Positions 1 through 64,000 of a DNA stretch of 64,000 nt are shown piece by piece. Made by a program: the position numbers and the translations under genes. The notes beneath the pieces are model-generated. The model saw only the letters and a list, made by a program, of their open reading frames with translations. It made no database searches and was not told where the DNA came from. Positions within the stretch are counted from its first letter, which is position 1. The number at the start of each line of letters is the position of its first letter. The stretch comes from Paludibacteraceae bacterium (GTDB taxonomy: Bacteria > Bacteroidota > Bacteroidia > Bacteroidales > Paludibacteraceae), in assembly GCA_017630395.1 (NCBI GenBank), contig JAGBVI010000099.1:24234-88233 (forward strand), read 5' to 3'.

Positions 1-20
1 GTTAGAAGATATTAAGGTAT

Positions 21-950
21 ATGGTTGTTGAAACAAATTCATTAAAAGCTTGGTTGTTGGCATCTCGTCCGAAGACTTTGGCTGCGGCAATAGCGCCGGT
101 CTGTGTAGGTTGTGGAATAGCTGCATATTATGGTCAATTTAAGGTTGTTCCGGCTTTAGCTTGTTTGTTTTTTGCAGTTGCAATGCAAATTGCGGCCAAT
201 TTGATAAATGATTATTTTGATTATTTAAAGGGGGCAGATGGCGAAGAGCGTTTAGGTCCTCTGAGGGCTACATCGCAAGGATGGATAACTCCTAACTATA
301 TGAAAATCGGGATAATTGCGGTGATAGCTTTAGGTTGTTGTTGCGGTTCTATTTTGATTTATTATGCAGGAATAGAGATGATTGCAGTGGGGTTATTTTG
401 TGTTATTTTTGCCTATATCTATACGTCGGGACCTTTCCCATTAGCTTATAATGGGTTGGGGGATGTTGCAGTTATTCTTTTTTTCGGATTGGTTGCTGTT
501 GGTTTTACAGCTTATGTTCAGATGCTCAGGTGGACGCCTCTCTTGATTTGGGGAGGATTAGCAACCGGAATGGTAGTGAATACATTGTTGGTATTGAATA
601 ACTATCGAGATAGAGAGGGAGATGCTAAAGTGGGTAAAAATACATTAATTGTACTCTGGGGTGAAACTTTCGGACGATACTTCTACTTGGCATTAGGTGT
701 CGTTGCTGTTCTTATTTTGCACCTTTTGTTTCATGAGGCCTTACCTGAAAAATCAGATTTTACATTAATCCATTGGTGTTGTTTATTTGTTATGCCTATA
801 ATTTACCTCCTATTGCATTATTTTACTTGGAGAAAAATTTCATTGATAAGACAAGGGCGAGTTCTTAACACATTGATAGGGGAGACATCGAGAAATATGT
901 TGATTTTTTCTCTTACTTTTGCAATCGGATTTGCAATTATTGGATATTGA
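21..950 (+). CDS. menA: 1,4-dihydroxy-2-naphthoate polyprenyltransferase MenA
   Basis: Membrane prenyltransferase of the UbiA superfamily that attaches the polyprenyl tail to 1,4-dihydroxy-2-naphthoate in menaquinone synthesis. The 309-residue protein is a run of hydrophobic helices. The first Asp-rich prenyl-diphosphate site is visible as NLINDYFD (about residues 60-68), and a second polar loop, NNYRDREGDAKVGKNTL, lies near residue 195. The early SRPKTL segment is typical of MenA. Only 20 bases precede the ATG, so its upstream neighbour and promoter are outside the window. The family is clear. Other UbiA enzymes are the only alternative, and they usually lack this N-terminal motif. Confidence 0.9.
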   Translation: MVVETNSLKAWLLASRPKTLAAAIAPVCVGCGIAAYYGQFKVVPALACLFFAVAMQIAANLINDYFDYLKGADGEERLGPLRATSQGWITPNYMKIGIIAVIALGCCCGSILIYYAGIEMIAVGLFCVIFAYIYTSGPFPLAYNGLGDVAVILFFGLVAVGFTAYVQMLRWTPLLIWGGLATGMVVNTLLVLNNYRDREGDAKVGKNTLIVLWGETFGRYFYLALGVVAVLILHLLFHEALPEKSDFTLIHWCCLFVMPIIYLLLHYFTWRKISLIRQGRVLNTLIGETSRNMLIFSLTFAIGFAIIGY

Positions 951-1073
951 CCTTATTTTATGTTAAGCGTTAGAAATTCAGTTGAGATAATTTTGAAAAA
1001 CTTTTCTCAAGTTTGTATAAATAACCAATGCAATAGTTGATTAACATAGTAGAAAATTTATAATAAGTAAGAT

Positions 1074-1883
1074 ATGATTAATATTAGTTCAAAATTGAAG
1101 TACACAGATTCAGGGAATTTTTTCTTAATGGCAGGACCATGTGTGATAGAGGGAGAAGAGATGGCTTTTCAAATAGCGGAGCATATAGTAGCCTTGTCCG
1201 ATAAGTATAAAATTCCATATATATTTAAAGGGTCATATCGTAAAGCCAATCGTTCCAAGATAGATTCTTTTATGGGTATTGGAGATGAAAAGGCTTTAAA
1301 TGTTTTGAGAAAAATAGGGGATACTTTTGATATCCCAGTGGTCACAGATATTCATGCACCCGAGGAGGCCCCATTGGCAGCTGAATACGTTGATATTTTG
1401 CAAATTCCGGCTTTCCTTTGTCGCCAAACAGATTTGTTGGTTGCAGCAGCCAAAACAGGGAAGGCGGTTAATATTAAAAAAGGTCAATTCTTGTCTCCTG
1501 CAGCAATGTCATTCGCTGCTCAAAAGGTGCGCAATTGTGGGAATAATAACGTGTTGTTGACAGAAAGAGGAACAAGTTTTGGGTATCAAGATTTGATTGT
1601 TGATTATCGAGGAATTCCAATAATGAAAAAGATTGGTTGTCCAGTTATATTGGACGCAACCCATTCTTTGCAACAGCCTAATCAAGAATCCGGAGTAACA
1701 GGTGGAGATCCATCAATGATTGAAACAATTGCAAAGGCAGGTATCGCAGTGGGTGTGGATGGATTATTCATCGAGACTCATTTCAATCCATCTGTTGCAA
1801 AGTCGGACGGGGCTAATATGCTCCCATTAGATCGTTTGGATGGTTTATTAAATCGTTTGGTCAGGATTAGAGAGGTCCTATGA
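1074..1883 (+). CDS. kdsA: 3-deoxy-8-phosphooctulonate (KDO-8-P) synthase
   Basis: Condenses phosphoenolpyruvate with arabinose 5-phosphate to give KDO-8-phosphate, the precursor of the inner-core sugar of LPS, which shows a Gram-negative host. It has the full family length of 269 residues. Recognisable blocks are AGPCVIE (residues 20-26), FKGSYRKANRS, DILQIPAFLCRQTDLL, KKGQFLSP, DATHSLQQP, and the C-terminal IETHFNP and SDGANML. Cys23 together with the His of DATHS, the Glu of IETH and the Asp of SDG matches the metal-ligand set of metal-dependent KdsA enzymes; metal-independent ones have Asn in place of the Cys. Its stop overlaps the start of the MATE gene (ATGA), so the two are probably co-translated. 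Confidence 0.95.
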   Translation: MINISSKLKYTDSGNFFLMAGPCVIEGEEMAFQIAEHIVALSDKYKIPYIFKGSYRKANRSKIDSFMGIGDEKALNVLRKIGDTFDIPVVTDIHAPEEAPLAAEYVDILQIPAFLCRQTDLLVAAAKTGKAVNIKKGQFLSPAAMSFAAQKVRNCGNNNVLLTERGTSFGYQDLIVDYRGIPIMKKIGCPVILDATHSLQQPNQESGVTGGDPSMIETIAKAGIAVGVDGLFIETHFNPSVAKSDGANMLPLDRLDGLLNRLVRIREVL

Positions 1884-3229
1884 GTTTAATAACCTATGTA
1901 AAAGGGTATATCCCGTTTTATCGAAGAAATTTAAAGATTGCTCTCCCGGTAATGTTTGCTCAATTGGGGCAGGCTATAGTTATGCTTGCCGATACCGTGA
2001 TGGTGGGACATTTAGGTACTGTTGAATTGGCGGCTGTTTCATTTGGAAGTTCTGTCTTTATGATTGGTTTCCTTTTTGCTTTGGGCTTGTCTATTGGAGC
2101 TACTCCATTGATTGGAAAAGAGTATGCAGCAGGAGAGCATAGGCGTTCTGCCATTATTTTTCAAAATTCAATCCTATTTGATATAGGTGTATCGCTTGTC
2201 TTGGGAGGTATAATGTGGGCAGTCTCTTTTTTTATGGACAGAATGGGGCAACCTGATGAAGTATGGCTGTTGGCACAAGAGTATTTTAGAATTTCTGTTT
2301 ATACGCTCCCGTTTGTATTGCTGTTTCAATCATTTCGTCAGTTTATGGAAGGAATAGGAAATACAAAATATGCCATGGTGATTACCTTGGTTGGGAATAT
2401 TTTGAATATATTTTTAAATTGGGTGCTGATTTTTGGGAAATTAGGATGCCCAATGTTGGGAGTTGCCGGAGCGGCTTATGCAACTTTAATTGCGAGAATA
2501 TTGATGTCGATAGCTTTTGTTGTTTTATTCTTTGTGAAGAGGCCGCTAATTAGATATTTCTATTTCTTTGGCAAGAAATCGTTCTCAAGGAGAGAGATAA
2601 AGGGGTTGGCTTATATGGGTATTCCAATTGGTTCGCAAATGCTTTTGGAAACATTAGGTATGAGCCTTTCTTCTATCATGGTTGGTTGGTTTGGGGCTGT
2701 GGCATTAGCTTCTCATCAGATTGCAATGAATCTCTCCTCATTGACTTTTATGATTAGTAGTGGGTTGGCTTCTGCTACTACTATTCGGGTAAGTCATCAA
2801 ATAGGTGTGAAAGATTTTAAATCAATGAGAAAAGCGGGTATTGCTTCTACCCATTTGAGTTTGCTGTTTAGTTGTGCTTGCGCCATTGTTTTGTTCTTTT
2901 TTAGAGTGCAGATTGCTTCTGTGTTTTCGGTTGACCCTCAAGTGTTGGAACTAAGTTCTCTTTTGATAGCAATCGTTGCTATTTACCAATTTGGAGATGG
3001 TTTTCAAGTGGTTAGTATTGGTGCATTGAGAGGAATGTCTGATGTTTATGCGCCAATGGTAGTGGCTATTGTTTGTTATTTGATCGTTAACCTGTCGATG
3101 GCCTATTTATTGGCTGTTATTTTCAATTGGGGCGCAGTTGGTGTATGGATTGCATTTATGATAGAACTCTATTTAGCCGCTATTTTATTGGGGCTTAGAT
3201 TCAGACATAAAACAAAACTCTATAGGTGA
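1880..3229 (+). CDS. MATE-family multidrug/Na+ efflux transporter (NorM-like)
   Basis: Polytopic inner-membrane exporter of the MATE family, 449 residues with about 12 hydrophobic helices in two related halves. The conserved family opening is seen as ALPVMFAQLGQAIVMLADTVMVGHLGTVELAAVSFG, and the second half begins with GIPIGSQMLLETLGMSLSSIMVGWFGAVALASHQIA. Such proteins export cationic drugs or metabolites in exchange for Na+ or H+. The substrate cannot be read from the sequence. It overlaps kdsA by four bases and ends 31 bp from the convergent penicillin-binding protein gene. Confidence 0.88.
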   Translation: MSLITYVKGYIPFYRRNLKIALPVMFAQLGQAIVMLADTVMVGHLGTVELAAVSFGSSVFMIGFLFALGLSIGATPLIGKEYAAGEHRRSAIIFQNSILFDIGVSLVLGGIMWAVSFFMDRMGQPDEVWLLAQEYFRISVYTLPFVLLFQSFRQFMEGIGNTKYAMVITLVGNILNIFLNWVLIFGKLGCPMLGVAGAAYATLIARILMSIAFVVLFFVKRPLIRYFYFFGKKSFSRREIKGLAYMGIPIGSQMLLETLGMSLSSIMVGWFGAVALASHQIAMNLSSLTFMISSGLASATTIRVSHQIGVKDFKSMRKAGIASTHLSLLFSCACAIVLFFFRVQIASVFSVDPQVLELSSLLIAIVAIYQFGDGFQVVSIGALRGMSDVYAPMVVAIVCYLIVNLSMAYLLAVIFNWGAVGVWIAFMIELYLAAILLGLRFRHKTKLYR

Positions 3230-3260
3230 TTGTGAGAGTTCAATATGATTCTGAGAGGTT

Positions 3261-5624
3261 TTACCTTCCGTTTCTGCGACGTTCTCTCCTTTCTCTTCTT
3301 TTCTCCCTTCTGCTTTTGTTCTTGCTTGTAGTTGTGTCATTGTTGATACTATCTTTTTTATCCCTTCCGAAAAGTTTTTTCCAAAAGTTGACGAATCCTT
3401 CTCCAATATTTTTCTTCTCAAGCTCCTCGCAATTGTATGTTTTAGATATTTCTTGTTTCGGTTCTCCAAAAAGACCTTGATAGTGAGCAAGATTTTTATC
3501 CCTCATCACTCGACTCATGAAATCGCCAAATATGGGAAGTGCGGTCTGACTTCCTTGTCCGTGCGCACCATCGCGGAAGTGGATGCTGCGATATTCTCCT
3601 CCAACCCATACTCCTCCCACAAGTTTCGGTGAAATGCCCATATACCAAGCATCAGAATAGTTGGAAGAGGTTCCGGTTTTTCCTCCGTATTCTGTATTTT
3701 TGAAAATTGGATATTTTTTCAGACGTTGGGAGGTGCCATGTTCATCTCTCAATCCTTCTTGAAGCATATCTCGCATGATGAAAGCTGTTTCATAATCTAA
3801 TACTTTTTCATTTTCTCCTTGATTCTTGTAAAGAATATTCCCATCGCTATCTTCAATTCGTGTGACCAGGATTGGGGTATGTTTTTCTCCTTCATCAACA
3901 ATTATCGAGTAGGCTGTTACCATTTCAAGAAGAGAAACATCTTCTGCGCCTAGCCCAATGGAAGGAATCGGCCGAAGGTTGCTTTTTATTCCCATGGATT
4001 GGGCCAATTGAACGATGCTGTCCGGACTAAATTCTCGGGTTAATTGTACTGCAACACTATTAATTGAACGGGCAAATGCTGATTTTAGAGTTATCTCTTC
4101 GTTGGAGAAAGTTCGATTGGCATTTTGTGGCATCCAAATTTTTATTTCATCCTCCTCTTTTATGCTCCAATTGATTGCGCTATCCACTCGTGTGTCGCAA
4201 CTACATAGCCCCTTGCGAATAGCTTCTGTGTAGATAAACAATTTAAACGTAGAGCCAGGTTGTCTTTTGGCAACTACTTTGTCATATTGCCAATAATTGA
4301 AATCGACATCCCCAACCCACGCTTTGACCTTTCCTGTTTGTGGCTCCACAACCACAAAGCCACAGTGCAAAAATCGTAATGTGTATTTTAAGGAGTCTAT
4401 CGTACTCATTATAGTATCTTTCAGTCCGGTTTGATAATCAATTACTTTTGTGCGGTGAGGGCGATTTAGACATGCCATAATGGAGTCTGTGTTGCCACTG
4501 TATCGTTCTGAAAGAAGTTTATATTCAGGTAACTTTTTTACACGATCTTCTATAAAACCCTTCAATTCATGTTGATTTTCATCTCTCCATGGGTTTTTGT
4601 CGCCCCAATGTGAATTGAAATTATTTTGTACAATCTTCATTTGGGATTTAACCGCTTCTTCTGCATACTTTTGCATGCGAGAGTCGATGGAGGTATAAAT
4701 TTTCAATCCATCGCGATAGAGGTCTTTCCCATTCTCCTCGCACCATGATTGCATCTCATTAAATACCGCCTCTCGGAAGTAAAGAGCAATTCCTCGGTTG
4801 TCAGACGTGTTGTTGAGGTGAAGTCCTATTGGAAGTTGACAAAGCGAGTCACAAGTTTCCTTGTTAATTAGTCCTTCGTTATGTAGGTTGACAAGAATAT
4901 CATTTCTGCGCTTTTCACTATTTTCCGGATTCCGAATAGGATTGTAGTAGGTTGTTGCTTTTAGGATTCCAACCAAGGTGGCAGATTGTTGAAAGTTAAG
5001 TTTATCCGGAGATTGGTTGAAATAACTTTTGGCTGCAGCTTTGATTCCGTAGGAATGATTACCGAAATAGACTGTATTGATATACATCTGCAGAATTTCC
5101 TCTTTAGAATGCATCTCCTCTAATGTCATGGCACCTTTCCACTCTTTTACCTTTATTATGAATGTTCTAATACCGGGGATTTTACAAAATAGGCCGTTAG
5201 AGAATTCGGTTCGAGTTTTAAATAGATTTTTCACCAATTGTTGCGTAATTGTACTTGCTCCGCGAGCATTTCCCAGTAGAGCATCTTTGAATGCTCCGAA
5301 GAGACCTTTAAAATCTACTCCATTGTGCTCGTAGAAACGTTTATCTTCTGTTTTGATCAAAGTTTGGATAAACTCTTGTGAAATATTTTCCAAATCGACA
5401 GAGGATCGATTTTCGATAAAATATTTTCCTATCAACACGCCATCGTCACTATAGATTTCAGATGCCTCCATATTGATTGGATTTTTCAATTGTTCCCTTG
5501 TTGGAGAATCGCCAAACAGCCCTAAAAAATTGTGGTTGATGGCAATGATAAAAAAATATAGACCCAATATTATTGAGGCGAATCCGATTCCGATTTTAAT
5601 TGAAAGATTTTTATGTATTGACAT
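3261..5624 (-). CDS. Bifunctional class A penicillin-binding protein (PBP1A-like)
   Basis: Peptidoglycan glycosyltransferase/transpeptidase anchored in the inner membrane. The order is: a short cytoplasmic end, a membrane helix (about 8-30), a GT51 domain with TEDKRFYEHNGVD (Glu93 region) and GASTITQQLVKNLF (123-135), a linker, then a transpeptidase domain. The transpeptidase has the three penicillin-binding motifs: STFK (Ser458/Lys461), SIN (520-522) and KTG (648-650). At 787 residues it has normal length. The C-terminus ends in a very basic tail (roughly the last 25 residues, rich in R, K and E), an odd periplasmic extension. The gene is convergent with the MATE gene and appears monocistronic. 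Confidence 0.93.
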   Translation of the reverse strand: MSIHKNLSIKIGIGFASIILGLYFFIIAINHNFLGLFGDSPTREQLKNPINMEASEIYSDDGVLIGKYFIENRSSVDLENISQEFIQTLIKTEDKRFYEHNGVDFKGLFGAFKDALLGNARGASTITQQLVKNLFKTRTEFSNGLFCKIPGIRTFIIKVKEWKGAMTLEEMHSKEEILQMYINTVYFGNHSYGIKAAAKSYFNQSPDKLNFQQSATLVGILKATTYYNPIRNPENSEKRRNDILVNLHNEGLINKETCDSLCQLPIGLHLNNTSDNRGIALYFREAVFNEMQSWCEENGKDLYRDGLKIYTSIDSRMQKYAEEAVKSQMKIVQNNFNSHWGDKNPWRDENQHELKGFIEDRVKKLPEYKLLSERYSGNTDSIMACLNRPHRTKVIDYQTGLKDTIMSTIDSLKYTLRFLHCGFVVVEPQTGKVKAWVGDVDFNYWQYDKVVAKRQPGSTFKLFIYTEAIRKGLCSCDTRVDSAINWSIKEEDEIKIWMPQNANRTFSNEEITLKSAFARSINSVAVQLTREFSPDSIVQLAQSMGIKSNLRPIPSIGLGAEDVSLLEMVTAYSIIVDEGEKHTPILVTRIEDSDGNILYKNQGENEKVLDYETAFIMRDMLQEGLRDEHGTSQRLKKYPIFKNTEYGGKTGTSSNYSDAWYMGISPKLVGGVWVGGEYRSIHFRDGAHGQGSQTALPIFGDFMSRVMRDKNLAHYQGLFGEPKQEISKTYNCEELEKKNIGEGFVNFWKKLFGRDKKDSINNDTTTSKNKSRREKRRERRERRRNGR

Positions 5625-5972
5625 GAGTTATAATTCAAATAGATTAAAATTTCAGATTGCAAAAATAATGAAGATTCCTTTAATACAGGTAAGATTTTTA
5701 GTAAAACCTAGAATAGAATGAAGATATAGATAGGGAAATAGTAATGGTATTAAAATTACTATAGTTTCTAAAGTATTAAATTCAGATATTTATATAGATG
5801 GCAAAATTATTCATCATTCACAACTCGGAAAAATTTTGAATTATGGATGGTGAATGAATAAAACACTTATATTTCTATGCGAAACCGATTGAAAATGAAT
5901 GGGTAAATAAGGGGAAATAGGAGGAAAAAGGAGATTGAGGATTTAGTATGAAGTTTTTTTTTTGAAAAATTG
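5625..5972. other. Intergenic region between pbp1A and the trp leader
   Basis: About 350 bp of AT-rich sequence between divergent transcription units. A CAAAAATA string at 5660-5667 reads TATTTTTG on the minus strand and could be the -7 element for the penicillin-binding protein gene, but no good -33 element is visible at the right distance. I see no gene here. Confidence 0.4.
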
Positions 5973-6003
5973 TTGTGTATAAAAAAAGAGTGTTTTATAT
6001 TTG
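5973..6003 (+). promoter_or_regulatory. Bacteroidota-type promoter of the trp leader
   Basis: TTG at 5973-5975, a 20-base spacer, then TATATTTG at 5996-6003, matching the Bacteroidota primary sigma consensus (-33 TTG, -7 TAnnTTTG). The start of transcription would be near 6010, about 27 bases before the leader-peptide ATG. Confidence 0.75.
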
Positions 6004-6036
6004 CATCGTAAATCATTAAAGGCAAAAATAAAAGGT

Positions 6037-6087
6037 ATGCAAAAACTTAGAATTTCAAACAATTGGTGGTGGTGCGATTCAATCTAA
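6037..6087 (+). CDS. trpL: Tryptophan attenuator leader peptide (TrpL-type), 16 residues
   Basis: A 16-codon ORF reading MQKLRISNNWWWCDSI with three consecutive Trp codons at 6064-6072. It lies 34 bases downstream of a good promoter and is followed by mutually exclusive RNA hairpins and a terminator, then by trpB2. This is the classical arrangement for ribosome-mediated attenuation: scarcity of charged tRNA-Trp stalls the ribosome on the WWW codons. The peptide itself needs no function. Three Trp codons in a row in a 16-residue ORF directly upstream of a tryptophan synthase gene are very unlikely by chance. Confidence 0.88.
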   Translation: MQKLRISNNWWWCDSI

Positions 6088-6162
6088 ATTGGTGGATTCG
6101 CACGAGGTTCTAATGGCATATAAAAGATAAAACCGCAGGCATCCACCTGCGGTTATTTTTTT
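6064..6162 (+). promoter_or_regulatory. trp transcription attenuator: pause hairpin / antiterminator / terminator
   Basis: Stem 1-2 (pause, protects termination): GTGCGA at 6072-6077 pairs with TCGCAC at 6098-6103, and its 5' arm begins at the last Trp codon. Stem 2-3 (antiterminator): GGTGGAT at 6091-6097 pairs with ATCCACC at 6141-6147, and GGTT at about 6106-6109 can extend it against AACC at 6131-6134. Stem 3-4 is the terminator (listed separately). A ribosome stalled at 6064-6072 would mask the 5' arm of stem 1-2, free the 6091-6109 segment and block the terminator. Confidence 0.82.
6131..6162 (+). terminator. Intrinsic terminator of the trp attenuator
   Basis: AACCGCAGG at 6131-6139 pairs with CCTGCGGTT at 6146-6154, followed by ATTTTTTT to 6162. 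Perfect 9-bp GC-rich stem with a U tract. It lies between the leader peptide and trpB2. Confidence 0.9.
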
Positions 6163-6173
6163 GCCTTTAATTA

Positions 6174-6367
6174 AGAAGTCGTTTAAAATTTTATTGAATC
6201 TAAAGTAACGAAAAGTATAAAAAGTAAAATCGTGACTTCTTTGAGTGTCCTTTTGAGTGTTTTTACCTCTTAAAGTTGAGAATATAGGTTATTCTTGCTT
6301 TAAAAATTGTAAAATCCGTTCAAATACACTTCTTAAGGATTTTCAAGAAAGATTTTAAACAACTTCT
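6174..6367 (-). repeat. Family B dispersed repeat, divergent copy
   Basis: A 194-bp element bounded by AGAAGTCGTTTAAAAT at the left and the inverted GATTTTAAACAACTTCT at the right. The ends match the other family B copies at about 12.0, 21.5, 34.5 and 63.9 kb. The interior is diverged; reading it on the minus strand gives the better match (CAATAAAATTTTAAACGACTTCT end). It fills the space between the trp terminator and trpB2 and so lies inside the presumed trpB2 transcript. Confidence 0.65.
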
Positions 6368-6399
6368 AAAATTGTTAACTATTAGAAAAATAATAAAGT

Positions 6400-7764
6400 A
6401 TGGAAAGACAAAAAAGATTCTTTCTCGAAGAGAATGCTATTCCGAGACAATGGTACAACATTGTGGCTGACATGAAGACGAAGCCGTTGCCCATGTTGAA
6501 TCCGGTTACAAAGAAGCCGATGACATTGGATGATATGACACCGATATTCAATCGTGCATGTTCTGAACAAGAGTTAAATACAACAGATGCATGGATTGAT
6601 ATTCCTGAACAGGTGTATGAAATGTATAAAAATTATCGTTCAACACCTTTGGTTCGTGCATATGGTTTAGAGAAAGCTTTGGGAACTCCTGCTCATATCT
6701 ATTTTAAGAATGAGAGCGTTAGTCCTATTGGTTCTCATAAATTAAATTCAGCATTGGCTCAAGCCTACTATTGTAAGCAAGAGGGAGTGACAAATATAAC
6801 TACTGAGACAGGTGCTGGACAATGGGGGGCTGCCCTTTCTTATGCAGCGAGAGCTTTCGGGTTGGAATTGGCGGTGTTTATGGTAAAGGTGAGTTATGAA
6901 CAAAAACCTTATCGCCGTTCAATTATGCAAACGTTTGGAGCACAGGTGATTGCATCTCCAAGTATGAGTACAAAAGTGGGCCGAAAAATCTTGACAGAAA
7001 CTCCTAATTACAGAGGTAGTTTGGGAACTGCAATTTCAGAAGCAGTAGAATTGGCCATGCAAACTCCAAATTGTAAATATGTCTTAGGAAGTGTCTTAAA
7101 TCATGTTACATTGCATCAAACTATCATCGGTTTGGAGGCTGAGAAACAGATGGAGATGGCTGGTGAATATCCGGATGTCGTTATTGGTTGTTTTGGTGGT
7201 GGGTCTAATTTTGGTGGAATATCGTTCCCTTTTATGCGCCACACCATTATCGACGGGAAAGATACAAAATTTATTGCTGCAGAACCGGCGTCTTGTCCTA
7301 AATTAACAAGAGGTGTTTTTCAATATGACTTTGGTGATGAGGCCGGATTGACTCCTATGATGCCAATGTTTACTTTGGGTCATGATTTTGCGCCGGCTCA
7401 TATTCACGCAGGAGGATTGCGCTATCACGGGGCTGGTACAATTGTTAGTCAGTTGATAAAAGATGGTTACATGGAAGGTATGGATATTCCTCAATTAGAG
7501 AGTTTTCAGGCTGCAACATTATTTGCTCAATCAGAAGGAATTATACCTGCTCCTGAATCTGCACATGCTATTGCAGCTACCATCAGAGAGGCATTGAAAG
7601 CAAAAGAAGAAGGTGTGCAGAAGAATATTTTATTCTGCTTGTCCGGTCACGGGTTGATTGATATGACTGCATACGATCAGTACAATGCAGGAGATTTGAC
7701 CAATTATGATTTGCCGCAAGAGGTTATCGATCAAAATGTGGCTAAATTGGAAAAATTGGTTTAA
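6400..7764 (+). CDS. trpB: Tryptophan synthase beta chain, TrpB2 type
   Basis: PLP enzyme that condenses indole with serine to make tryptophan. At 454 residues it has the length and N-terminal extension of the TrpB2 subclass (classical TrpB is about 400). The PLP lysine lies in SPIGSHKLNSA (Lys114), the phosphate-binding loop in GCFGGGSNFGG, and TETGAGQWG is also conserved. TrpB2 proteins lack the TrpA interaction surface of TrpB1 and often occur without trpA; no other trp gene is in this window. The start at 6400 is the first ATG of the conserved reading frame. The upstream attenuator predicts induction when tryptophan is scarce. A rho-independent terminator follows. Confidence 0.92.
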   Translation: MERQKRFFLEENAIPRQWYNIVADMKTKPLPMLNPVTKKPMTLDDMTPIFNRACSEQELNTTDAWIDIPEQVYEMYKNYRSTPLVRAYGLEKALGTPAHIYFKNESVSPIGSHKLNSALAQAYYCKQEGVTNITTETGAGQWGAALSYAARAFGLELAVFMVKVSYEQKPYRRSIMQTFGAQVIASPSMSTKVGRKILTETPNYRGSLGTAISEAVELAMQTPNCKYVLGSVLNHVTLHQTIIGLEAEKQMEMAGEYPDVVIGCFGGGSNFGGISFPFMRHTIIDGKDTKFIAAEPASCPKLTRGVFQYDFGDEAGLTPMMPMFTLGHDFAPAHIHAGGLRYHGAGTIVSQLIKDGYMEGMDIPQLESFQAATLFAQSEGIIPAPESAHAIAATIREALKAKEEGVQKNILFCLSGHGLIDMTAYDQYNAGDLTNYDLPQEVIDQNVAKLEKLV

Positions 7765-7789
7765 GTTGCGCTAGTTTAGCTATTAAAAT

Positions 7790-7834
7790 AAAGAGACTGA
7801 GTTGGATTTCATTTTTTCTCAGTCTCTTTTTTTT
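7790..7834. terminator. Terminator between trpB2 and the convergent SDR gene
   Basis: AAAGAGACTGAG pairs with CTCAGTCTCTTT around a short AT loop, followed by a T run. The arms are flanked by A and T tracts, so it could serve both convergent genes. Confidence 0.88.
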
Positions 7835-7854
7835 ATATCTCTTTTTGTAGTGCT

Positions 7855-8598
7855 TTAATACACAGAATTCATCTTTTCAGCTTTTGCAACAGCTTCTTCT
7901 AAAGATAAATCATAAAAATCTCCTGCACTAAATAGTCTGCCTGATTTTTTGTCATCAATAAAGGCACCAACAATAACGCCAGGCAATGCGCTCTCCGGAG
8001 CATTAGGAGCTTTAGGTCCTCCCAAGTCGGTGCGGCACCATCCCGGATCAGTGAGACTGATAGTTACGTCTGTTCCCTCTATTTTTGAGCCTAAATCAAT
8101 CGTTATTTTATCTAATGCAGCTTTACTGGCAGAATAGCCGGCTTGTTCTGGTTCTAAGCGAATACCGCTTGTTGTATTTACGATACGACCAAACCCATTT
8201 TCAATCATTTTAGGAAGGAAATGGTAGCAAATCATTGCGGGAGCAATTGTATTTACTTTAAAACTTTCTGTATAGTCTGCAATGGGTGTTTTGAAGTAAT
8301 CTGTTCTATAACCAATTTGGAATCCGGCATTGTTCAATACAATTTCAACATTGACCCCCAATGCATCAATTGCTGATAACATTTTACGTACACTCTCTTC
8401 GCATCCCAATTCTGCCTCTATTGCAAATGCTTCAACTCCTAATGCTTTTACTTCAGACAAAATTTTCTCAGTGTGAGCGATGTTTCTACTTTGTAAAATT
8501 AGGTTGCTTCCTTGTTTTGCCATAAATTGAGCTGCCAAATAACCAATTCCTCTGGCAGCACCCGTAATCAGGGTCCATTTACCTTTTACATTTACCAT
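7855..8598 (-). CDS. Short-chain dehydrogenase/reductase (classical SDR)
   Basis: NAD(P)-dependent oxidoreductase of the classical SDR family, 247 residues. The cofactor site TGAARGIG lies near residue 13, NNAG near 90, and the catalytic Ser with YSASK (Tyr/Lys) near 140-158. The substrate is unknown. It starts 12 bp downstream of the epimerase-like gene and is probably co-transcribed with it. Confidence 0.85.
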   Translation of the reverse strand: MVNVKGKWTLITGAARGIGYLAAQFMAKQGSNLILQSRNIAHTEKILSEVKALGVEAFAIEAELGCEESVRKMLSAIDALGVNVEIVLNNAGFQIGYRTDYFKTPIADYTESFKVNTIAPAMICYHFLPKMIENGFGRIVNTTSGIRLEPEQAGYSASKAALDKITIDLGSKIEGTDVTISLTDPGWCRTDLGGPKAPNAPESALPGVIVGAFIDDKKSGRLFSAGDFYDLSLEEAVAKAEKMNSVY

Positions 8599-8610
8599 TT
8601 TATCAATTGT

Positions 8611-9624
8611 TTAAAAATTCTTCTTTATATTTTCTATTTTACTTACAATATTGTCGCACCATTCATCAAACTCTTTGTCTTCTCGTTGACATTCTTTATG
8701 GGAAAGAACATAGTCTATTGTTTGGCGAATTCCTTGATCAAATCGTGTTGTTGCACAGAAATTAGGTACTATACGTTTTAGCTTTCTGTTATCGAAGATG
8801 ACGGAATTGGCTTTGTCACCAATCAAACTACCGGTTAGATCGTAATCAGAAGTTGCAGCTAACAACTCTGATGATACATGACAAGCAATTAATGGAACAT
8901 TAAGATGATTAGCAATTGTTTGATAGATTTGGTTCCACGTCAGAGATTCGTCTGATGTAATTTGGAACGCTTCACCGATAGCATGAATGTTTCCCATTAG
9001 TCCAATAAAACCCTTGGCAAAATCGCTATTGTGTGTCATGGTCCAAAGGGAAGTGCCATCTCCATGAATAATCACTGGTTTATGTTCCAACATTCTTTTT
9101 AATACTTGCCAACTACCTTGTTTCCCATGAACACCTAAAGGAACAGATTTTTCATTGTAGGTGTGACTTGGGCGTACAATTGTGATTGGGAACCCTTTTT
9201 CTCGATACAATTTCATTAAGAGTTCTTCGCAAGCAATTTTGTCGCGTGAGTATTGCCAATAGGGGTTAGCTAATGGAGTCGCTTCGTTGACGATTGGCGA
9301 AGAAAGAGGTTTCTGATAAGCGGAAGCCGAACTAATGTAGATATATTGTCGGGTACGATTTTTGAATAATCGGTAGTCTCGTTCAACTTGTTCGGGAACA
9401 AACCCAATGAAATCACATACTACATCGAATTTTAATTCACCTAGTAGTTCATCAACCTTTTTTTCGTCATTAATGTCTGCTTGAATTTGGTTTACATTTT
9501 GCGGAAGTGAGTCATTGTTATTTCCTCTGTTGATTACGAACAATTCCCATTCAGGCAGTTGTGCAAGTTGTTGGGAGATTGCCATACTAATTGTTCCGGT
9601 TCCCCCGATAAATAATGCTTTCAT
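8611..9624 (-). CDS. NAD-dependent epimerase/dehydratase family protein (extended SDR)
   Basis: Extended SDR with an N-terminal Rossmann fold: MKALFIGGTGTIS gives the GxxGxxG nucleotide loop. YISSASAYQKP carries the Ser region, and HTYNEKSVP follows. The catalytic Tyr of the usual YxxxK is probably the one in YSRDKIACEE (Tyr-x3-Lys). The 337-residue length fits nucleotide-sugar or isoflavone-reductase-like epimerases. The substrate cannot be inferred, and no glycan cluster is adjacent. First gene of a two-gene leftward unit with the SDR. Confidence 0.8.
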   Translation of the reverse strand: MKALFIGGTGTISMAISQQLAQLPEWELFVINRGNNNDSLPQNVNQIQADINDEKKVDELLGELKFDVVCDFIGFVPEQVERDYRLFKNRTRQYIYISSASAYQKPLSSPIVNEATPLANPYWQYSRDKIACEELLMKLYREKGFPITIVRPSHTYNEKSVPLGVHGKQGSWQVLKRMLEHKPVIIHGDGTSLWTMTHNSDFAKGFIGLMGNIHAIGEAFQITSDESLTWNQIYQTIANHLNVPLIACHVSSELLAATSDYDLTGSLIGDKANSVIFDNRKLKRIVPNFCATTRFDQGIRQTIDYVLSHKECQREDKEFDEWCDNIVSKIENIKKNF

Positions 9625-9770
9625 TGCTTAGTAATTTGAAACATTTAACTTCTTTACTGTCGTTATTAAGCTATAATTGAATAGTACGTTTGCTAGTTAA
9701 GCAAATCAGACCCTTCAAAACGCATGCAAAAGTCGCGAAATTTATTGATATTTACAACAAATTTCACCTC

Positions 9771-10634
9771 TTATTCGTTTCCATCTCTATCCTCAACCAA
9801 TCTGAATCCGATGATGTCTGAGGCTTGTTCGGGTTTATTTTTGTTTCTGCAAGAGACTCTGCAGAAGGTGGCAGGACCTTCGTAATAACCGCCTCGAACA
9901 ACACGTTCGGTGCCGGTTTCTCCGCCCTGAGGATTTATCAATTCTGTTTCTGTATCTTCAGGATAAGAGGCATACCAATCTGAGCACCATTCCCAAATAT
10001 TTCCACTCATATCGTTGATTTCCAATTCGTTACCTTTCTTTTTGCCGATAGGATGAATAACGTCGTTAGAGTTATTTTTGTACCAACCAACCTCTCCAAT
10101 ATCATTACTTCCGCTATACTTCATATCGTTGGTATAAGTTCCTCCTCGAGCAGCGTATTCCCATTCAGCTTCGGTTGGTAAACGATAGTTTTTCTCCAAG
10201 AAATTATTAAGTTTTTTGAGGAATTTTTGAACATCATTCCAAGATACGTTGGTAACAGGAGAATCGTCATCACCCATTACACTGGGATTTTTTCCCATCA
10301 CCTCTCGCCATTGACGTTGAGTAACTAGGTTTTTGCTAATAGCATAACTTCTGACAAACACAGGATGAGCAGGCTTTTCAGATTTAACGCAATCCTCACC
10401 TTGTTCGGCCGTGCACCCCATTGTGAAAGAGCCTCCTTCAACAAAAATCATCTGAAAGTTGAGCATTGCTTTTTTTCTATTAATCTGATCTAGAGCGTAA
10501 GCAGAAGGTTGCTTAGGTTGTGTTTGTTGTGTGGCTTGCTTTTTAGATACAACTCCTCTCTCTTTGCTTGGTTTTTCTGCAAAAACGTAACAAGTCGATA
10601 AAACTAAAAGTAAAAGAAGGAATAACTTTCTCAT
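9771..10634 (-). CDS. Secreted SUMF1/FGE-sulfatase-domain protein
   Basis: 287 residues with a signal peptide (MRKLFLLLLLVLSTCYVFA) and one formylglycine-generating-enzyme-type domain: FVEGGSFTMGC, AYSISK-like KNLVTQRQWREVMG, SPVTNVSWNDVQKFL, YRLPTEAEWEYAARGG, NDMSGNIWEWCSDWY, ERVVRGG and GFRLV. The C-terminal CRVSCR region carries cysteines. Many secreted Bacteroidota members of this fold are not true sulfatase activators (some are GldK/GldJ-like or of unknown role), so the activity is open. No sulfatase gene is nearby. It may share regulation with the PepSY-like lipoprotein 58 bp upstream. Confidence 0.85.
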   Translation of the reverse strand: MRKLFLLLLLVLSTCYVFAEKPSKERGVVSKKQATQQTQPKQPSAYALDQINRKKAMLNFQMIFVEGGSFTMGCTAEQGEDCVKSEKPAHPVFVRSYAISKNLVTQRQWREVMGKNPSVMGDDDSPVTNVSWNDVQKFLKKLNNFLEKNYRLPTEAEWEYAARGGTYTNDMKYSGSNDIGEVGWYKNNSNDVIHPIGKKKGNELEINDMSGNIWEWCSDWYASYPEDTETELINPQGGETGTERVVRGGYYEGPATFCRVSCRNKNKPEQASDIIGFRLVEDRDGNE

Positions 10635-10691
10635 AAATTCTATTGTAGCATGTTAACTTTTAAGATATGTTGAGAAATAGTAGTTATAGTA

Positions 10692-11528
10692 TCAATTGAT
10701 AGGAACCTCTTCTGTTTCTATTAAAATTCCACTTCCTGTAAAGCAGAGTTCGATATTGTTCGGTTTGTTCAATGTGATGCGGTAACCATAACTTTTCTTT
10801 TCCACCTCTTTAATGAATTGTTCCGGATAGTTTTTGGAGATATATTTTATCATTTCGTCCGGTAGGAGTTGGATTACAGAATTTGGAAATGGCTTCTTTT
10901 TAGAGTCAAGTTGAAACCACATACCTTTACGATCGAAATCCAATTCCGATTTATTGTCTAGGCGCACTTCAAAATCACCATCAACATCATCTACGATAGA
11001 GATAATATTAGATTCCGGATAATGTTTTTTTAAGAAAGCTTTAGTAGCGGATGGTAATTTCTTTTCGTTGGGACTATCGCTGATTAGTTCTCCATTTTGT
11101 GTAAAACTAATTTCAACATCATTGGGTTTATGAAATTGGATGCGATAAATTAAATCCTTACGACCGAAATGTTTCCTCTCTATTTTATGAATTGTTTCTT
11201 CCGGATAATTTTCATCAATGTAGTCCAATATGGCTTTCGGTAATTCATTTAAAAAAGATTGAGGAATAGGATTCCATTTGAAATTGATTTCTTCCCATTC
11301 GCCTATGTTGTTGTAATTAATCTCTGTCCCATTCTCTAAAACAGTTTCATAATCCATCTTTTTTGAGGTGGTGTTGATTTGTATGATGGGAGTCTCTTTG
11401 AAATGGGTATTCATAAAAGAGTTAGCCTCTGTAGGCAAATCATTATTTGATTTTTGCATTTCGCTACAGCAAGTAAATAGTCCCCATAAAAGAATTACGG
11501 CTGTTAATTTTGATACTTGTTTCACCAT
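10692..11528 (-). CDS. PepSY-like lipoprotein with two tandem repeats
   Basis: 278 residues with a lipoprotein signal (VILLWGLFTC, lipobox Cys near residue 20-21). The rest is two related halves, each with a 'W..i......P.s....lp..i..yi..nYPe..I..ie.k..Y.i.l.kPn.iel.F...G.li' pattern (about residues 80-150 and 205-275). The pattern matches the PepSY-like (BLIP-like) family common in the Bacteroidota periplasm. Function unknown; probably a periplasmic or outer-membrane-anchored binding protein. Last supported gene before the 11.5-12.4 kb repeat island. Confidence 0.75.
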   Translation of the reverse strand: MVKQVSKLTAVILLWGLFTCCSEMQKSNNDLPTEANSFMNTHFKETPIIQINTTSKKMDYETVLENGTEINYNNIGEWEEINFKWNPIPQSFLNELPKAILDYIDENYPEETIHKIERKHFGRKDLIYRIQFHKPNDVEISFTQNGELISDSPNEKKLPSATKAFLKKHYPESNIISIVDDVDGDFEVRLDNKSELDFDRKGMWFQLDSKKKPFPNSVIQLLPDEMIKYISKNYPEQFIKEVEKKSYGYRITLNKPNNIELCFTGSGILIETEEVPIN

Positions 11529-11834
11529 TGCGTAATTTGTTATTGTGTATTTAGTTTTGTGTTTGCGATAATATCATTCCCCTAAAATATCGTGCTTAAT
11601 TTCGTTCACGTATTTTTTATCATAACACTTTCCAAAAGTACATTTTTTTTTCTTTGTATGCAAATATTTTTTAATATGATTACGTATACATTTCTCAATC
11701 ATGGCTATTTTAGAGTGTTTTAGGCTCTTTAAAAATTGAATATTTAAGTGAATTGTACTTATAGTTAAAGAAATTTAATGATTAATTTATGCGATGTATG
11801 TAAATTGAGACGAGAGTTGCGTTTGGTTATGCTA

Positions 11835-11852
11835 GGTGAGTTCTATAAATTC
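11835..11852 (+). repeat. Isolated family A left end
   Basis: GGTGAGTTCTATAAATTC at 11835-11852 equals the first 18 bases of the complete family A element starting at 11992, 157 bp downstream. The 3' half of the end hairpin (TCACC) is replaced by TTCATT, so the hairpin is broken here. Confidence 0.6.
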
Positions 11853-11991
11853 TTCATTTACATTCGAAATAATTTCAAAGATGATTTTGTTGAGGTGCAA
11901 AAGTGTATGAACATATATAAAATTGATTTATCTAAAGAACTTTACTTGTGGTGTGGAAACGATAAAATTCGTATATTTGCGATAATTTTAA

Positions 11992-12395
11992 GGTGAGTTC
12001 TATAAATTCACCATTTTAACAAGTTGTTTAAATTTTATTTCGAGCCCATTGGAGAGCGATTTTTAAGATTATTTTTATTATTCTTTTGCGGTTAATAGTA
12101 CTCTATTTTCAAAAAAGAACAATAAAAATTGGCTAAATAGCTCCTCAAAGATGCCGAAAATAAGAGAGTGAAACTCTAAATTTTTTTTTAATAAAATTTA
12201 AACAGCTTCTTAAACAGCTTCTAAATTCAAAAATGTAAATCGGGGGTGATATACTTTTCGGTATTTTTGTGATTTCGTTCGGAAGTTTGCTGTTTTTTAA
12301 GTCGGCTACAGTGTTCGCATTGTTTGTTCCTTTTGTTCAGCAATCTATTAGAAAAAACAAAAATTCTTCGAATGAATTTGTAGAACCCATCTTAA
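11992..12395 (+). repeat. Family A dispersed repeat, interrupted by family B
   Basis: The left end is GGTGAGTT-CTATA-AATTCACC (11992-12012), an 8-bp hairpin. The right end is AATGAATTTGTAGAACCCATC (to about 12391), complementary to the left end. The inner right part aligns with the intact copy at 49049-49246 (shared CTTTTCGGT, GTTTGC..TGTTTT and CAATNTATTA-type blocks in the same order). Removing the family B insert at 12021-12222 leaves about 200 bp, the length of the intact copy. It ends 16 bp before the deacetylase start codon. Confidence 0.7.
12021..12222 (+). repeat. Family B dispersed repeat nested in family A
   Basis: Starts AAGTTGTTTAAATTTTATTT and ends AATAAAATTTAAACAGCTTCT at 12210. 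The last 12 bases (TAAACAGCTTCT, 12199-12210) are duplicated in tandem at 12211-12222. The interior aligns over its length with the copies at 34466 and 63903 and, in reverse, 21484. Confidence 0.75.
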
Positions 12396-12410
12396 AGCAG
12401 TGTGTTGATT

Positions 12411-13490
12411 ATGGATATAAAAGATGCTCAAAGTGCAGCCATAGGCCTATTAAAAACGTTGATAACAATCCCATCCTATAGTAGGGAGGAGAAAGAGTTG
12501 GCAGATTACTTACAGATTTATATTGAGTCTTTAGGGTATTCTACAGGGAGGGTTGAGAATAATATTTGGATTATTGCTCCGGATTTTGATTCTTCCAAGC
12601 CAACCTTGTTGTTGAATTCCCATATTGATACGGTAAAACCTACAGCAGGATGGGAGAGAAATCCACATGCCCCCAATTTAGAAGATGGACGTTTGTATGG
12701 ATTGGGGAGTAATGATGCGGGAGCTTCATTAGTGTCATTATTGTACGTGTTTTTCTTATTAGCTCAAAAAAGTCAACCTTACAATCTGATATTTGCAGCT
12801 TCGGCAGAGGAGGAGACATCAGGTAAGAATGGAATGGAATTATTGTTGAAAGAGTTGCCTCAATTGGATTTCGCTGTAGTAGGAGAGCCAACAGGTATGC
12901 AAATGGCAATAGCAGAAAAAGGGTTGATGGTTGTAGATTGTATTTCTCATGGTAAATCAGGGCATGCAGCACGTAACGAAGGGGTAAATGCGATTTATTC
13001 TGCCTTAAAGGATGTAGAATGGATTCAGAATACGGAGTTGCCTATGGTTTCAGATTTTTTGGGTCCTGTTAAGATGAGTGTAACGATGATACATGCCGGA
13101 ACTCAACATAATGTTGTTCCGGATGAATGTTCATTTGTGATTGATGTTAGAACTAATGAGCACTATTCGAATCAGCAAGTGTTTGAAATTTTAGAGCAAA
13201 ATTTAAGTTCTGAGATTAAGGCACGTTCATTTCGTTTAACTTCATCAGGAGTTACAACAGAGGAGAGTATAGTGAAACGTGGCATTGCTTTAGGACTCAA
13301 TTATTATGGTTCTCCAACATTGTCTGATCAAGCTTTTTTACATTTCCCTAGTATAAAAATTGGTCCTGGTGATTCTTCTCGTTCTCATACTGCAGATGAA
13401 TATGTAGGTATAGAGGAGATTGAAAAAGGGATTGAGATTTATTTTGAGTTGTTAGATGGTTTAGAAATTCCTCATTATAAGCGTGGATAA
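12411..13490 (+). CDS. argE: M20 metallopeptidase, probable N-acyl-ornithine deacetylase (ArgE-like)
   Basis: Zinc-dependent amidohydrolase of the M20/ArgE-DapE family. Metal and catalytic residues are visible in LLNSHIDTVKP (His, Asp), GSNDAGAS (bridging Asp), SAEEETSG (catalytic Glu and ligand) and GEPTG; the distal ligand lies in SRSHTADEYV. The 360-residue length suits ArgE-type enzymes. In Bacteroidota the relevant intermediate is often N-succinylornithine, so the acyl group is uncertain. The start is the ATG at 12411 (MDIKDAQS); an in-frame TTG lies three codons upstream. It is separated from the argR-argG cluster by 34 kb and followed after 2 bp by the RNase H gene. Confidence 0.8.
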   Translation: MDIKDAQSAAIGLLKTLITIPSYSREEKELADYLQIYIESLGYSTGRVENNIWIIAPDFDSSKPTLLLNSHIDTVKPTAGWERNPHAPNLEDGRLYGLGSNDAGASLVSLLYVFFLLAQKSQPYNLIFAASAEEETSGKNGMELLLKELPQLDFAVVGEPTGMQMAIAEKGLMVVDCISHGKSGHAARNEGVNAIYSALKDVEWIQNTELPMVSDFLGPVKMSVTMIHAGTQHNVVPDECSFVIDVRTNEHYSNQQVFEILEQNLSSEIKARSFRLTSSGVTTEESIVKRGIALGLNYYGSPTLSDQAFLHFPSIKIGPGDSSRSHTADEYVGIEEIEKGIEIYFELLDGLEIPHYKRG

Positions 13491-13492
13491 TT

Positions 13493-14146
13493 ATGTCTGA
13501 AAAAAAGTTTTATGTAGTTTGGGAGGGGCGTATGCCGGGAGTATATGATACATGGGAAGCGTGTAAAGAGCAGATTTATAAGTGTCAGAATGCAAAGTAT
13601 AAGTCATTTCCTTCTTATGAAAAAGCTTTAGCTGCTTATGAAAGAGGGTATGAAGGCTATGTTTCGGCTGGTAAATGTCAGTTGGTTTCAGAATTGGTAA
13701 AAAAGGTGATGCCGTCTCTTCCAGATGCTGTAAAAAGTGGGCCGATTCAAAATGCGTTGGCAGTAGATGCGGCATGTAGTGGCAATCCAGGAAAAATGGA
13801 GTACCAAGGTGTGTATGTGGGAAATGGCCAGAGATTGTTTCATATAGGACCAATGGATCAAGGGACTAACAATATTGGTGAGTTTTTAGCTCTTGTACAT
13901 GGGTTGGCTTATTTAAAAAAGAATAATTTTGATATGCCAATTTACTCAGATAGTGCAAATGCTATTTCGTGGGTTCGTCAAAAAAAATGTAAAACAAAGT
14001 TAGTATGCACAGAGGTGAATCGTCCTATCTTTGATTTGATAGAAAGGGCGGAAAGATGGTTGCAGACTAATAGTTATAAAACGGAAATCCTGAAGTGGGA
14101 AACCTCCTACTGGGGCGAGATTCCGGCTGATTTTGGGAGAAAATAA
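13493..14146 (+). CDS. rnhA: Ribonuclease H with N-terminal viroplasmin (HBD) domain
   Basis: Cleaves RNA in RNA-DNA hybrids. Residues 1-50 are the hybrid-binding/viroplasmin domain (KKFYVVWEGRMPGVYDTWEACKEQI and FPSYEKALAA). The RNase HI domain follows from about residue 85, with acidic residues in VDAACSGNPG, NNIGEFLAL, IYSDSANA and a final Asp in GEIPADFGRK. The spacing and the DFGRK end are typical of Bacteroidota members. It starts 2 bp after the deacetylase stop and ends 11 bp before gldA, suggesting one transcription unit. Confidence 0.92.
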   Translation: MSEKKFYVVWEGRMPGVYDTWEACKEQIYKCQNAKYKSFPSYEKALAAYERGYEGYVSAGKCQLVSELVKKVMPSLPDAVKSGPIQNALAVDAACSGNPGKMEYQGVYVGNGQRLFHIGPMDQGTNNIGEFLALVHGLAYLKKNNFDMPIYSDSANAISWVRQKKCKTKLVCTEVNRPIFDLIERAERWLQTNSYKTEILKWETSYWGEIPADFGRK

Positions 14147-14157
14147 TTTTTAATAAT

Positions 14158-15063
14158 ATGTCAATAGCAGTATCTCATTTATATAAAAGTTATGGAAAGC
14201 AACAAGTGCTTAACGACTTGAGTTTTTCTATTAATAGTGGTGAAATTGTTGGTTTTTTAGGGAATAATGGAGCCGGAAAATCAACAACCATGAAAATTAT
14301 TACCGGATACATCAGTCAGGATGCAGGTATGGTGGAGGTGTGTGGTATTGATGTACACAAATCACCTTTAGAGGCTCATCGCCTTATTGGTTATTTACCA
14401 GAGCATAATCCTATCTATCCGGATATGTATGTAAGGGAGTATTTGCGATTTGTGGCAGGCTTGTATGGGCTTGGGAAAGAGGCTAATCAGCGTGTTGATG
14501 AAATGATTGAACGTACGGGATTAGTGAAAGAATATCGTAAAAAAATTGGAACTTTATCAAAAGGATACAGACAGCGAGTAGGTTTGGCTCAGGCTTTGAT
14601 TCCTAATCCTCAAGTGTTGATTTTGGATGAACCGACTACGGGGTTAGATCCCAACCAAATTGTGGAGGTGCGAGATTTGATTAAGGAAGTGGGGAAAGAG
14701 AAAACCGTGATGCTCTCAACCCATATTATGCAAGAAGTTTCTGCAATTTGTGATAGAGTAATAATCATTAATAAGGGGCAAATTGTTGTTGATGAGAAGG
14801 AGACTAGTGTAACAACCGTTGCGAGAGAAGGAGTGGTTTCTGTGGTGGCTGAGTTTGCTACACCTCAGTCTCTTGATATCCTTGCTGCTCTCTCTAAAGT
14901 GAGTAGCGTAAAGGAGATAGGTGTGAATACATACCTATTTGATTGTGAGGAGGATAATAGACAAGCTATCTTTGAATATGCAATAAATTCACATTCGATA
15001 TTGCTTACATTAAAATTGAATGAACGCTCTATGGAAGAGGTCTTCAGAGAGATGACAAAATAG
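14158..15063 (+). CDS. gldA: ABC transporter ATP-binding protein, GldA type
   Basis: 301-residue ATPase with Walker A GNNGAGKST (about 35-43), signature LSKGYRQRVGLAQAL, Walker B VLILDEPTTGLDP and the switch His in STHIMQE. The length and the C-terminal domain after residue 220 fit the GldA subfamily, which with GldF and GldG forms an ABC transporter first identified in gliding Bacteroidota. No gldF or gldG permease gene is next to it, so it probably works with partners encoded elsewhere. A generic ABC-2-type ATPase is the alternative. Confidence 0.8.
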   Translation: MSIAVSHLYKSYGKQQVLNDLSFSINSGEIVGFLGNNGAGKSTTMKIITGYISQDAGMVEVCGIDVHKSPLEAHRLIGYLPEHNPIYPDMYVREYLRFVAGLYGLGKEANQRVDEMIERTGLVKEYRKKIGTLSKGYRQRVGLAQALIPNPQVLILDEPTTGLDPNQIVEVRDLIKEVGKEKTVMLSTHIMQEVSAICDRVIIINKGQIVVDEKETSVTTVAREGVVSVVAEFATPQSLDILAALSKVSSVKEIGVNTYLFDCEEDNRQAIFEYAINSHSILLTLKLNERSMEEVFREMTK

Positions 15064-15354
15064 AGCTAAAATGGGTTCAAAGGCATATGAAATGAATTTG
15101 AAAAGCTGATATTTGAAATAAATTCTAAAATTCTAGATAGTGAATTTATAGCACCTTTCTTAATGACTTCTAATAATAATTGAATTATAAATGGAACTCA
15201 CTATATGGAGGTTGACTAAGAGAGGGGCTTAAATTTAATGCTATGTATACAGAAAAATGATGGAACGTTTAAAAATTTAAATATATATCTGTATGATTTA
15301 TGAATTGAATTGTTTATTTTTGCGCAAAATTGAATATTAAAATACTAAGTAAAA
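15064..15354. other. Intergenic region with family A-like ends and frr promoter element
   Basis: About 290 bp. GTGAATTTATAGCACCTTTCTTAA at 15140-15163 resembles a family A right end. GAATTATAAATGGAACTCACTA at 15182-15203 resembles a left end in reverse. TATTTTTG at 15315-15322 is a -7-like element about 30 bases before the frr ATG. No gene seen. Confidence 0.45.
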
Positions 15355-15915
15355 ATGGCAGAAGTTAATGAGTACTATAAAGTAGCAGAAGAGAAGATGG
15401 AACAAGCTGTGCTACATTTGGATGATGCGTTAGCGCATATCAGAGCAGGGAAGGCTAATGTTCGTATCTTGGATGCTGTGCGAGTGGAATATTACGGAAG
15501 TGTGGTACCGTTGTCGAATGTATCAACAATTACAACTCCGGATGCAAGGACAATTTCTATTCAACCATGGGAGAAGAAGATGATTGCGGATATAGAGAGA
15601 GCAATTTTAAATTCAGAGGTGGGAATTACGCCGGAGAACAATGGTGAGATTATCCGTCTTACAATTCCGTCTTTGACAGAGGAGCGTAGAAAAGCCTTGG
15701 TAAAGCAGACAAAGGGAGAAGGCGAAGATGCTAAAATCAGTATTCGTAATGCGCGTAGAGATGCAATCGACGGACTTAAGAAGGAGATTAAGAACGGTTT
15801 GGCAGAAGATGTAGAGAAGGATGCAGAGAATGAGGTTCAAAAAATTCACGACCGATATATAAAGAAAGTGGAAGAATTACTTTCTGCAAAAGAGCGTGAG
15901 ATAATGACTGTTTAG
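15355..15915 (+). CDS. frr: Ribosome recycling factor
   Basis: Splits post-termination ribosomes together with EF-G. At 186 residues it has exactly the family size. Conserved stretches include [76 protein letters not shown] and the long helices ending [14 protein letters not shown]. It is 10 bp upstream of rsgA, so frr-rsgA is probably one operon of ribosome-associated genes. Confidence 0.97.
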
Positions 15916-15925
15916 TCTTATTTGT

Positions 15926-16849
15926 ATGCAAGGATTGGTTGTTCGTAATACGGGAAGTTCGTTTTTAGTTAAATCGGACGACTCTTTGGTTTACGAGTGT
16001 AGAGTAAAGGGTAATTTCCGTATTAAAGGAATAAAAAGTACCAGCCCGGTTGCCGTTGGCGATCGGGTTTCTTTTGTTATGATGGAAGATGGTGTTGGTT
16101 GGATTACAGAAATTGAAGAACGAAAAAATTATATCGTTCGCCGTCCTGCCAATTTGTCCAAACAGTTGCATATTATAGCAGCCAATGTGGAGCAACTTAT
16201 ATTGGTTGTTACTATCAGTCATCCCGAAACATCTACCATTTTTATTGATCGGGTTTTAGCTACGGCAGAAGCTTACAGAATTCCTGCAACACTTGTCGTG
16301 AATAAGTGTGATTTATATACAGAGGAGGAGTTAGAGTATCTGCGAATGTTGCAAGTGTTGTATGAAGGAATTGGTTATGGCTTTTTAGCAGTATCGGCTG
16401 TAACTGGCGAAAATATAGAGAAGTTAAAGTCGATTTTAGAGGGTAAAATTTCTGTGCTTTCAGGGAATTCGGGAGTTGGTAAATCTTCTCTTATCAATGC
16501 AATTTCACCGGAGATAGCTGTAAAAACGGGGGAGATATCCAATATTCACGATAAGGGAATGCATACAACAACTTTTTCAGAAATGTTTGAGATTTTCCCT
16601 AACACCTATTTGATAGACACTCCTGGAGTAAAAGGATTTGGTACAATTGATTTTAAGAAAGAGGAAGTTAGTCACTTTTTTCCGGAAATATTTAGAGCCT
16701 CAGTAGATTGTCGATTTGGAAATTGTATGCATTTGAAAGAGCCGGGCTGTGCAGTAAAAAAAGCATTAGAAGAACATTATATCAGTGAGTCGCGTTACAA
16801 TAGTTATTTAAGTATTTTAGAGGATTGTGACGAAGGCAAATATCGATAA
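15926..16849 (+). CDS. rsgA: Ribosome small subunit-dependent GTPase RsgA
   Basis: Circularly permuted GTPase that checks 30S subunit maturation. Order: N-terminal OB fold (about 1-75), permuted G domain with NKCD (G4) preceding GNSGVGKSS (G1) and DTPG (G3), and a C-terminal zinc motif in DCRFGNCMHLKEPGC. The 307-residue length is normal. It follows frr closely and its stop abuts the start of the sensor kinase gene. Confidence 0.95.
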   Translation: MQGLVVRNTGSSFLVKSDDSLVYECRVKGNFRIKGIKSTSPVAVGDRVSFVMMEDGVGWITEIEERKNYIVRRPANLSKQLHIIAANVEQLILVVTISHPETSTIFIDRVLATAEAYRIPATLVVNKCDLYTEEELEYLRMLQVLYEGIGYGFLAVSAVTGENIEKLKSILEGKISVLSGNSGVGKSSLINAISPEIAVKTGEISNIHDKGMHTTTFSEMFEIFPNTYLIDTPGVKGFGTIDFKKEEVSHFFPEIFRASVDCRFGNCMHLKEPGCAVKKALEEHYISESRYNSYLSILEDCDEGKYR

Positions 16850-16850
16850 A

Positions 16851-18011
16851 ATGATTATGCGGAAGAGGTTAGACGATTTCAAATATATTAAGATAATCTT
16901 TACTGTATTTGCAGTTGTGATTGTGGCGATTTCTGTTTATTATTCCAATAAATTGGCGGATGATATGGCAGCAGAAGAGCGTCAGCGCATTAGTTTATGG
17001 GCAGAGGCGACAAGGCGTCTGGTATCGGATGTAGATGGCTCTGATTTGTCCTTTATTTTGAAAGTGATTGAAGGGAATAACTCAATTCCTGTTTTGGTGG
17101 TAGATGATGATGGAGAGGTTGTTGTTTCCCGGAATATAGAGATGGACGAGGAGAGTGATAAAGAATTTATCGAAGAAACCATTGCAGAGTTTCAGTCGGC
17201 TCATGAGCCAATCGTTGTGGAGATAGATAGTCAGACGCGACACTACTTGTATTATGACGATTCGATACTATTGAAAAAATTAGCCTACTATCCATATGTG
17301 CAAGTTGGGCTAGTAACTGTGTTTTTCTGTCTTTTGCTTTTCTTTTTTGCTAGTGCCAAGAAATCGGAACAAAATAGAGTTTGGGTAGGTTTATCCAAAG
17401 AGACAGCTCATCAATTAGGAACTCCTATTTCGTCATTAATGGCTTGGGTGGAGCTGATAAAAGAGACAGGGATAGATCCTTCCTATTTGCCGGAGATGGA
17501 AAAAGATGTCGATCGACTTAAGATAATAGCAGAGCGATTTTCTAAAGTAGGTTCAATTCCGGAGCGAGAGGAGGTGGTTCTAAATGATTTATTGGAGAGT
17601 TCGTTAAGTTATATGCAGACACGAACCACATCTAAGATAAAAATAGCATGTAGCTATAAAAATTGCGGAGAGGTGACGGCAAGGCTTAATGCGCCATTGT
17701 TTCAGTGGGTGATAGAGAATCTATGTAAAAATGCCATTGATGCCATAACAGGAGAAGGAACAATAACTTTTGAAGTAAGTGAAACACCTGAAAATGTAAT
17801 ATTAGATGTGATTGATAGTGGGAAGGGGATTCCTAAATCTAAGTTTAAGACTGTTTTTCAGCCCGGTTATACAACTAAAATGAGAGGTTGGGGATTAGGG
17901 TTGTCATTAGTAAGACGAATTGTCGAGGAGTATCATAGCGGGAAGATATATGTTTTGCGATCTGAATTGAACAAAGGAACATGTTTTCGTGTTATATTGA
18001 ATAAAATATAG
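16851..18011 (+). CDS. Membrane sensor histidine kinase
   Basis: A transmembrane helix near the N-terminus (FKYIKIIFTVFAVVIVAISVYY), an extracytoplasmic segment of about 110 residues, and a second helix (YPYVQVGLVTVFFCLLLFFFA). Then an H-box with the phospho-acceptor in SKETAHQLGTPISSL, N-box ENLCKNAIDAI, G1 DVIDSGKGIP and G2 GWGLGLSLVRRI. No response-regulator gene is adjacent, so it is an orphan kinase; the signal is unknown. I chose the ATG at 16851, one base after the rsgA stop. A GTG at 16827 would overlap rsgA and is less likely. Confidence 0.85.
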   Translation: MIMRKRLDDFKYIKIIFTVFAVVIVAISVYYSNKLADDMAAEERQRISLWAEATRRLVSDVDGSDLSFILKVIEGNNSIPVLVVDDDGEVVVSRNIEMDEESDKEFIEETIAEFQSAHEPIVVEIDSQTRHYLYYDDSILLKKLAYYPYVQVGLVTVFFCLLLFFFASAKKSEQNRVWVGLSKETAHQLGTPISSLMAWVELIKETGIDPSYLPEMEKDVDRLKIIAERFSKVGSIPEREEVVLNDLLESSLSYMQTRTTSKIKIACSYKNCGEVTARLNAPLFQWVIENLCKNAIDAITGEGTITFEVSETPENVILDVIDSGKGIPKSKFKTVFQPGYTTKMRGWGLGLSLVRRIVEEYHSGKIYVLRSELNKGTCFRVILNKI

Positions 18012-18215
18012 GTCAGATTTTCTTTTTTTACTTAAAATATGGGAGAAAAGCGAATCTAATCATACAATTTTAGAGAAAAAAAATAAATTTAAATTACTGA
18101 TTGTTAAACAATTACTTTGTAAAAGTGGTAAAAAAACGAAAAATGAGTAACTAAAAGGCTCGTTATATCGTTAATTTTTGTAACTTTGCGAAGTTTTTAA
18201 AATCCTTATGTTGAA
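18012..18215. other. AT-rich intergenic with yceD promoter element
   Basis: About 200 bp. TAACTTTG at 18181-18188 fits the -7 TAnnTTTG element, placing transcription start about 25 bases before the yceD start; no clear -33 TTG is present. Nothing else seen. Confidence 0.4.
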
Positions 18216-18797
18216 GTGGGAAGATTTGGAATGTATAACATCCCTTTGAAGGATTTGGAGCAAGGGGTTCACAAGTATGAATATTTGTTGCAAGACAAAT
18301 TTTTTGAGGACATAGATGCTCCATTAGTAAAAAGAGGAGAGGTGAATGTGATTGTAACGGTAACACGTAATTCACATGCATTTGAAATGGATTTTGAAAT
18401 TGATGGTGTTGTAAAGATTCCTTGCGATAGGTGTTTAGCGGATATGGATATATCGGTTGAGACACAAGAGCATTTAACAGTGAAGTTTGGGGATGCTTTT
18501 TCGGAGGAGAGTGATACCATAGTTGTGATTCCGGAGTTGGAAGGGGCAATAAACTTGGCATGGTTTATTTATGAGTTTATTGTGTTGTGTGTTCCGATAC
18601 GGAATGTTCATCCTGCAGGTCAATGCTCGAAGAGCATGGTTTCGAAGTTGCGCAAGCACTTGATTGTTGAAAAAGGAGAGGGAGAAGATGCTGAACTTTT
18701 GGATGACTTTGGAGAGATGGAAGATGAAGCAGAGGAGGTAGAGGTGAAAACTGATCCTCGGTGGGATGCATTGAAGAGTTTACTAGATAATAACTAA
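18216..18797 (+). CDS. DUF177 / YceD family protein
   Basis: 193-residue protein of the YceD (DUF177) family, encoded immediately before rpmF in most bacteria and linked to 23S rRNA/ribosome assembly. Visible features: IPLKDLEQG near the start, CDRCLADMDI (the conserved CxRC motif, about residues 70-73), a second Cys region (PAGQCSK), an acidic stretch (EDAELLDDFGEMEDEAEEVE) and the DPRWDALKSLL end. The GTG at 18216 gives MGRFGMYNIPL; the ATG at 18231 is the alternative start. Confidence 0.8.
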   Translation: MGRFGMYNIPLKDLEQGVHKYEYLLQDKFFEDIDAPLVKRGEVNVIVTVTRNSHAFEMDFEIDGVVKIPCDRCLADMDISVETQEHLTVKFGDAFSEESDTIVVIPELEGAINLAWFIYEFIVLCVPIRNVHPAGQCSKSMVSKLRKHLIVEKGEGEDAELLDDFGEMEDEAEEVEVKTDPRWDALKSLLDNN

Positions 18798-18815
18798 TTA
18801 AAATTAATAAATAAA

Positions 18816-19001
18816 ATGGCACATCCTAAGCGAAGACAAGGAAAATCAAGAGGAGCAAAGAGAAGAACTCACTATAAAGCTGAAGCTCCAACATTGGCAA
18901 TTTGCCCAAATTGTGGTGCGTTGCATTTGTACCACAGAGTGTGTGGTGAATGTGGTTTCTACCGTGGTGTAGTTGCTATCGAAAAAGAAGCTGCAGTTTA
19001 A
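18816..19001 (+). CDS. rpmF: 50S ribosomal protein L32 (bL32)
   Basis: 61-residue basic ribosomal protein. Starts AHPKRRQGKSRGAKRR and carries a complete zinc ribbon, CPNCGALHLYHRVCGECGF. The yceD-rpmF pairing is the usual one. Confidence 0.97.
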   Translation: MAHPKRRQGKSRGAKRRTHYKAEAPTLAICPNCGALHLYHRVCGECGFYRGVVAIEKEAAV

Positions 19002-19067
19002 TTTTGACTGTAATTCTAAAAGAATAAGGGGAGGTCCTATCGGGTTTCCCCTGTTTGTCGTACTTGT

Positions 19068-19676
19068 ATGTTAAAGTTGTATTTAGTCAGACATGGGCAG
19101 ACTTTTTGGAATGTGGAGAAACGTATCCAAGGTCAGGCCGAATCAGACTTAACCCCAGAAGGTGTTAGACAATCCATGTTATTGGGTAAACGTTTGTCCA
19201 AGGTTGAGTTTGATTGTATCTACGTCAGTCCTCTAAGACGTACATTGCAAACGTTGAAGGCAATGGTTGTGAATAGTGATGTGCCTGTGGTGGAAGATCC
19301 TAGGCTGATGGAGATTTGTATGGGCGATTGGCAAGGAGAACTGGTGGAGAATTTAAAACGAAACTATCCAGAGGAAATAGATTGTTTCTGGACGAAGCCT
19401 CATGCATTTAATCGTGCTACTTGTGAAACCTATAAACAGGTATATGACCGTGGGGCCGAATTTGTTCGTTCTGTGGTGGAGAAATATAAATCAGGGAACA
19501 TTTTGGTGGTTACTCATGGGGCTTTTCTCAAAATTTTGTTTACCTATTTTCGCTATCTGCAACTTCATGATATTCCGCAGGTGATTCATCCTTTTTCGAC
19601 TGCGCTATCTGTTGTTGAATTAAAAGATGGGGCGTGGAATATGCATTTTTGGAATGATATTACTCATTTAGAGTGA
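19068..19676 (+). CDS. Histidine phosphatase family protein
   Basis: 202-residue phosphoglycerate-mutase-superfamily phosphatase. LVRHGQTFWN carries the phospho-acceptor His, and VVTHGAFLK holds the second catalytic His. YVSPLRRTLQT and the MEICMGDWQGE acid region are also conserved. The substrate cannot be deduced; members act on phosphosugars, phosphoglycerate or cobalamin intermediates. It is 66 bp after rpmF, with a possible weak hairpin (AGGGGA/TCCCCT near 19027-19052) between them. Confidence 0.85.
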   Translation: MLKLYLVRHGQTFWNVEKRIQGQAESDLTPEGVRQSMLLGKRLSKVEFDCIYVSPLRRTLQTLKAMVVNSDVPVVEDPRLMEICMGDWQGELVENLKRNYPEEIDCFWTKPHAFNRATCETYKQVYDRGAEFVRSVVEKYKSGNILVVTHGAFLKILFTYFRYLQLHDIPQVIHPFSTALSVVELKDGAWNMHFWNDITHLE

Positions 19677-20038
19677 TTATTATGAGTGGGTTCTAATTCA
19701 ATGATTCAGTGAATTGAATTTATAGAATCTTTCTATAGTTTTTTTATTGGGTTAATCTTGCTATTCTTTGAATAATAAATGGCGAGTAACTATGTATTAT
19801 CCCTTTCTATCATGTTTTTTATACCAGGTGTCTTATTCACAAAAGCTATGATAACTGTTTTGTATTTTCTTTTATAGTTGGATTTTTATAGTATTTGGTT
19901 GGATAATCCTATTTTTTTTTATGAGCATAAGATACTTTTGCGTAGTTCAATTATCAATTTTTATATTGTTATCATAATGACTGCTAACTTCTTACTAATT
20001 TTTATGAGGTATTAGTTAGTCCGAAAAAAATTATAATT
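19677..20038. other. Intergenic region with a short family A-like palindrome
   Basis: GGGTTCTAATTCA at 19688-19700 and TGAATTTATAGAATC at about 19715-19729 are inverted and match the outer ends of family A with almost no interior, which suggests a deletion derivative. The rest is AT-rich, without a gene. Confidence 0.5.
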
Positions 20039-20497
20039 ATGAATACAAAGCAAATTTTTACCATTATTATGCTTTTAGCAAGCGTGTTTACGATTCATGC
20101 AGAGTATTTGGTTGTTGAAGAGACGACTGGAAATAAAACTTATTATGATTTAGGTTCCAAGCCGGTTGTTTCGTTCAAAGACAATCAGTTTCTGGTTAAA
20201 TCGGATGTTGCTACTTTAGAGTTAGGATTGGCAGATGTAGGGAAGTACTATTTTCAAGCAGAATCGACGGATTTGAATTTGTCATTTTCTTCTCTTTTTA
20301 TCAGAGCCTCAAAGAAGGGTGTAATTATTAAGAACGGACAGCCGGGTTCGTTAGTTGAAATTTATTCATTGACAGGAGTGAATAAAGGAACATTTGTGAT
20401 AGGAAATGATGGCTCGTTGGAGATTTCATTAGACTCTTATTCTTCCGGTGTATATGTAGTTAAAACAACTCTTAAAACCATTAAAATTATCAAATAA
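20039..20497 (+). CDS. Small secreted protein with T9SS-like C-terminal domain
   Basis: 152 residues with a signal peptide (MNTKQIFTIIMLLASVFTIHA). The first part resembles the N-terminal module often seen in Bacteroidota secreted proteins (YLVVEETTGNKTYYDLGSKPVVSFKDN). The last ~75 residues look like a short type A sorting domain: NGQPGSLVEIYSLTGVNKGTFVIGNDGSLEISLDSYSSGVYVVKTTLKTIKIIK, with the 'sG.Y.v' motif followed by a K-rich end. It carries almost nothing between signal and sorting domain. Its stop overlaps the ATG of the hydrolase gene by one base (TAATG), suggesting coupled translation. Function unknown. Confidence 0.65.
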   Translation: MNTKQIFTIIMLLASVFTIHAEYLVVEETTGNKTYYDLGSKPVVSFKDNQFLVKSDVATLELGLADVGKYYFQAESTDLNLSFSSLFIRASKKGVIIKNGQPGSLVEIYSLTGVNKGTFVIGNDGSLEISLDSYSSGVYVVKTTLKTIKIIK

Positions 20498-21483
20498 TGA
20501 AAAAACTATTATTACTTTCAATTGTAACTTTCCTCTCGTTAGGACTTGTTGCTCAATCGGTCTATAAAATGCGAGTGGTAAAGACAGATGGTCAAGAAAT
20601 TTTTTTTAATACATCTGATGTTGATTATGTTGATTTCTCGTATTACGAGGAATCAGAGCCTGAAGAGAATAAAATATCAGTGTTTTTGGCAGGAGATGAT
20701 GTGAATAAAGATGGACCATGCAAAGTGGCTACCATGAATAATGTAGGTCCTGATGGAGGATGTATTTTGGCCTATCCGGAGAATATGTCAGAAGACCCCA
20801 ATGTAAAACACGGTGTTGTTATATGGGGACCTGGAGGTGATACGGAACCAGGTGCGTATATGGGAATGATAAATCGCCTTGTTTCTCATGGTTTTGTTGT
20901 ATTGGCATTAAGTAGTTCTCCCGGAAATGGAAAATCGGCTTCTGCGGCAATCAATTGGTTGGAGGAGCGCAATAATTTAGATTATGGGGTATTGTCCAAT
21001 AAATTGATTATGGATAGAATAGGTTGTTCCGGTCACTCGATGGGTGGATTGGAGTCGGAGCAGGCTTTATTGAACGATTCTCGCGTTTATACAGCTATTT
21101 TGAATAATAGTGGAGATTTAGGTCACTCTGCTATGTCTCAAATCCGTTCTGGAAAGCCTATAGCCATAGTTTATGGAGAGAAGGGTATGGAGGCACCTAA
21201 TGCTGAAGCAGATTATAATAATTCCGGTGTTACTGCGCCTGCGTGTTTGATTAAAATGACGGGCGGACCTACTAATAATAGTGAAGGGGGCTATGGCCAT
21301 GGCTCTGCTGCTTGGGATGGTATTGCGGCTACTCTTGCTTGGATGCGTTGGCACATTGGTGGAGAAAATAGAAAAGATGAATTCACCACACCTAATGGTC
21401 AATATGTAAGCGGTCCAATCATCGGTAAACAAGGATATTGGCAAGGTAAATATAAAAACTGGGAAAATTGGAGTGAAGACTAA
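20497..21483 (+). CDS. Secreted alpha/beta hydrolase
   Basis: 328 residues with a signal peptide (MKKLLLLSIVTFLSLGLVAQ). An N-terminal motif, YKMRVVKTDGQEIFFNTSDVDYVDF, is related to that of the preceding protein. The alpha/beta hydrolase domain has an oxyanion region VIWGPGGDTEP, a nucleophile elbow GCSGHSMGG and a probable catalytic His in GGYGHGSAAW. The fold and order resemble dienelactone-hydrolase/cutinase-like (PETase-clan) esterases, but the natural substrate is unknown. It lacks a T9SS sorting domain of its own, unlike its small upstream partner. A family B repeat begins directly after the stop. Confidence 0.78.
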   Translation: MKKLLLLSIVTFLSLGLVAQSVYKMRVVKTDGQEIFFNTSDVDYVDFSYYEESEPEENKISVFLAGDDVNKDGPCKVATMNNVGPDGGCILAYPENMSEDPNVKHGVVIWGPGGDTEPGAYMGMINRLVSHGFVVLALSSSPGNGKSASAAINWLEERNNLDYGVLSNKLIMDRIGCSGHSMGGLESEQALLNDSRVYTAILNNSGDLGHSAMSQIRSGKPIAIVYGEKGMEAPNAEADYNNSGVTAPACLIKMTGGPTNNSEGGYGHGSAAWDGIAATLAWMRWHIGGENRKDEFTTPNGQYVSGPIIGKQGYWQGKYKNWENWSED

Positions 21484-21673
21484 GGAGCTGTTTAATTTTA
21501 TTGGAAAATGTTGTAGAGTTTCTCTTTCTTGTTTTCCGAATCTTTGAGATCCTTTTTAACTCATTTAAATTATTCTTTTTTGATGATAGTTCATTATTAA
21601 CTGCGAAAGAATAATAATAACGATTTTAAAAATTTCTCTCAAATATGCTCGAAATAAAATTTAAATCACTTCT
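21484..21673 (-). repeat. Family B dispersed repeat (reverse orientation)
   Basis: 190 bp immediately following the hydrolase stop codon. Its reverse complement starts AGAAGTGATTTAAATTTTAT, continues TTCGAGCATATTTGAGAGAAATTTTTAA and ends CAATAAAATTAAACAGCTCC, matching the forward copies at 12021, 34466 and 63903 nearly throughout. Confidence 0.75.
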
Positions 21674-21701
21674 AAATAACTGATAAATCAAATGCAAAAG
21701 A

Positions 21702-21729
21702 GAGGGTGTATCAATTTTGATACACCCTC
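21702..21729. terminator. Perfect 12-bp hairpin terminator
   Basis: GAGGGTGTATCA pairs perfectly with TGATACACCCTC around ATTT. Read on the minus strand, the stem is followed by TCTTTTG, so it most likely ends the leftward ftsX-queA operon. Confidence 0.8.
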
Positions 21730-21758
21730 ATTCTATGAAAGGAATTTATAGAAACACT

Positions 21759-22808
21759 TTAAATGATTAACATAGCATCACCGTATGTACCGAAACGGTA
21801 TCCCTCTTTGAGAGCAACATCGTATGCATTCATGACTTTGTCATAGTCACCAAAAGCACAAATCATCATTAGAAGCGTGGAGTAGGGTAGTTGAAAATTG
21901 GCAATCATTGAGTCTGCTACAGTAAAGTCGTATGGAGGGAAAATAAATTTATTGGTCCAACCATCGTAAGCTTTAATTAATCCATCAGTACCAACGCAGG
22001 TTTCCAAGGCTCTCATTACGGTTGTTCCGACTGCGCAAATACGATTTTTATTGCGGCGAGCATTGTTGATTATTTCTACGTTTTCCGGAAGAATTTGCAT
22101 CTGTTCTGAATCCATTTTATGCTTTGTAAGGTCTTCAACATCTATCTCTCTGAAGTTACCTAAGCCGGCGTGTAAAGTGATGAATGAAAATTCACAACCT
22201 CTAATTTCAAGACGTTTTAACAGCTCTCTACTGAAGTGCATTCCGGCAGTTGGAGCAACCACCGCCCCCTCGTGTTTGGCAAAGATTGTTTGATAGCGAA
22301 TCTCATCATCCGGTTCAACCGGACGATTGATAAACCTTGGTAGAGGAGTTTCTCCCAGCTCATACAATGTTTTACGGAACTCTTCGTAGGTGCCATCAAA
22401 TAAGAATCGTAGAGTTCTACCGCGTGAAGTGGTATTATCTATTACTTCGGCTACTAGTGAATCATCTTCGCCAAAATAGAGTTTATTCCCTATACGTATT
22501 TTTCTTGCAGGATCAACCAATACATCCCAAAATTTCATCTCTTTGTTTAATTCTCGCAAAAGAAAAACTTCAATTTTGGCTCCGGTTTTTTCCTTGTTTC
22601 CATATAATCTTGCAGGAAATACGCGTGTGTCATTGAATACAAATACATCTTTATCATCAAAATAATTGACTAAATCTTTGAAGATTTTATGTTCTATTTC
22701 GCCTGTTTTTCTATTAAGAACAAGCATTCTCGACTCGTCTCTATTATGTGCCGGATAAAGAGCGATTTGTTCTTCCGGCAAGTCGAATTTAAATTCTGAT
22801 AGTTTCAT
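21759..22808 (-). CDS. queA: tRNA preQ1(34) S-adenosylmethionine ribosyltransferase-isomerase
   Basis: 349 residues. Transfers the ribosyl moiety of SAM to preQ1-modified tRNA, forming epoxyqueuosine. Family blocks: [63 protein letters not shown]-like [22 protein letters not shown] and the C-terminal [13 protein letters not shown]. Last gene of the leftward ftsX-DUF3098-uppP-truB-queA operon. Confidence 0.95.
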
Positions 22809-22819
22809 ATTTTGTTTAT

Positions 22820-23545
22820 TTATAATTTCATTTTTTCGTTGTTAATAATCTCTTGAAAGTCATTGATTGATATGCAATTATCTAATGTAATATCACCAAT
22901 TCTAGTGCGTTCCAAATCGGTAAGGTGAGCACCGCTATTGAGAGCTACTCCAATATCTCTTGCTAAAGCTCTGATGTATGTGCCTTTACTACAAACAACC
23001 CTTATTTTTGCGCTCAAATCGTGAAACTCCAACAATTCTATCTCATCAATAACCAATGTTTTGGGTTTTATCTCTATCTCTTCTCCATTTCGAGCATATT
23101 CATAAGCTCTTTTGCCATTGATTTTTACGGCTGAATATTTAGGTGGAATTTGCTGTATCTCTCCGATGAATTGTTTTAGTGTTTTGTGAAGCAATTCCTC
23201 CGTAATATGTTCTGTTGGGTAGGTTGCATCTACCTCGGTTTCCAAGTCAAAAGAGGGAGTAGTTGCTCCTAATTTCAGGGTGGCAATATACTCTTTGGTT
23301 TGGTATTGAAAAGATTCAATTCTTTTGGTGGCTTTCCCTGTGCAGACTATCATTACTCCCGTAGCCAAAGGATCTAATGTGCCGGCATGTCCGATTTTTA
23401 GTTTTTTTACGCCTAACTCTTTACGAATTAGATAACGAACTTTATTTACCAAATCAAATGAAGTCCACGTTTTTGCCTTGTTAAAGTAGAGTACTTCACC
23501 AATTGTATAGCGATTTTCTACTATTTTATTTAATTCTTTCTCCAT
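22820..23545 (-). CDS. truB: tRNA pseudouridine(55) synthase
   Basis: 241 residues. Isomerises U55 of the tRNA T-loop. The catalytic Asp lies in [18 protein letters not shown], and [19 protein letters not shown] and [16 protein letters not shown] are conserved. The C-terminal PUA domain is short, as is common in Bacteroidota. Its start shares bases with the uppP stop; queA follows 11 bp later. Confidence 0.95.
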
Positions 23546-24393
23546 TAAGCAATCTCCATATTGAAGCCGGCAGCCATCAGTATTAATATCAATGCACCCA
23601 CAATGATTCTATACCAACCAAAAAGCTTAAAACCATACTTTGTAACAAAAGAAATAAAAAACTTAATGGCTAATAAAGCAACTATGAATGCAACAACGTT
23701 TCCTACTATCAGTGTGGTTAAATTGTCTGAAATCAGTTGTGCACCTCCATCAGAGAGGAATAGTTTTAACAGACTATAGCCGGTTGCGGCCAACATCGTT
23801 GGTACAGCCAAAAAGAAAGAGAATTCAGCCGCCTCTTTTCGAGTCAACTTTTGAGCCATACCTCCCACAATAGTGGCCATAGAGCGAGATACACCCGGAA
23901 TCATGGCGATGCATTGAAACAGACCTATGTAGAAGGCTTTTTTCTCTGTAAGTTGAGTATCTTTGCTACCTTTATTGAAAATTTTATCGCAGAACAACAT
24001 GAAAACACCTCCGATAATTAACATGATTGCCACCACTTCCACTCGCTCTAAAAGGGCATCAATGGCATCTGAAAAAATCAGTCCGAAAACGGCTGCCGGA
24101 ATAAATGCAATAAATAGTTTCCAATAAAAATCATATTTATGAAGAAATCGTTTCAGCGTAGAATATTCGGCAGGTATAGGAGCTGAATTTAGTTGAAAAA
24201 ATCGTTTCCAATAGAGACATACAACTGACAGAATTGCGCCAAATTGAATAACTACGGTGAATGCCTTAACAAATTCGGTACTTTTTACACCTAACAGCCC
24301 TTGTGTTATAATCATGTGCCCTGTTGATGAGACCGGTAAAAACTCGGTCAGACCTTCGACAATGGCTATGATAATGGTTTCAAACAATGTCAT
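23545..24393 (-). CDS. uppP: Undecaprenyl-diphosphate phosphatase UppP/BacA
   Basis: 282-residue inner-membrane enzyme that recycles undecaprenyl pyrophosphate for peptidoglycan and glycan synthesis. It has the two signature motifs, [14 protein letters not shown] (residues 13-26) and [13 protein letters not shown], with about eight membrane helices. Overlaps DUF3098 upstream and truB downstream by a few bases, showing tight co-translation. It works in the same cycle as uppS at 51.8 kb. Confidence 0.95.
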
Positions 24394-24629
24394 TTCTTTT
24401 CATCTCCTTTCTTTGGGCGCCATAGAATGGCAAATATTTCAAATATAAATCCAAATAAGGCTATCATTGGAGCTACAGTAACGCGTTGAAAACTGAAAAT
24501 CTCCGGATTAAATGATACGCCATCAGTGCTATTACCTCCAATCATTAGTATAAATCCTAGTATGATAATCGCAAATCCGATTGCCATAAGGATTAAGTTT
24601 GTTTTTTCTAAAGCGTAAGAACTTTTCAT
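24390..24629 (-). CDS. DUF3098 family small membrane protein
   Basis: 79 residues with two membrane helices ([21 protein letters not shown] and [17 protein letters not shown]). The family is found next to ftsX in Bacteroidota, and its function is unknown. Position between ftsX and uppP is the conserved one. Confidence 0.82.
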
Positions 24630-24641
24630 CTTTGTTTATTA

Positions 24642-25514
24642 TTAAATGTAATATAATTCGTTGGAATCTTGTCTTAAATATTTATTTACAGCAAAAAATG
24701 AAGCTGTTGTAGTAATTAAGACGCTGCATATCAATAAAGCGCCAAATAGCATCACGTAGTTGCTTAAATTGGCCAAACCAAGGACTTGGAATAATGTGTC
24801 ATCTTTGAAGAAATAACCTATAATTATGAAATATAAGGTTGCAAAGATAAAGGCAATGATTGCAATGAGAAGCCCTTGCAATAGATAGGGCTTTTGGATA
24901 AAGCCTCCTGTAGCTCCCACCAATTTCATGGTATGGATAATGAATCGATCTGAGCGAACTAATAGTTGTATGGTGTTGTGAATCAGTCCGTATGAGATGA
25001 TGAGCATCACAATCATAGCTACGCTTAACATAAGTGCAAAGCGATTGATGTTTCGCACGATAGTGTGTACCATTGTCTTGGGATATTCTGTTCTCTTGAT
25101 AAAATCAAATTTGCTTAAATCTTTTACAATCATGGTTAAACTATCGTTGTTGGCATAAATTGCTTCCATGTTGATCACGAATGTGTTGGGTAGGGGGTTG
25201 TCGTTTTTGAATTCTTCAGGATCCTCTCCTAACTCTGCGCATAGGTCTTGTATGGCTTGCTCTTTGCTAATATATTGTCGTTTTTTTGCATATTTCTGAT
25301 TAGAGAGATAATAGGTTAACTCCTCTATATCTGTTTGATTTGCCTTGTTGTCAAGGTAAATGGTTAAGGTTACATTCTCTAATAGTGAGCCGGTCAGTTC
25401 TCTGGATACGTAACCTACAATTAATATACATCCTAATAAAAACAGTACCAATGAGATACTTATGGCTGATGTTAATTTTGAGTTGAGAAATTTATATTTA
25501 TTCTTCTTTGTCAT
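24642..25514 (-). CDS. ftsX: Cell division protein FtsX
   Basis: 290 residues. Membrane partner of FtsE that controls septal peptidoglycan hydrolases. Topology: one N-terminal helix (about 18-38), an extracytoplasmic domain with YLDNKANQTDIEEL and YISKEQAIQDLCAELG, then three helices in the FtsX/MacB permease domain with VGATGGFIQKPYLLQG. First gene of the leftward operon. No ftsE is adjacent in the window. Confidence 0.92.
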   Translation of the reverse strand: MTKKNKYKFLNSKLTSAISISLVLFLLGCILIVGYVSRELTGSLLENVTLTIYLDNKANQTDIEELTYYLSNQKYAKKRQYISKEQAIQDLCAELGEDPEEFKNDNPLPNTFVINMEAIYANNDSLTMIVKDLSKFDFIKRTEYPKTMVHTIVRNINRFALMLSVAMIVMLIISYGLIHNTIQLLVRSDRFIIHTMKLVGATGGFIQKPYLLQGLLIAIIAFIFATLYFIIIGYFFKDDTLFQVLGLANLSNYVMLFGALLICSVLITTTASFFAVNKYLRQDSNELYYI

Positions 25515-25812
25515 TTTACTCCATGAATGTTTTAAGGAAAATTTATTCCGATAATTATATTTTTGTTCGAAATAACTACTAATTCCCCTAATTTTGTTAC
25601 AAAATTGCGTATATATATCTGCTCAGCAAATTTAAAATAGTTAAAGATTGTTAATTCTCTTGATAAAATCTAATGTTGTTAGATAGTTTGTTGAATTTAT
25701 TTGCTTAGGCGGAAGTGTCGAGGAGTAATTTTCAATGTTTGCTTTCTTGGAGTGTATGCAATCAATCTTGTTATGTAAATAGTTGAAATATAAGATTTTT
25801 TTTATTTTTTTG

Positions 25813-25842
25813 TTTGTATCTAAAAAAAATATATTATGTTTG
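25813..25842 (+). promoter_or_regulatory. Promoter of the CotH gene
   Basis: TTTG at 25813-25816, an 18-base spacer, and TATGTTTG at 25835-25842 match the Bacteroidota consensus. It gives a 5' leader of about 110 bases. Confidence 0.65.
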
Positions 25843-25870
25843 TTGGGTTAAGACAGGCGCTGAAATTAAA

Positions 25871-25900
25871 GTTGAGTTCTGAAATTCACGTTTTAGAATT
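25871..25900 (+). repeat. Degenerate family A left end
   Basis: GTTGAGTTCTGAAATTCACG followed by TTTTAGAATT matches the left end of family A (GGTGAGTTCTATAAATTCACC, then TTTTA) with few changes. It lies in the CotH gene leader. Confidence 0.45.
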
Positions 25901-25960
25901 AAAAAGTAAAACCGTGGGGTGATTATAGAATTTACTTTAGTTTCATAAAAAAAAACTATT

Positions 25961-28900
25961 ATGAACTTGAATCGTATTGTATCATCAGCATTGGTATTTA
26001 TTTTACCATTATCGCTTTATTCTTCTATCCATATAAATGAGATTATGGTGAAGAATGTTTCCAATCATGTAAATGAGAATTTCAATTTTGAGGGATGGGT
26101 AGAGTTGTATAATTCGGGTGCAGAGAGTGTGGATTTATCTAATTATTTTTTTTCTGATGATCCCTCCAATATTTATCAATGGCAGTATGAAGGTGATACT
26201 CAAATTGCACCAAAAGGGTATGCAATTTTTTATTTTGATGAGTTGGATACGTTGAATCATGTAGGGTTTAAGTTGGATAGTGATGGAGGTGCTTTGTATT
26301 TGGTGGATAGCGAGGGGAATATTGCTGATATTGTAAATTACCCGGAGCCGTTGAGAAATACATCTTATGGAAGAACTATTGATGGCGGTGACGAAATGGC
26401 TTTTTTGCTTTCATCTACGCGTCTGGCTTCTAATAATGGTGTTGCTGTTGCAACCAAACAAACGGCAGTTCCAACTTTTTCTCATGTTGCCGGTTTTTAT
26501 AATTCCACGATATCTGTGCAAATCTCTTCGGATAATCCATCTGCTAAAATTTATTATACAACAGATGGTTCAGAACCTACGCTTTCTTCGTTGCTTTATA
26601 GCTCGCCTATTTCTATCAATAAATCAGTTCCGTTGCGTGCAATTGCTGTTGTTGATGGTGAAATATCCAGTTGTGTGGCGACTGCTACTTATTTTGTAGG
26701 TGTGAGTGAAATACCAACTTCAACCAAAGTGGTTTCATTGTCAACCAATGTAGATTATGTTACCGGTGATGAGTTGGGTATTTTGGTTGCAGGAAGGAAT
26801 GGTAGTGCTGTGCCTTCATATTGTGGTTCAAGAGATACGAGGGCCAATTATATGAATGATTGGGATCGTCCTTGTAATTTTGAGCTTTTTGATGAGCAGA
26901 ATTTGCCTCAAATTAGTCAAGAAGTTAAGATTGGTACATTTGGTGCGTGTTCGAGAACTAAACCGATAAAATCGATTAAGGTGAAGGCGAATAAGGTTTA
27001 TGGATCTAATAAAATCAACTATCCTATATTTAGCGAAAAAGAGAATTTGAAATGGAAGAGTATTGTTTTAAGAAATTCCGGAAATGACTTTGGAAGGATG
27101 TTGTTTAGAGATGGTTTTTTACAATCTTTGGCTGTGTCCGGTATGGATTTAGATCACCAAGCATACGAGCCTTCTGTGGTTTTCTTGAATGGTGAGTATT
27201 ATGGAATGATGGGGATTAGAGAGAGGACCAATAAAGATTTTATTTATTCCAATTATGGATTGGATGAAGATGAATTTTGTTTAGAAGAGACTCAAGATAC
27301 AGCGATGGAGTGTGAAAGTTTTAATGAGATATTGGATCTGGCTAAGCAAGATATGAATAGCGCTGCTACCTTCATGAAAATGGAGGAGTTGATGGATGTG
27401 AATGAGTTTTTGAACTATTTTATGACGCAGATCTATTTCTGTAACCAAGATTGGTCGGCGGGTAATAATAAACTATGGAAGAAAAATGAAAATGGGAAAT
27501 GGAGGTGGATTTTGTATGATCTTGATTATACAACCTCAGTATATGGTAACTATTTGCAAACTAGTGGATTTATATATGCGGCTAAGTGTGGATATTTTTC
27601 AAAATTCATAAAAAATAGTGAGATAAAGAATCGTTTGATGACCAAATTTGTTGCTCATGCCGGAACTACTTTTGATCCGGAATATGTGTCACATTTTCTT
27701 GATAGTATGGTGGCGAACTTAGAGTTTGAGGCAGATTATTATTTCGACTATTTGTTGGCAAAAAAATATAACGAAGCTGGGAATTGGAGAGATGAGGTTG
27801 AAAAAGTGCGTAATTTTGTCTCTAACCGGAAAGATTATGTGATGACTCATGTAAGAGATTCATTAGGGTTGGGTGACCCACTTCCAATTCGTATTTATGC
27901 AGATATAGAAGGAGCAGGATTTGTCTTGAATAATTTAGAAAATATACATAAAAAAGATTTTAGAAGTTCTTATTTTAGAAATTCAGAAATATCGGTATCC
28001 CCAATTGTTCCGGATGGTTGCCTTTTCAAAAATTGGGAAGTTCGCCAAGAGTCTTACTTGGTAAAAACTGATGATCAATGGAAATATTTGTATCAAAGCG
28101 AATCGTTAGATCCCAATTGGAAGAGTGCCTCTTTTGATGATGCTATTTGGTCTGAAGGAGCGGCCCCATTGGGTTCTGGAGTGACCTATTATCAGAAAAC
28201 AGCAGTTTCAGGAACAACCGGAGGCGGTTGGGGTGGTGGAAACTGGGGTGGTGGAAGCTGGGGAGGCGGTTTTGGTGCCTCTGTTAATACTACCACCTAT
28301 TTTAGGAAAAAGTTTGAGATCAATGATGTTAATAGTTTGAACGAACAATTGCAATGCCTTACTCATATTAATGATGGTGCGATAATCTATATCAATGGCA
28401 ATGAGGTTTTTAGGCATAACTTGCCACAGGGAGAAATTCACGATACGGTCAAAGCATATAGGGAGATGGATTCTTATGCAACTCTCCGGTTTAATGTGCC
28501 GCGAAGTGTGTTGGTGAATGGAACCAATTTGATTGCAGTGGAACTTCATAATGCAGAAGGGTCTTCTAACGTCGTGTTTGATATGTCATTGTTTGATACC
28601 AACACCGGTTCGAAGCTCCTTTCAACATCAAATAGTAAAAATTACACATCAGTGGTTAATGATGAATTGGTGTTGAAAGCCGTATATGAGAAGGATGTCA
28701 ATTGGACACCTTCAGATATTAAACTATATATCAATGAGGTTTGTGTTTCAAATAATCAATATGTTGATGAATTTAGACAAGACGAAGATTGGATTGAGAT
28801 TTATAATGATGGAACCACCCCGGTGGATTTAGGAGGAATGTATATATCGGATAAAAGAAAAAATCTGACACGTTTCCAAATCCCAGCTGGTTTTCCAGAG

Positions 28901-29494
28901 AAAACTACAGTTCCGGCAAAAGGTTATTTAGTGATTTGGGCGGATGCTGATTCATCGTCTCAAGGTCCATTACACACCAATTTTAAATTATCAAAATTAG
29001 AGTCACAAACCATCACTTTGTCAAGAATGTTAAATGGAGCATTGGAAGTGGTGGATTCTATTCGCTATCAGTCTCATGAAAAAAGAGAATCTTTTGCACG
29101 TTTCTCATATTCTAATGATGGTGCTTGGTGCGTTACTTCGATCCCTACTTTTGCTGCGAAAAACGCCTATTCTCCGGTAGAAGAAGTAACTGTTGACTTA
29201 AAAGAAATTGCTCAAGAGTCACCATCAACACGCCTTAAAATTTATCCAAATCCGGCGGAGGATTATTTGTGGTTAAATTTTGGAAGTGACGAGAAGGCTC
29301 GTGTTACTGTTGCTGATATGTCTGGAAGGATTGTAATTCGTAAAACGATTAAATCCGGAGAAAATCTATATGTTGGAGATTTAAAGAGCGATCTCTATAC
29401 GCTTCAATTAACGATTGATTCGATGGATAAGAGAGAGGGAATGAGGCAAGAGTTAATAGAACTGAAATTTATCAAGATGGGTTCTATAAATTAG
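25961..29494 (+). CDS. T9SS-exported CotH-kinase protein with lamin-tail domains
   Basis: 1177 residues with a signal peptide (about 1-20). Domains in order: lamin-tail domain (21-145, IHINEIMVKN..), chitobiase-C-like module (170-245, ISSDNPSAKIYYTTDGSEPT), CotH kinase domain (about 310-560, ending in WRWILYDLDYTT), and a beta-sandwich module (about 690-880) interrupted by a Gly/Trp-rich stretch (751-770). Then a second lamin-tail domain (925-1085, LYINEVCVSNNQ) and a T9SS type A sorting domain (1092-1177, KIYPNPAEDYLWL and VTVADMSGRIV). CotH proteins phosphorylate proteins in spore coats; the role of this surface member is unknown. The stop codon lies in a family A end. Confidence 0.88.
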   Translation: MNLNRIVSSALVFILPLSLYSSIHINEIMVKNVSNHVNENFNFEGWVELYNSGAESVDLSNYFFSDDPSNIYQWQYEGDTQIAPKGYAIFYFDELDTLNHVGFKLDSDGGALYLVDSEGNIADIVNYPEPLRNTSYGRTIDGGDEMAFLLSSTRLASNNGVAVATKQTAVPTFSHVAGFYNSTISVQISSDNPSAKIYYTTDGSEPTLSSLLYSSPISINKSVPLRAIAVVDGEISSCVATATYFVGVSEIPTSTKVVSLSTNVDYVTGDELGILVAGRNGSAVPSYCGSRDTRANYMNDWDRPCNFELFDEQNLPQISQEVKIGTFGACSRTKPIKSIKVKANKVYGSNKINYPIFSEKENLKWKSIVLRNSGNDFGRMLFRDGFLQSLAVSGMDLDHQAYEPSVVFLNGEYYGMMGIRERTNKDFIYSNYGLDEDEFCLEETQDTAMECESFNEILDLAKQDMNSAATFMKMEELMDVNEFLNYFMTQIYFCNQDWSAGNNKLWKKNENGKWRWILYDLDYTTSVYGNYLQTSGFIYAAKCGYFSKFIKNSEIKNRLMTKFVAHAGTTFDPEYVSHFLDSMVANLEFEADYYFDYLLAKKYNEAGNWRDEVEKVRNFVSNRKDYVMTHVRDSLGLGDPLPIRIYADIEGAGFVLNNLENIHKKDFRSSYFRNSEISVSPIVPDGCLFKNWEVRQESYLVKTDDQWKYLYQSESLDPNWKSASFDDAIWSEGAAPLGSGVTYYQKTAVSGTTGGGWGGGNWGGGSWGGGFGASVNTTTYFRKKFEINDVNSLNEQLQCLTHINDGAIIYINGNEVFRHNLPQGEIHDTVKAYREMDSYATLRFNVPRSVLVNGTNLIAVELHNAEGSSNVVFDMSLFDTNTGSKLLSTSNSKNYTSVVNDELVLKAVYEKDVNWTPSDIKLYINEVCVSNNQYVDEFRQDEDWIEIYNDGTTPVDLGGMYISDKRKNLTRFQIPAGFPEKTTVPAKGYLVIWADADSSSQGPLHTNFKLSKLESQTITLSRMLNGALEVVDSIRYQSHEKRESFARFSYSNDGAWCVTSIPTFAAKNAYSPVEEVTVDLKEIAQESPSTRLKIYPNPAEDYLWLNFGSDEKARVTVADMSGRIVIRKTIKSGENLYVGDLKSDLYTLQLTIDSMDKREGMRQELIELKFIKMGSIN
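28213..28275 (+). repeat. Short tandem repeat encoding GGGWGGGNWGGGSWGGG
   Basis: Repeated GGTGGTGGAAnCTGG-type units of about 15 bases encode a Gly/Trp linker inside the beta-sandwich region of the CotH protein. Strikingly GC-rich against its AT-rich surroundings. Confidence 0.8.
29474..29493 (-). repeat. Family A end at the CotH stop codon
   Basis: AGATGGGTTCTATAAATTAG is the reverse of a family A right end (CTAATTTATAGAACCCATC). It supplies the last codons (MGSIN) and the stop of the CotH gene. No second end is clear within 200 bp. Confidence 0.5.
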
Positions 29495-29644
29495 TTAGTT
29501 TGATTATACTAGTAGAACGTATCTATGGCTTGATTTTGAGGTTATTGATATATCTGGTAATTCAGTAATAATTAACGTTATTTTGAACTCCTAACCCTAA
29601 ATCATGATACCATATAGATTCCCGCAGATTATTAGCGCTTGCCC

Positions 29645-32593
29645 TTATAATTTGGGGTTTGGACATACTTTGCAGTAGGGACAATATTGGCAGTATTGGG
29701 CTTGAGTTGTTTCTGTGCTAAAAGGAATATTTACATTGAATAGTTCAGCTAAAATTCTTTTTATTTCTCCTTCAATTTCATCTATATGGTTGTTAATCGT
29801 AGAATCTTCGTCAAAAGAATTCTTCTGTTTAGATTCTTCTGCATTGAGGTATATAATAGAGGCTTTAATATTGCTTTTCTCTTCTTGCTTGGCAAATAGG
29901 TAGGCGTAAAGTAAGATTTGTCGATTATATTGAAATTTTGATTGCCCCATTTCAAAAATTGTAGAGATAGAGTTGAATTTTTCCGGAGTGCCACCTGTTT
30001 TGTAATCTTTAACAATAATAGCACCGGCTTTTTCATCAATACGATCTATGCGTCCCCCCATTTGAATTTGAACTATTTTCCCATTCTCTAAGGATATTGG
30101 AAGGGTGTGAAGTACCTCTTTCTCTAATCCAATAATTCGGAATGGAGTTTCGTATTTTTTATCATATCTAACCATTTTATCGACGAATTCAACCATTGCG
30201 TTGATTGCCACTAATTGTACACCGCTAAAATCTACTTGTGAATTCTTAAAAAATCGTTCTTTAAACTCTTCTTCAACCCATCGTTTTATATCTTCTTTTT
30301 TTATGGAAGAGAGGTGAGAATCGCAAATTTCACCTCTGCCAACAAAATCTTTATATATTTTCTCCATCGTATTATGGAATATGTCACCAAATGTTGGGGC
30401 GTCAACCTCATCGTTAAGATCTTGTTCTTCTTTGATATTCAAGATATAGGATAAGTAAAAACGAACGGGGCAAGCAATGTACGTATTAAGTGCTGATGGA
30501 GAAAGATATTTACCTTTTCTTTCATATTTATTTATTAGGTAATCAATAATTTCTTGATTTTTAGGAATGGCTGTTTGCAGGTTTTGAGAGGAAGCTTGCG
30601 TTGCAAAAGTATCTTTGAAATTGAGTTCTTCAAATTTGATATTGAATTTTTGGTCAGCCAACATTTGCATCATAAAACGACTCATTTGACCTTTTCCAGT
30701 ACCATCTGTTGAGGTATTATACAATAGAGTTATATTTTTAGCTCGCTGTAGAAGACGGTAAAAATAGTAAGCAAAAAGTGAGTTTTTATGTTCGATGGTG
30801 GTCATTCCATGTCCCTTCCTAAGATTATGTGGAATAAAAGAGTTTTCTTTTCCGCTTCGGGGCACCACACCTTCATTAACAGAGAGCATTACTACATTGT
30901 TAAAATCGAGGTTTCTGGTTTCAAGAAATCCCATGATTTGCATTCCTTTTATAGGTTCTCCAGTGAATGGGACAGAAATTGAAGATAAAACTTTATTAAT
31001 AAGTTTTGTTATGGTTGTATAGTTTACTCGCAAAATGCCATCATTTTGAAGGGAGTGAAGGCGATTGATAGCCGTATAACTGCGGTAGATAGCCTCTTTA
31101 TACAAATCATTGTAGATATCCTCTTCTTCCTTGTTATGTCCAGGGTCGTTTAAAAAAGCATTGCTTTTTGCCTCCTCTTTTTGATAGGAATGGGCAATTT
31201 TTTTTAATATTTCTGATAGCCATTGGGTTAGTTGTATCTCCGGAGAGATATTAGAATCTACGTCAAAAGATGTGAAAAGCAGCGAAAGATCATCATTGAT
31301 ATTGATTTCGGATTTGTTAGGGAAGTACCTTTTTTCATGTTTCAATCTTTTAATTAAGTTGTCGGCCTCCTCGAAGCAAATTCGAATGTAAGAGTCATTT
31401 AGAACAGGCGAAATAGCACGATAACTAAATTGATTTTTTTGAGCGTGTTGGGAAAAATTTTGCATTTCAAGCAAAACCTGAATGGTTGCAAATATAGGAG
31501 TTTGAGTTAGAGGGAATCCCATTGTGATATTTACATCTTTCACATGGGGTGGTAAGGAGTGGAGAGTAGGTAATAATAAAGCTTCATTACATAAAACAAT
31601 TGCGGTATCTTTTTCTTTGTACCCCTCCTTGCTCCATTGGCTGAGAATATTCTTCAAATATTTTGTTTGAGCATTCTCTGTTGAGGAGGCAATGAATTTT
31701 ATGTTATGATGTTGTATATTGTCAAAATAACTCTCTTTATTAGAGATAGCATTAGGAAATTTTTTTAAGTTTTGCCGCATGAAGACAGAAGCTTCGTGGC
31801 CGATTTGCATGTAGTAGTCATCATAATCCCAGTAAAACAGAGCTTTCCCTCCCTTGTAGAGATGAGAGAAAAGGTTTTCTTCACACTTATTAAGCACATT
31901 AAAACCTATAAAGATATATTTTTTAGCTTTAAATTCCTTATAATCAACCTCTTTTAGTTGCTCTATTATTTCTCGTTTAAGCATTCCCTCATAAGCCAAA
32001 TTTTCCCTCTTTAATGCCTCTTTAAAATTAGAGTAGATAGGATAGAGAAGATTCCAAATCTGGATAAAACGATGTTTTACACCGCTATTTTCTTCTGTGC
32101 TTTCGCTGAATTGAGAGTAGGTGAAAAAATCTTTTAAAGCTTTCCTTTGGATTTCGGTTAAGTAGTCATAATTATCTTCAATTTCGGCTAAGTCAGAAAT
32201 GTTTTTGAAGAGTTTTTCTGCATCCACCAAGTTGTTGTCAACATCTTCAAAGTCGCTTAAAAGAATTTCGCCCCAAAAATAAAACAAATCCAAAGACTCC
32301 AACATAAAGGAGTCGCCCAGCTCCTTTTGGATGATATTAGAATAGACTTCATACAATTTGCAAACGCAAAAAATAGGGTCTGCAATTTGCAAAGAAGATT
32401 GTTGAATAAATAGAGATTGAATAGTTGTGTATGAGGGCGACCAAAAAGGCATATCACCCATTCCGTCGGCAAGGTAATTATTGAAAAATAATTTAGCTCT
32501 ATTATTAGGGAATACAACCACAAAATCGGATAGTTCGTCTTGATGTTTACTAATCAAGTCGTCCGCAACAATCTTTAAGAAGGAATTATTCAT
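29645..32593 (-). CDS. AddB-like PD-(D/E)XK nuclease/helicase-fold protein
   Basis: About 982 residues, taking the ATG at 32593 (MNNSFLKIVADDL); an upstream in-frame ATG at 32650 adds 19 unlikely residues. The N-terminus is an inactivated-helicase region (VVFPNNRAKLFFNNYL). The C-terminal PD-(D/E)XK nuclease has FGDIFHNTMEKIYKDF, GGRIDRIDE and KDYKTGG. Cys of YIACPVRFYL together with the terminal CQYCPYCKVC fits an iron-sulphur staple as in AddB. Such proteins pair with an AddA/RecB-like helicase in double-strand-break repair; that partner is not in the window. Confidence 0.85.
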   Translation of the reverse strand: MNNSFLKIVADDLISKHQDELSDFVVVFPNNRAKLFFNNYLADGMGDMPFWSPSYTTIQSLFIQQSSLQIADPIFCVCKLYEVYSNIIQKELGDSFMLESLDLFYFWGEILLSDFEDVDNNLVDAEKLFKNISDLAEIEDNYDYLTEIQRKALKDFFTYSQFSESTEENSGVKHRFIQIWNLLYPIYSNFKEALKRENLAYEGMLKREIIEQLKEVDYKEFKAKKYIFIGFNVLNKCEENLFSHLYKGGKALFYWDYDDYYMQIGHEASVFMRQNLKKFPNAISNKESYFDNIQHHNIKFIASSTENAQTKYLKNILSQWSKEGYKEKDTAIVLCNEALLLPTLHSLPPHVKDVNITMGFPLTQTPIFATIQVLLEMQNFSQHAQKNQFSYRAISPVLNDSYIRICFEEADNLIKRLKHEKRYFPNKSEININDDLSLLFTSFDVDSNISPEIQLTQWLSEILKKIAHSYQKEEAKSNAFLNDPGHNKEEEDIYNDLYKEAIYRSYTAINRLHSLQNDGILRVNYTTITKLINKVLSSISVPFTGEPIKGMQIMGFLETRNLDFNNVVMLSVNEGVVPRSGKENSFIPHNLRKGHGMTTIEHKNSLFAYYFYRLLQRAKNITLLYNTSTDGTGKGQMSRFMMQMLADQKFNIKFEELNFKDTFATQASSQNLQTAIPKNQEIIDYLINKYERKGKYLSPSALNTYIACPVRFYLSYILNIKEEQDLNDEVDAPTFGDIFHNTMEKIYKDFVGRGEICDSHLSSIKKEDIKRWVEEEFKERFFKNSQVDFSGVQLVAINAMVEFVDKMVRYDKKYETPFRIIGLEKEVLHTLPISLENGKIVQIQMGGRIDRIDEKAGAIIVKDYKTGGTPEKFNSISTIFEMGQSKFQYNRQILLYAYLFAKQEEKSNIKASIIYLNAEESKQKNSFDEDSTINNHIDEIEGEIKRILAELFNVNIPFSTETTQAQYCQYCPYCKVCPNPKL

Positions 32594-32748
32594 ACAAACT
32601 ATTTGAGGAGAGATTTGCAATAAGAAAAAAATAGGTTGTGTCAAATTCATTAAACCTTAACACAACCATATTTATAAAGAAGGGAAAACATCCCAATTCA
32701 ATCTGTTTTTAAGTTACCTTCGCAAACAGAAGAACGCATTGGAGAAAA

Positions 32749-33150
32749 TTATTTCTCTTCATTTTCAAAATTATCGTTTCCGGTTTCTATCAAAAGGTTG
32801 TACCAGGAAAATAATTTTTTCATATCAGAAACGTAAACACGTTCTTTATCATAGTTTGGGAGAATTTCAGCCATGTAATCGGATAATATTTTAGCATCCG
32901 CTTTTTTCAAATCTATTTCGATTACTTTTCCACCTTCTTTCTCTTTAATACTTTTCATTACATCATTCAATGGAACTTCCCCTTCGCTGGTGTACATTGC
33001 AATATCCCCCAAAGATAATATCTTTTCGTGGGCATACGCCGGCATTCTTCTTTTGTCCTTTAATGACTCGATAATCAACATGTTTCTACCTTGGGAAATC
33101 AACTTGTAAAGTCCGGACTTTCCAGAAATTGATAAAATTTTCTTCAACAT
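32749..33150 (-). CDS. DUF5606 family protein
   Basis: 133 residues, soluble, no signal. Opens MLKKILSISGKSGLYKLISQGRNMLIIESL, typical of a small Bacteroidota family annotated DUF5606. An SH3-like N-terminal part is followed by a helical half. Function unknown. Divergent from bamD, with 134 bp between them. Confidence 0.75.
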   Translation of the reverse strand: MLKKILSISGKSGLYKLISQGRNMLIIESLKDKRRMPAYAHEKILSLGDIAMYTSEGEVPLNDVMKSIKEKEGGKVIEIDLKKADAKILSDYMAEILPNYDKERVYVSDMKKLFSWYNLLIETGNDNFENEEK

Positions 33151-33284
33151 AATAAACTAACAATCCTTTTAATTTGTTTAAATTTTCTATTTCAAATGCA
33201 AAAGAAATAAAAACATTTGAAAAATGAACGATTTTTTCTTCTTCTTTTGAATCTAAATGACTATTTTTGCAAAATCTATTCAAC

Positions 33285-34088
33285 ATGAAAAGGATTTTAA
33301 TTAAAATATCGCTCGTTTTTGTCGTAGGATTGACATCTTGCGGAGGCTATAATAGCATAGTAAAAAGTACGGATAATAATCTGAAGTATGATAAAGCTTT
33401 AGAGTATTATGAGTCTGGAGATTATGTTAAGGCTTCCTCTTTATTGGAGGCTGTTATTCCCTCGTTGAGGGGAACCGAAAAAGGCGAAGAAGGACTGTAT
33501 AAGTTGGCTATGGCTCATTTTGAGAATGAAGATTATGAGATGGCTAAAAGCTATTTTACAGCCTATTCAAGAGGTTATCCCAAAGGGAAGTACATAGAGG
33601 ATGCACATTATTACGTCGGTTATAGTTTTTATAAAAACTCACCGGATGTAAAATTAGATCAAACAAATACGAAAAAAGCGATAGAGTCTTTTTTGTCTTT
33701 TTCTGAAAAATTTCCGCAAAGTAAAAGATTGCCGGAGGTTGCAAAGTATTTAACAGAGTTGCAAGAGAAATTGGCAGAGAAAGAGTATAATAGTGCGTTG
33801 CTCTATTATAAATTAGGTGATTACATGGGTAACAATTATTTGTCTGCCGTGGTTACTGCGACAAATGCATTGAAACTTTATCCGGAGTCTAAGTTTAAGG
33901 AGGAATTGTATTTCTTGGTTTTGAAATCTAAATTCATGCAGGCAGAGAAGAGTGTGGAGTCGAAGATTAAAGACCGATACAGAGATACTGTTGATGAGTA
34001 TTATAATTTTATCAACGAATTTCCTAATAGTCAGTATAAAAAAGAGGCTGACAGAATGTTTAAAAAAGCACAGAAAAGTATCGAGTAA
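33285..34088 (+). CDS. bamD: Outer membrane protein assembly lipoprotein BamD
   Basis: 267-residue lipoprotein (signal ILIKISLVFVVGLTSC, lipobox LTSC) with tetratricopeptide-type repeats: LKYDKALEYYESGDYVKASSLLE, YKLAMAHFENEDYEMAKSYFTAYSRGYPKGKYIEDAHYYVGYSFY and YPESKFKEELYFLVLKSKF. Part of the Bam complex that inserts beta-barrel proteins together with BamA (52.6 kb). The start is the ATG at 33285; TATTTTTG at 33262-33269 may be its -7 element. Confidence 0.92.
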   Translation: MKRILIKISLVFVVGLTSCGGYNSIVKSTDNNLKYDKALEYYESGDYVKASSLLEAVIPSLRGTEKGEEGLYKLAMAHFENEDYEMAKSYFTAYSRGYPKGKYIEDAHYYVGYSFYKNSPDVKLDQTNTKKAIESFLSFSEKFPQSKRLPEVAKYLTELQEKLAEKEYNSALLYYKLGDYMGNNYLSAVVTATNALKLYPESKFKEELYFLVLKSKFMQAEKSVESKIKDRYRDTVDEYYNFINEFPNSQYKKEADRMFKKAQKSIE

Positions 34089-34113
34089 ATTATTATAAGA
34101 AAACGTTTTAATT

Positions 34114-34446
34114 ATGGATTACAAGAAAGTTTCTGCTCCTAACAACACGATCACAAGAGATATGAATCAATTGTGTTCTGATACGGGCAATGTGTATGAA
34201 ACAGTAAATATCATTGCTAAAAGAGCGAATCAAATTAGTGTAGAAATGAAGTCTGAATTAGAAAGAAAGTTGCAAGAGTTTGCTTCTTATAATGATAATT
34301 TGGAAGAGGTTTTTGAAAATCGTGAACAAATTGAAATTTCTCGTTTCTACGAAAAGTTGCCAAAGCCAACATTGATTGCTGCTCAGGAATATACGGACGG
34401 AAAGGTTTATTTCAGAAATCCTGTTAAGGAAAAGATGAAATACTAA
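34114..34446 (+). CDS. rpoZ: RNA polymerase omega subunit, Bacteroidota type
   Basis: 110 residues. Resembles the divergent RpoZ of Bacteroidota: MDYKKVSAPNNTITRDMNQL, then NVYETVNIIAKRANQIS, which corresponds to the conserved omega helix (rxxlv.iaakRarqi), then a helical middle and a PTLIAAQEYTDGKVYFRNP tail. Located 25 bp after bamD, as commonly seen. Omega stabilises the beta' subunit. Confidence 0.82.
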   Translation: MDYKKVSAPNNTITRDMNQLCSDTGNVYETVNIIAKRANQISVEMKSELERKLQEFASYNDNLEEVFENREQIEISRFYEKLPKPTLIAAQEYTDGKVYFRNPVKEKMKY

Positions 34447-34465
34447 GAAAGTGCCATATATAGAG

Positions 34466-34653
34466 GGTGTTAAAATTTTATTTTGAGCATATTTATGAGT
34501 AACTTTTAAGATTGTTTTTATTGTTCTTTTGAAGTTAGCGGTGCGCTGTTTTCAAAAAAATAATAGTAAAAATAGGTTGAAATGTGCTCTAGATAGGTTG
34601 CTAAAAAGAGAGAAGGCCGAAGCTAATTCAATAATAAAATTTAAACAACTTCT
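34466..34653 (+). repeat. Family B dispersed repeat
   Basis: 188 bp from GTTAAAATTTTATTTTGAGC to AATAATAAAATTTAAACAACTTCT. Aligned with the copy at 12021, shared segments run in the same order (TTTTTAAGATT.TTTTTATT.TTCTTTTG, GCTGTTTTCAAAAAA, AATAGTAAAAAT, AAGAGAG). The outermost left AGAAG is lost. Located just after rpoZ. Confidence 0.75.
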
Positions 34654-34709
34654 TTCTTTATGAGGTGGTAGTTGCTTGCTAAATTATTATTTAGTAGCAA
34701 ATCTTATAT

Positions 34710-34743
34710 AGAGAATGTACAAAAAAATGTGCATTCTCTTTTG
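34710..34743 (+). terminator. Terminator after bamD-rpoZ
   Basis: AGAGAATGTAC and GTGCATTCTCT form a stem (one G-U pair) around an A-rich loop and are followed by TTTTG. Confidence 0.75.
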
Positions 34744-34820
34744 TCGTGTTTTGTTGTTGCTGATTTTTCTATTGATTTACAATCTGTTAACGATATTTTT
34801 ATCATCTTTTATTTTCACAT

Positions 34821-34851
34821 TTTGGGGGATTGAAATTTATTGTTATTTTTG
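34821..34851 (+). promoter_or_regulatory. Promoter of comF
   Basis: TTTG at 34821-34824, a 19-base spacer, TATTTTTG at 34844-34851: a textbook Bacteroidota promoter. The leader to the chosen start is about 135 bases. Confidence 0.7.
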
Positions 34852-34991
34852 TAGGTACTTGTTTGAAAGAAGGTAAGAGTATCTCTTTCGGAAGTTTTCC
34901 CCCTACCTTTAAGAGAGGTTGGGTTATGAGTAGGTCTGAATGATTATTGGATTGATTCATGGTATTAACTTCTTATTTGTTTGCGTTTGAT

Positions 34992-35687
34992 ATGATTAAA
35001 TTGAAGGAGTTTTTTAGCGATTTTATTTCGCTTTTTTATCCGCATTGTTGTGTAGGATGTGGAAAGGCATTGGTGAAGGGAGAAGAATATTTATGTCTTT
35101 CTTGTTTATTTGAAATGCCTTATGCTGGAATTTCAGAGCATAAATGGAATTTTTTGGAAGAACGTTTATCCGGAAGGATAAGGTTGCAATATGCGACAAC
35201 CTATTTATTCTTTGAAAAAGATGGAATTACACAACAAATTCTTCATGAATTGAAGTATAGGGGGAATCTGGAATTGGGGATGAAGTTTGGACGGATGTTT
35301 GGAAAGGAGTTGAAGAGAGGGCGGTTTAAATCGGTGGATGCCTTGGTACCTGTTCCATTACACCCTAATAAATTGAAAGTTCGCGGATATAATCAAAGTG
35401 AGGTGATTTGTAGAGGTATGGCAGAGGTGATGAAAATTCCGGTGATGAATAATCTTATGGAACGTGTTGTAGAGAATTCTACTCAAACAAAAAAAAGGGC
35501 AGAAGAGCGTTGGGAAAATGTGCAAGGAATATTCCAACTAAAAAATGAAGAACAAGTAAAGGGAATGCATTTATTGCTAGTTGACGATGTTTTAACAACG
35601 GGAGCAACTCTTGAGGCAATGGCAATGCCTTTTAAGTATTTGAGTGAAATAACTATTAGTATTGCAGCTTTGGCTGCTGTTAATTAA
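34992..35687 (+). CDS. comF: ComF-family phosphoribosyltransferase-like protein
   Basis: About 231 residues. A zinc-ribbon N-terminus (PHCCVGCGKAL and YLCLSCLFEMP) is followed by a type I phosphoribosyltransferase domain with VPVPLHPNKLKVRGYNQSE and the PRPP loop LLLVDDVLTTGAT. ComF is linked to DNA uptake and replication-fork repair. I chose ATG 34992 (MIKLKEFF); an ATG at 34959 adds 11 residues. Confidence 0.87.
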   Translation: MIKLKEFFSDFISLFYPHCCVGCGKALVKGEEYLCLSCLFEMPYAGISEHKWNFLEERLSGRIRLQYATTYLFFEKDGITQQILHELKYRGNLELGMKFGRMFGKELKRGRFKSVDALVPVPLHPNKLKVRGYNQSEVICRGMAEVMKIPVMNNLMERVVENSTQTKKRAEERWENVQGIFQLKNEEQVKGMHLLLVDDVLTTGATLEAMAMPFKYLSEITISIAALAAVN

Positions 35688-35704
35688 ATTAAAAATAAAT
35701 AAGT

Positions 35705-36154
35705 ATGAAAGCGATTAAATTTTGGTCTTTTTTGTGTTTTTTGTGTTTAGGTTTTGCATTTTCTTCTTGTGATGGCGAAGGTGAAGATGTAGATTCAGGA
35801 GAATCGCCTGTGGATGAGTATGTAAATCCTGACGGAGTTGCTTCAGGTAAGCAGTTGTATGATATTTACGAAACTTATAACTCTGCCGGATCTAGTACTG
35901 CCTCTATTGCAGCAATGACAGCAGGATTGGTTGGTATTTATGCAGATTATTCTGAAAATAAAGAGATTTCAGGTTGGAAAACAGGTTTTGTAACAGGCGT
36001 TGCAATGGGTAAATTTGGATTGGAAGATGAAGCTCAAGTTACAAAAGATATGTATAATGAAGTTGCAGGTATTGTAAGTATTTTTGATGAAGGATTTACA
36101 GTGGATACTGCATTTGAAGCAATGGATTCTATTCGAGCTTTATTGGGTAAATAA
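35705..36154 (+). CDS. Hypothetical lipoprotein
   Basis: 149 residues with a lipoprotein signal (FWSFLCFLCLGFAFSSC). An acidic stretch follows the lipobox Cys (DGEGEDVDSGESPVDEY), which can act as a surface-export signal in Bacteroidota. A glycine-containing hydrophobic segment (AAMTAGLVGIYADY) and WKTGFVTGVAMGKFG follow. I do not recognise the family. It lies 17 bp after comF and before a hairpin. Confidence 0.65.
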   Translation: MKAIKFWSFLCFLCLGFAFSSCDGEGEDVDSGESPVDEYVNPDGVASGKQLYDIYETYNSAGSSTASIAAMTAGLVGIYADYSENKEISGWKTGFVTGVAMGKFGLEDEAQVTKDMYNEVAGIVSIFDEGFTVDTAFEAMDSIRALLGK

Positions 36155-36202
36155 AATGAGCAATAGCTAATAAAATCAAGTTACTTATTATGCTAAATTT
36201 AC

Positions 36203-36240
36203 TGAGGTTGTGTTGAAATGAAAAATTTCTCACAACCTCT
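36203..36240. terminator. Hairpin between the lipoprotein and dnaG
   Basis: GAGGTTGTG pairs with CACAACCTC across an AT loop. Followed by TAAATTTC rather than a clean T run, so termination is probable but not certain. Confidence 0.55.
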
Positions 36241-36257
36241 AAATTTCTAACAGATAG

Positions 36258-38276
36258 ATGATAGATCAATCTACGATAGATAGGATTTTTGACACTGCCA
36301 AAATTGAAGAGGTGGTTGGGGATTATGTTACCTTAAAAAGAAGGGGGGCTAATATGATTGGACATTGTCCTTTCCATAACGAGAAAACACCCTCTTTTTC
36401 GGTTTCTCCTGCCAAAAATATTTATAAATGTTTTGGTTGTGGAGAGGGTGGGAATCCGGTGAATTTTATCATGAAGATTGAAAATTTATCTTATTATGAA
36501 GCACTTAAATTCCTTGCAAATAAATATCATATTGAGATAGTTGAGGAGACGCTTTCTGATGAACAAATACAGCAACGAGGTGAACGAGAGAGTTTGATGG
36601 CTGTAACAGAGGCTCTGCATCAACAATTTACAACCAATTTATTTGAGCATCCGGAAGGAACTGCAGTCGGATTGAGTTATTTTAGACATAGAGGATTTCA
36701 TGATGATACAATTCGACGTTTTCAATTAGGATATGCGTTGAATCAGCGCGATGCTTATACCAATCATGCGCTAAAGATGGGGTATAAGTTGGAGTATCTT
36801 GAGAAAATAGGAGCCACCATCGTAAAAGAAAATTACAATATAGATCGTTTTCATGGACGAGCTATTTTTCCAATCCATTCTATTTCAGGAAAAGTTATTG
36901 CTTTTGGAGGTCGGGCTATTAAGAAAGATGATCAGGTTAAATATCAGAATTCGCCAGAATCAGACATCTACCACAAAAGTAATGTGTTGTATGGAATCTA
37001 CTTTGCTAAGAATGCAATTGTCCGAGAGAAAAAATGCTATCTGGTAGAGGGTTATGCGGATGTAATATCAATGTTTCAGTCGGGTTTGGAGAATGTTGTG
37101 GCTCCTTGTGGAACGGCTTTGACCGTTGAACAAATTCGGTTGTTACGCAGAATCTTACCCTCCGTTGAGGCCGATAGAGACGGAGCAAAAAATGTGACAT
37201 TGCTTTATGATGGAGATTCTGCGGGGATGAATGCAGCTCTCAAAAATGGGAAACTATTATTGAGTGAGGGGTTGAATGTTCGAGTGGTGGTATTGCCTGA
37301 AGGTGAAGATCCGGATACTTTTGCGCAAAATAATGACTTTTCGGTAATCAGAGATTATTTGTTGCGAAATGAGAAAGATTATCTCTTTTTTAAAATAGAT
37401 TATTATTTGTCGGTCATTGGCAACGACCCGATGAAAAAAGCCCAGCTTATTTCTGATATAGCAGATACTGTAGCAGTTATTCCAGATGAAGTAAAACGTT
37501 CTGTTTATGCGAGAGAGTGTGCTAAATTGTTGGATGCCGATGAAAAGTTGATCTATTCCGAGATCTTAAAAAATAGAAAAAATCGAGCAGAGAAAGAGTG
37601 GAAAGAGAGGCAATTGAAACAATCATCAACTTCTCAATCAGATGTTCAACAAGAGATAGTAATTAAGGAAGGGGGATCTGCTCCTCAGCAGGTTTCAATA
37701 TCTGCGATAAAAAATGATCCGTTAGAAGCTGAAGAACGTAATATTGTCTATTTCTTTGTAAAATACGGAGATTTTATGCTCATAGATAATGAAGAGGAGA
37801 AAATGACTGTGGCAGAGTTTATTTACTCCGAATTAGAGATAGATGAGCTTCAATTTTCGAATAAACTTTACCAATCTATGTTGGATGAGTATGTAAAAAG
37901 CAAGCAGTTGCAGTTCGTCTCTTCAGAACGCTTTTTTACCTATCATCAAAATCCAGATTTTAGTAGAGTTGCCTCTGATGTCTTGTCGGAGCAATATACG
38001 TTGAGCAAAATGTTTGATAAAAATGTGGAAGATTGTAAAATTAAAGTAAAAAAAGTTGAGTTAGAAGAAAAAGACCGGTTGGCAGATTTGATACCTCACG
38101 TATTACTTGATTATAAATTTAAGTGGTTAAGTTTGGAGGTGAAACGAAAAATAATGAGTTTGCGAGATAAGAAGGAGCCAACCGAGATTGTTTCTTTAAT
38201 GTCAGAAATTCAAGATTTGAAAAAATGTATTAATGAGATGGCAAAATCATTAGGAGAGAGAATTATTGTGAAATAA
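36258..38276 (+). CDS. dnaG: DNA primase
   Basis: 672-residue primase that makes RNA primers at the replication fork. The zinc-binding domain has Cys37, His40, Cys58 and Cys61 in HCPFHNEKTPSFSVSP and YKCFGCGEGG. The TOPRIM core shows YLVEGYADVISM and LYDGDSAGMNAA. The C-terminal part is a helical DnaB-interacting region. No rpoD is adjacent, unlike the classical macromolecular-synthesis operon. Confidence 0.96.
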   Translation: MIDQSTIDRIFDTAKIEEVVGDYVTLKRRGANMIGHCPFHNEKTPSFSVSPAKNIYKCFGCGEGGNPVNFIMKIENLSYYEALKFLANKYHIEIVEETLSDEQIQQRGERESLMAVTEALHQQFTTNLFEHPEGTAVGLSYFRHRGFHDDTIRRFQLGYALNQRDAYTNHALKMGYKLEYLEKIGATIVKENYNIDRFHGRAIFPIHSISGKVIAFGGRAIKKDDQVKYQNSPESDIYHKSNVLYGIYFAKNAIVREKKCYLVEGYADVISMFQSGLENVVAPCGTALTVEQIRLLRRILPSVEADRDGAKNVTLLYDGDSAGMNAALKNGKLLLSEGLNVRVVVLPEGEDPDTFAQNNDFSVIRDYLLRNEKDYLFFKIDYYLSVIGNDPMKKAQLISDIADTVAVIPDEVKRSVYARECAKLLDADEKLIYSEILKNRKNRAEKEWKERQLKQSSTSQSDVQQEIVIKEGGSAPQQVSISAIKNDPLEAEERNIVYFFVKYGDFMLIDNEEEKMTVAEFIYSELEIDELQFSNKLYQSMLDEYVKSKQLQFVSSERFFTYHQNPDFSRVASDVLSEQYTLSKMFDKNVEDCKIKVKKVELEEKDRLADLIPHVLLDYKFKWLSLEVKRKIMSLRDKKEPTEIVSLMSEIQDLKKCINEMAKSLGERIIVK

Positions 38277-38396
38277 TTTTATTCAACGTTATTAAATAAA
38301 AAAAAATAGATATATTTGTTTTATGGGCTATCTTTCCGATAGTTTTCGGTAGAGATATCAGGTTTTAAAGTTGTATTTAAAGATAAAAATTTTATT

Positions 38397-39635
38397 ATGG
38401 CAAATATATTTATTAAAGGAGTAACATTGGATGGTAGTGTTACTAATATCAAAATAGAGGGAAATAGGTTTACAGAAATAGGGTGTGATATTACATCTTC
38501 ACTCGAAGATGTTGTAATTGACGGAGCAGATAAGGCGATTGTTCCCCCCTTTTATAATGCGCACACGCATGCGGCAATGACATTGTTAAGAGGGTATGCA
38601 GATGATATGCCTCTATTCCCTTGGTTAAACGATTATATATGGCCTTTTGAGGCGAAGATGACCGAAGAGGATATTTATATCGGAAGTCGTTTGGCATTGT
38701 TGGAAATGATAAAATCAGGAACGCTCTTCTTTAATGATATGTATTGGGATACCCATGAGACGTGGAGAGCTACGGAAGAGATGGGCTTAAGGGGGTGTAT
38801 GGGAATGACTTTCACAGATAACTTGGGGGAAAAGCAGATAGAAAAGAATTTTGAATTATTGAAAGAATATAAGGATAAATCGCCTCGCATTCAGATGGCA
38901 ATAGCTCCGCACGCAGTATATACGGTTAGTGAAAAATTGTGGATTCGTTGTGCAGAAGAGGCCAAATCAGAGGGCGTTTTGCTTCATTTTCATTTGTCTG
39001 AGACAGAGAAAGAGGTGAATGATTGCATAGAACAATATGGGCTGACACCGGTGCGATGGCTAGATAGATTAGGTATTTTAGGAGATAATTGTATTGCAGC
39101 TCATGTAGTGCACGTTGATCAAGAGGAGATACAGATATTAAAAGATAGAGGTGTGGCGATAGCGCATAACCCGGTTTCTAACATGAAATTATCATCCGGA
39201 TATTTCAAAAGCAAACAGATGGATTTGAATGGAAATAAAGTTTTAATCGGCACAGATGGATGTTCGTCAAACAATAATTTGGATATGTTGGAAGAGACTA
39301 AATTTGCGGCAATGATTGCAAAATGCAATTATGGTCCTGAGGTTTTGCCTGTACAAACTTTGCTACAATGGTCTCAAACAAACGGCCCAAAAATATTTGG
39401 GGTGGATGCCGGAGAGATTAAAGTTGGTAAATTAGCAGATGCATTGTTAGTGGATTTAAATAATGAGCGAATGGTGCCTTGCTACAATTTCTCCTCTAAT
39501 TGGATTTATGCAACCGGTACAGAGGCGGTAGATACGGTGATTTGCGATGGACGCATATTAATGCAAAATCGCAAAGTGGAAGGTGAAGAAGAAATAATAA
39601 GCAGTGCAAAAAGTTGTTGCAGAAAGTGGATGTAG
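38397..39635 (+). CDS. Amidohydrolase, probable 5-methylthioadenosine/S-adenosylhomocysteine deaminase
   Basis: 412-residue metal-dependent hydrolase. Ligands: NAHTHAAMTLLRG (HxH), LLHFHLSETEKEV (His), AAHVVHVDQEE (His) and GTDGCSSNNNLDM (Asp). The DDMPLFPWLNDYIWPFEAKMT motif is typical of the MtaD/TrzN-ATZ deaminase branch. Substrate specificity within the branch (MTA, SAH, adenosine, guanine) cannot be settled here. A TATATTTG at 38311-38318 may be its -7 element. Confidence 0.82.
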   Translation: MANIFIKGVTLDGSVTNIKIEGNRFTEIGCDITSSLEDVVIDGADKAIVPPFYNAHTHAAMTLLRGYADDMPLFPWLNDYIWPFEAKMTEEDIYIGSRLALLEMIKSGTLFFNDMYWDTHETWRATEEMGLRGCMGMTFTDNLGEKQIEKNFELLKEYKDKSPRIQMAIAPHAVYTVSEKLWIRCAEEAKSEGVLLHFHLSETEKEVNDCIEQYGLTPVRWLDRLGILGDNCIAAHVVHVDQEEIQILKDRGVAIAHNPVSNMKLSSGYFKSKQMDLNGNKVLIGTDGCSSNNNLDMLEETKFAAMIAKCNYGPEVLPVQTLLQWSQTNGPKIFGVDAGEIKVGKLADALLVDLNNERMVPCYNFSSNWIYATGTEAVDTVICDGRILMQNRKVEGEEEIISSAKSCCRKWM

Positions 39636-39723
39636 ATTATGTATGTCGATATAACATAAAATAAGAATATTGATTTATTTTTAATACTATATTTTTGTAT
39701 TTTTGTGGAAATTTACAAAGAAA

Positions 39724-40164
39724 ATGAAGGAGATAAAGGAAAATAGTAAGCAGCACATGTTAGATTGTCGATATATGCGGATGGCACGAGTATGGGCAGA
39801 AAATTCGTATTGCCAAAGACGGCAAGTTGGAGCGTTGTTGGTGAAGGATCGCATGATTATTTCTGATGGATACAATGGAACTCCTTCCGGATTTGAAAAT
39901 ATTTGTGAAGATGAGAACAATAAAACAAAGCCATACGTTTTGCATGCAGAAGCTAATGCAATTACAAAGGTTGCTAAATCTTCTAATAGTAGCGAAGGTG
40001 CCACCTTATATGTTACAGCCTCACCTTGTATAGAATGTGCAAAGTTGATTATTCAAGCAGGAATCAGAAGAGTTGTTTACGGAGAGTCGTATCACACTCT
40101 TGATGGGGTTGAGTTGTTGAAACGAGTTGGTATTGATGTCGAATTTTTAGATGTTGATTTGTAA
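39724..40164 (+). CDS. Deoxycytidylate (dCMP) deaminase
   Basis: Zinc deaminase converting dCMP to dUMP for thymidylate synthesis, about 146 residues. LHAEANAI provides the His ligand and catalytic Glu; SPCIECAKLI provides the two Cys ligands. SDGYNGTPSGFENI is characteristic of the dCMP-deaminase branch. ATG 39724 is preferred because TATTTTTG at 39690-39697 places transcription start close to 39704, so the upstream ATG at 39703 would not be transcribed. ctpA starts 2 bp later. Confidence 0.9.
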   Translation: MKEIKENSKQHMLDCRYMRMARVWAENSYCQRRQVGALLVKDRMIISDGYNGTPSGFENICEDENNKTKPYVLHAEANAITKVAKSSNSSEGATLYVTASPCIECAKLIIQAGIRRVVYGESYHTLDGVELLKRVGIDVEFLDVDL

Positions 40165-40166
40165 GT

Positions 40167-41789
40167 ATGAAAAAAATTGTTATTCCAATTATAGTTTCGT
40201 TCGCAGCTGTTTTTGGTTTTGTTATAGGTTCTGTGTTGTCAAAAAACGAGTTGCAACATACTCAAAAAGTATCTAGTTTAAACGTAGAGGGGAAATTAGA
40301 TTTGTTGCTAAATTTGATTGACTTACAATATGTTGATACCGTAAATAGGGATGAGTTGGTAGAATCTGCGATTCCGAAAATTTTGGCGGAGTTGGATCCG
40401 CATTCCGTTTATATACCTGCAGAGGATTTGCAAATTGTAAATGATGATTTGGATAAAAGTTTTTCTGGTATTGGTGTTCAATTTAATATTCAGAAGGATA
40501 CCATTATGATTGTGGCTGTTATTAGTGGGGGGCCATCAGAGAGGTTAGGAATCCTGCCAGGAGATAGGATTGTTACTGTAGATGATTCTCTATTTGTTGG
40601 GCCCTCTATCACGAATGATAAGGTAATGAAAAGATTAAGAGGTCCTAAAGGTACCAAGGTTAAGGTCGGAGTGAAGAGAAGTTCTTCTGAAGAATTGCTT
40701 ACCTTTGAAATAGTAAGAGGGGATATTCCTTTGCACAGCATTGATGCCGCATATATGATGCAAGATAAGGTTGGATATGTGAAGGTTAGTAAATTTGGAT
40801 CAGGAACATACGATGAATTTGTAGAGGCTTTAACTAATCTTAGAATAGAAGGGGCTGAGCGATATATTGTAGATTTGCGAGGGAATTCCGGTGGCTATTT
40901 AGATGCTGCCATATTAATGACGAATGAATTTTTGAAAGAGGGAGATTTGATTGTATATACAGAGGGGAAAGCAGAAAAGAGGAGAGATGCCGTGGCTGAT
41001 GGGCGTGGAGGGTTTGCTCAAACTCCTGTAGCGGTATTGATAGATGAATGGTCTGCTTCTGCAAGTGAAATATTTGCGGGTGCGATTCAAGATAATGATA
41101 GAGGAGTGGTGATTGGTCGGCGTTCTTTCGGGAAAGGATTGGTTCAGCAACAAATATCATTAAGAGATGGATCTGCTATTCGTTTAACAATAGCACGTTA
41201 CCATACTCCTTCGGGACGTTGCATACAGAAGCCCTACTCAGATAAAGATGAGTACGATATGGATATCTTAAATAGATACCTTCATGGAGAGATGGATGAT
41301 AAAGATAGTATCAAGGCATTGCCTGACTCTTTGAAATTTTTTACAACGCGAGGAAGGATCGTTTATGGAGGAGGCGGAATTTCTCCGGATGTTTTCGTTC
41401 CAAGAGATACTATAGGTATGACAAGCTACTATACAAAAATATATAATGGAGGGATTCTCTATGATTATACGTTTGAGTATGTAGATAAAAATAGAGAAAA
41501 GTTGGCTTTGTACAAAGATTTTACAACACTTTTAAATTATTTGAATTCTCAGAATTTAGCCGATGAATTAGTTCAATTTGCTCAAGATAGAGGAATTCCT
41601 AAAAATGATAAGATGTATGCAGACTCTAAAGCCTTGATGCAAAATCGTATAAAAGCATATATTTTGAGAAGTATTTTGGGAGACGAAGCCTTTTATCCTG
41701 TGTTTAATGAAAATGATGTAGTGATAAGAGTCGCCTTGCAAGAGTTGTCTAACAACAATTCTCTTCCTGGTGTGGCAAGAATTAAGTAG
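40167..41789 (+). CDS. ctpA: S41-family C-terminal processing peptidase
   Basis: 540 residues. N-terminal signal anchor (IVIPIIVSFAAVFGFVIGSVL), a helical part, a PDZ domain (about 85-165, GIGVQFNIQKDTIMIVAVISGGPSERLGILPGDRI), then the S41 protease core with GYVKVSKFG, DLRGNSGGYLDAA, the catalytic Ser in EWSASASEIFAGA and Lys in GRRSFGKGLVQQ. Periplasmic processing protease; substrates unknown. Follows the dCMP deaminase directly. Confidence 0.92.
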   Translation: MKKIVIPIIVSFAAVFGFVIGSVLSKNELQHTQKVSSLNVEGKLDLLLNLIDLQYVDTVNRDELVESAIPKILAELDPHSVYIPAEDLQIVNDDLDKSFSGIGVQFNIQKDTIMIVAVISGGPSERLGILPGDRIVTVDDSLFVGPSITNDKVMKRLRGPKGTKVKVGVKRSSSEELLTFEIVRGDIPLHSIDAAYMMQDKVGYVKVSKFGSGTYDEFVEALTNLRIEGAERYIVDLRGNSGGYLDAAILMTNEFLKEGDLIVYTEGKAEKRRDAVADGRGGFAQTPVAVLIDEWSASASEIFAGAIQDNDRGVVIGRRSFGKGLVQQQISLRDGSAIRLTIARYHTPSGRCIQKPYSDKDEYDMDILNRYLHGEMDDKDSIKALPDSLKFFTTRGRIVYGGGGISPDVFVPRDTIGMTSYYTKIYNGGILYDYTFEYVDKNREKLALYKDFTTLLNYLNSQNLADELVQFAQDRGIPKNDKMYADSKALMQNRIKAYILRSILGDEAFYPVFNENDVVIRVALQELSNNNSLPGVARIK

Positions 41790-41790
41790 A

Positions 41791-41878
41791 AGTGAGTCCT
41801 ATCAATTCCAATTTGTAATTGACCTAATTTATAAACTTATCTAAAAAGTTTCAAAATGAATTTATAGGACCCTTCTTA
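41791..41878 (+). repeat. Family A dispersed repeat, internally deleted
   Basis: 88 bp from AGTGAGTCCTATCAATTCC to AAAATGAATTTATAGGACCC. The ends pair with each other, including the compensating TCCTAT / ATAGGA change relative to TTCTAT / ATAGAA in other copies. It starts directly after the ctpA stop. Confidence 0.65.
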
Positions 41879-41940
41879 AGATTTTAGTCTGTTCTAAATT
41901 AGTATATTATAATTAATAATTATGTAAACTGACTTTTCAG

Positions 41941-41972
41941 TTTGGATAATTAAAATCTATTTTATATCTTTG
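41941..41972 (+). promoter_or_regulatory. Promoter of greA
   Basis: TTTG at 41941-41944, a 20-base spacer and TATCTTTG at 41965-41972. Transcription would begin near 41979, about 140 bases before greA. Confidence 0.75.
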
Positions 41973-42042
41973 CTTTTGTCTAAGGACAGAATATTTTGGT
42001 AATATACAGATTATCTCAAGGATTACTTGTATAATCACATGC

Positions 42043-42091
42043 GGTGTGTAAGAATTAATAAACTTAATTGTCACACACCAATTATTTTTTT
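42043..42091 (+). terminator. Terminator-like hairpin in the greA leader
   Basis: Outer stem GGTGTGT (42043-42049) / ACACACC (42073-42079), inner stem AATTAA / TTAATT separated by small AAG/GTC internal loops, then AATTATTTTTTT. It lies between the greA promoter and the ATG, so transcripts may end after about 110 bases. Confidence 0.65.
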
Positions 42092-42122
42092 GTAGTAATA
42101 GTAACTAAAAAAACTAATAATT

Positions 42123-42593
42123 ATGGCAGTATCTTATGTAACAGAAGAAGGCTATAACAAAATGAGAGAAGAGTTGAAGCACTTGGAAACAGTAGAAAGA
42201 CCCGCTATTTCTAAGCAAATTGCAGAGGCTCGCGACAAAGGTGATTTGTCTGAAAATGCGGAGTATGATGCAGCGAAAGAAGCTCAAGGATTATTAGAGA
42301 TGAAGATTTCGTTGTTGAAGGAAAAAATTCTCTCAGCAAAGATTATAGATGATTCTAGGTTGAACACGGAAGTTATTCAAATTCTGAATAAGGTGAAGAT
42401 AAAAAACACTAAAAATGGAGCAGTAATGACCTATACTTTAGTTTCAGAGCATGAAGCTAATTTGAAGGAAGGTAAATTAGCTGTTAATACTCCTATTGCT
42501 CAGGCTCTATTAGGAAAGAAGGTTGGGGATATTGTGGAGGTGACAGTTCCGGTAGGGAAGATTCCTTTTGAGGTAATTGAAATTTCGTTTTAA
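42123..42593 (+). CDS. greA: Transcription elongation factor GreA
   Basis: 156 residues. Rescues backtracked RNA polymerase by stimulating transcript cleavage. The coiled coil carries the acidic tip GDLSENAEYDAAKEAQ, and the C-terminal FKBP-like domain ends in GDIVEVTVPVGKIPFEVIEIS. It sits 13 bp before a HIT-family gene. The leader promoter and hairpin suggest attenuation. Confidence 0.95.
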   Translation: MAVSYVTEEGYNKMREELKHLETVERPAISKQIAEARDKGDLSENAEYDAAKEAQGLLEMKISLLKEKILSAKIIDDSRLNTEVIQILNKVKIKNTKNGAVMTYTLVSEHEANLKEGKLAVNTPIAQALLGKKVGDIVEVTVPVGKIPFEVIEISF

Positions 42594-42605
42594 TACAGGT
42601 CGGTA

Positions 42606-42995
42606 ATGTCAACAATTTTCACTAAAATTATTAAGGGTGAAATCCCTTGTTATAAAGTAGCTGAAGATGATAACTACTTTGCATTTTTGGATATTAATCC
42701 GGTTCAGAAAGGTCACGTTCTTGTTGTTCCCAAAATAGAGGAGGATTATATTTTTCGTTTGGATGATGAAACTTTGTCTGGGTTAATGGTTTTTGCAAAA
42801 AAAGTTGCTTTGGCAATTGAAAAGGCAGTTTCTTGTACTCGTGTTGCAGTTGCTGTTATTGGATTGGAAGTTCCGCATGTACATATTCATTTGATTCCTA
42901 TTCACAGGGAAAGTGATTTAAACTTTGCGCAGAAGAAGGAGGTTGAGGCTGAAGAAATGGCAAAAATAGCAAAGGCCATTGCAGAGCAATTTTAA
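42606..42995 (+). CDS. HIT-family nucleotide-binding protein
   Basis: 129 residues. Hydrolase or transferase of the histidine-triad family, with IFTKIIKGEIPCYKV, FLDINPVQKGHVLVVPK and the triad PHVHIHLIP. Bacterial members cleave adenosine phosphoramidates or Ap4A; the substrate is unknown here. Co-transcribed with greA and followed by a strong terminator. Confidence 0.9.
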   Translation: MSTIFTKIIKGEIPCYKVAEDDNYFAFLDINPVQKGHVLVVPKIEEDYIFRLDDETLSGLMVFAKKVALAIEKAVSCTRVAVAVIGLEVPHVHIHLIPIHRESDLNFAQKKEVEAEEMAKIAKAIAEQF

Positions 42996-43037
42996 AGAGA
43001 GAATAGTAACTTCTATAAGTTATCAATTATTATTGGG

Positions 43038-43078
43038 AGGATGATGAAATTTATTTTTTTTCTTCATCCTTTTTTTTA
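43038..43078 (+). terminator. Terminator after greA-HIT
   Basis: AGGATGATGAA with TTCTTCATCCT around a T-rich loop, followed by eight T. Confidence 0.85.
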
Positions 43079-43135
43079 TTCTCGGTAAAGGTGGGAATTT
43101 AGTAGTAGTGAAAATTTTATTATCTCCATTTGAGA

Positions 43136-43166
43136 TTGTATTTTCTTTTGAAAAATAGTATCTTTG
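43136..43166 (+). promoter_or_regulatory. Promoter of the FISUMP-like lipoprotein
   Basis: TTG at 43136-43138, a 20-base spacer, TATCTTTG at 43159-43166; the start codon is about 20 bases further on. Confidence 0.65.
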
Positions 43167-43186
43167 TTTCTCTAAAAATTGCAAAA

Positions 43187-43810
43187 ATGAAAAATGTTGC
43201 CAACTATCTGATTATTCTCATCACCCCCTTTTTAATGGGGTCTTGTTTTGTGTTGATACATGATGATTGTTACGATAGAGATGATTGTGACGAAGAATTG
43301 TATTTGCCTGATGCAGCTGTGGATTTAGGACTTTCTGTTGCTTGGGCCTCATCTAATGTAGGAGCAGAGGATTTGTTAGAGTCGGGAGATTATTTTGCGT
43401 GGGGGGATACGGTTGTTAAAGAAGAATATGTAAAAGCAAATTATTCGAATCGGTATAATAAAGATATAGCTTCGTCAAAATTAGGAGGAAATTGGAGAAT
43501 GCCAACAGTTGAAGAGGTGTATGAATTGGTAGATAGATGTAAGGTAGTTTGGGTAAGTAAAGAAGATGTGGAAGGTGTTGAATTTAGATCTGGGAATGGG
43601 AATAGTATTTTTCTTCCTAAGACAGGTTATAAAGAGTCACAAGATATATTTGCAGAAGATATTCCGATGATTTGGATCTATGCAACATGTAATGCAACCG
43701 ATGCATACTCGCTAGCATTAAAAAACTCAGAAGATGACAAAGTTGAAGTCTTGATAAAAAGTAGAGAGCGCTATGTAGGTATTCCTATTCGTGCAGTTTG
43801 GGCTTATTAA
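43187..43810 (+). CDS. FISUMP/DUF1566-like lipoprotein
   Basis: 207 residues with a lipoprotein signal (NYLIILITPFLMGSC). A short His/Asp/Cys-rich stretch follows (VLIHDDCYDRDDCDEE), then a domain with VDLGLSVAWASSNVGA, GDYFAWGDT, GGNWRMPTVEEVYELV, FLPKTGY and a final IPIRAVWAY. This is the layout of the Fibrobacter major-paralogous/DUF1566 group of surface proteins. Function unknown. ATG 43187 fits the promoter; an earlier ATG at 43130 would lie upstream of it. Confidence 0.75.
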   Translation: MKNVANYLIILITPFLMGSCFVLIHDDCYDRDDCDEELYLPDAAVDLGLSVAWASSNVGAEDLLESGDYFAWGDTVVKEEYVKANYSNRYNKDIASSKLGGNWRMPTVEEVYELVDRCKVVWVSKEDVEGVEFRSGNGNSIFLPKTGYKESQDIFAEDIPMIWIYATCNATDAYSLALKNSEDDKVEVLIKSRERYVGIPIRAVWAY

Positions 43811-43893
43811 GATTGAAATAGTTTTATTAGGAAGAAATTAAGTGGTTCTAAAAAACAATATAACGCTCAAAATAGTATTATAAATAAAAAGCG

Positions 43894-44793
43894 ATGCCAG
43901 CAGAAAAAGATCATATAGAAAGAAATAATAGTATGGAGGATGGCTTTTCGGAGGATATAGCAAAGTCTGTTGACTCTCTTATTAATGAAGTTTCTGTAGA
44001 AAAGGAGGTACTCTATTCGTTGGAAGAGGGGTTGGATGATTATTTCACTCTGACAATGGGGGCTATAAATAGGATAAAATCGTATACAAAGCCACTTCAC
44101 ACAATAGAAGGAATACCATCGAAGGAAGGGGTTGAGAGGGTAGATACTTTTCGACAACAGATGTGGTTTACTCCATTGATGGTTGTTTTATCATTTACGG
44201 TTGGGATGTTGTTGACAAGACGTTTTAAATTATATATTCAAGATATTAAGGCGTTTTTCTTTATGACCAATTCGAGTTCAAGTTTCTCTAATACCCGCAT
44301 GGGATTATTCCAGTTTCGTTTTTTAACTTTTTCTGTATCAGCAATATCTGTAACTCTTTTTTGTAGTTTTATTTTAGAGGATATACTAAATTTTGTCCCG
44401 AAATCATTTTTACTTTCTTTCGCCAAACTATTAATTGCGGTATTACTTTATGTGATAGTTAAATTAATATTGAATAGAATTATATGTTATGTATTTTTTA
44501 ACCGGACAATATTAGATAATATAAATAAGCAGTATTTGACATTGATAACGATGTTTGGTTTTTCGTTATTTTTTGTGGATATATTGGTTTCATATGGGCC
44601 GGCAATTATGGTGCGAGGAGCGTTGTGGATAGGCATTTTTATTTGTGGTTTAGCCGTAATTCTCTATTTATATAAGATTTTTGAATTTTTTTTTACGGGG
44701 GTGACTTCATTATTTTATTTGATTTTGTATCTTTGCACCCTAGAAATTTTACCGACTGTAGTTTTTGTGTGGGGATTGATAATTTTAGTGTAA
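43894..44793 (+). CDS. DUF4271 family membrane protein
   Basis: 299 residues. A charged N-terminal part of about 90 residues is followed by about seven membrane helices from residue 91 (WFTPLMVVLSFTVGMLL) to the end. The family and its position directly before hemD are characteristic of Bacteroidota. Function unknown. Confidence 0.78.
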   Translation: MPAEKDHIERNNSMEDGFSEDIAKSVDSLINEVSVEKEVLYSLEEGLDDYFTLTMGAINRIKSYTKPLHTIEGIPSKEGVERVDTFRQQMWFTPLMVVLSFTVGMLLTRRFKLYIQDIKAFFFMTNSSSSFSNTRMGLFQFRFLTFSVSAISVTLFCSFILEDILNFVPKSFLLSFAKLLIAVLLYVIVKLILNRIICYVFFNRTILDNINKQYLTLITMFGFSLFFVDILVSYGPAIMVRGALWIGIFICGLAVILYLYKIFEFFFTGVTSLFYLILYLCTLEILPTVVFVWGLIILV

Positions 44794-44812
44794 AAAAATT
44801 AGTAATTGTATA

Positions 44813-45595
44813 ATGGTGAAAATTAAACGTATTTTAGTATCTCAGCCGAAACCTTCGTCAGAGAAATCACCATATTTTGATTTAGAATCGAAATATGGAG
44901 TAAAAATAGATTTTAAGCCTTTTATTAAGGTCGAGCCGGTTCTATCAAAAGAATTTCGTCAGCAAAAGGTCTCTATTTTAGAGCATACGGCTATAGTTTT
45001 TACGGCAAGAACTGCGGTAGATCATTTTTTTCGGTTGTGTGGGGAATTGCGTGTGAATGTTCCTGAAACAATGAAGTATTTCTGTATTTCTGAGTCTGTA
45101 GCAAAATATTTGCAAAAATACATTCAGTATAGAAAAAGAAAAATTTTCTTTGGAGAAACAAATAAGTTGGAAGATTTGATGAAATATGTGAATAAGCACA
45201 TAGATGAAAAGTTTCTTGTAGCAGTGGCAGATGTTCATGATGTGAATAAAGCGGTGGAGGAGCAAAAAGATGATATTCTTTCCTTAATGGAAAAAGCTGG
45301 AGCAAATTTCACTCCTGCAGTTATGTATAAGACTGTGAGTACTGATTTTACAAAAGAACCCGATTTTAATTATGACATGTTGGTTTTCTTTAGTCCTTCA
45401 GGAATAGTTTCGTTATTTAAAAACTTTCCAGATTTTAAGCAAGGAGATATTAGTGTAGGATGTTTAGGAGCAACAACAGCAAAGGCTGCGAAGGATGCGG
45501 GATTGATTGTTAATGTTGAGGCTCCAACGGTAGAATTCCCATCTATGCCGGCAGCAATGGATGCCTATTTAAAAGAGACTTCAAAGAAAAAATAA
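44813..45595 (+). CDS. hemD: Uroporphyrinogen-III synthase
   Basis: 260 residues. HemD cyclises hydroxymethylbilane in haem synthesis. The family is poorly conserved, but KRILVSQPKPSSEKSPYFDL, AIVFTARTAVDHFF, FFSPSGIVSLFKNFP and GCLGATTAKAAKDAGL follow the expected two-lobed pattern. The neighbourhood DUF4271-hemD-rnpA-yidD supports the call. Confidence 0.87.
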   Translation: MVKIKRILVSQPKPSSEKSPYFDLESKYGVKIDFKPFIKVEPVLSKEFRQQKVSILEHTAIVFTARTAVDHFFRLCGELRVNVPETMKYFCISESVAKYLQKYIQYRKRKIFFGETNKLEDLMKYVNKHIDEKFLVAVADVHDVNKAVEEQKDDILSLMEKAGANFTPAVMYKTVSTDFTKEPDFNYDMLVFFSPSGIVSLFKNFPDFKQGDISVGCLGATTAKAAKDAGLIVNVEAPTVEFPSMPAAMDAYLKETSKKK

Positions 45596-45609
45596 TATAA
45601 TTAATATAG

Positions 45610-45655
45610 CCACATCGAGGAGAATGGAATATTCTTCTTTGGTGTGGTTTCTTTT
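45610..45655 (+). terminator. Hairpin upstream of rnpA
   Basis: CCACATCGAGGAGAAT can pair with ATTCTTCTTTGGTGTGG, followed by TTTCTTTT that runs into the rnpA ATG. It could end hemD transcripts or attenuate rnpA. Confidence 0.6.
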
Positions 45656-46063
45656 ATGGCGTTGCGTCGAAATACATTTCCCAAAAAAGAGCATCTCTGC
45701 GGTAAATTGTTGGTGGATGCTTTGTATGAAAAAGGAGAGGCATTTTTTGTCTATCCTTTTAGGGTTGTTTATAGAAATGTTTCACAATCAGAAGGAGATG
45801 TAGCAATATTATGCATGGCAGGAGTTTCTAAAAGAAAATTAAAAAAAGCTGTTGATAGGAATTATGTAAAGAGGCAAATTCGAGAGGCGTATAGAAATAA
45901 TAAACATGATTTATGGGATGTAATGCAAAGTAGAGGCGAACAACTACATCTTTCATTCAATTTTATTGGAGAAAAGTGTGAAAAAACTTCGTTGATAGAA
46001 CGGCAAATGAAAAAGTCTTTAAAAAAACTGGTGGAAATAATAAGTAAACAAGTAAATGCATAA
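45656..46063 (+). CDS. rnpA: Ribonuclease P protein component
   Basis: About 135 residues, basic. Protein subunit of RNase P, which matures tRNA 5' ends. The opening [22 protein letters not shown] corresponds to the family F.k..rl, and [26 protein letters not shown] is the signature RNR motif. ATG 45656 is used because an ATG at 45644 lies inside the hairpin. Overlaps yidD by 8 bases, the usual arrangement. Confidence 0.92.
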
Positions 46064-46307
46064 AAAAGAATCCAACAGGACGGTTTTATCCAAATTTTTT
46101 ATTCGTATGGTATTGCTTCCGATAAAGTTTTATCGTTTAGTAATATCTCCAATGTTGCCACCTTCATGTAGATATACACCTACATGTTCTGAATATGCGA
46201 TGCTGGCAATTGAAAAATATGGCATTTTTAAGGGAGGGTACTTGGCGATAAAACGAATTTTTCGGTGTCATCCTTGGGGTGGAAGCGGGTATGATCCTGT
46301 TCCATGA
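46056..46307 (+). CDS. yidD: Membrane protein insertion efficiency factor YidD
   Basis: 83 residues, with [31 protein letters not shown] and [14 protein letters not shown], the complete family core with its cysteines. Assists YidC-dependent membrane insertion. Overlaps rnpA. Confidence 0.95.
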
Positions 46308-46466
46308 TAATTATTTGCAACGAAAATTATGAAAATCTGTCTGAATAAAAACAAATTGACATCTTATATTTGCTTGATTGATAAAGCATTCGCTTAAGAA
46401 TTAAAAATCTTTTCTTTTTTATGCTAAAAAAGTCGTTTAAAATTAGCGAAATAAGGAATATATACA

Positions 46467-46500
46467 TAAATTTGCATACTTTTATGAATAAATATTCGTA
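46467..46500 (+). promoter_or_regulatory. argR promoter -7 element and ARG-box-like operator
   Basis: TAAATTTG at 46467-46474 is a -7 element. TATGAATAAATATTCGTA at 46483-46500 closely fits the ArgR operator pattern (wnTGAATwwwwATTCAnw) and lies about where transcription would start, 22 bases before the argR ATG. Autoregulation by ArgR is inferred. Confidence 0.6.
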
Positions 46501-46521
46501 TATATTTATTGATAGTAGAAA

Positions 46522-46992
46522 ATGAAGAATAAAGTAAAACGAATCGCTGCAATAAAAGAGATTATTTCGACGACCGAAGTAGGTAGTCAAGAAGAGCTTC
46601 TTCAAAGCTTGGCGAGAGCCGGATTTGAATTGACGCAAGGTACTTTGTCGCGGGATATGAAACAATTGAAAGTTGTAAAGACAACTAATTCGTCAGGTAT
46701 GTATGTGTATAAATTACCGGCACAACAGGAGTTAGGCGAAGAAGTTATTAAGACAAGAACGACGCAGGATTCGGTTTTGGTTTCTTTGGATTTTTCTTCT
46801 AATATAGTAGTTATTCATACGCGCCCGGGGTATGCGAGTAGTATGGCTTATGAGATTGATGTGCAGGCGAATGATGTAATTTTGGGGACTGTGGCCGGAG
46901 ATGATACTATTATAGCAGTAAAGAGAGAAGAATTGTCACAACAGGATGTAATCGATGCTTTGTCTCGATTTATTCCTTCATTGAAAAAATAA
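46522..46992 (+). CDS. argR: Arginine repressor ArgR
   Basis: 156 residues. Winged-helix DNA-binding N-terminus (IKEIISTTEVGSQEELLQSLARAGFELTQGTLSRDMKQLKVVK) and a C-terminal arginine-binding/oligomerisation domain with HTRPGYASSMAYEID and GTVAGDDTIIAV. First gene of argR-acetyltransferase-argG. Confidence 0.95.
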   Translation: MKNKVKRIAAIKEIISTTEVGSQEELLQSLARAGFELTQGTLSRDMKQLKVVKTTNSSGMYVYKLPAQQELGEEVIKTRTTQDSVLVSLDFSSNIVVIHTRPGYASSMAYEIDVQANDVILGTVAGDDTIIAVKREELSQQDVIDALSRFIPSLKK

Positions 46993-47019
46993 ATTCAACG
47001 CTATTTTCACTCAGTGACT

Positions 47020-47613
47020 ATGGAGCAAGAAATTGAAATTATGGTTGCCGATGAACGGCATATAGATTATGTAGAGGTTATCTTGGATACGATTGAGAAG
47101 GCGGCCAAGGTAAGAGGTACGGGTATTGCAAAGAGAGATCCGGAGTATGTGAAGGATAAAATTCGTGAAGGCAAGGCTGTAATTGCACTCTGTGGAGATG
47201 AATTTGCCGGATTCAGTTATATTGAAACGTGGGAGAATAAAAAATATGTCACCACGTCGGGGTTGATTGTTCCGGAAAAGTTTAGAGGGCGAGGGTTGGC
47301 ACGGCGAATTAAGCATACAACATTTACGTTGGCGCGTACTCGTTGGCCGGAGGCGAAAATATTTAGTTTGACATCTGGTGCAGCAGTAATGAAGTTAAAT
47401 ACAGCGTTGGGGTATCTGCCGGTTACTTTTGCAGATTTGACAGAAGACGAAACGTTTTGGAAAGGATGTAAAGGATGTGTAAATTATGATATTTTACAAA
47501 GAACGGGGCGTCGTTATTGTATTTGTACCGGAATGTTATTTGATCCGCATGAACCTTTAAGTTTAGAAATGGCGGAGAGAGAGTTAGCTAAAGATCCGAA
47601 TATTAAAATATAA
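47020..47613 (+). CDS. GNAT N-acetyltransferase, arginine-pathway (ArgA-like)
   Basis: 197 residues with a GNAT fold: GFSYIETWENKKYVTTSGLIVPEKFRGRGLARRI contains the acyl-CoA loop (RGRGLA). A cysteine-containing tail (CKGCVNYD, CICTGMLFDP) follows. Its place between argR and argG suggests it makes N-acyl-glutamate, the first step of arginine synthesis; whether acetyl or succinyl is used is unknown. ATG 47020 preferred to GTG 47014. Confidence 0.78.
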   Translation: MEQEIEIMVADERHIDYVEVILDTIEKAAKVRGTGIAKRDPEYVKDKIREGKAVIALCGDEFAGFSYIETWENKKYVTTSGLIVPEKFRGRGLARRIKHTTFTLARTRWPEAKIFSLTSGAAVMKLNTALGYLPVTFADLTEDETFWKGCKGCVNYDILQRTGRRYCICTGMLFDPHEPLSLEMAERELAKDPNIKI

Positions 47614-47620
47614 TTTCAAA

Positions 47621-48829
47621 ATGGCTAAAAAGAAAGTTGTTGTCGCTTTTAGTGGAGGTTTGGATACCTCTTTCACTGTAATGTATTTAGCTAAAGAAAA
47701 AGGCTATGAAGTGTATGCTGCTTGTGCAAATACCGGAGGTTTCAGTGAAGAGCAATTAAAGCAAAACGAAGAGAATGCTTATAAGTTGGGTGCGGTAAAG
47801 TATGTGACTTTAGATGTTACTCAAGAGTATTATGAGAAGAGTTTGAAGTATATGGTGTACGGTAATGTGCTACGTAATGGTACTTATCCAATCTCTGTTT
47901 CTTCTGAACGTATTTTCCAAGGTATGGCAATTGCTCGTTATGCTAATGAAATTGGTGCTGATGCTATTGCACATGGTTCTACCGGTGCCGGAAATGATCA
48001 GGTCCGCTTTGATATGACCTTTTTAGTGATGTCTCCTGGTATTGAGATTATAACTCTGACTCGAGATATGACTTTGACAAGACAATATGAAATTGACTAT
48101 TTGAATAATAATGGTTTTTCTGCAGATTGGACAAAGTTGAAATACTCTTATAATGTTGGAATTTGGGGTACGTCTATTTGCGGTGGAGAAATCTTGGATT
48201 CTCGTGAAGGTTTGCCGGAATCAGCTTATTTAAAGCAGGTGACAAAAAATGGTTCTGAATTGCTGAAATTAGGCTTTAAAAATGGTGAAATCTGTTCGGT
48301 AAATGGAGAGGTGTTTGATGATAAAATTGCTTGTATTCAAAAAATAGAAGAGATTGGTGCTGCCTATGGCATAGGACGTGATATGCATGTGGGTGACACA
48401 ATTATTGGTATAAAAGGACGTGTCGGATTTGAAGCTGCTGCTCCTATGTTGATTATTGGTGCTCATCGTTTTTTGGAGAAATATACATTGTCTAAATGGC
48501 AACAATATTGGAAAGATCAGGTGGCAAATTGGTATGGAATGTTTTTGCATGAATCTCAATACTTAGAGCCGGTGATGAGAGATATTGAGGCTATGTTAGA
48601 GTCTTCTCAGAGAAATGTGAACGGTGAGGTTACATTAGAATTGAGACCTTTATCATTCTCTACCGTGGGTGTTGATTCTCCTGATGACTTGGTTAAATCT
48701 AAATTTGGTGAATATGGAGAGATAAACAAAGGATGGACATCAGAGGATGCAAAGGGATTTATAAAAGTGACTTCTACTCCATTGCGTGTCTATTATGCGA
48801 ATCACAAAGAAGAGGGGGAAAATATATAA
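47621..48829 (+). CDS. argG: Argininosuccinate synthase
   Basis: 402 residues. Joins citrulline and aspartate using ATP. The PP-loop VVAFSGGLDTS is at the N-terminus, with AIAHGSTGAGNDQVRFD and YNVGIWGTS. It follows the acetyltransferase by 7 bp. Instead of argC/argD, a terminator and a family A repeat follow. Confidence 0.95.
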   Translation: MAKKKVVVAFSGGLDTSFTVMYLAKEKGYEVYAACANTGGFSEEQLKQNEENAYKLGAVKYVTLDVTQEYYEKSLKYMVYGNVLRNGTYPISVSSERIFQGMAIARYANEIGADAIAHGSTGAGNDQVRFDMTFLVMSPGIEIITLTRDMTLTRQYEIDYLNNNGFSADWTKLKYSYNVGIWGTSICGGEILDSREGLPESAYLKQVTKNGSELLKLGFKNGEICSVNGEVFDDKIACIQKIEEIGAAYGIGRDMHVGDTIIGIKGRVGFEAAAPMLIIGAHRFLEKYTLSKWQQYWKDQVANWYGMFLHESQYLEPVMRDIEAMLESSQRNVNGEVTLELRPLSFSTVGVDSPDDLVKSKFGEYGEINKGWTSEDAKGFIKVTSTPLRVYYANHKEEGENI

Positions 48830-48893
48830 GAATTGTTGATTTTTGAACGATTCTTGATAAGTTCATTTTTCATAGTGTTTGTTTATTTTGTTT

Positions 48894-48929
48894 GAGGAGT
48901 AGCCCTTATGGGTTGCTTCTCTTTTTTTT
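48894..48929 (+). terminator. Terminator after argG
   Basis: GAGGAGTAGCCC with GGGTTGCTTCTC around TTAT, followed by eight T. Confidence 0.88.
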
Positions 48930-49249
48930 AATTTAGAAAACGGTCAATCTCTGGCTCCTGTGAATCTAAAACTTTTTAAGTCAAATATCCCCCATAATCA
49001 CCCGAATATAGAGGAGTGTTTTGAAATCTGTAAAATGTATTATATTGAGGTAAGTTCTATAAATTTACCGTTTTAGATTTTAAAGCATAAATCGTTAGAG
49101 GCTAAACTTTTCGGTGCTTTTTGATTTATTTCTGCAACATGCTGTTTGTCAGGCGGTCAAAGTGTTTGCACTGTTTTTTCCTTTCGCACGGCAATTTACT
49201 CAAAATAATTCCAAAATTTAGCAAAATGAATTTATAGAATCCATCTGAA
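48930..49249. other. Intergenic region argG-coaD
   Basis: About 120 bp without features, then a complete family A element up to the coaD stop. No gene seen. Confidence 0.6.
49049..49246 (+). repeat. Family A dispersed repeat, intact copy
   Basis: 198 bp. The left end GGTAAGTT-CTATA-AATTTACC (49049-49069) forms an 8-bp hairpin; the right end AAAATGAATTTATAGAATCC (49224-49243) pairs with the left end. The interior matches the right part of the copy at 11992-12395. Confidence 0.72.
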
Positions 49250-49714
49250 TTATAAGTCTTCAACAGTGACGTTGGGCGGCAAAAAGCAATTGATATCTTT
49301 CCCATATCTAAGTAAATCTCTTACGACTGTAGAACTGATAAAAGAGTGTTGCGGTTCTGTAAATAACAATATGGTATCAATTCCGGAGATTCTTCGATTA
49401 GCATCTGCAATTGTTTTTTCATACTCAAAATCTGCAATAGAACGAATCCCCCTAAGTATAATTGTTGCCCCAATTTCTTTCGCAAAATCGACAGTCAATG
49501 AGTCATAACTTTCCACCTTGATATTGGGGTTGTTTATGAATGATTTTTGAATAATCATTTTTCTTTTTTCAATAGAAAATAGAGATTTTTTTGCATCATT
49601 TACTCCAATTGCAATTACCACCTCATCAACAAAGTTTAATGCTCTTTGTACTATTGAATAGTGACCCACGGTAAATGGATCGAAACTTCCCGGGAAGATT
49701 GCTATCTTTTTCAT
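49250..49714 (-). CDS. coaD: Pantetheine-phosphate adenylyltransferase
   Basis: 154 residues. Penultimate step of coenzyme A synthesis. The nucleotidyltransferase motif TxGH is seen in [20 protein letters not shown], and ISSTVVRDL is the second signature. Leftward, 30 bp after hemW. Confidence 0.95.
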
Positions 49715-49744
49715 TGTCTAATATTTTTTGCAAAGGTAATATTA

Positions 49745-50875
49745 TTATTCAACCCAAAGCAAGTTTTCCATGATAAAGTCAGATTTGAATATCCCATTAT
49801 CAGAAAGAGCCAAATATTCATCGTTTATTGTCATATCTCCTGTTGATATGAATCGGTTGGCTTCTCTCAAACAATGATTAACAATTTTGAGACTAAAATT
49901 CTCTTTTAAAAGTTTCAGATTCATACCTCTGATTGTTCGTAACGAAGTTATTACAAAATCGTTATACTTGGTATTATTATCAATGGCTTCTAACTTAAAG
50001 TAAGTTTTTTTTTCTTTTCGATATTGTAAGTATAATCGACTATTGGAAATGTTCCATTTGCGAATTTTTCCATTGTATGAGTGGGCTGATGGGCCAACTC
50101 CAAGATATGGAGTTTCGTTCCAATAGGACGAATTATGTTTTGATTCCATGCCTGGGATGGCAAAATTAGATATCTCATATTGTAAAATGTTGGCATTTTT
50201 TAGTTTTTGTACCAACAGTTTGTACAAATCAATACTTTCCTCTTCATTTAACTCTTTAATCACCCCTTTATCTCTTTGTTTTGTAATCTTGGCACCATCT
50301 TCAAAGGTTAGATGATAAGCAGAAATGTGAGGGCATTTGAGTGAAATAGCAATGTCTAAATTTATATTCCATTCTTCTATTGTTTGTGAGGGGATGCCAT
50401 AAATTAGGTCTATACTAATGTTATTTAATTCTTTATCTTGACAAAGTTTTACCGCGTCAATAGCTTGTTGGGCAGAGTGTCTTCTGTTGAATAGTCGTAA
50501 ATTGTTATTGTTAAAACTTTGTACTCCGATGCTTAATCGATTGATAGGTAGTTGTGTTATTTCGGTTATTTTTTCTTTATTTAAATCGTCTGGATTGGCT
50601 TCAAGAGTAACTTCATGGAGATCCAATACGAAATTTTTCTCAATGGCGTTAAAAATAGTTTTCAGTTCTTTAAATGAAAGAAGCGAGGGAGTACCGCCCC
50701 CAAAATAGATGGTTTTGATACTCTCGTTGTGAATAAAAAATTTTTTCTGTTCTTTAATCTCTTCACAAATGTTAGAAATAATCTCTTCCCTATTTCCTAA
50801 GAAAGTAGATGAGTAGAAGTCGCAATAGGAACATCGACTTTTACAAAAAGGGATATGAATATAAATACCTGCCAT
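49745..50875 (-). CDS. hemW: HemW-like radical SAM protein
   Basis: 376 residues. Radical SAM Cys motif CKSRCSYC (Cys11, Cys15, Cys18), GGGTPSLL, SIGVQSFNN, and a C-terminal HemN-type domain (YLGVGPSAHSYNG). HemW is thought to be a haem chaperone rather than a true coproporphyrinogen dehydrogenase. First gene of a leftward pair with coaD. Confidence 0.9.
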   Translation of the reverse strand: MAGIYIHIPFCKSRCSYCDFYSSTFLGNREEIISNICEEIKEQKKFFIHNESIKTIYFGGGTPSLLSFKELKTIFNAIEKNFVLDLHEVTLEANPDDLNKEKITEITQLPINRLSIGVQSFNNNNLRLFNRRHSAQQAIDAVKLCQDKELNNISIDLIYGIPSQTIEEWNINLDIAISLKCPHISAYHLTFEDGAKITKQRDKGVIKELNEEESIDLYKLLVQKLKNANILQYEISNFAIPGMESKHNSSYWNETPYLGVGPSAHSYNGKIRKWNISNSRLYLQYRKEKKTYFKLEAIDNNTKYNDFVITSLRTIRGMNLKLLKENFSLKIVNHCLREANRFISTGDMTINDEYLALSDNGIFKSDFIMENLLWVE

Positions 50876-51097
50876 AACTGCAAAAGTAACTCTAAAAACG
50901 AGAAAAACTAATAAAATTGAAGAGTAGATTTACAAAATGACTAGAATATCTGTTTAAAAACCTACGAATAACAAATTTTTAAGAAAATTTCAAACTGTGT
51001 CTTAAATTTATTCATTATTTTTGCAGTCGTTTGGGAAATTATAAAATATTGAGACGATTTTTACGTTTCCTAGATGTATAATGTTTAAAATTCTGTA

Positions 51098-51811
51098 ATG
51101 CAATATAAAAAAAGATTGAAAATATGTCTTCCAATTGTGTTGATGTTGTGCTGTGGGTTAAGCGGTATGACTGCTCAGACTCGTTATTTTGGTGAATTGG
51201 GGATTTTAGGAGGAGGCTCTTTTTATAATGGGGATGCTAACTCAACAAAGGTTTTCTTAGAACCTCATTTAGCATTTGGAGGTTTATTAAGAATTAATTT
51301 AACCAACAGAGGAGTGTTGAAGGTTAATGTTATTCGGGGTGCAGTTTCCGGAGATTCTAGGAATATGGACAATGCGTTGCCAGGAGGAGTTAATGCTGAG
51401 TTTGAAAGAGAATTTTGGGACGTAGGGTTGCATTTTGAGCACAATTTCTTCAAGTATGGGATTAGAACGTGGGATAGAGAGGTAAAGCGACATACTCCTT
51501 ATATCTTATTGGGTCCTGGTATAACAATATATGATGAATGGAGAGGTACTGAGTTGACATTTAATTTTACGTATGGAGTTGGATATAAATTTAAATTCGG
51601 CAAGCGATTTAATTTAGGCTTAGAATGGTCTATGCATAAGTTGTTCATAGATGATTTTGATGTTACTAATAAAGACAATAAGATATTAGATGATCCGTAT
51701 CAGATGGGATATTCATGGATAAAAAACAATGATTATTATTCTACAGTGTTTTTATTTTTAAGTATTGATTTGATTCGGAAGAAGAGTAAATGTAACGTTT
51801 TGCAATTTTGA
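51098..51811 (+). CDS. DUF6089 outer-membrane-type protein
   Basis: 237 residues with a signal peptide (about 1-26, ending GMTAQ) and a beta-rich body (GELGILGGGSFYNGD, YILLGPGITIYDEW, GVGYKFKFGKRFNLGLEWSMHKLF, aromatic C-terminal strand), suggesting an 8-stranded barrel. The family precedes uppS-bamA in Bacteroidota. Function unknown. TATTTTTG at 51016-51023 may be its -7 element. Confidence 0.78.
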   Translation: MQYKKRLKICLPIVLMLCCGLSGMTAQTRYFGELGILGGGSFYNGDANSTKVFLEPHLAFGGLLRINLTNRGVLKVNVIRGAVSGDSRNMDNALPGGVNAEFEREFWDVGLHFEHNFFKYGIRTWDREVKRHTPYILLGPGITIYDEWRGTELTFNFTYGVGYKFKFGKRFNLGLEWSMHKLFIDDFDVTNKDNKILDDPYQMGYSWIKNNDYYSTVFLFLSIDLIRKKSKCNVLQF

Positions 51812-51813
51812 TT

Positions 51814-52554
51814 ATGAGTTATAAAGAGCAAATAAATATAGAACGGGTTCCCGAACATGTAGCTGTTATCATGGATGGGAACGGGAGATGGGCAAAAAAG
51901 CAAGGCAAAGAAAGAATTTTTGGTCATCATAATGGTGTTGATTCTGTTGATAAAATAACAGAAGCTGCGGGAGAAATAGGAGTAAAATTTTTGACGCTAT
52001 ATGCTTTTTCTACAGAAAATTGGAATCGCCCCGAGAGCGAAGTGATGGGTTTGATGGAGATTCTGTCTGTTGCTCTCAAAAACAACATCGGTAAGATGAT
52101 GAAAAACAATGTTCGCTTATTGATGATAGGAGATCGTTCTCGTTTATCAGAAGTAACACTGAAAAATATGGAGGATGCCGAGGATTTAACTAAAAACAAT
52201 ACTGGCTTAACGCTTGTTTTGGCTATTAGTTACTCTTCTCGGTGGGAGATTGTTGATGCAGTAAAGCAGATAGCTCAAAAAGTTAAAAAAGGGGAATTAG
52301 ATGAAAATGATATTGATGAAAATATATTTTCAAATCATTTGACAACTCGAACTATCCCAGATCCGGATTTATTGATAAGAACGAGTGGAGAACTTAGAAT
52401 CAGTAATTTTTTAATGTGGCAATTGTCATATTCAGAATTGTATTTTACAGATGTTTGTTGGCCGGAATTCAAAAAAGAGGAATTCTTTCAAGCAATTGTA
52501 GATTATCAAATGAGAGAGAGACGATTTGGAAAGACAAGTGAACAAGTGTCATAA
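51814..52554 (+). CDS. uppS: Isoprenyl transferase (undecaprenyl diphosphate synthase)
   Basis: 246 residues. Makes the C55 lipid carrier for peptidoglycan and glycans. Active-site HVAVIMDGNGRWAKKQGKER carries the catalytic Asp; FLTLYAFSTENWNRP and RTSGELRISNFLMWQLSYSELYF are conserved. ATG 51814 is chosen 2 bp after the previous stop. bamA starts 11 bp later. Confidence 0.95.
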   Translation: MSYKEQINIERVPEHVAVIMDGNGRWAKKQGKERIFGHHNGVDSVDKITEAAGEIGVKFLTLYAFSTENWNRPESEVMGLMEILSVALKNNIGKMMKNNVRLLMIGDRSRLSEVTLKNMEDAEDLTKNNTGLTLVLAISYSSRWEIVDAVKQIAQKVKKGELDENDIDENIFSNHLTTRTIPDPDLLIRTSGELRISNFLMWQLSYSELYFTDVCWPEFKKEEFFQAIVDYQMRERRFGKTSEQVS

Positions 52555-52565
52555 ATTTTTAATAT

Positions 52566-55304
52566 ATGCGAAATAAACTTCTTTTCTTCTTTGTGTTCCC
52601 TTTGTGGATCATGGGACAAACAGCATTGGCTAATGTTGTTGCTTTGCCTATGGATACTACCAAGCAGCGAGCTGAGTGGTTGCAGGAAGAAGAAAATACA
52701 ATGATAGAGAATGAAGAAAATAGTTTGTCTGCCAATGAAGTAGAGGGTGGATATGTTCCAACTATTTCTTATACAGATATTCCAAGAGAATATGAGATTG
52801 CTGACGTGACTGTTACCGGTGCAAATAATTATGATAAATCTGTGATAATTGGTTATTCAGGTTTAAGTAAAGGTCAGAAAATTAAGGTGCCGGGAGATCA
52901 AATCAGTCAGGCCATTAAAAAATTTTGGAAACAAGGACTTTTCTCAGATGTGGAAATCTCGGCATCAAAGATTGATGGTCAGAAGATATGGTTAAATATC
53001 GCTTTAAAAACGCGAGAGCGCATTTCTGATATAGTTTTGCGCGGAGTTAAAGACAAGGATAAAGAAGATATGTTGAGTGCGATGGAGTTGAAAAAAGGTG
53101 GTCAGTTGACTCCGAATTTAATTGCTCGTACAAAAGCATCCATAAAGCGTCATTTGGCAGGTGAAGGTTACAGAAATGCCGATGTGAATATTTGGTTGAA
53201 AAATGATTCTTCAGCTCAAGGCTCTGTTATCGTAAATATTGGTGTTGATAGGAAGGAGAAGGTTCGAGTAAATCATATATATATTACCGGAAACTCTCAA
53301 ATGGAAGAGAAGAAGATTAAACGTGCAATGAAAAAAACAAAAGAGCGCGGTAAATTGGTAAATATATTTAAATCGAAGAAATTCATTGAAGAAGAATATA
53401 AGAATGATAAGAATTTGGCAATAGAAAAGTTCAATGAATATGGGTTTAGAGATGCTGTTTTGATAAGCGACAGTATTGTTTCCGTAGAGGATAACCGAGT
53501 AGATATTTATATGACTTTTGAAGAGGGAAAAAAATACTACTTTAGGGATATTACTTGGGTAGGAAATTCTGTGTATCCTAATGATGTACTTTCATTAGCT
53601 TTGGGTATCAAAAAAGGAGATGTTTACAATAGTAAGTTGTTGAATGATAGATTGTTTGTTGATGAAGATGCCATGTCGAATTTGTATTTGGATCACGGAT
53701 ATTTATTCTTTAATGTAGAACCAGTAGAGGTAAATATCGATGGAGATTCGATAGATGTTGAATTAAGAGTTTATGAAGGAAGACAAGCGGTTATAAATAA
53801 TGTGGTAATTAGCGGAAATGATGCTATTTATGAGCATGTGATACGAAGAGAATTACGAACAAAACCGGGACAACTATTTAGTAAATCAGATTTGCAACGT
53901 TCTGCACGAGAGTTAGCGGCTACCGGTCATTTTAATCCAGAAACAATGGATATCAGACCTGAACCAGACCCTGAGAATGGAACGGTTGATATTATATATA
54001 ACTTGGAACAAAAGAAAAACGACCAAGTAGAGTTGTCTTTTGGATGGGGGCAAACCGGTGTAACAGGTTCTTTGGGATTGAAGTTTACTAATTTCTCTAT
54101 GAGAAATATTTTCAATAAGGAGGCATATCATCCTTTGCCACAGGGAGATGGACAGAGTTTGTCTCTTTCCTTCTCTACCAATGCTCGTTATTATACTTCT
54201 GCAAGTATTTCATTTATAGAACCTTGGCTAGGGGGAACTAGTCCGACTACCTTATCAGCTTCTTTGTATTGGTCAAAACAATCAGGCGTTAATAGTCAGT
54301 ACTATTCAGAGAACTATTATAACAGTTTATATTATGATGATTATTCGTATAGTTATGCATCAGCTGCAGATCCGGATAAGTTCATAATGACGTTTGGAGG
54401 TTCTTTGGGAATAGGAAAGAGATTAAATTGGCCGGATGATTACTTTTCAATCTACGGAGAGTTGTCATTCCGTCATTATTCATTACAAAATTGGGTTTAT
54501 TTGGATTTATCAGATGGGAAAGCTAATAACTTAAGTTTATCTGCAACATGGAGTAGAAATTCCTTGGATAATCCATATTATACTCGTCGAGGCTCAAAGT
54601 TCTCATTGATGGTCCAAGCAACACCACCATACTCCTTGTTTAAGGATAATTCGAGGGTAGATGAATTGGTAACTAAATTTAGAAATGGAGATGCAAAAGA
54701 AGAGTATCGAGGATTGAGTGCAGATGAGTATTCCGAGATGCAGGAAGAGTTATATAAATGGGTAGAGTATTATAAGATTGAATTTAAAGCTCAAACATTC
54801 ACTCCATTGTCAAGTAACCAAAAGTTGGTATTGATGACAAGAGCCGAGTATGGGTTCTTAGGCTATTACAATAAAAATAGACGTTCTCCATTTGAAAGAT
54901 ATTATGTTGGTGGAGATGGTATGACAGGATACAGCAGTACCTATTCAACAACGGCAGTTAAACTAAGAGGATATGGAAACGGGTCGTTGACTCCTGAGGA
55001 TCCGGTAACGGGGAGAGATGCAGGAAATATTTACACGAGATTATCATTAGAGTTAAGATATCCATTAATGTTGGAAACAACAACAACAATTTATTTGTTA
55101 GCATTTGCGGATGCAGGAAATGCTTGGAGTGAATTTAGTGATTTTAATCCGTTTGATTTGAAGAGATCGTTAGGAGTTGGTGTGAGGGTATTTTTGCCTA
55201 TGTTGGGGTTGATTGGAGTTGATTGGGGATACGGATTTGATGACCCTTATCATGTAGGAGAAGGGGGAAGTAATTTCCATTTTGTTATAGGTCAAGAATT
55301 TTAA
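52566..55304 (+). CDS. bamA: Outer membrane protein assembly factor BamA
   Basis: 912 residues. Signal peptide (about 1-22), an acidic linker, five POTRA-type repeats (about 70-475, e.g. IADVTVTGANNYDKSVI, VNHIYITGNSQMEEKKI, INNVVISGNDAIYEHVIRRELRTKPGQLF) and a 16-stranded Omp85 barrel ending FHFVIGQEF with a terminal Phe. Core of the Bam complex with BamD (33.3 kb). Part of DUF6089-uppS-bamA-skp-skp. Confidence 0.96.
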   Translation: MRNKLLFFFVFPLWIMGQTALANVVALPMDTTKQRAEWLQEEENTMIENEENSLSANEVEGGYVPTISYTDIPREYEIADVTVTGANNYDKSVIIGYSGLSKGQKIKVPGDQISQAIKKFWKQGLFSDVEISASKIDGQKIWLNIALKTRERISDIVLRGVKDKDKEDMLSAMELKKGGQLTPNLIARTKASIKRHLAGEGYRNADVNIWLKNDSSAQGSVIVNIGVDRKEKVRVNHIYITGNSQMEEKKIKRAMKKTKERGKLVNIFKSKKFIEEEYKNDKNLAIEKFNEYGFRDAVLISDSIVSVEDNRVDIYMTFEEGKKYYFRDITWVGNSVYPNDVLSLALGIKKGDVYNSKLLNDRLFVDEDAMSNLYLDHGYLFFNVEPVEVNIDGDSIDVELRVYEGRQAVINNVVISGNDAIYEHVIRRELRTKPGQLFSKSDLQRSARELAATGHFNPETMDIRPEPDPENGTVDIIYNLEQKKNDQVELSFGWGQTGVTGSLGLKFTNFSMRNIFNKEAYHPLPQGDGQSLSLSFSTNARYYTSASISFIEPWLGGTSPTTLSASLYWSKQSGVNSQYYSENYYNSLYYDDYSYSYASAADPDKFIMTFGGSLGIGKRLNWPDDYFSIYGELSFRHYSLQNWVYLDLSDGKANNLSLSATWSRNSLDNPYYTRRGSKFSLMVQATPPYSLFKDNSRVDELVTKFRNGDAKEEYRGLSADEYSEMQEELYKWVEYYKIEFKAQTFTPLSSNQKLVLMTRAEYGFLGYYNKNRRSPFERYYVGGDGMTGYSSTYSTTAVKLRGYGNGSLTPEDPVTGRDAGNIYTRLSLELRYPLMLETTTTIYLLAFADAGNAWSEFSDFNPFDLKRSLGVGVRVFLPMLGLIGVDWGYGFDDPYHVGEGGSNFHFVIGQEF

Positions 55305-55317
55305 AAAATAGTAAGTT

Positions 55318-55833
55318 ATGAAGAAAATTTTAATTTTAACCGTAATGTTGTTTGGATGGGTTACATTCTCATCTGCACAAAAAATAGCGATAGTAGATAT
55401 GTCATATCTCTTGAAAAATATTCCTATGTATGAGTCTGCCAATGAGCAACTAAAGCAAATTTCGCAAAAGTGGCAAAAGGAGGTTGATGCATTGAATGAA
55501 GAGGCTGAACTTTTGTATAAAAATTATCAAACGGAATCGGTTTTTCTTTCAGATGAAATGAAGCGAAAGAAAGAAAATGAAATTGTTGCCAAAGAGAAGC
55601 AAGCCAGTGATTTGAAACGTACATATTTTGGACCAGAAGGAGAGTATTACAAAAAACGAGAAAGTTTGATGAAACCTATTCAAGATGAGGTTTATGTAGC
55701 AGTAAAAGATATTGCAGATACGAAAGGCTATCAAGTTGTTTTGGATAAATCCAGCAGTCAAAATTTAATCTATTTTTCGGTGAAAGTTGATATTAGTGAT
55801 GAAGTATTAGAAAAATTAGGATATTCGAAATAA
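55318..55833 (+). CDS. OmpH/Skp-family periplasmic chaperone (first copy)
   Basis: 171 residues with a signal peptide (IILTVMLFGWVTFSSAQ). QKIAIVDMSYLLKNIPMYESANEQLKQ is the OmpH/Skp opening, followed by a long coiled coil (about 40-110) and a VYVAVKDIADTKGYQVVLDKSS end. Holds unfolded outer-membrane proteins for BamA. Confidence 0.9.
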   Translation: MKKILILTVMLFGWVTFSSAQKIAIVDMSYLLKNIPMYESANEQLKQISQKWQKEVDALNEEAELLYKNYQTESVFLSDEMKRKKENEIVAKEKQASDLKRTYFGPEGEYYKKRESLMKPIQDEVYVAVKDIADTKGYQVVLDKSSSQNLIYFSVKVDISDEVLEKLGYSK

Positions 55834-55878
55834 TTGTTATATTTGTAGTTGTTGAACGTTTAATTAATAAGATAGAAA

Positions 55879-56385
55879 ATGAAAAAATTAGTGTGTGGAT
55901 TGCTTTTTGCAATCATTCCGGTTGTAACTTATGCTCAAAACACTCAAGTTAAATTGGGGTATTTGGATGTGCAAACGTTGTTCATGGCAATGCCAGAAGC
56001 GGTACAAATCGATTCTACTTTGAAGAAATTGGTTGCACAACATGAAAGTGAAGTTAAGAGAATGGAGGATGAATATACGCGTAAGTTGGTTGAATTCAAA
56101 GAGGGTGAAGCAACTTGGGATGAAACCATAAAAAATAATAGAATGGAAGAGTTGCAAACTTTGCAAACAAAAATGCAAAATTATTATCAACAAGCTCAAA
56201 TGATGTTGCAACAAAAACAAGAACAATTGCAAGCACCTGTAAGAGAGAAACTTCGTAAGACAATTGAAGAAGTAGGTGCTGAAAATGGGTTCTTGTACAT
56301 TTATGACTTAAACGTGTTATTGTACAAATCACCAGATGCAATTGATGTAACTCCGATGATGAAGAAGAAATTGAATATTAAATAA
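55879..56385 (+). CDS. OmpH/Skp-family periplasmic chaperone (second copy)
   Basis: 168 residues with a signal peptide (GLLFAIIPVVTYAQ). KLGYLDVQTLFMAMPEAVQIDSTLKKL and a Gln-rich coiled coil are followed by IYDLNVLLYKSPDAIDVTPMMKKKL. Tandem paralogue of the preceding gene, a standard Bacteroidota arrangement. Confidence 0.9.
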   Translation: MKKLVCGLLFAIIPVVTYAQNTQVKLGYLDVQTLFMAMPEAVQIDSTLKKLVAQHESEVKRMEDEYTRKLVEFKEGEATWDETIKNNRMEELQTLQTKMQNYYQQAQMMLQQKQEQLQAPVREKLRKTIEEVGAENGFLYIYDLNVLLYKSPDAIDVTPMMKKKLNIK

Positions 56386-56397
56386 ATCTGTTTTATT

Positions 56398-56483
56398 CAA
56401 AAGCTGTTTAAATTTTTATCTAAATTGATTTTGAGTTATGTTAAATTCTTGATCGGTTGTAGATAATGTTTGAGCAGCTTTTG
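56398..56483. repeat. Short family B-like palindrome
   Basis: AAAAGCTGTTTAAATTTTT at the left and TGTTTGAGCAGCTTTT at the right are inverted and resemble family B ends, 86 bp in all with a TTGAGTTATGTTAAA interior. Probably a deletion derivative. It separates the skp genes from murI. Confidence 0.5.
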
Positions 56484-56519
56484 TGAATTATTCGATCAGA
56501 GTATTTTTTATTTATTTAT

Positions 56520-57371
56520 ATGGCGTTATATCCGATGAAACTAGGTCCGATCGGTGTCTTTGATTCCGGTTATGGAGGATTAACAATTTTGGAAAAAATT
56601 CGAAAGTTAATGCCCCAATATGATTATGTTTATTTGGGAGATAATGCGAGGACTCCGTACGGCACACGTTCATTTGATGTAGTGTACGAATTTACGCGCC
56701 AATCCGTAGAAAAATTGTTTAGTTTAGGTTGTCCTTTGGTTATATTAGGATGTAATACAGCATCTGCAAAGGCATTAAAAAGTATCCAACAAAATGATTT
56801 GCCTCAATGGAATCAGGAAAAACGGGTCTTAGGGGTTATTCGTCCCACCGTTGAAGCTATCGGTAAGGTAACTCGTACGGGGCACGTTGGAGTTTTAGGG
56901 ACGGTAGGAACAATTCAGTCTTTATCATATCCGATAGAGATAGCAAAATTATTTCCTAATATAGTGGTGTCTGGTCAAGCTTGTCCTTTATGGGTCCCTT
57001 TAGTAGAGAATGGGGAGTATGATTCAGATGGGGCAGATTACTTTGTGAAAAAGTATATTGAAGAGTTATTAGAAAAAGACCCAGAAATAGATACGCTTAT
57101 TTTAGGATGTACTCACTATCCATTGTTATTGCCTAAGATTAAAAAGTTTTTACCGCAGAATGTCAGTGTGGTATCACAAGGAAATATTGTTGCGGATCGA
57201 CTCAGAGATTATTTAGAGAGACATAAAGTTTTAGAGTCAAATATAACAAGGGGAGGTTCATGCCTTTTCTATACTACAGAATCTGTTGAAAAATTCCAAA
57301 AGTCAGCCGAAGTATTTTTGAATGAGCATGTAATGGTTAAACATGTAAAATTGAGTTCAACGAATATGTAA
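56520..57371 (+). CDS. murI: Glutamate racemase
   Basis: 283 residues. Supplies D-glutamate for peptidoglycan. GVFDSGYGGLTIL holds the substrate loop; the two catalytic cysteines are in LGCNTASA and LGCTHYPLL. GDNARTPYG is also conserved. Confidence 0.96.
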   Translation: MALYPMKLGPIGVFDSGYGGLTILEKIRKLMPQYDYVYLGDNARTPYGTRSFDVVYEFTRQSVEKLFSLGCPLVILGCNTASAKALKSIQQNDLPQWNQEKRVLGVIRPTVEAIGKVTRTGHVGVLGTVGTIQSLSYPIEIAKLFPNIVVSGQACPLWVPLVENGEYDSDGADYFVKKYIEELLEKDPEIDTLILGCTHYPLLLPKIKKFLPQNVSVVSQGNIVADRLRDYLERHKVLESNITRGGSCLFYTTESVEKFQKSAEVFLNEHVMVKHVKLSSTNM

Positions 57372-57569
57372 ACCAATCACTATAATTATGTATAGCGGTA
57401 CAATCAGCTAAACAAAATGATTCTTTTATTGTCCTTAATACAATTATCGGAATTGCTTTTATTCTCCCAAATTTAAATCATTATCAATATCTCTGTATAT
57501 TTTAAACGATAGTAGAGTTATTATTCGCTGAAAATACTTAACTTTGTGAGTTAAAATAAAATAATAAAG

Positions 57570-59378
57570 ATGGAGATTCAAAAAATCAGGAACGTGGCAA
57601 TCATTGCCCATGTCGATCATGGTAAGACTACATTAGTGGATAAAATGTTGTTGGCTGGTAAGTTGTTCAAGGAACATGAAAAACCGGGGGCATTAATGTT
57701 GGATAACAATGATTTGGAGCGCGAGAGGGGAATAACAATAGTGTCAAAAAATGTCTCAATTCGTTATAAAGATTATAAGATAAACATTATAGATACTCCG
57801 GGACACTCCGATTTTGGAGGGGAGGTTGAGCGAGTGTTAAATATGGCAGATGGAGTTTTACTGTTGGTAGATGCCTTTGAAGGACCAATGCCACAAACTC
57901 GTTTCGTTTTACAAAAGGCTTTGCAGTTGGGGTTAAAACCAATTGTTGTTATTAATAAAGTTGATAAACCGAACTGTCGTCCGGATGAGGTTCAGGAGGA
58001 AGTGTTTGATTTGATGTTTAACTTGGATGCTACCGAGGAACAATTGGATTTTCCAACAATCTATGGTTCTGCAAAGAATAACTGGATGTCGGACGATTGG
58101 AATGTTCCAAGAGAAAATGATATAACGCCGGTGTTGGATGCGATTATTAAACATATACCCGAGCCTAGGATTTTGACTGGAACGCCACAAATGTTGATTA
58201 CTTCTTTGGATTTTTCTTCCTATGTGGGTCGAATTGCCATTGGACGAATTCATAGAGGTTCATTGTCAGAATCTCAGGATTTATCGTTGGTTAAGCGAGA
58301 TGGTTCAGTTAAGAAAGTTCGCATAAAAGAACTTAGAGTCTTTGAAGGTTTCGGGCAAGCATGTGTTAGAGAAGCTAATTGTGGAGAATTATGTGCGTTG
58401 GTGGGAATTGAAGGGTTTGATATTGGAGATACTATATGTGATTTAGAAAATCCGGAGCCTTTGCCACCTATAGCAATTGATGAACCGACTATGAGTATGG
58501 TTTTTGCGGTTAATGACTCTCCATTCTTTGGTAAAGAAGGTAAATTTGTAACATCACGACATATTAATGATCGTTTGGTAAAGGAGTTGGATCGTAACTT
58601 GGCATTAAAAGTAGAAAAAGACCCTACTTCAGATAAATGGACGGTTTTTGGTAGAGGTGTACTTCATTTATCCGTATTGATAGAGACAATGCGTCGAGAA
58701 GGATATGAACTACAAGTTGGCCAGCCCCAAGTGATTTTCAAAGATATTGATGGGGAAAGATGTGAACCGATGGAGCAATTGACAATAGATTTGCCGGATG
58801 AGGTTTCTGGTAAAGTTATTGAGATGGTAGCGGTTCGCAAAGGAGATATGGTTTCTATGGAACGTAAAGGGGATCGAGTTCATTTGGAATTTGTTATTCC
58901 TTCTCGTGGAATCATCGGTTTAAGAACAAACGTTTTAACAGCAACGGCGGGTGAAGCAGTTATGGCTCATCGTTTTTTGGAGTACCAACCCTACAAAGGA
59001 GAGATAGAGAGACGAACGAATGGTGCATTAATAGCTATGGAGTCAGGGACAGCATTTGCTTATGCACTAGATAAGTTGCAGGATAGAGGAAAGTTCTTTA
59101 TAAATCCGCAAGATGAAGTTTATGCAGGACAAGTTGTAGGTGAGCATTGTAAAGATAATGACATTGTAGTAAATGTAACAAAATCTAAGCAATTGACCAA
59201 TATGCGGTCGAAGAGTTCAGATGACAAAGCTCGTATTATCCCCCCTATCATTTTTTCGTTGGAAGAGGCGTTGGAGTACATCCGAGAAGATGAGTATGTG
59301 GAGGTGACACCGGATTCCATTAGACTACGTAAAATATTGTTGGATGAGAATGAGAGGAAGAGAGCAAGTAGAGTGTGA
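57570..59378 (+). CDS. typA: Ribosome-associated GTPase TypA/BipA
   Basis: 602 residues. Translational GTPase with [12 protein letters not shown] (G1), RERGITI (switch I), [14 protein letters not shown] (G3) and NKVDKPN (G4). An EF-G-like domain arrangement and the BipA-specific C-terminal domain follow ([14 protein letters not shown]). Involved in ribosome assembly and stress adaptation. TAACTTTG at 57539-57546 is a likely -7 element. Confidence 0.96.
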
Positions 59379-59423
59379 AGACTATAGTTTATTAATTTGA
59401 GTGTTTAATAAAAAAAAGAGGCA

Positions 59424-60875
59424 ATGGTAAACAAGAATTTTTGCATGAGTTCATATTTGGCTTTTCGTTATATCGAACGAGAGGATATGGATTTTTATGA
59501 GGGATATTTTCATAAAAACATTCCTCTTCCAGACTCTTCACAATTTACCTATGTTCGAACTGTAGACGATATTGACTCAGCAATCCAAAACGTTTTCAAT
59601 TCACTTTCTACTGAAAAATTGGGTATTTGTTTGTCTGGTGGAATGGATTCTGCAATTCTTGCGTCATATATGCGAGGATGTGATGCGTATACATTTAGAT
59701 TTTTAGGAGGAGAATTTCAACGGGAAGAGTTAAGCCGAGCAGAATATTATGCACGATATTATGGTTTGAAGTTGCATTATGTCGATATAGACTGGAAAAC
59801 AGTTGAACAATATTTGCCGATTGTATTGCGAGTTAAAAATTCCCCAGTTCATTCAATTGAACCTCAGTTGTATCAACTTGCAATACAAGCTAAGAAAGAT
59901 GGAATCACACGTTTAATCGTAGGAGAAAGTAGTGATTTGATATTTGGAGGGATGGATCAATTATTGTCTCAAGATTGGACTTTGGAAGATTTTAAGAAAC
60001 GTTATACATTCTTAGAACCTCAAGATGTTTTAAAAGAAGCAGTTGATGTATCTTATTTGTATGAACGATATCGGGATGGAGATAAAATTGATTTCTTGAA
60101 ATTTATGGATGATGTATTTAGTAGGGAATCATCTAGTTCATATTATAACGCATTTGGAGCAGCAGATATTTCATACACGGATCCCTATGCGTTGTTGCGA
60201 ATGATAGAACCATTAGATTTAAACAAGGTTCGGAATGGAGAACCTAAATATCTTATTAGGGAGTTAATGAAGAAAAAATATCCAGAAATTCCAGTTCCGG
60301 ATAAAGTGCCAATGCCTAGACCCGTAGATGCTTATTTTAAAAATTGGAATGGTCCAACTCGTCCCGAATTTAAAAGAGATTTAGATATGTGTAAGTTTAC
60401 AGGAAATCAGAAATGGCAATTATATTGTTTAGAACAATTCTTAAACTTATACGAACCTTTAAAGATTGGTTATACTACAGGAGTGTATGATCTTTTTCAT
60501 ATAGGACATCTTAATTTATTGCGTAAAGCAAAAGAACAATGTGATTATTTGATTGTAGGGGTATCTACAGATGAATTAGTTAGTTATAAACACAAGCAAG
60601 CTGTTATTCCGCATGAAGAACGGAAAGAAATCGTAGGAGCGATTAAATATGTTGATGAGGTTGTAACTCAAGAAAATATGAATAAAATGGAAGCTTGGGA
60701 GAAATTTCATTTCAATGTTATGTTTGTTGGTGATGATTGGAAAGGAACTGATAAGTGGAGAAAAATAGAGAGAGAATTGAATATGGTTGGTGTTGAGGTT
60801 GTATATTTCCCTTACACTAAAGGAACTTCATCAACGCTTATAAATGAAACATTATATAAATTACGTGAAGAATGA
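59424..60875 (+). CDS. Asparagine-synthetase-like PP-loop / glycerol-phosphate cytidylyltransferase fusion
   Basis: 483 residues with two domains. Residues about 45-330 form an AsnB-type ATP-pyrophosphatase: LGICLSGGMDSAIL is the PP-loop and IVGESSDLIFGGMDQLL matches the GxgSDElfGGY region. No glutaminase domain precedes it. Residues about 350-483 form a TagD-type cytidylyltransferase: GYTTGVYDLFHIGHLNLLRKAKEQ (HxGH), GVSTDEL, FVGDDWKG and a variant TKGTSSTLI where RTxGISTT is usual. Its stop overlaps the start of the CDP-glycerol transferase-like gene. The pair probably makes and transfers a CDP-activated group to a surface glycan; the true substrate is unknown. Confidence 0.8.
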   Translation: MVNKNFCMSSYLAFRYIEREDMDFYEGYFHKNIPLPDSSQFTYVRTVDDIDSAIQNVFNSLSTEKLGICLSGGMDSAILASYMRGCDAYTFRFLGGEFQREELSRAEYYARYYGLKLHYVDIDWKTVEQYLPIVLRVKNSPVHSIEPQLYQLAIQAKKDGITRLIVGESSDLIFGGMDQLLSQDWTLEDFKKRYTFLEPQDVLKEAVDVSYLYERYRDGDKIDFLKFMDDVFSRESSSSYYNAFGAADISYTDPYALLRMIEPLDLNKVRNGEPKYLIRELMKKKYPEIPVPDKVPMPRPVDAYFKNWNGPTRPEFKRDLDMCKFTGNQKWQLYCLEQFLNLYEPLKIGYTTGVYDLFHIGHLNLLRKAKEQCDYLIVGVSTDELVSYKHKQAVIPHEERKEIVGAIKYVDEVVTQENMNKMEAWEKFHFNVMFVGDDWKGTDKWRKIERELNMVGVEVVYFPYTKGTSSTLINETLYKLREE

Positions 60876-62077
60876 AGTCAATTATTAAATTTATAGCATA
60901 TTTATTGTGTTATGTGTTTTATCCGATATCTTATTTTTTTCCCCGGACGGATAAAATTTTAGTTTTCGGGTCGTATAGAGGCGCATTTAATGATAATTCA
61001 AAGTACCTTTTTTTGTATTCTTGTAAGAGTATAAAAGATAGAAAAATAGTTTGGATTTCAACAAAAAAAAGTACTGTTTGTCATATTCGAAACCTCGGAT
61101 ACAGAGCATATCATGTAGTTTCTTTGAAAGGGTTGTATTATGCTTTACGATCTAAAATGTGGTTTGTCAATTCATATACCTCAGATATTGCTTTTTGTTT
61201 GGCCGGCAAGGCAAAAGTTGTGAACCTTTGGCATGGTATTCCGATGAAGACTATAGAGTTTGGAATTACCAAGGGAGATTTGGCAAAACGTTATGTAGAG
61301 AAAGATTTTTGGGATGTTTTCTTCCATCCAGCTCCCTTTAGGAGACCGGATTATATGGTGTCAACTACGGATTTTTTTGATGATATTTTTTCAGAGTCTT
61401 TTCGTATAGATAAGTCTCAATGTTTGCAAACAGGTTGTCCGCGTAATCGTATGTTAAAAATGTCGATTGAACAGGTGGATGAATTTGTTTGTACTTATGA
61501 GTCTCAACAAACAAAGAATATAGTGAATAGGATTCGTCAATATAAGACGGTTTTTGTGTATATGCCGACATGGAGAGATTCTCAAGCAGATTGTTTTGCA
61601 AACGGATTCGACCTAAATGTTTTGAATGATATTGTTGCGCAACAAGATGCTTGCGTATTGATGAAACCACATGCCAATACATTTATCAGTAAATCGGTTG
61701 AATATAGTAATTTATTTTTTTTAGATGGTAATGTGGATATGTATTGTATCCTACCTTATACTCATGTACTGATTACCGATTACTCTTCGGTTATATATGA
61801 CTACATTCTTATGCCAGAGAAGAGTGTAATATTATTTCATTATGATTATGAAGAATATGTTAATAGTCGAGAGTTTATTTTTGATTTAAGAGATAATATA
61901 GTTGGAAAGAAAGTTCATTCGTTTGATGAATTATTGTCAACAATTAAAAATGCAGACTACGAAATGGATGAAAATCTTCGTCAACGAGTCATCGATAAGT
62001 TTTGGGGAAAGACAGCGACTTATGACAGTTGCTATCAAATTTTGGAGAAACTTTCATTGCTGTCTTTTTCTTCTTAA
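60872..62077 (+). CDS. CDP-glycerol glycerophosphotransferase-family protein
   Basis: 401 residues of the TagB/TagF family. A hydrophobic N-terminus (about 4-24) may associate with the membrane. Motifs: ILVFGSYRGAFNDNSKYL, VVNLWHGIPMK (His-Gly), VYMPTWRD, VLMKPH and LITDYSSVIYDY. Family members transfer glycerol phosphate or a similar polyol phosphate from its CDP form to lipid-linked glycans. It overlaps the cytidylyltransferase fusion by four bases, so donor synthesis and transfer are coupled. Confidence 0.85.
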   Translation: MKSIIKFIAYLLCYVFYPISYFFPRTDKILVFGSYRGAFNDNSKYLFLYSCKSIKDRKIVWISTKKSTVCHIRNLGYRAYHVVSLKGLYYALRSKMWFVNSYTSDIAFCLAGKAKVVNLWHGIPMKTIEFGITKGDLAKRYVEKDFWDVFFHPAPFRRPDYMVSTTDFFDDIFSESFRIDKSQCLQTGCPRNRMLKMSIEQVDEFVCTYESQQTKNIVNRIRQYKTVFVYMPTWRDSQADCFANGFDLNVLNDIVAQQDACVLMKPHANTFISKSVEYSNLFFLDGNVDMYCILPYTHVLITDYSSVIYDYILMPEKSVILFHYDYEEYVNSREFIFDLRDNIVGKKVHSFDELLSTIKNADYEMDENLRQRVIDKFWGKTATYDSCYQILEKLSLLSFSS

Positions 62078-62133
62078 TAGAAGATAATGCAATAATATAA
62101 ATATTATCTCGGATTTAGTTATTTTTCGTACTA

Positions 62134-62175
62134 AAGAGAGGGTGTCTCAAAATTCAATTTTTGATGCACTCTCTT
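62134..62175. terminator. Imperfect hairpin after the glycerophosphotransferase gene
   Basis: AAGAGAGGGTGTCTCAAAATT pairs imperfectly with AATTTTTGATGCACTCTCTT. The core sequence resembles the terminator at 21702-21729 but lacks a clear T run. Confidence 0.45.
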
Positions 62176-62248
62176 GAATATAACTACTTTCATTTTACTA
62201 CAAATGTTGATGAACCGTAGATTTTTTAGTCAAATAGTAAGTACAAAA

Positions 62249-62312
62249 TTAATTAGGGATACTCGCGAAATAGACTAAAAGCTTAATTAGGGGCAGTCGT
62301 GAAATGTTGAAA
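62249..62312 (+). repeat. Two 34-bp direct repeats upstream of the transposase
   Basis: TTAATTAGGG followed by a TCGyGAAAT core occurs at 62249 and again at 62283, 34 bases apart. They could be transposase-binding sites or part of the element's left end. Confidence 0.5.
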
Positions 62313-62363
62313 ATTATCTAATGAATTAATTGTCAATATGATAAATATTTTGTAACTTAGCGG

Positions 62364-63822
62364 ATGGAAATAAAAATTCCCCCGAATCACAAAAAAAAGA
62401 ACCAATTCGGGGGAAATGAAGTTGAAAACCTCATAGCTAAGATACAAAAATTATCCGATATTCAGCAAGAAATTTCATTTACAGAGTTTGATTTTTATCA
62501 TCGGTACGAAGAAAGTTTCATGAGTTCTGAACTTGGACGCATCAAATCACTTATTCCTTTTCGAGAGATGGCGATATCGTTTGGGTTGGTAGAAGAGAAT
62601 CCGAAGAGTTTTAGAATGCAACGAGGTAGAAAGCCTTTCTTTACACCAGAAGGTAAGGTTGCATTGGCGTTCTTGAAGATGTATACCGGTCTGTCCGCGC
62701 CGAAATTGATGGAGGCATTGAATGGAAATATCCATTATCAGATCTTCTGTGGAATCAGAATCTGTCCCGAAAGCCAGTTGACAAACTATAAGCTGATTGA
62801 CAACATACTGTTGGAACAGTCCAAGAAGTTGAAGATTCAGGAACAGCAGAAGGTACTTGCAGATGCATGGAAGCCCTACATGAAGCACCTTGATACTGTC
62901 TATACAGATGCAAGCTGCTATGAAAGTCTGATGCGTTTCCCGACCGACGTGAAGTTACTCTGGGAATGTGTTGAAAGGGCACACAAGATGATGTGCAGCA
63001 TCAGTGTCCGGCTTGGAGAGCGCAGGATGCGAACGAAGTACAATGATATTGAGAAAGCAAACCTTGCTTATCGGAAACAGCGCAAGCATACTCACAAGCA
63101 GACAAGGAAGATGATAATGAGACTGCTTTCTTTGTTGGAGAAGATACTCTGTGAGATCCGCAGGCAAATGCGTGTCCATCCCAATGAAGAACTGTTGAAC
63201 GACAAGCATTTGGACATGCTTGAAATTATCACGAGGGTATATAGACAGTAGAAGAATCACTTTAATAGTGGTGACTCTCGCGAGAGCATCCCGAATAGAA
63301 TTGTAAGCGTCAGCAAACCTTACATCAGACCGATAGTCAGAGGCAAGGAGTGCAAGACTGTAGAGTTTGGAGCAAAGTGTAACAACATAATAATTGACGG
63401 AATATCATTTATTGAGAAACTGTCATTTAATGCTTTCTATGAAGGTGCAAGGCTGAAGCATTCCACCTTCATTGGCAAAGAAACTTACCGGTGAGGAGGT
63501 TAAAAAGATAGGCGGAGACCATGGCTACTCTGGTAACGATAACAGAACATTCTGCAAAGAGAACAAGATAGAGACATCCTTCCCTCAGAAAGGTAGAACC
63601 GGCAGGAACATGGTGAAAAATGCTGTCAAGAGGGAACTGTCAAGAATAAGAGCCACAGCTATGGAAGGCTCGTTCGGAACCCAGAAGGAACATTATGGAC
63701 TGAAAAAGATAGCGGCGAGGATAAAATCGACAGAGGTCCTGCTGATTTTCTTTGGCATCCATACCGCAAATGTGGTCAAGCTCGCAAGACGCGAGACTGT
63801 TCAAATAGCTCTGTTAGCCTGA
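62364..63822 (+). pseudogene. IS1182-like transposase, inactivated
   Basis: The N-terminal part (from MEIKIPPNHKKKNQFG; IKSLIPFREMAISFGL; GRKPFFTPEGKVALAFLKMYTGLSAPKLMEALNG) is a DUF772-type transposase N-domain. It continues through DASCYESLMRFPTDVKLLWE to VYRQ, where TAG at 63249-63251 stops it. The same frame resumes with KNHFNSGDSRESIPNRIVSVSKPYIRPIVRGKE and ends at a TGA near 63491. The C-terminal part (KKLTGEEVKKIGGDHGYSGNDNRTFC...IRATAMEGSFG) continues in another frame from about 63472. One nonsense change and one frameshift make it inactive. The IS1182 assignment rests on motif resemblance. Richer in GC than neighbouring genes. Confidence 0.82.
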
Positions 63823-63902
63823 TTTTCAATGTGTTTGATATATCTTCAAGGGAGTGGTATGCCTGAATGTGGCTAAAAATGACAAATTTGACTTCAAAAT
63901 TA

Positions 63903-64000
63903 AGAAGTTGTTTAAATTTTATTTCGAGCCTATTTGAGAGAGATTTTTAAATCTATTTTTAGTCTTCTTTTGCAGAAAATAGTGGACTATTATCAAAAAA
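63903..64000 (+). repeat. Family B dispersed repeat, cut by the window end
   Basis: Starts AGAAGTTGTTTAAATTTTAT, continues TTCGAGCCTATTTGAGAGAG and CTTCTTTTGCAGAAAATAG, and matches the first ~98 bases of the copies at 12021 and (reversed) 21484. It begins just past the transposase remnant. Confidence 0.72.

Follow-up and report, generated by a model that had tools for sequence, protein, structure and literature searches.

A putative ribosome-mediated tryptophan attenuator upstream of a stand-alone trpB2 gene in a Paludibacteraceae bacterium

Tryptophan leaders and second trpB genes

The logic of transcription attenuation and the occurrence of a tryptophan leader in Bacteroidetes are both already known, and what is new in the locus described here is the target, a presumed salvage gene, to which can be added a control device that outlives its operon, the frequency of the arrangement in the family and, in one of two architectures, a predicted pairing of the antiterminator with the loop of the terminator. 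In Escherichia coli, the leader of the trp operon (RF00513, Trp_leader) governs the full operon, which has TrpR as a second control, whereas the leader found in the window (the whole 64-kb stretch of DNA analysed) is predicted to govern a lone trpB2. The two leaders share the same four-region logic, but the E. coli antiterminator uses the 5′ arm of the terminator, while the putative antiterminator of the window uses the terminator loop and the 3′ arm, and the window reaches 20.4 bits with RF00513, under the 41-bit cut-off of that model.

The known tryptophan leader of Bacteroidetes is RF01692 (Bacteroid-trp; Weinberg et al. 2010, PMC2864571). Judging from the alignments of two of its matches, it has the same architecture as the trpB2 leaders, with an AUG, UGGUGG codons, a pause stem and the 5′ arm of a terminator. 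Matches at E ≤ 0.1 occur in 34 of 120 genomes of the family, 13 being over the cut-off, and a trpB1-like gene follows within 900 nt at 30 of the 35 matches in the family, whereas the window leader precedes trpB2. No RF01692 match, for which the cut-off is 49 bits, was obtained in the window at E ≤ 10 or in the window's genome at E ≤ 0.1 with stricter filters.

For Corynebacterium diphtheriae, too, a tryptophan attenuator has been predicted 5′ of an additional trpB, namely trpB2A; as presented there, however, this copy shares an operon with trpA, a separate trpB1EDGC operon also being present, and is not a stand-alone salvage gene (PMC1262725). With regard to the enzyme itself, TrpB2 of Thermotoga is reported to form tryptophan from indole, and TrpB2 of Bacteroides thetaiotaomicron (BT_RS23500) gave E. 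coli ΔtrpA a growth benefit only beside wild-type E. coli, which the authors read as indole cross-feeding; in both respects these enzymes resemble the product predicted here, and no attenuator is mentioned in the accessible portion of that text (PMC11535334). A literature search that covered mostly sources outside subscription revealed no report that we recognised in which attenuation is described for a stand-alone trpB2.

Anatomy of the leader and proposed mode of action

All the parts named in the initial annotation, that is, a promoter, a 16-codon ORF with three Trp codons, a pause hairpin, an antiterminator and a terminator with its T run, lie where it had placed them or no more than a few bases away, and the 5′ arm of the pause hairpin indeed starts inside the last Trp codon (Table 1). 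The promoter is of the type found in Bacteroidetes, whose consensus is TTTG/TAnnTTTG; it is absent from the output of a σ70 scan, a search that is uninformative here. Of 48 leaders (counting near-identical copies), 31 have TAnnTTTG 20-110 nt 5′ of the Trp codons, compared with 6% of mononucleotide shuffles. The 156-nt leader (6010-6165) folds with a z score of -5.6, none of 200 shuffles being as stable, and the two terminator-like sites in 5500-7800 both correspond to the leader palindrome, one per strand. The octamer ATTGGTGG occurs twice in the window, at 6062-6069 over the Trp codons and at 6088-6095 in region 2, both copies being able to pair with CCACC of the terminator; from this duplication it looks as if region 2 had originated by copying of the Trp codon run.

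Table 1. Features of the putative attenuator and of trpB2, in window positions
Feature	Position	Strand	Details and basis
Bacteroidetes-type promoter	5972..6003	+	GTTG 5972-5975, 20-nt spacer, -7 element TATATTTG 5996-6003; read directly
Leader peptide ORF	6037..6087	+	MQKLRISNNWWWCDSI, 16 codons + stop (6085-6087); unchanged in the sister genome (G120, locus L003)
Three consecutive Trp codons (control codons)	6064..6072	+	WWW; read directly
1:2 pause hairpin	6072..6103	+	GUGCGA 6072-6077 / UCGCAC 6098-6103; folds
Antiterminator 5′ arm (region 2)	6091..6097	+	GGTGGAT; read directly and swap test
Antiterminator 3′ arm	6141..6147	+	ATCCACC; terminator loop and start of terminator 3′ arm
Intrinsic terminator	6131..6162	+	Perfect 9-bp stem AACCGCAGG/CCTGCGGTT 6131-6154, directly followed by T run ATTTTTTT 6155-6162; read directly, covariation in 25 leaders
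Spacer between attenuator and trpB2	6163..6399	+	237 nt; shared with the sister genome
trpB2, TrpB-like PLP enzyme	6400..7764	+	454 aa; NF009057, TIGR01415; PALP domain PF00291
Terminator-like hairpin 3′ of trpB2	7790..7829	+	Read directly

The identity of the target as a stand-alone trpB2, proposed from the first reading of the DNA, is borne out by the scores of its product, which exceed the cut-offs of NF009057 (692.2 bits, cut-off 366) and TIGR01415 (593.1 bits, cut-off 518.85), while the match to canonical TrpB (TIGR00263, 143 bits) is far below the 392-bit cut-off. Since a terminator-like hairpin follows the gene, trpB2 is probably a single-gene unit.

Taken together, these parts very likely form an attenuator of transcription that works through the ribosome and makes trpB2 expression depend on charged tRNA-Trp. 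When charged tRNA-Trp is scarce, the leading ribosome would stall at the three UGG codons and open the pause hairpin, freeing GGUGGAU, which would pair with the nascent AUCCACC, so that the terminator could not nucleate and trpB2 would be transcribed. When charged tRNA-Trp is plentiful, the ribosome would reach the stop codon and cover GGUGGAU, whereupon the terminator would form and transcription would end. The reaction placed under this switch would be the salvage of environmental indole, in which indole and serine (or a serine derivative) give tryptophan. Stalling, termination and read-through in vivo, as well as the activity of TrpB2 in this organism, are what we infer from the parts and their order.

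The enterobacterial logic recognised by the initial annotation is thereby supported at the level of sequence, with the addition that region 2 pairs with the terminator loop and the first part of the 3′ arm instead of the 5′ arm. Folding with and without a masking ribosome, the check suggested at that stage, was carried out on the transcript as it lengthens, the edges of the ribosome being assumed. If the free RNA begins at 6086, as for a ribosome stalled at the Trp codons, the antiterminator is fully paired at 6147-6150, whereas if it begins at 6101, as for a ribosome at the stop codon, or if there is no ribosome at all, the terminator forms; E. coli trpL, taken as a control, behaves in the same manner. 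The equilibrium energies favour the terminator over the antiterminator even in the stalled state (-25.1 against -16.1 kcal/mol), and therefore the outcome has to be decided kinetically, while transcription proceeds, just as for E. coli trpL.

One point that speaks against the main reading is the spacer, which could be the site of a second promoter. At its 237 nt it is long enough to lend some colour to the idea that the hairpin merely ends a small RNA and that trpB2 is driven from within 6163-6399, and a permissive Rfam scan did return 11 matches, mostly to generic small RNAs that share the terminator, all of them under the cut-offs. On the other hand, the promoter is found immediately 5′ of the leader, the gene upstream of it lies on the opposite strand, homologues outside the sister pair place the leader terminator just 23 to 170 nt from trpB2 (leaving aside L054 and the mis-picked L210), and the spacer diverges more than the leader, all of which makes a small RNA most improbable. 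We retain attenuation as the preferred reading, the device being real, classical in its logic and probably working, with salvage probably turned up when tryptophan is short.

Homologous leaders and their two architectures

Homologous leaders were sought with a detector that requires a short ORF in which two Trp codons fall inside a stretch of five residues, and a terminator hairpin 30-150 nt downstream. Such a leader with a terminator precedes trpB2 at 49 of 159 loci (33 of 79 in the family, window included, and 16 of 80 in other Bacteroidales), the controls giving 6 in 795 dinucleotide shuffles and 5 in 159 reverse complements. The family loci derive from the 80 genomes with trpB2 among 120, G002 being left out because its trpB2 lies at the start of a contig, and the other 80 loci are the best 80 of 594 relatives, some of them near-identical to family loci. 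Among the 49 detections, L054 is taken as a chance match, and in L210 a wrong ORF was picked beside the right one; at the remaining 46 of the 79 family loci, no leader was detected 5′ of trpB2. Applied bare to both strands of the whole window, the detector yields nine matches, two of them being this terminator and seven lying elsewhere; the detector alone is therefore unspecific, and it is the position and the homologues that carry the claim. On these counts, the presence of a leader and terminator before trpB2 is more than chance.

Orthologous leaders devoid of Trp codons or stems had been named at the outset as evidence that would go against an attenuator. In the genus of the window, where trpB2 is found in 14 of 16 genomes, 12 of the 14 loci keep both the WW leader and the terminator, and in the other two no leader was found, the stretches examined upstream of trpB2 being 450 nt (G126) and 200 nt (G127). 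In L197 (G104) and L192 (G114), the terminator and region 2 are kept and, as judged by eye, one Trp codon is left (NNCWRHSC and NSWRRSFL, respectively), which is possibly a decay of sensing. Upstream of trpB2 at L010, a terminator-like hairpin is present in two almost identical copies in tandem (CTGCGGTTT...CCGCA, with T runs), and no Trp leader accompanies them.

The leaders were split by eye into two classes. In class I, to which the window belongs, two to four Trp codons stand side by side, and region 2 (for instance, AGGTGGAT or AGGAGGGT) pairs with the loop of the terminator and the first part of its 3′ arm. Class II carries mostly WRW and in some cases WWW, and its region 2 (for instance, GTAAACAATG), mostly located inside the leader ORF, pairs with the 5′ arm of the terminator, as in E. 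coli.

Alignment of the leaders had been proposed as a further check. TGGTGG columns are among the best conserved in 25 aligned leaders, and the terminator stem of class I (25 sequences) covaries, with 97.8% of the cells paired, changes on both sides in eight of nine pairs, and a covariation score equalled by none of 500 shuffles. The antiterminator, in contrast, does not rise significantly above shuffles on MAFFT columns (64.6% paired against 62.4%, a value reached by 91 of 500), a null result that we think is due to arms that are out of register, sliding between species. An alignment-free test that was added compared cognate with swapped combinations of region 2 and terminator. On average, cognate pairs beat cross-species swaps in class I (p = 4e-4) and in class II (p = 5e-5), a second run giving p = 5e-5 in both classes, which is the lowest value attainable with 20,000 permutations. 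Ranked individually, the cognate partner comes first for just 1 of 24 class I elements and 3 of 16 class II elements. These 24 and 16 elements, 40 of the 49, are those left after removal of the near-identical L003, L007, L117, L118, L119, L120, L138 and L200 and of the chance match L054, and the terminators of W, L195, L202 and L210 among them come from a simpler search. Of the features that define a classical attenuator, the short leader ORF with consecutive Trp codons is thus found here in a form kept in homologues, and the mutually exclusive antiterminator and intrinsic terminator are seen in the folds, the covariation of the terminator and the swap test.

A model built from 25 trpB2 leaders (R1) finds three trpB2 leaders outside its training set, although in genera inside it (G002, 70.8 bits; G104, 57.5 bits; G114, 48.9 bits). 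R1 also matches RF01692-type sites upstream of trpB1 weakly, up to 47 bits (47.2 in G022 and 46.1 in G079), three trpB2-linked RF01692 matches reach 31-34 bits, and, among 20 loci scanned, the trpB2 leader L065 of Dysgonomonas sp. 520 just attains the RF01692 cut-off (49.2 against 49 bits). The two kinds of leader are therefore similar and may be homologous. At low scores, R1 is unspecific, with matches in 99 of 120 genomes at E ≤ 0.05, and among nine inspected sites those with scores of 29 to 36 bits away from trp genes (L266-L269) are terminators without a clear Trp leader. A second Trp leader in the genome of the window was also considered and rejected on the two R1 matches examined out of four: the best is the window leader, and the runner-up among those listed (C113:143808, 26.7 bits) is a mere terminator in which Trp codons are missing. 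TGGTGGTGG alone proved uninformative as a marker, with 55 matches against 40 in the control.

Apparent loss of tryptophan synthesis and fate of the leader

The genome of the window (G000; 3.57 Mb, a draft of 128 contigs, 99.8% complete) gave no canonical TrpB (TrpB1) over the cut-off, no match to TrpA or to trpC (indole-glycerol-phosphate synthase), and none to one tryptophanase (tnaA) model. Its single chorismate-binding enzyme looks like an isochorismate synthase rather than a TrpE-like enzyme, scoring best with the former (206.6 bits, under the 224.75 cut-off) and at most 46.9 bits with TrpE models. In 14 named control genomes, the same searches recovered TrpB in all 14 (13 over the cut-off), TrpA, indole-glycerol-phosphate synthase and chorismate-binding enzymes in all 14, and tryptophanase in four; as befits a draft of 128 contigs, the absences are strong but not absolute. 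De novo tryptophan synthesis thus appears to be lost in this organism, and the suggestion of the initial annotation that TrpB2 is tuned independently of any full trp operon agrees with this search. Since none of trpA, trpC, canonical trpB (over its cut-off) and a TrpE-like enzyme was recovered, TrpB2 is probably the sole tryptophan-forming enzyme, fed by external indole, and the organism is predicted to be a tryptophan auxotroph able to make tryptophan only from that source.

The absence of the trp genes searched for, together with the single-Trp leaders of G104 and G114 and the lack of a leader in G126, is what one would expect if the attenuator were a relic, inherited from the time of a full trp operon and now decaying without selection. 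We regard this as hardly more probable than the small RNA considered above. Between the window and its sister, which likewise gave no TrpB1 match, the 203 positions of 5960-6162 contain five differences, all of them outside the leader ORF, region 2, the terminator and the T run, whereas 32 columns (about 28 of them real, four being one alignment-end artefact) differ in the 237-nt spacer. Moreover, among the 80 family genomes with trpB2, the leader is kept in 22 of the 32 without trpA, compared with 11 of the 48 with trpA (p = 7e-5). At a completeness of at least 90%, the figures are 12 of 19 against 10 of 40 (p = 0.009), and collapsed to genera they are 12 of 18 for trpA loss against 5 of 15 (p = 0.08); in these counts G002 is scored as leaderless, its trpB2 lying at a contig start, though a leader is present on a different contig, which breaks off at the beginning of a trpB2. 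The link between trpA loss and the leader is suggestive. Given that trpA-bearing species of the window genus carry the leader too, it probably predates the loss of trpA.

A further alternative concerns the enzyme. The NCBIfam family is named simply 'TrpB-like', and some archaeal TrpB2 enzymes use O-phosphoserine; TrpB2 might therefore carry out another PLP reaction, with the Trp leader merely sensing starvation. This is unlikely, if less so than the two preceding alternatives, because Trp control codons stand 5′ of trpB2 in genomes of many genera, and because TrpB2 of B. thetaiotaomicron, which we infer to be an orthologue of the window gene, supports growth read as indole-dependent (PMC11535334).

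With indole salvage as the preferred function, the control codons offer independent evidence that ties the loosely assigned TrpB2 family to tryptophan supply. We cautiously favour the broader view that, in many Bacteroidales, the lost de novo synthesis has been replaced as a regulated supply by attenuator-controlled indole salvage, the cell's own tRNA-Trp charging setting the uptake of its neighbours' indole through a leader that is similar to, but distinct from, that of the trp operon, with an antiterminator gripping the terminator loop. A control device of biosynthesis would in this way have outlived its pathway and would now serve a salvage gene, and its presence would predict which Bacteroidales live on cross-fed indole, many of them being gut and rumen species by their record titles. 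Since indole is a signal in the gut (PMC11085991), an indole sink tuned by starvation would be ecologically relevant.

Within the genus of the window, TrpB1 itself has a varied distribution. Four genomes other than that of the window gave no TrpB1 match (G120, 99% complete; G125, 93%; G123, 89%; G121, 88%), nine have both TrpB1 and TrpB2, and G027 and G074 have TrpB1 only. Two kinds of TrpB1 can be told apart (G027, G074, G091 and G113 against G054 and G103), one being about 36% identical to TrpB2 and adjoining trpA, the other about 30-33% identical and lying about 4.5 kb from trpA, which suggests a replacement of trp genes within the genus. Finally, L263 (G091:C4) and L264 (G027:C4) in the same genus possess a WW leader of their own (SLYWWRPSLFQSRR in L263) with a strong terminator about 5 kb upstream of trpB1-trpA, presumably the leader of the trp operon.
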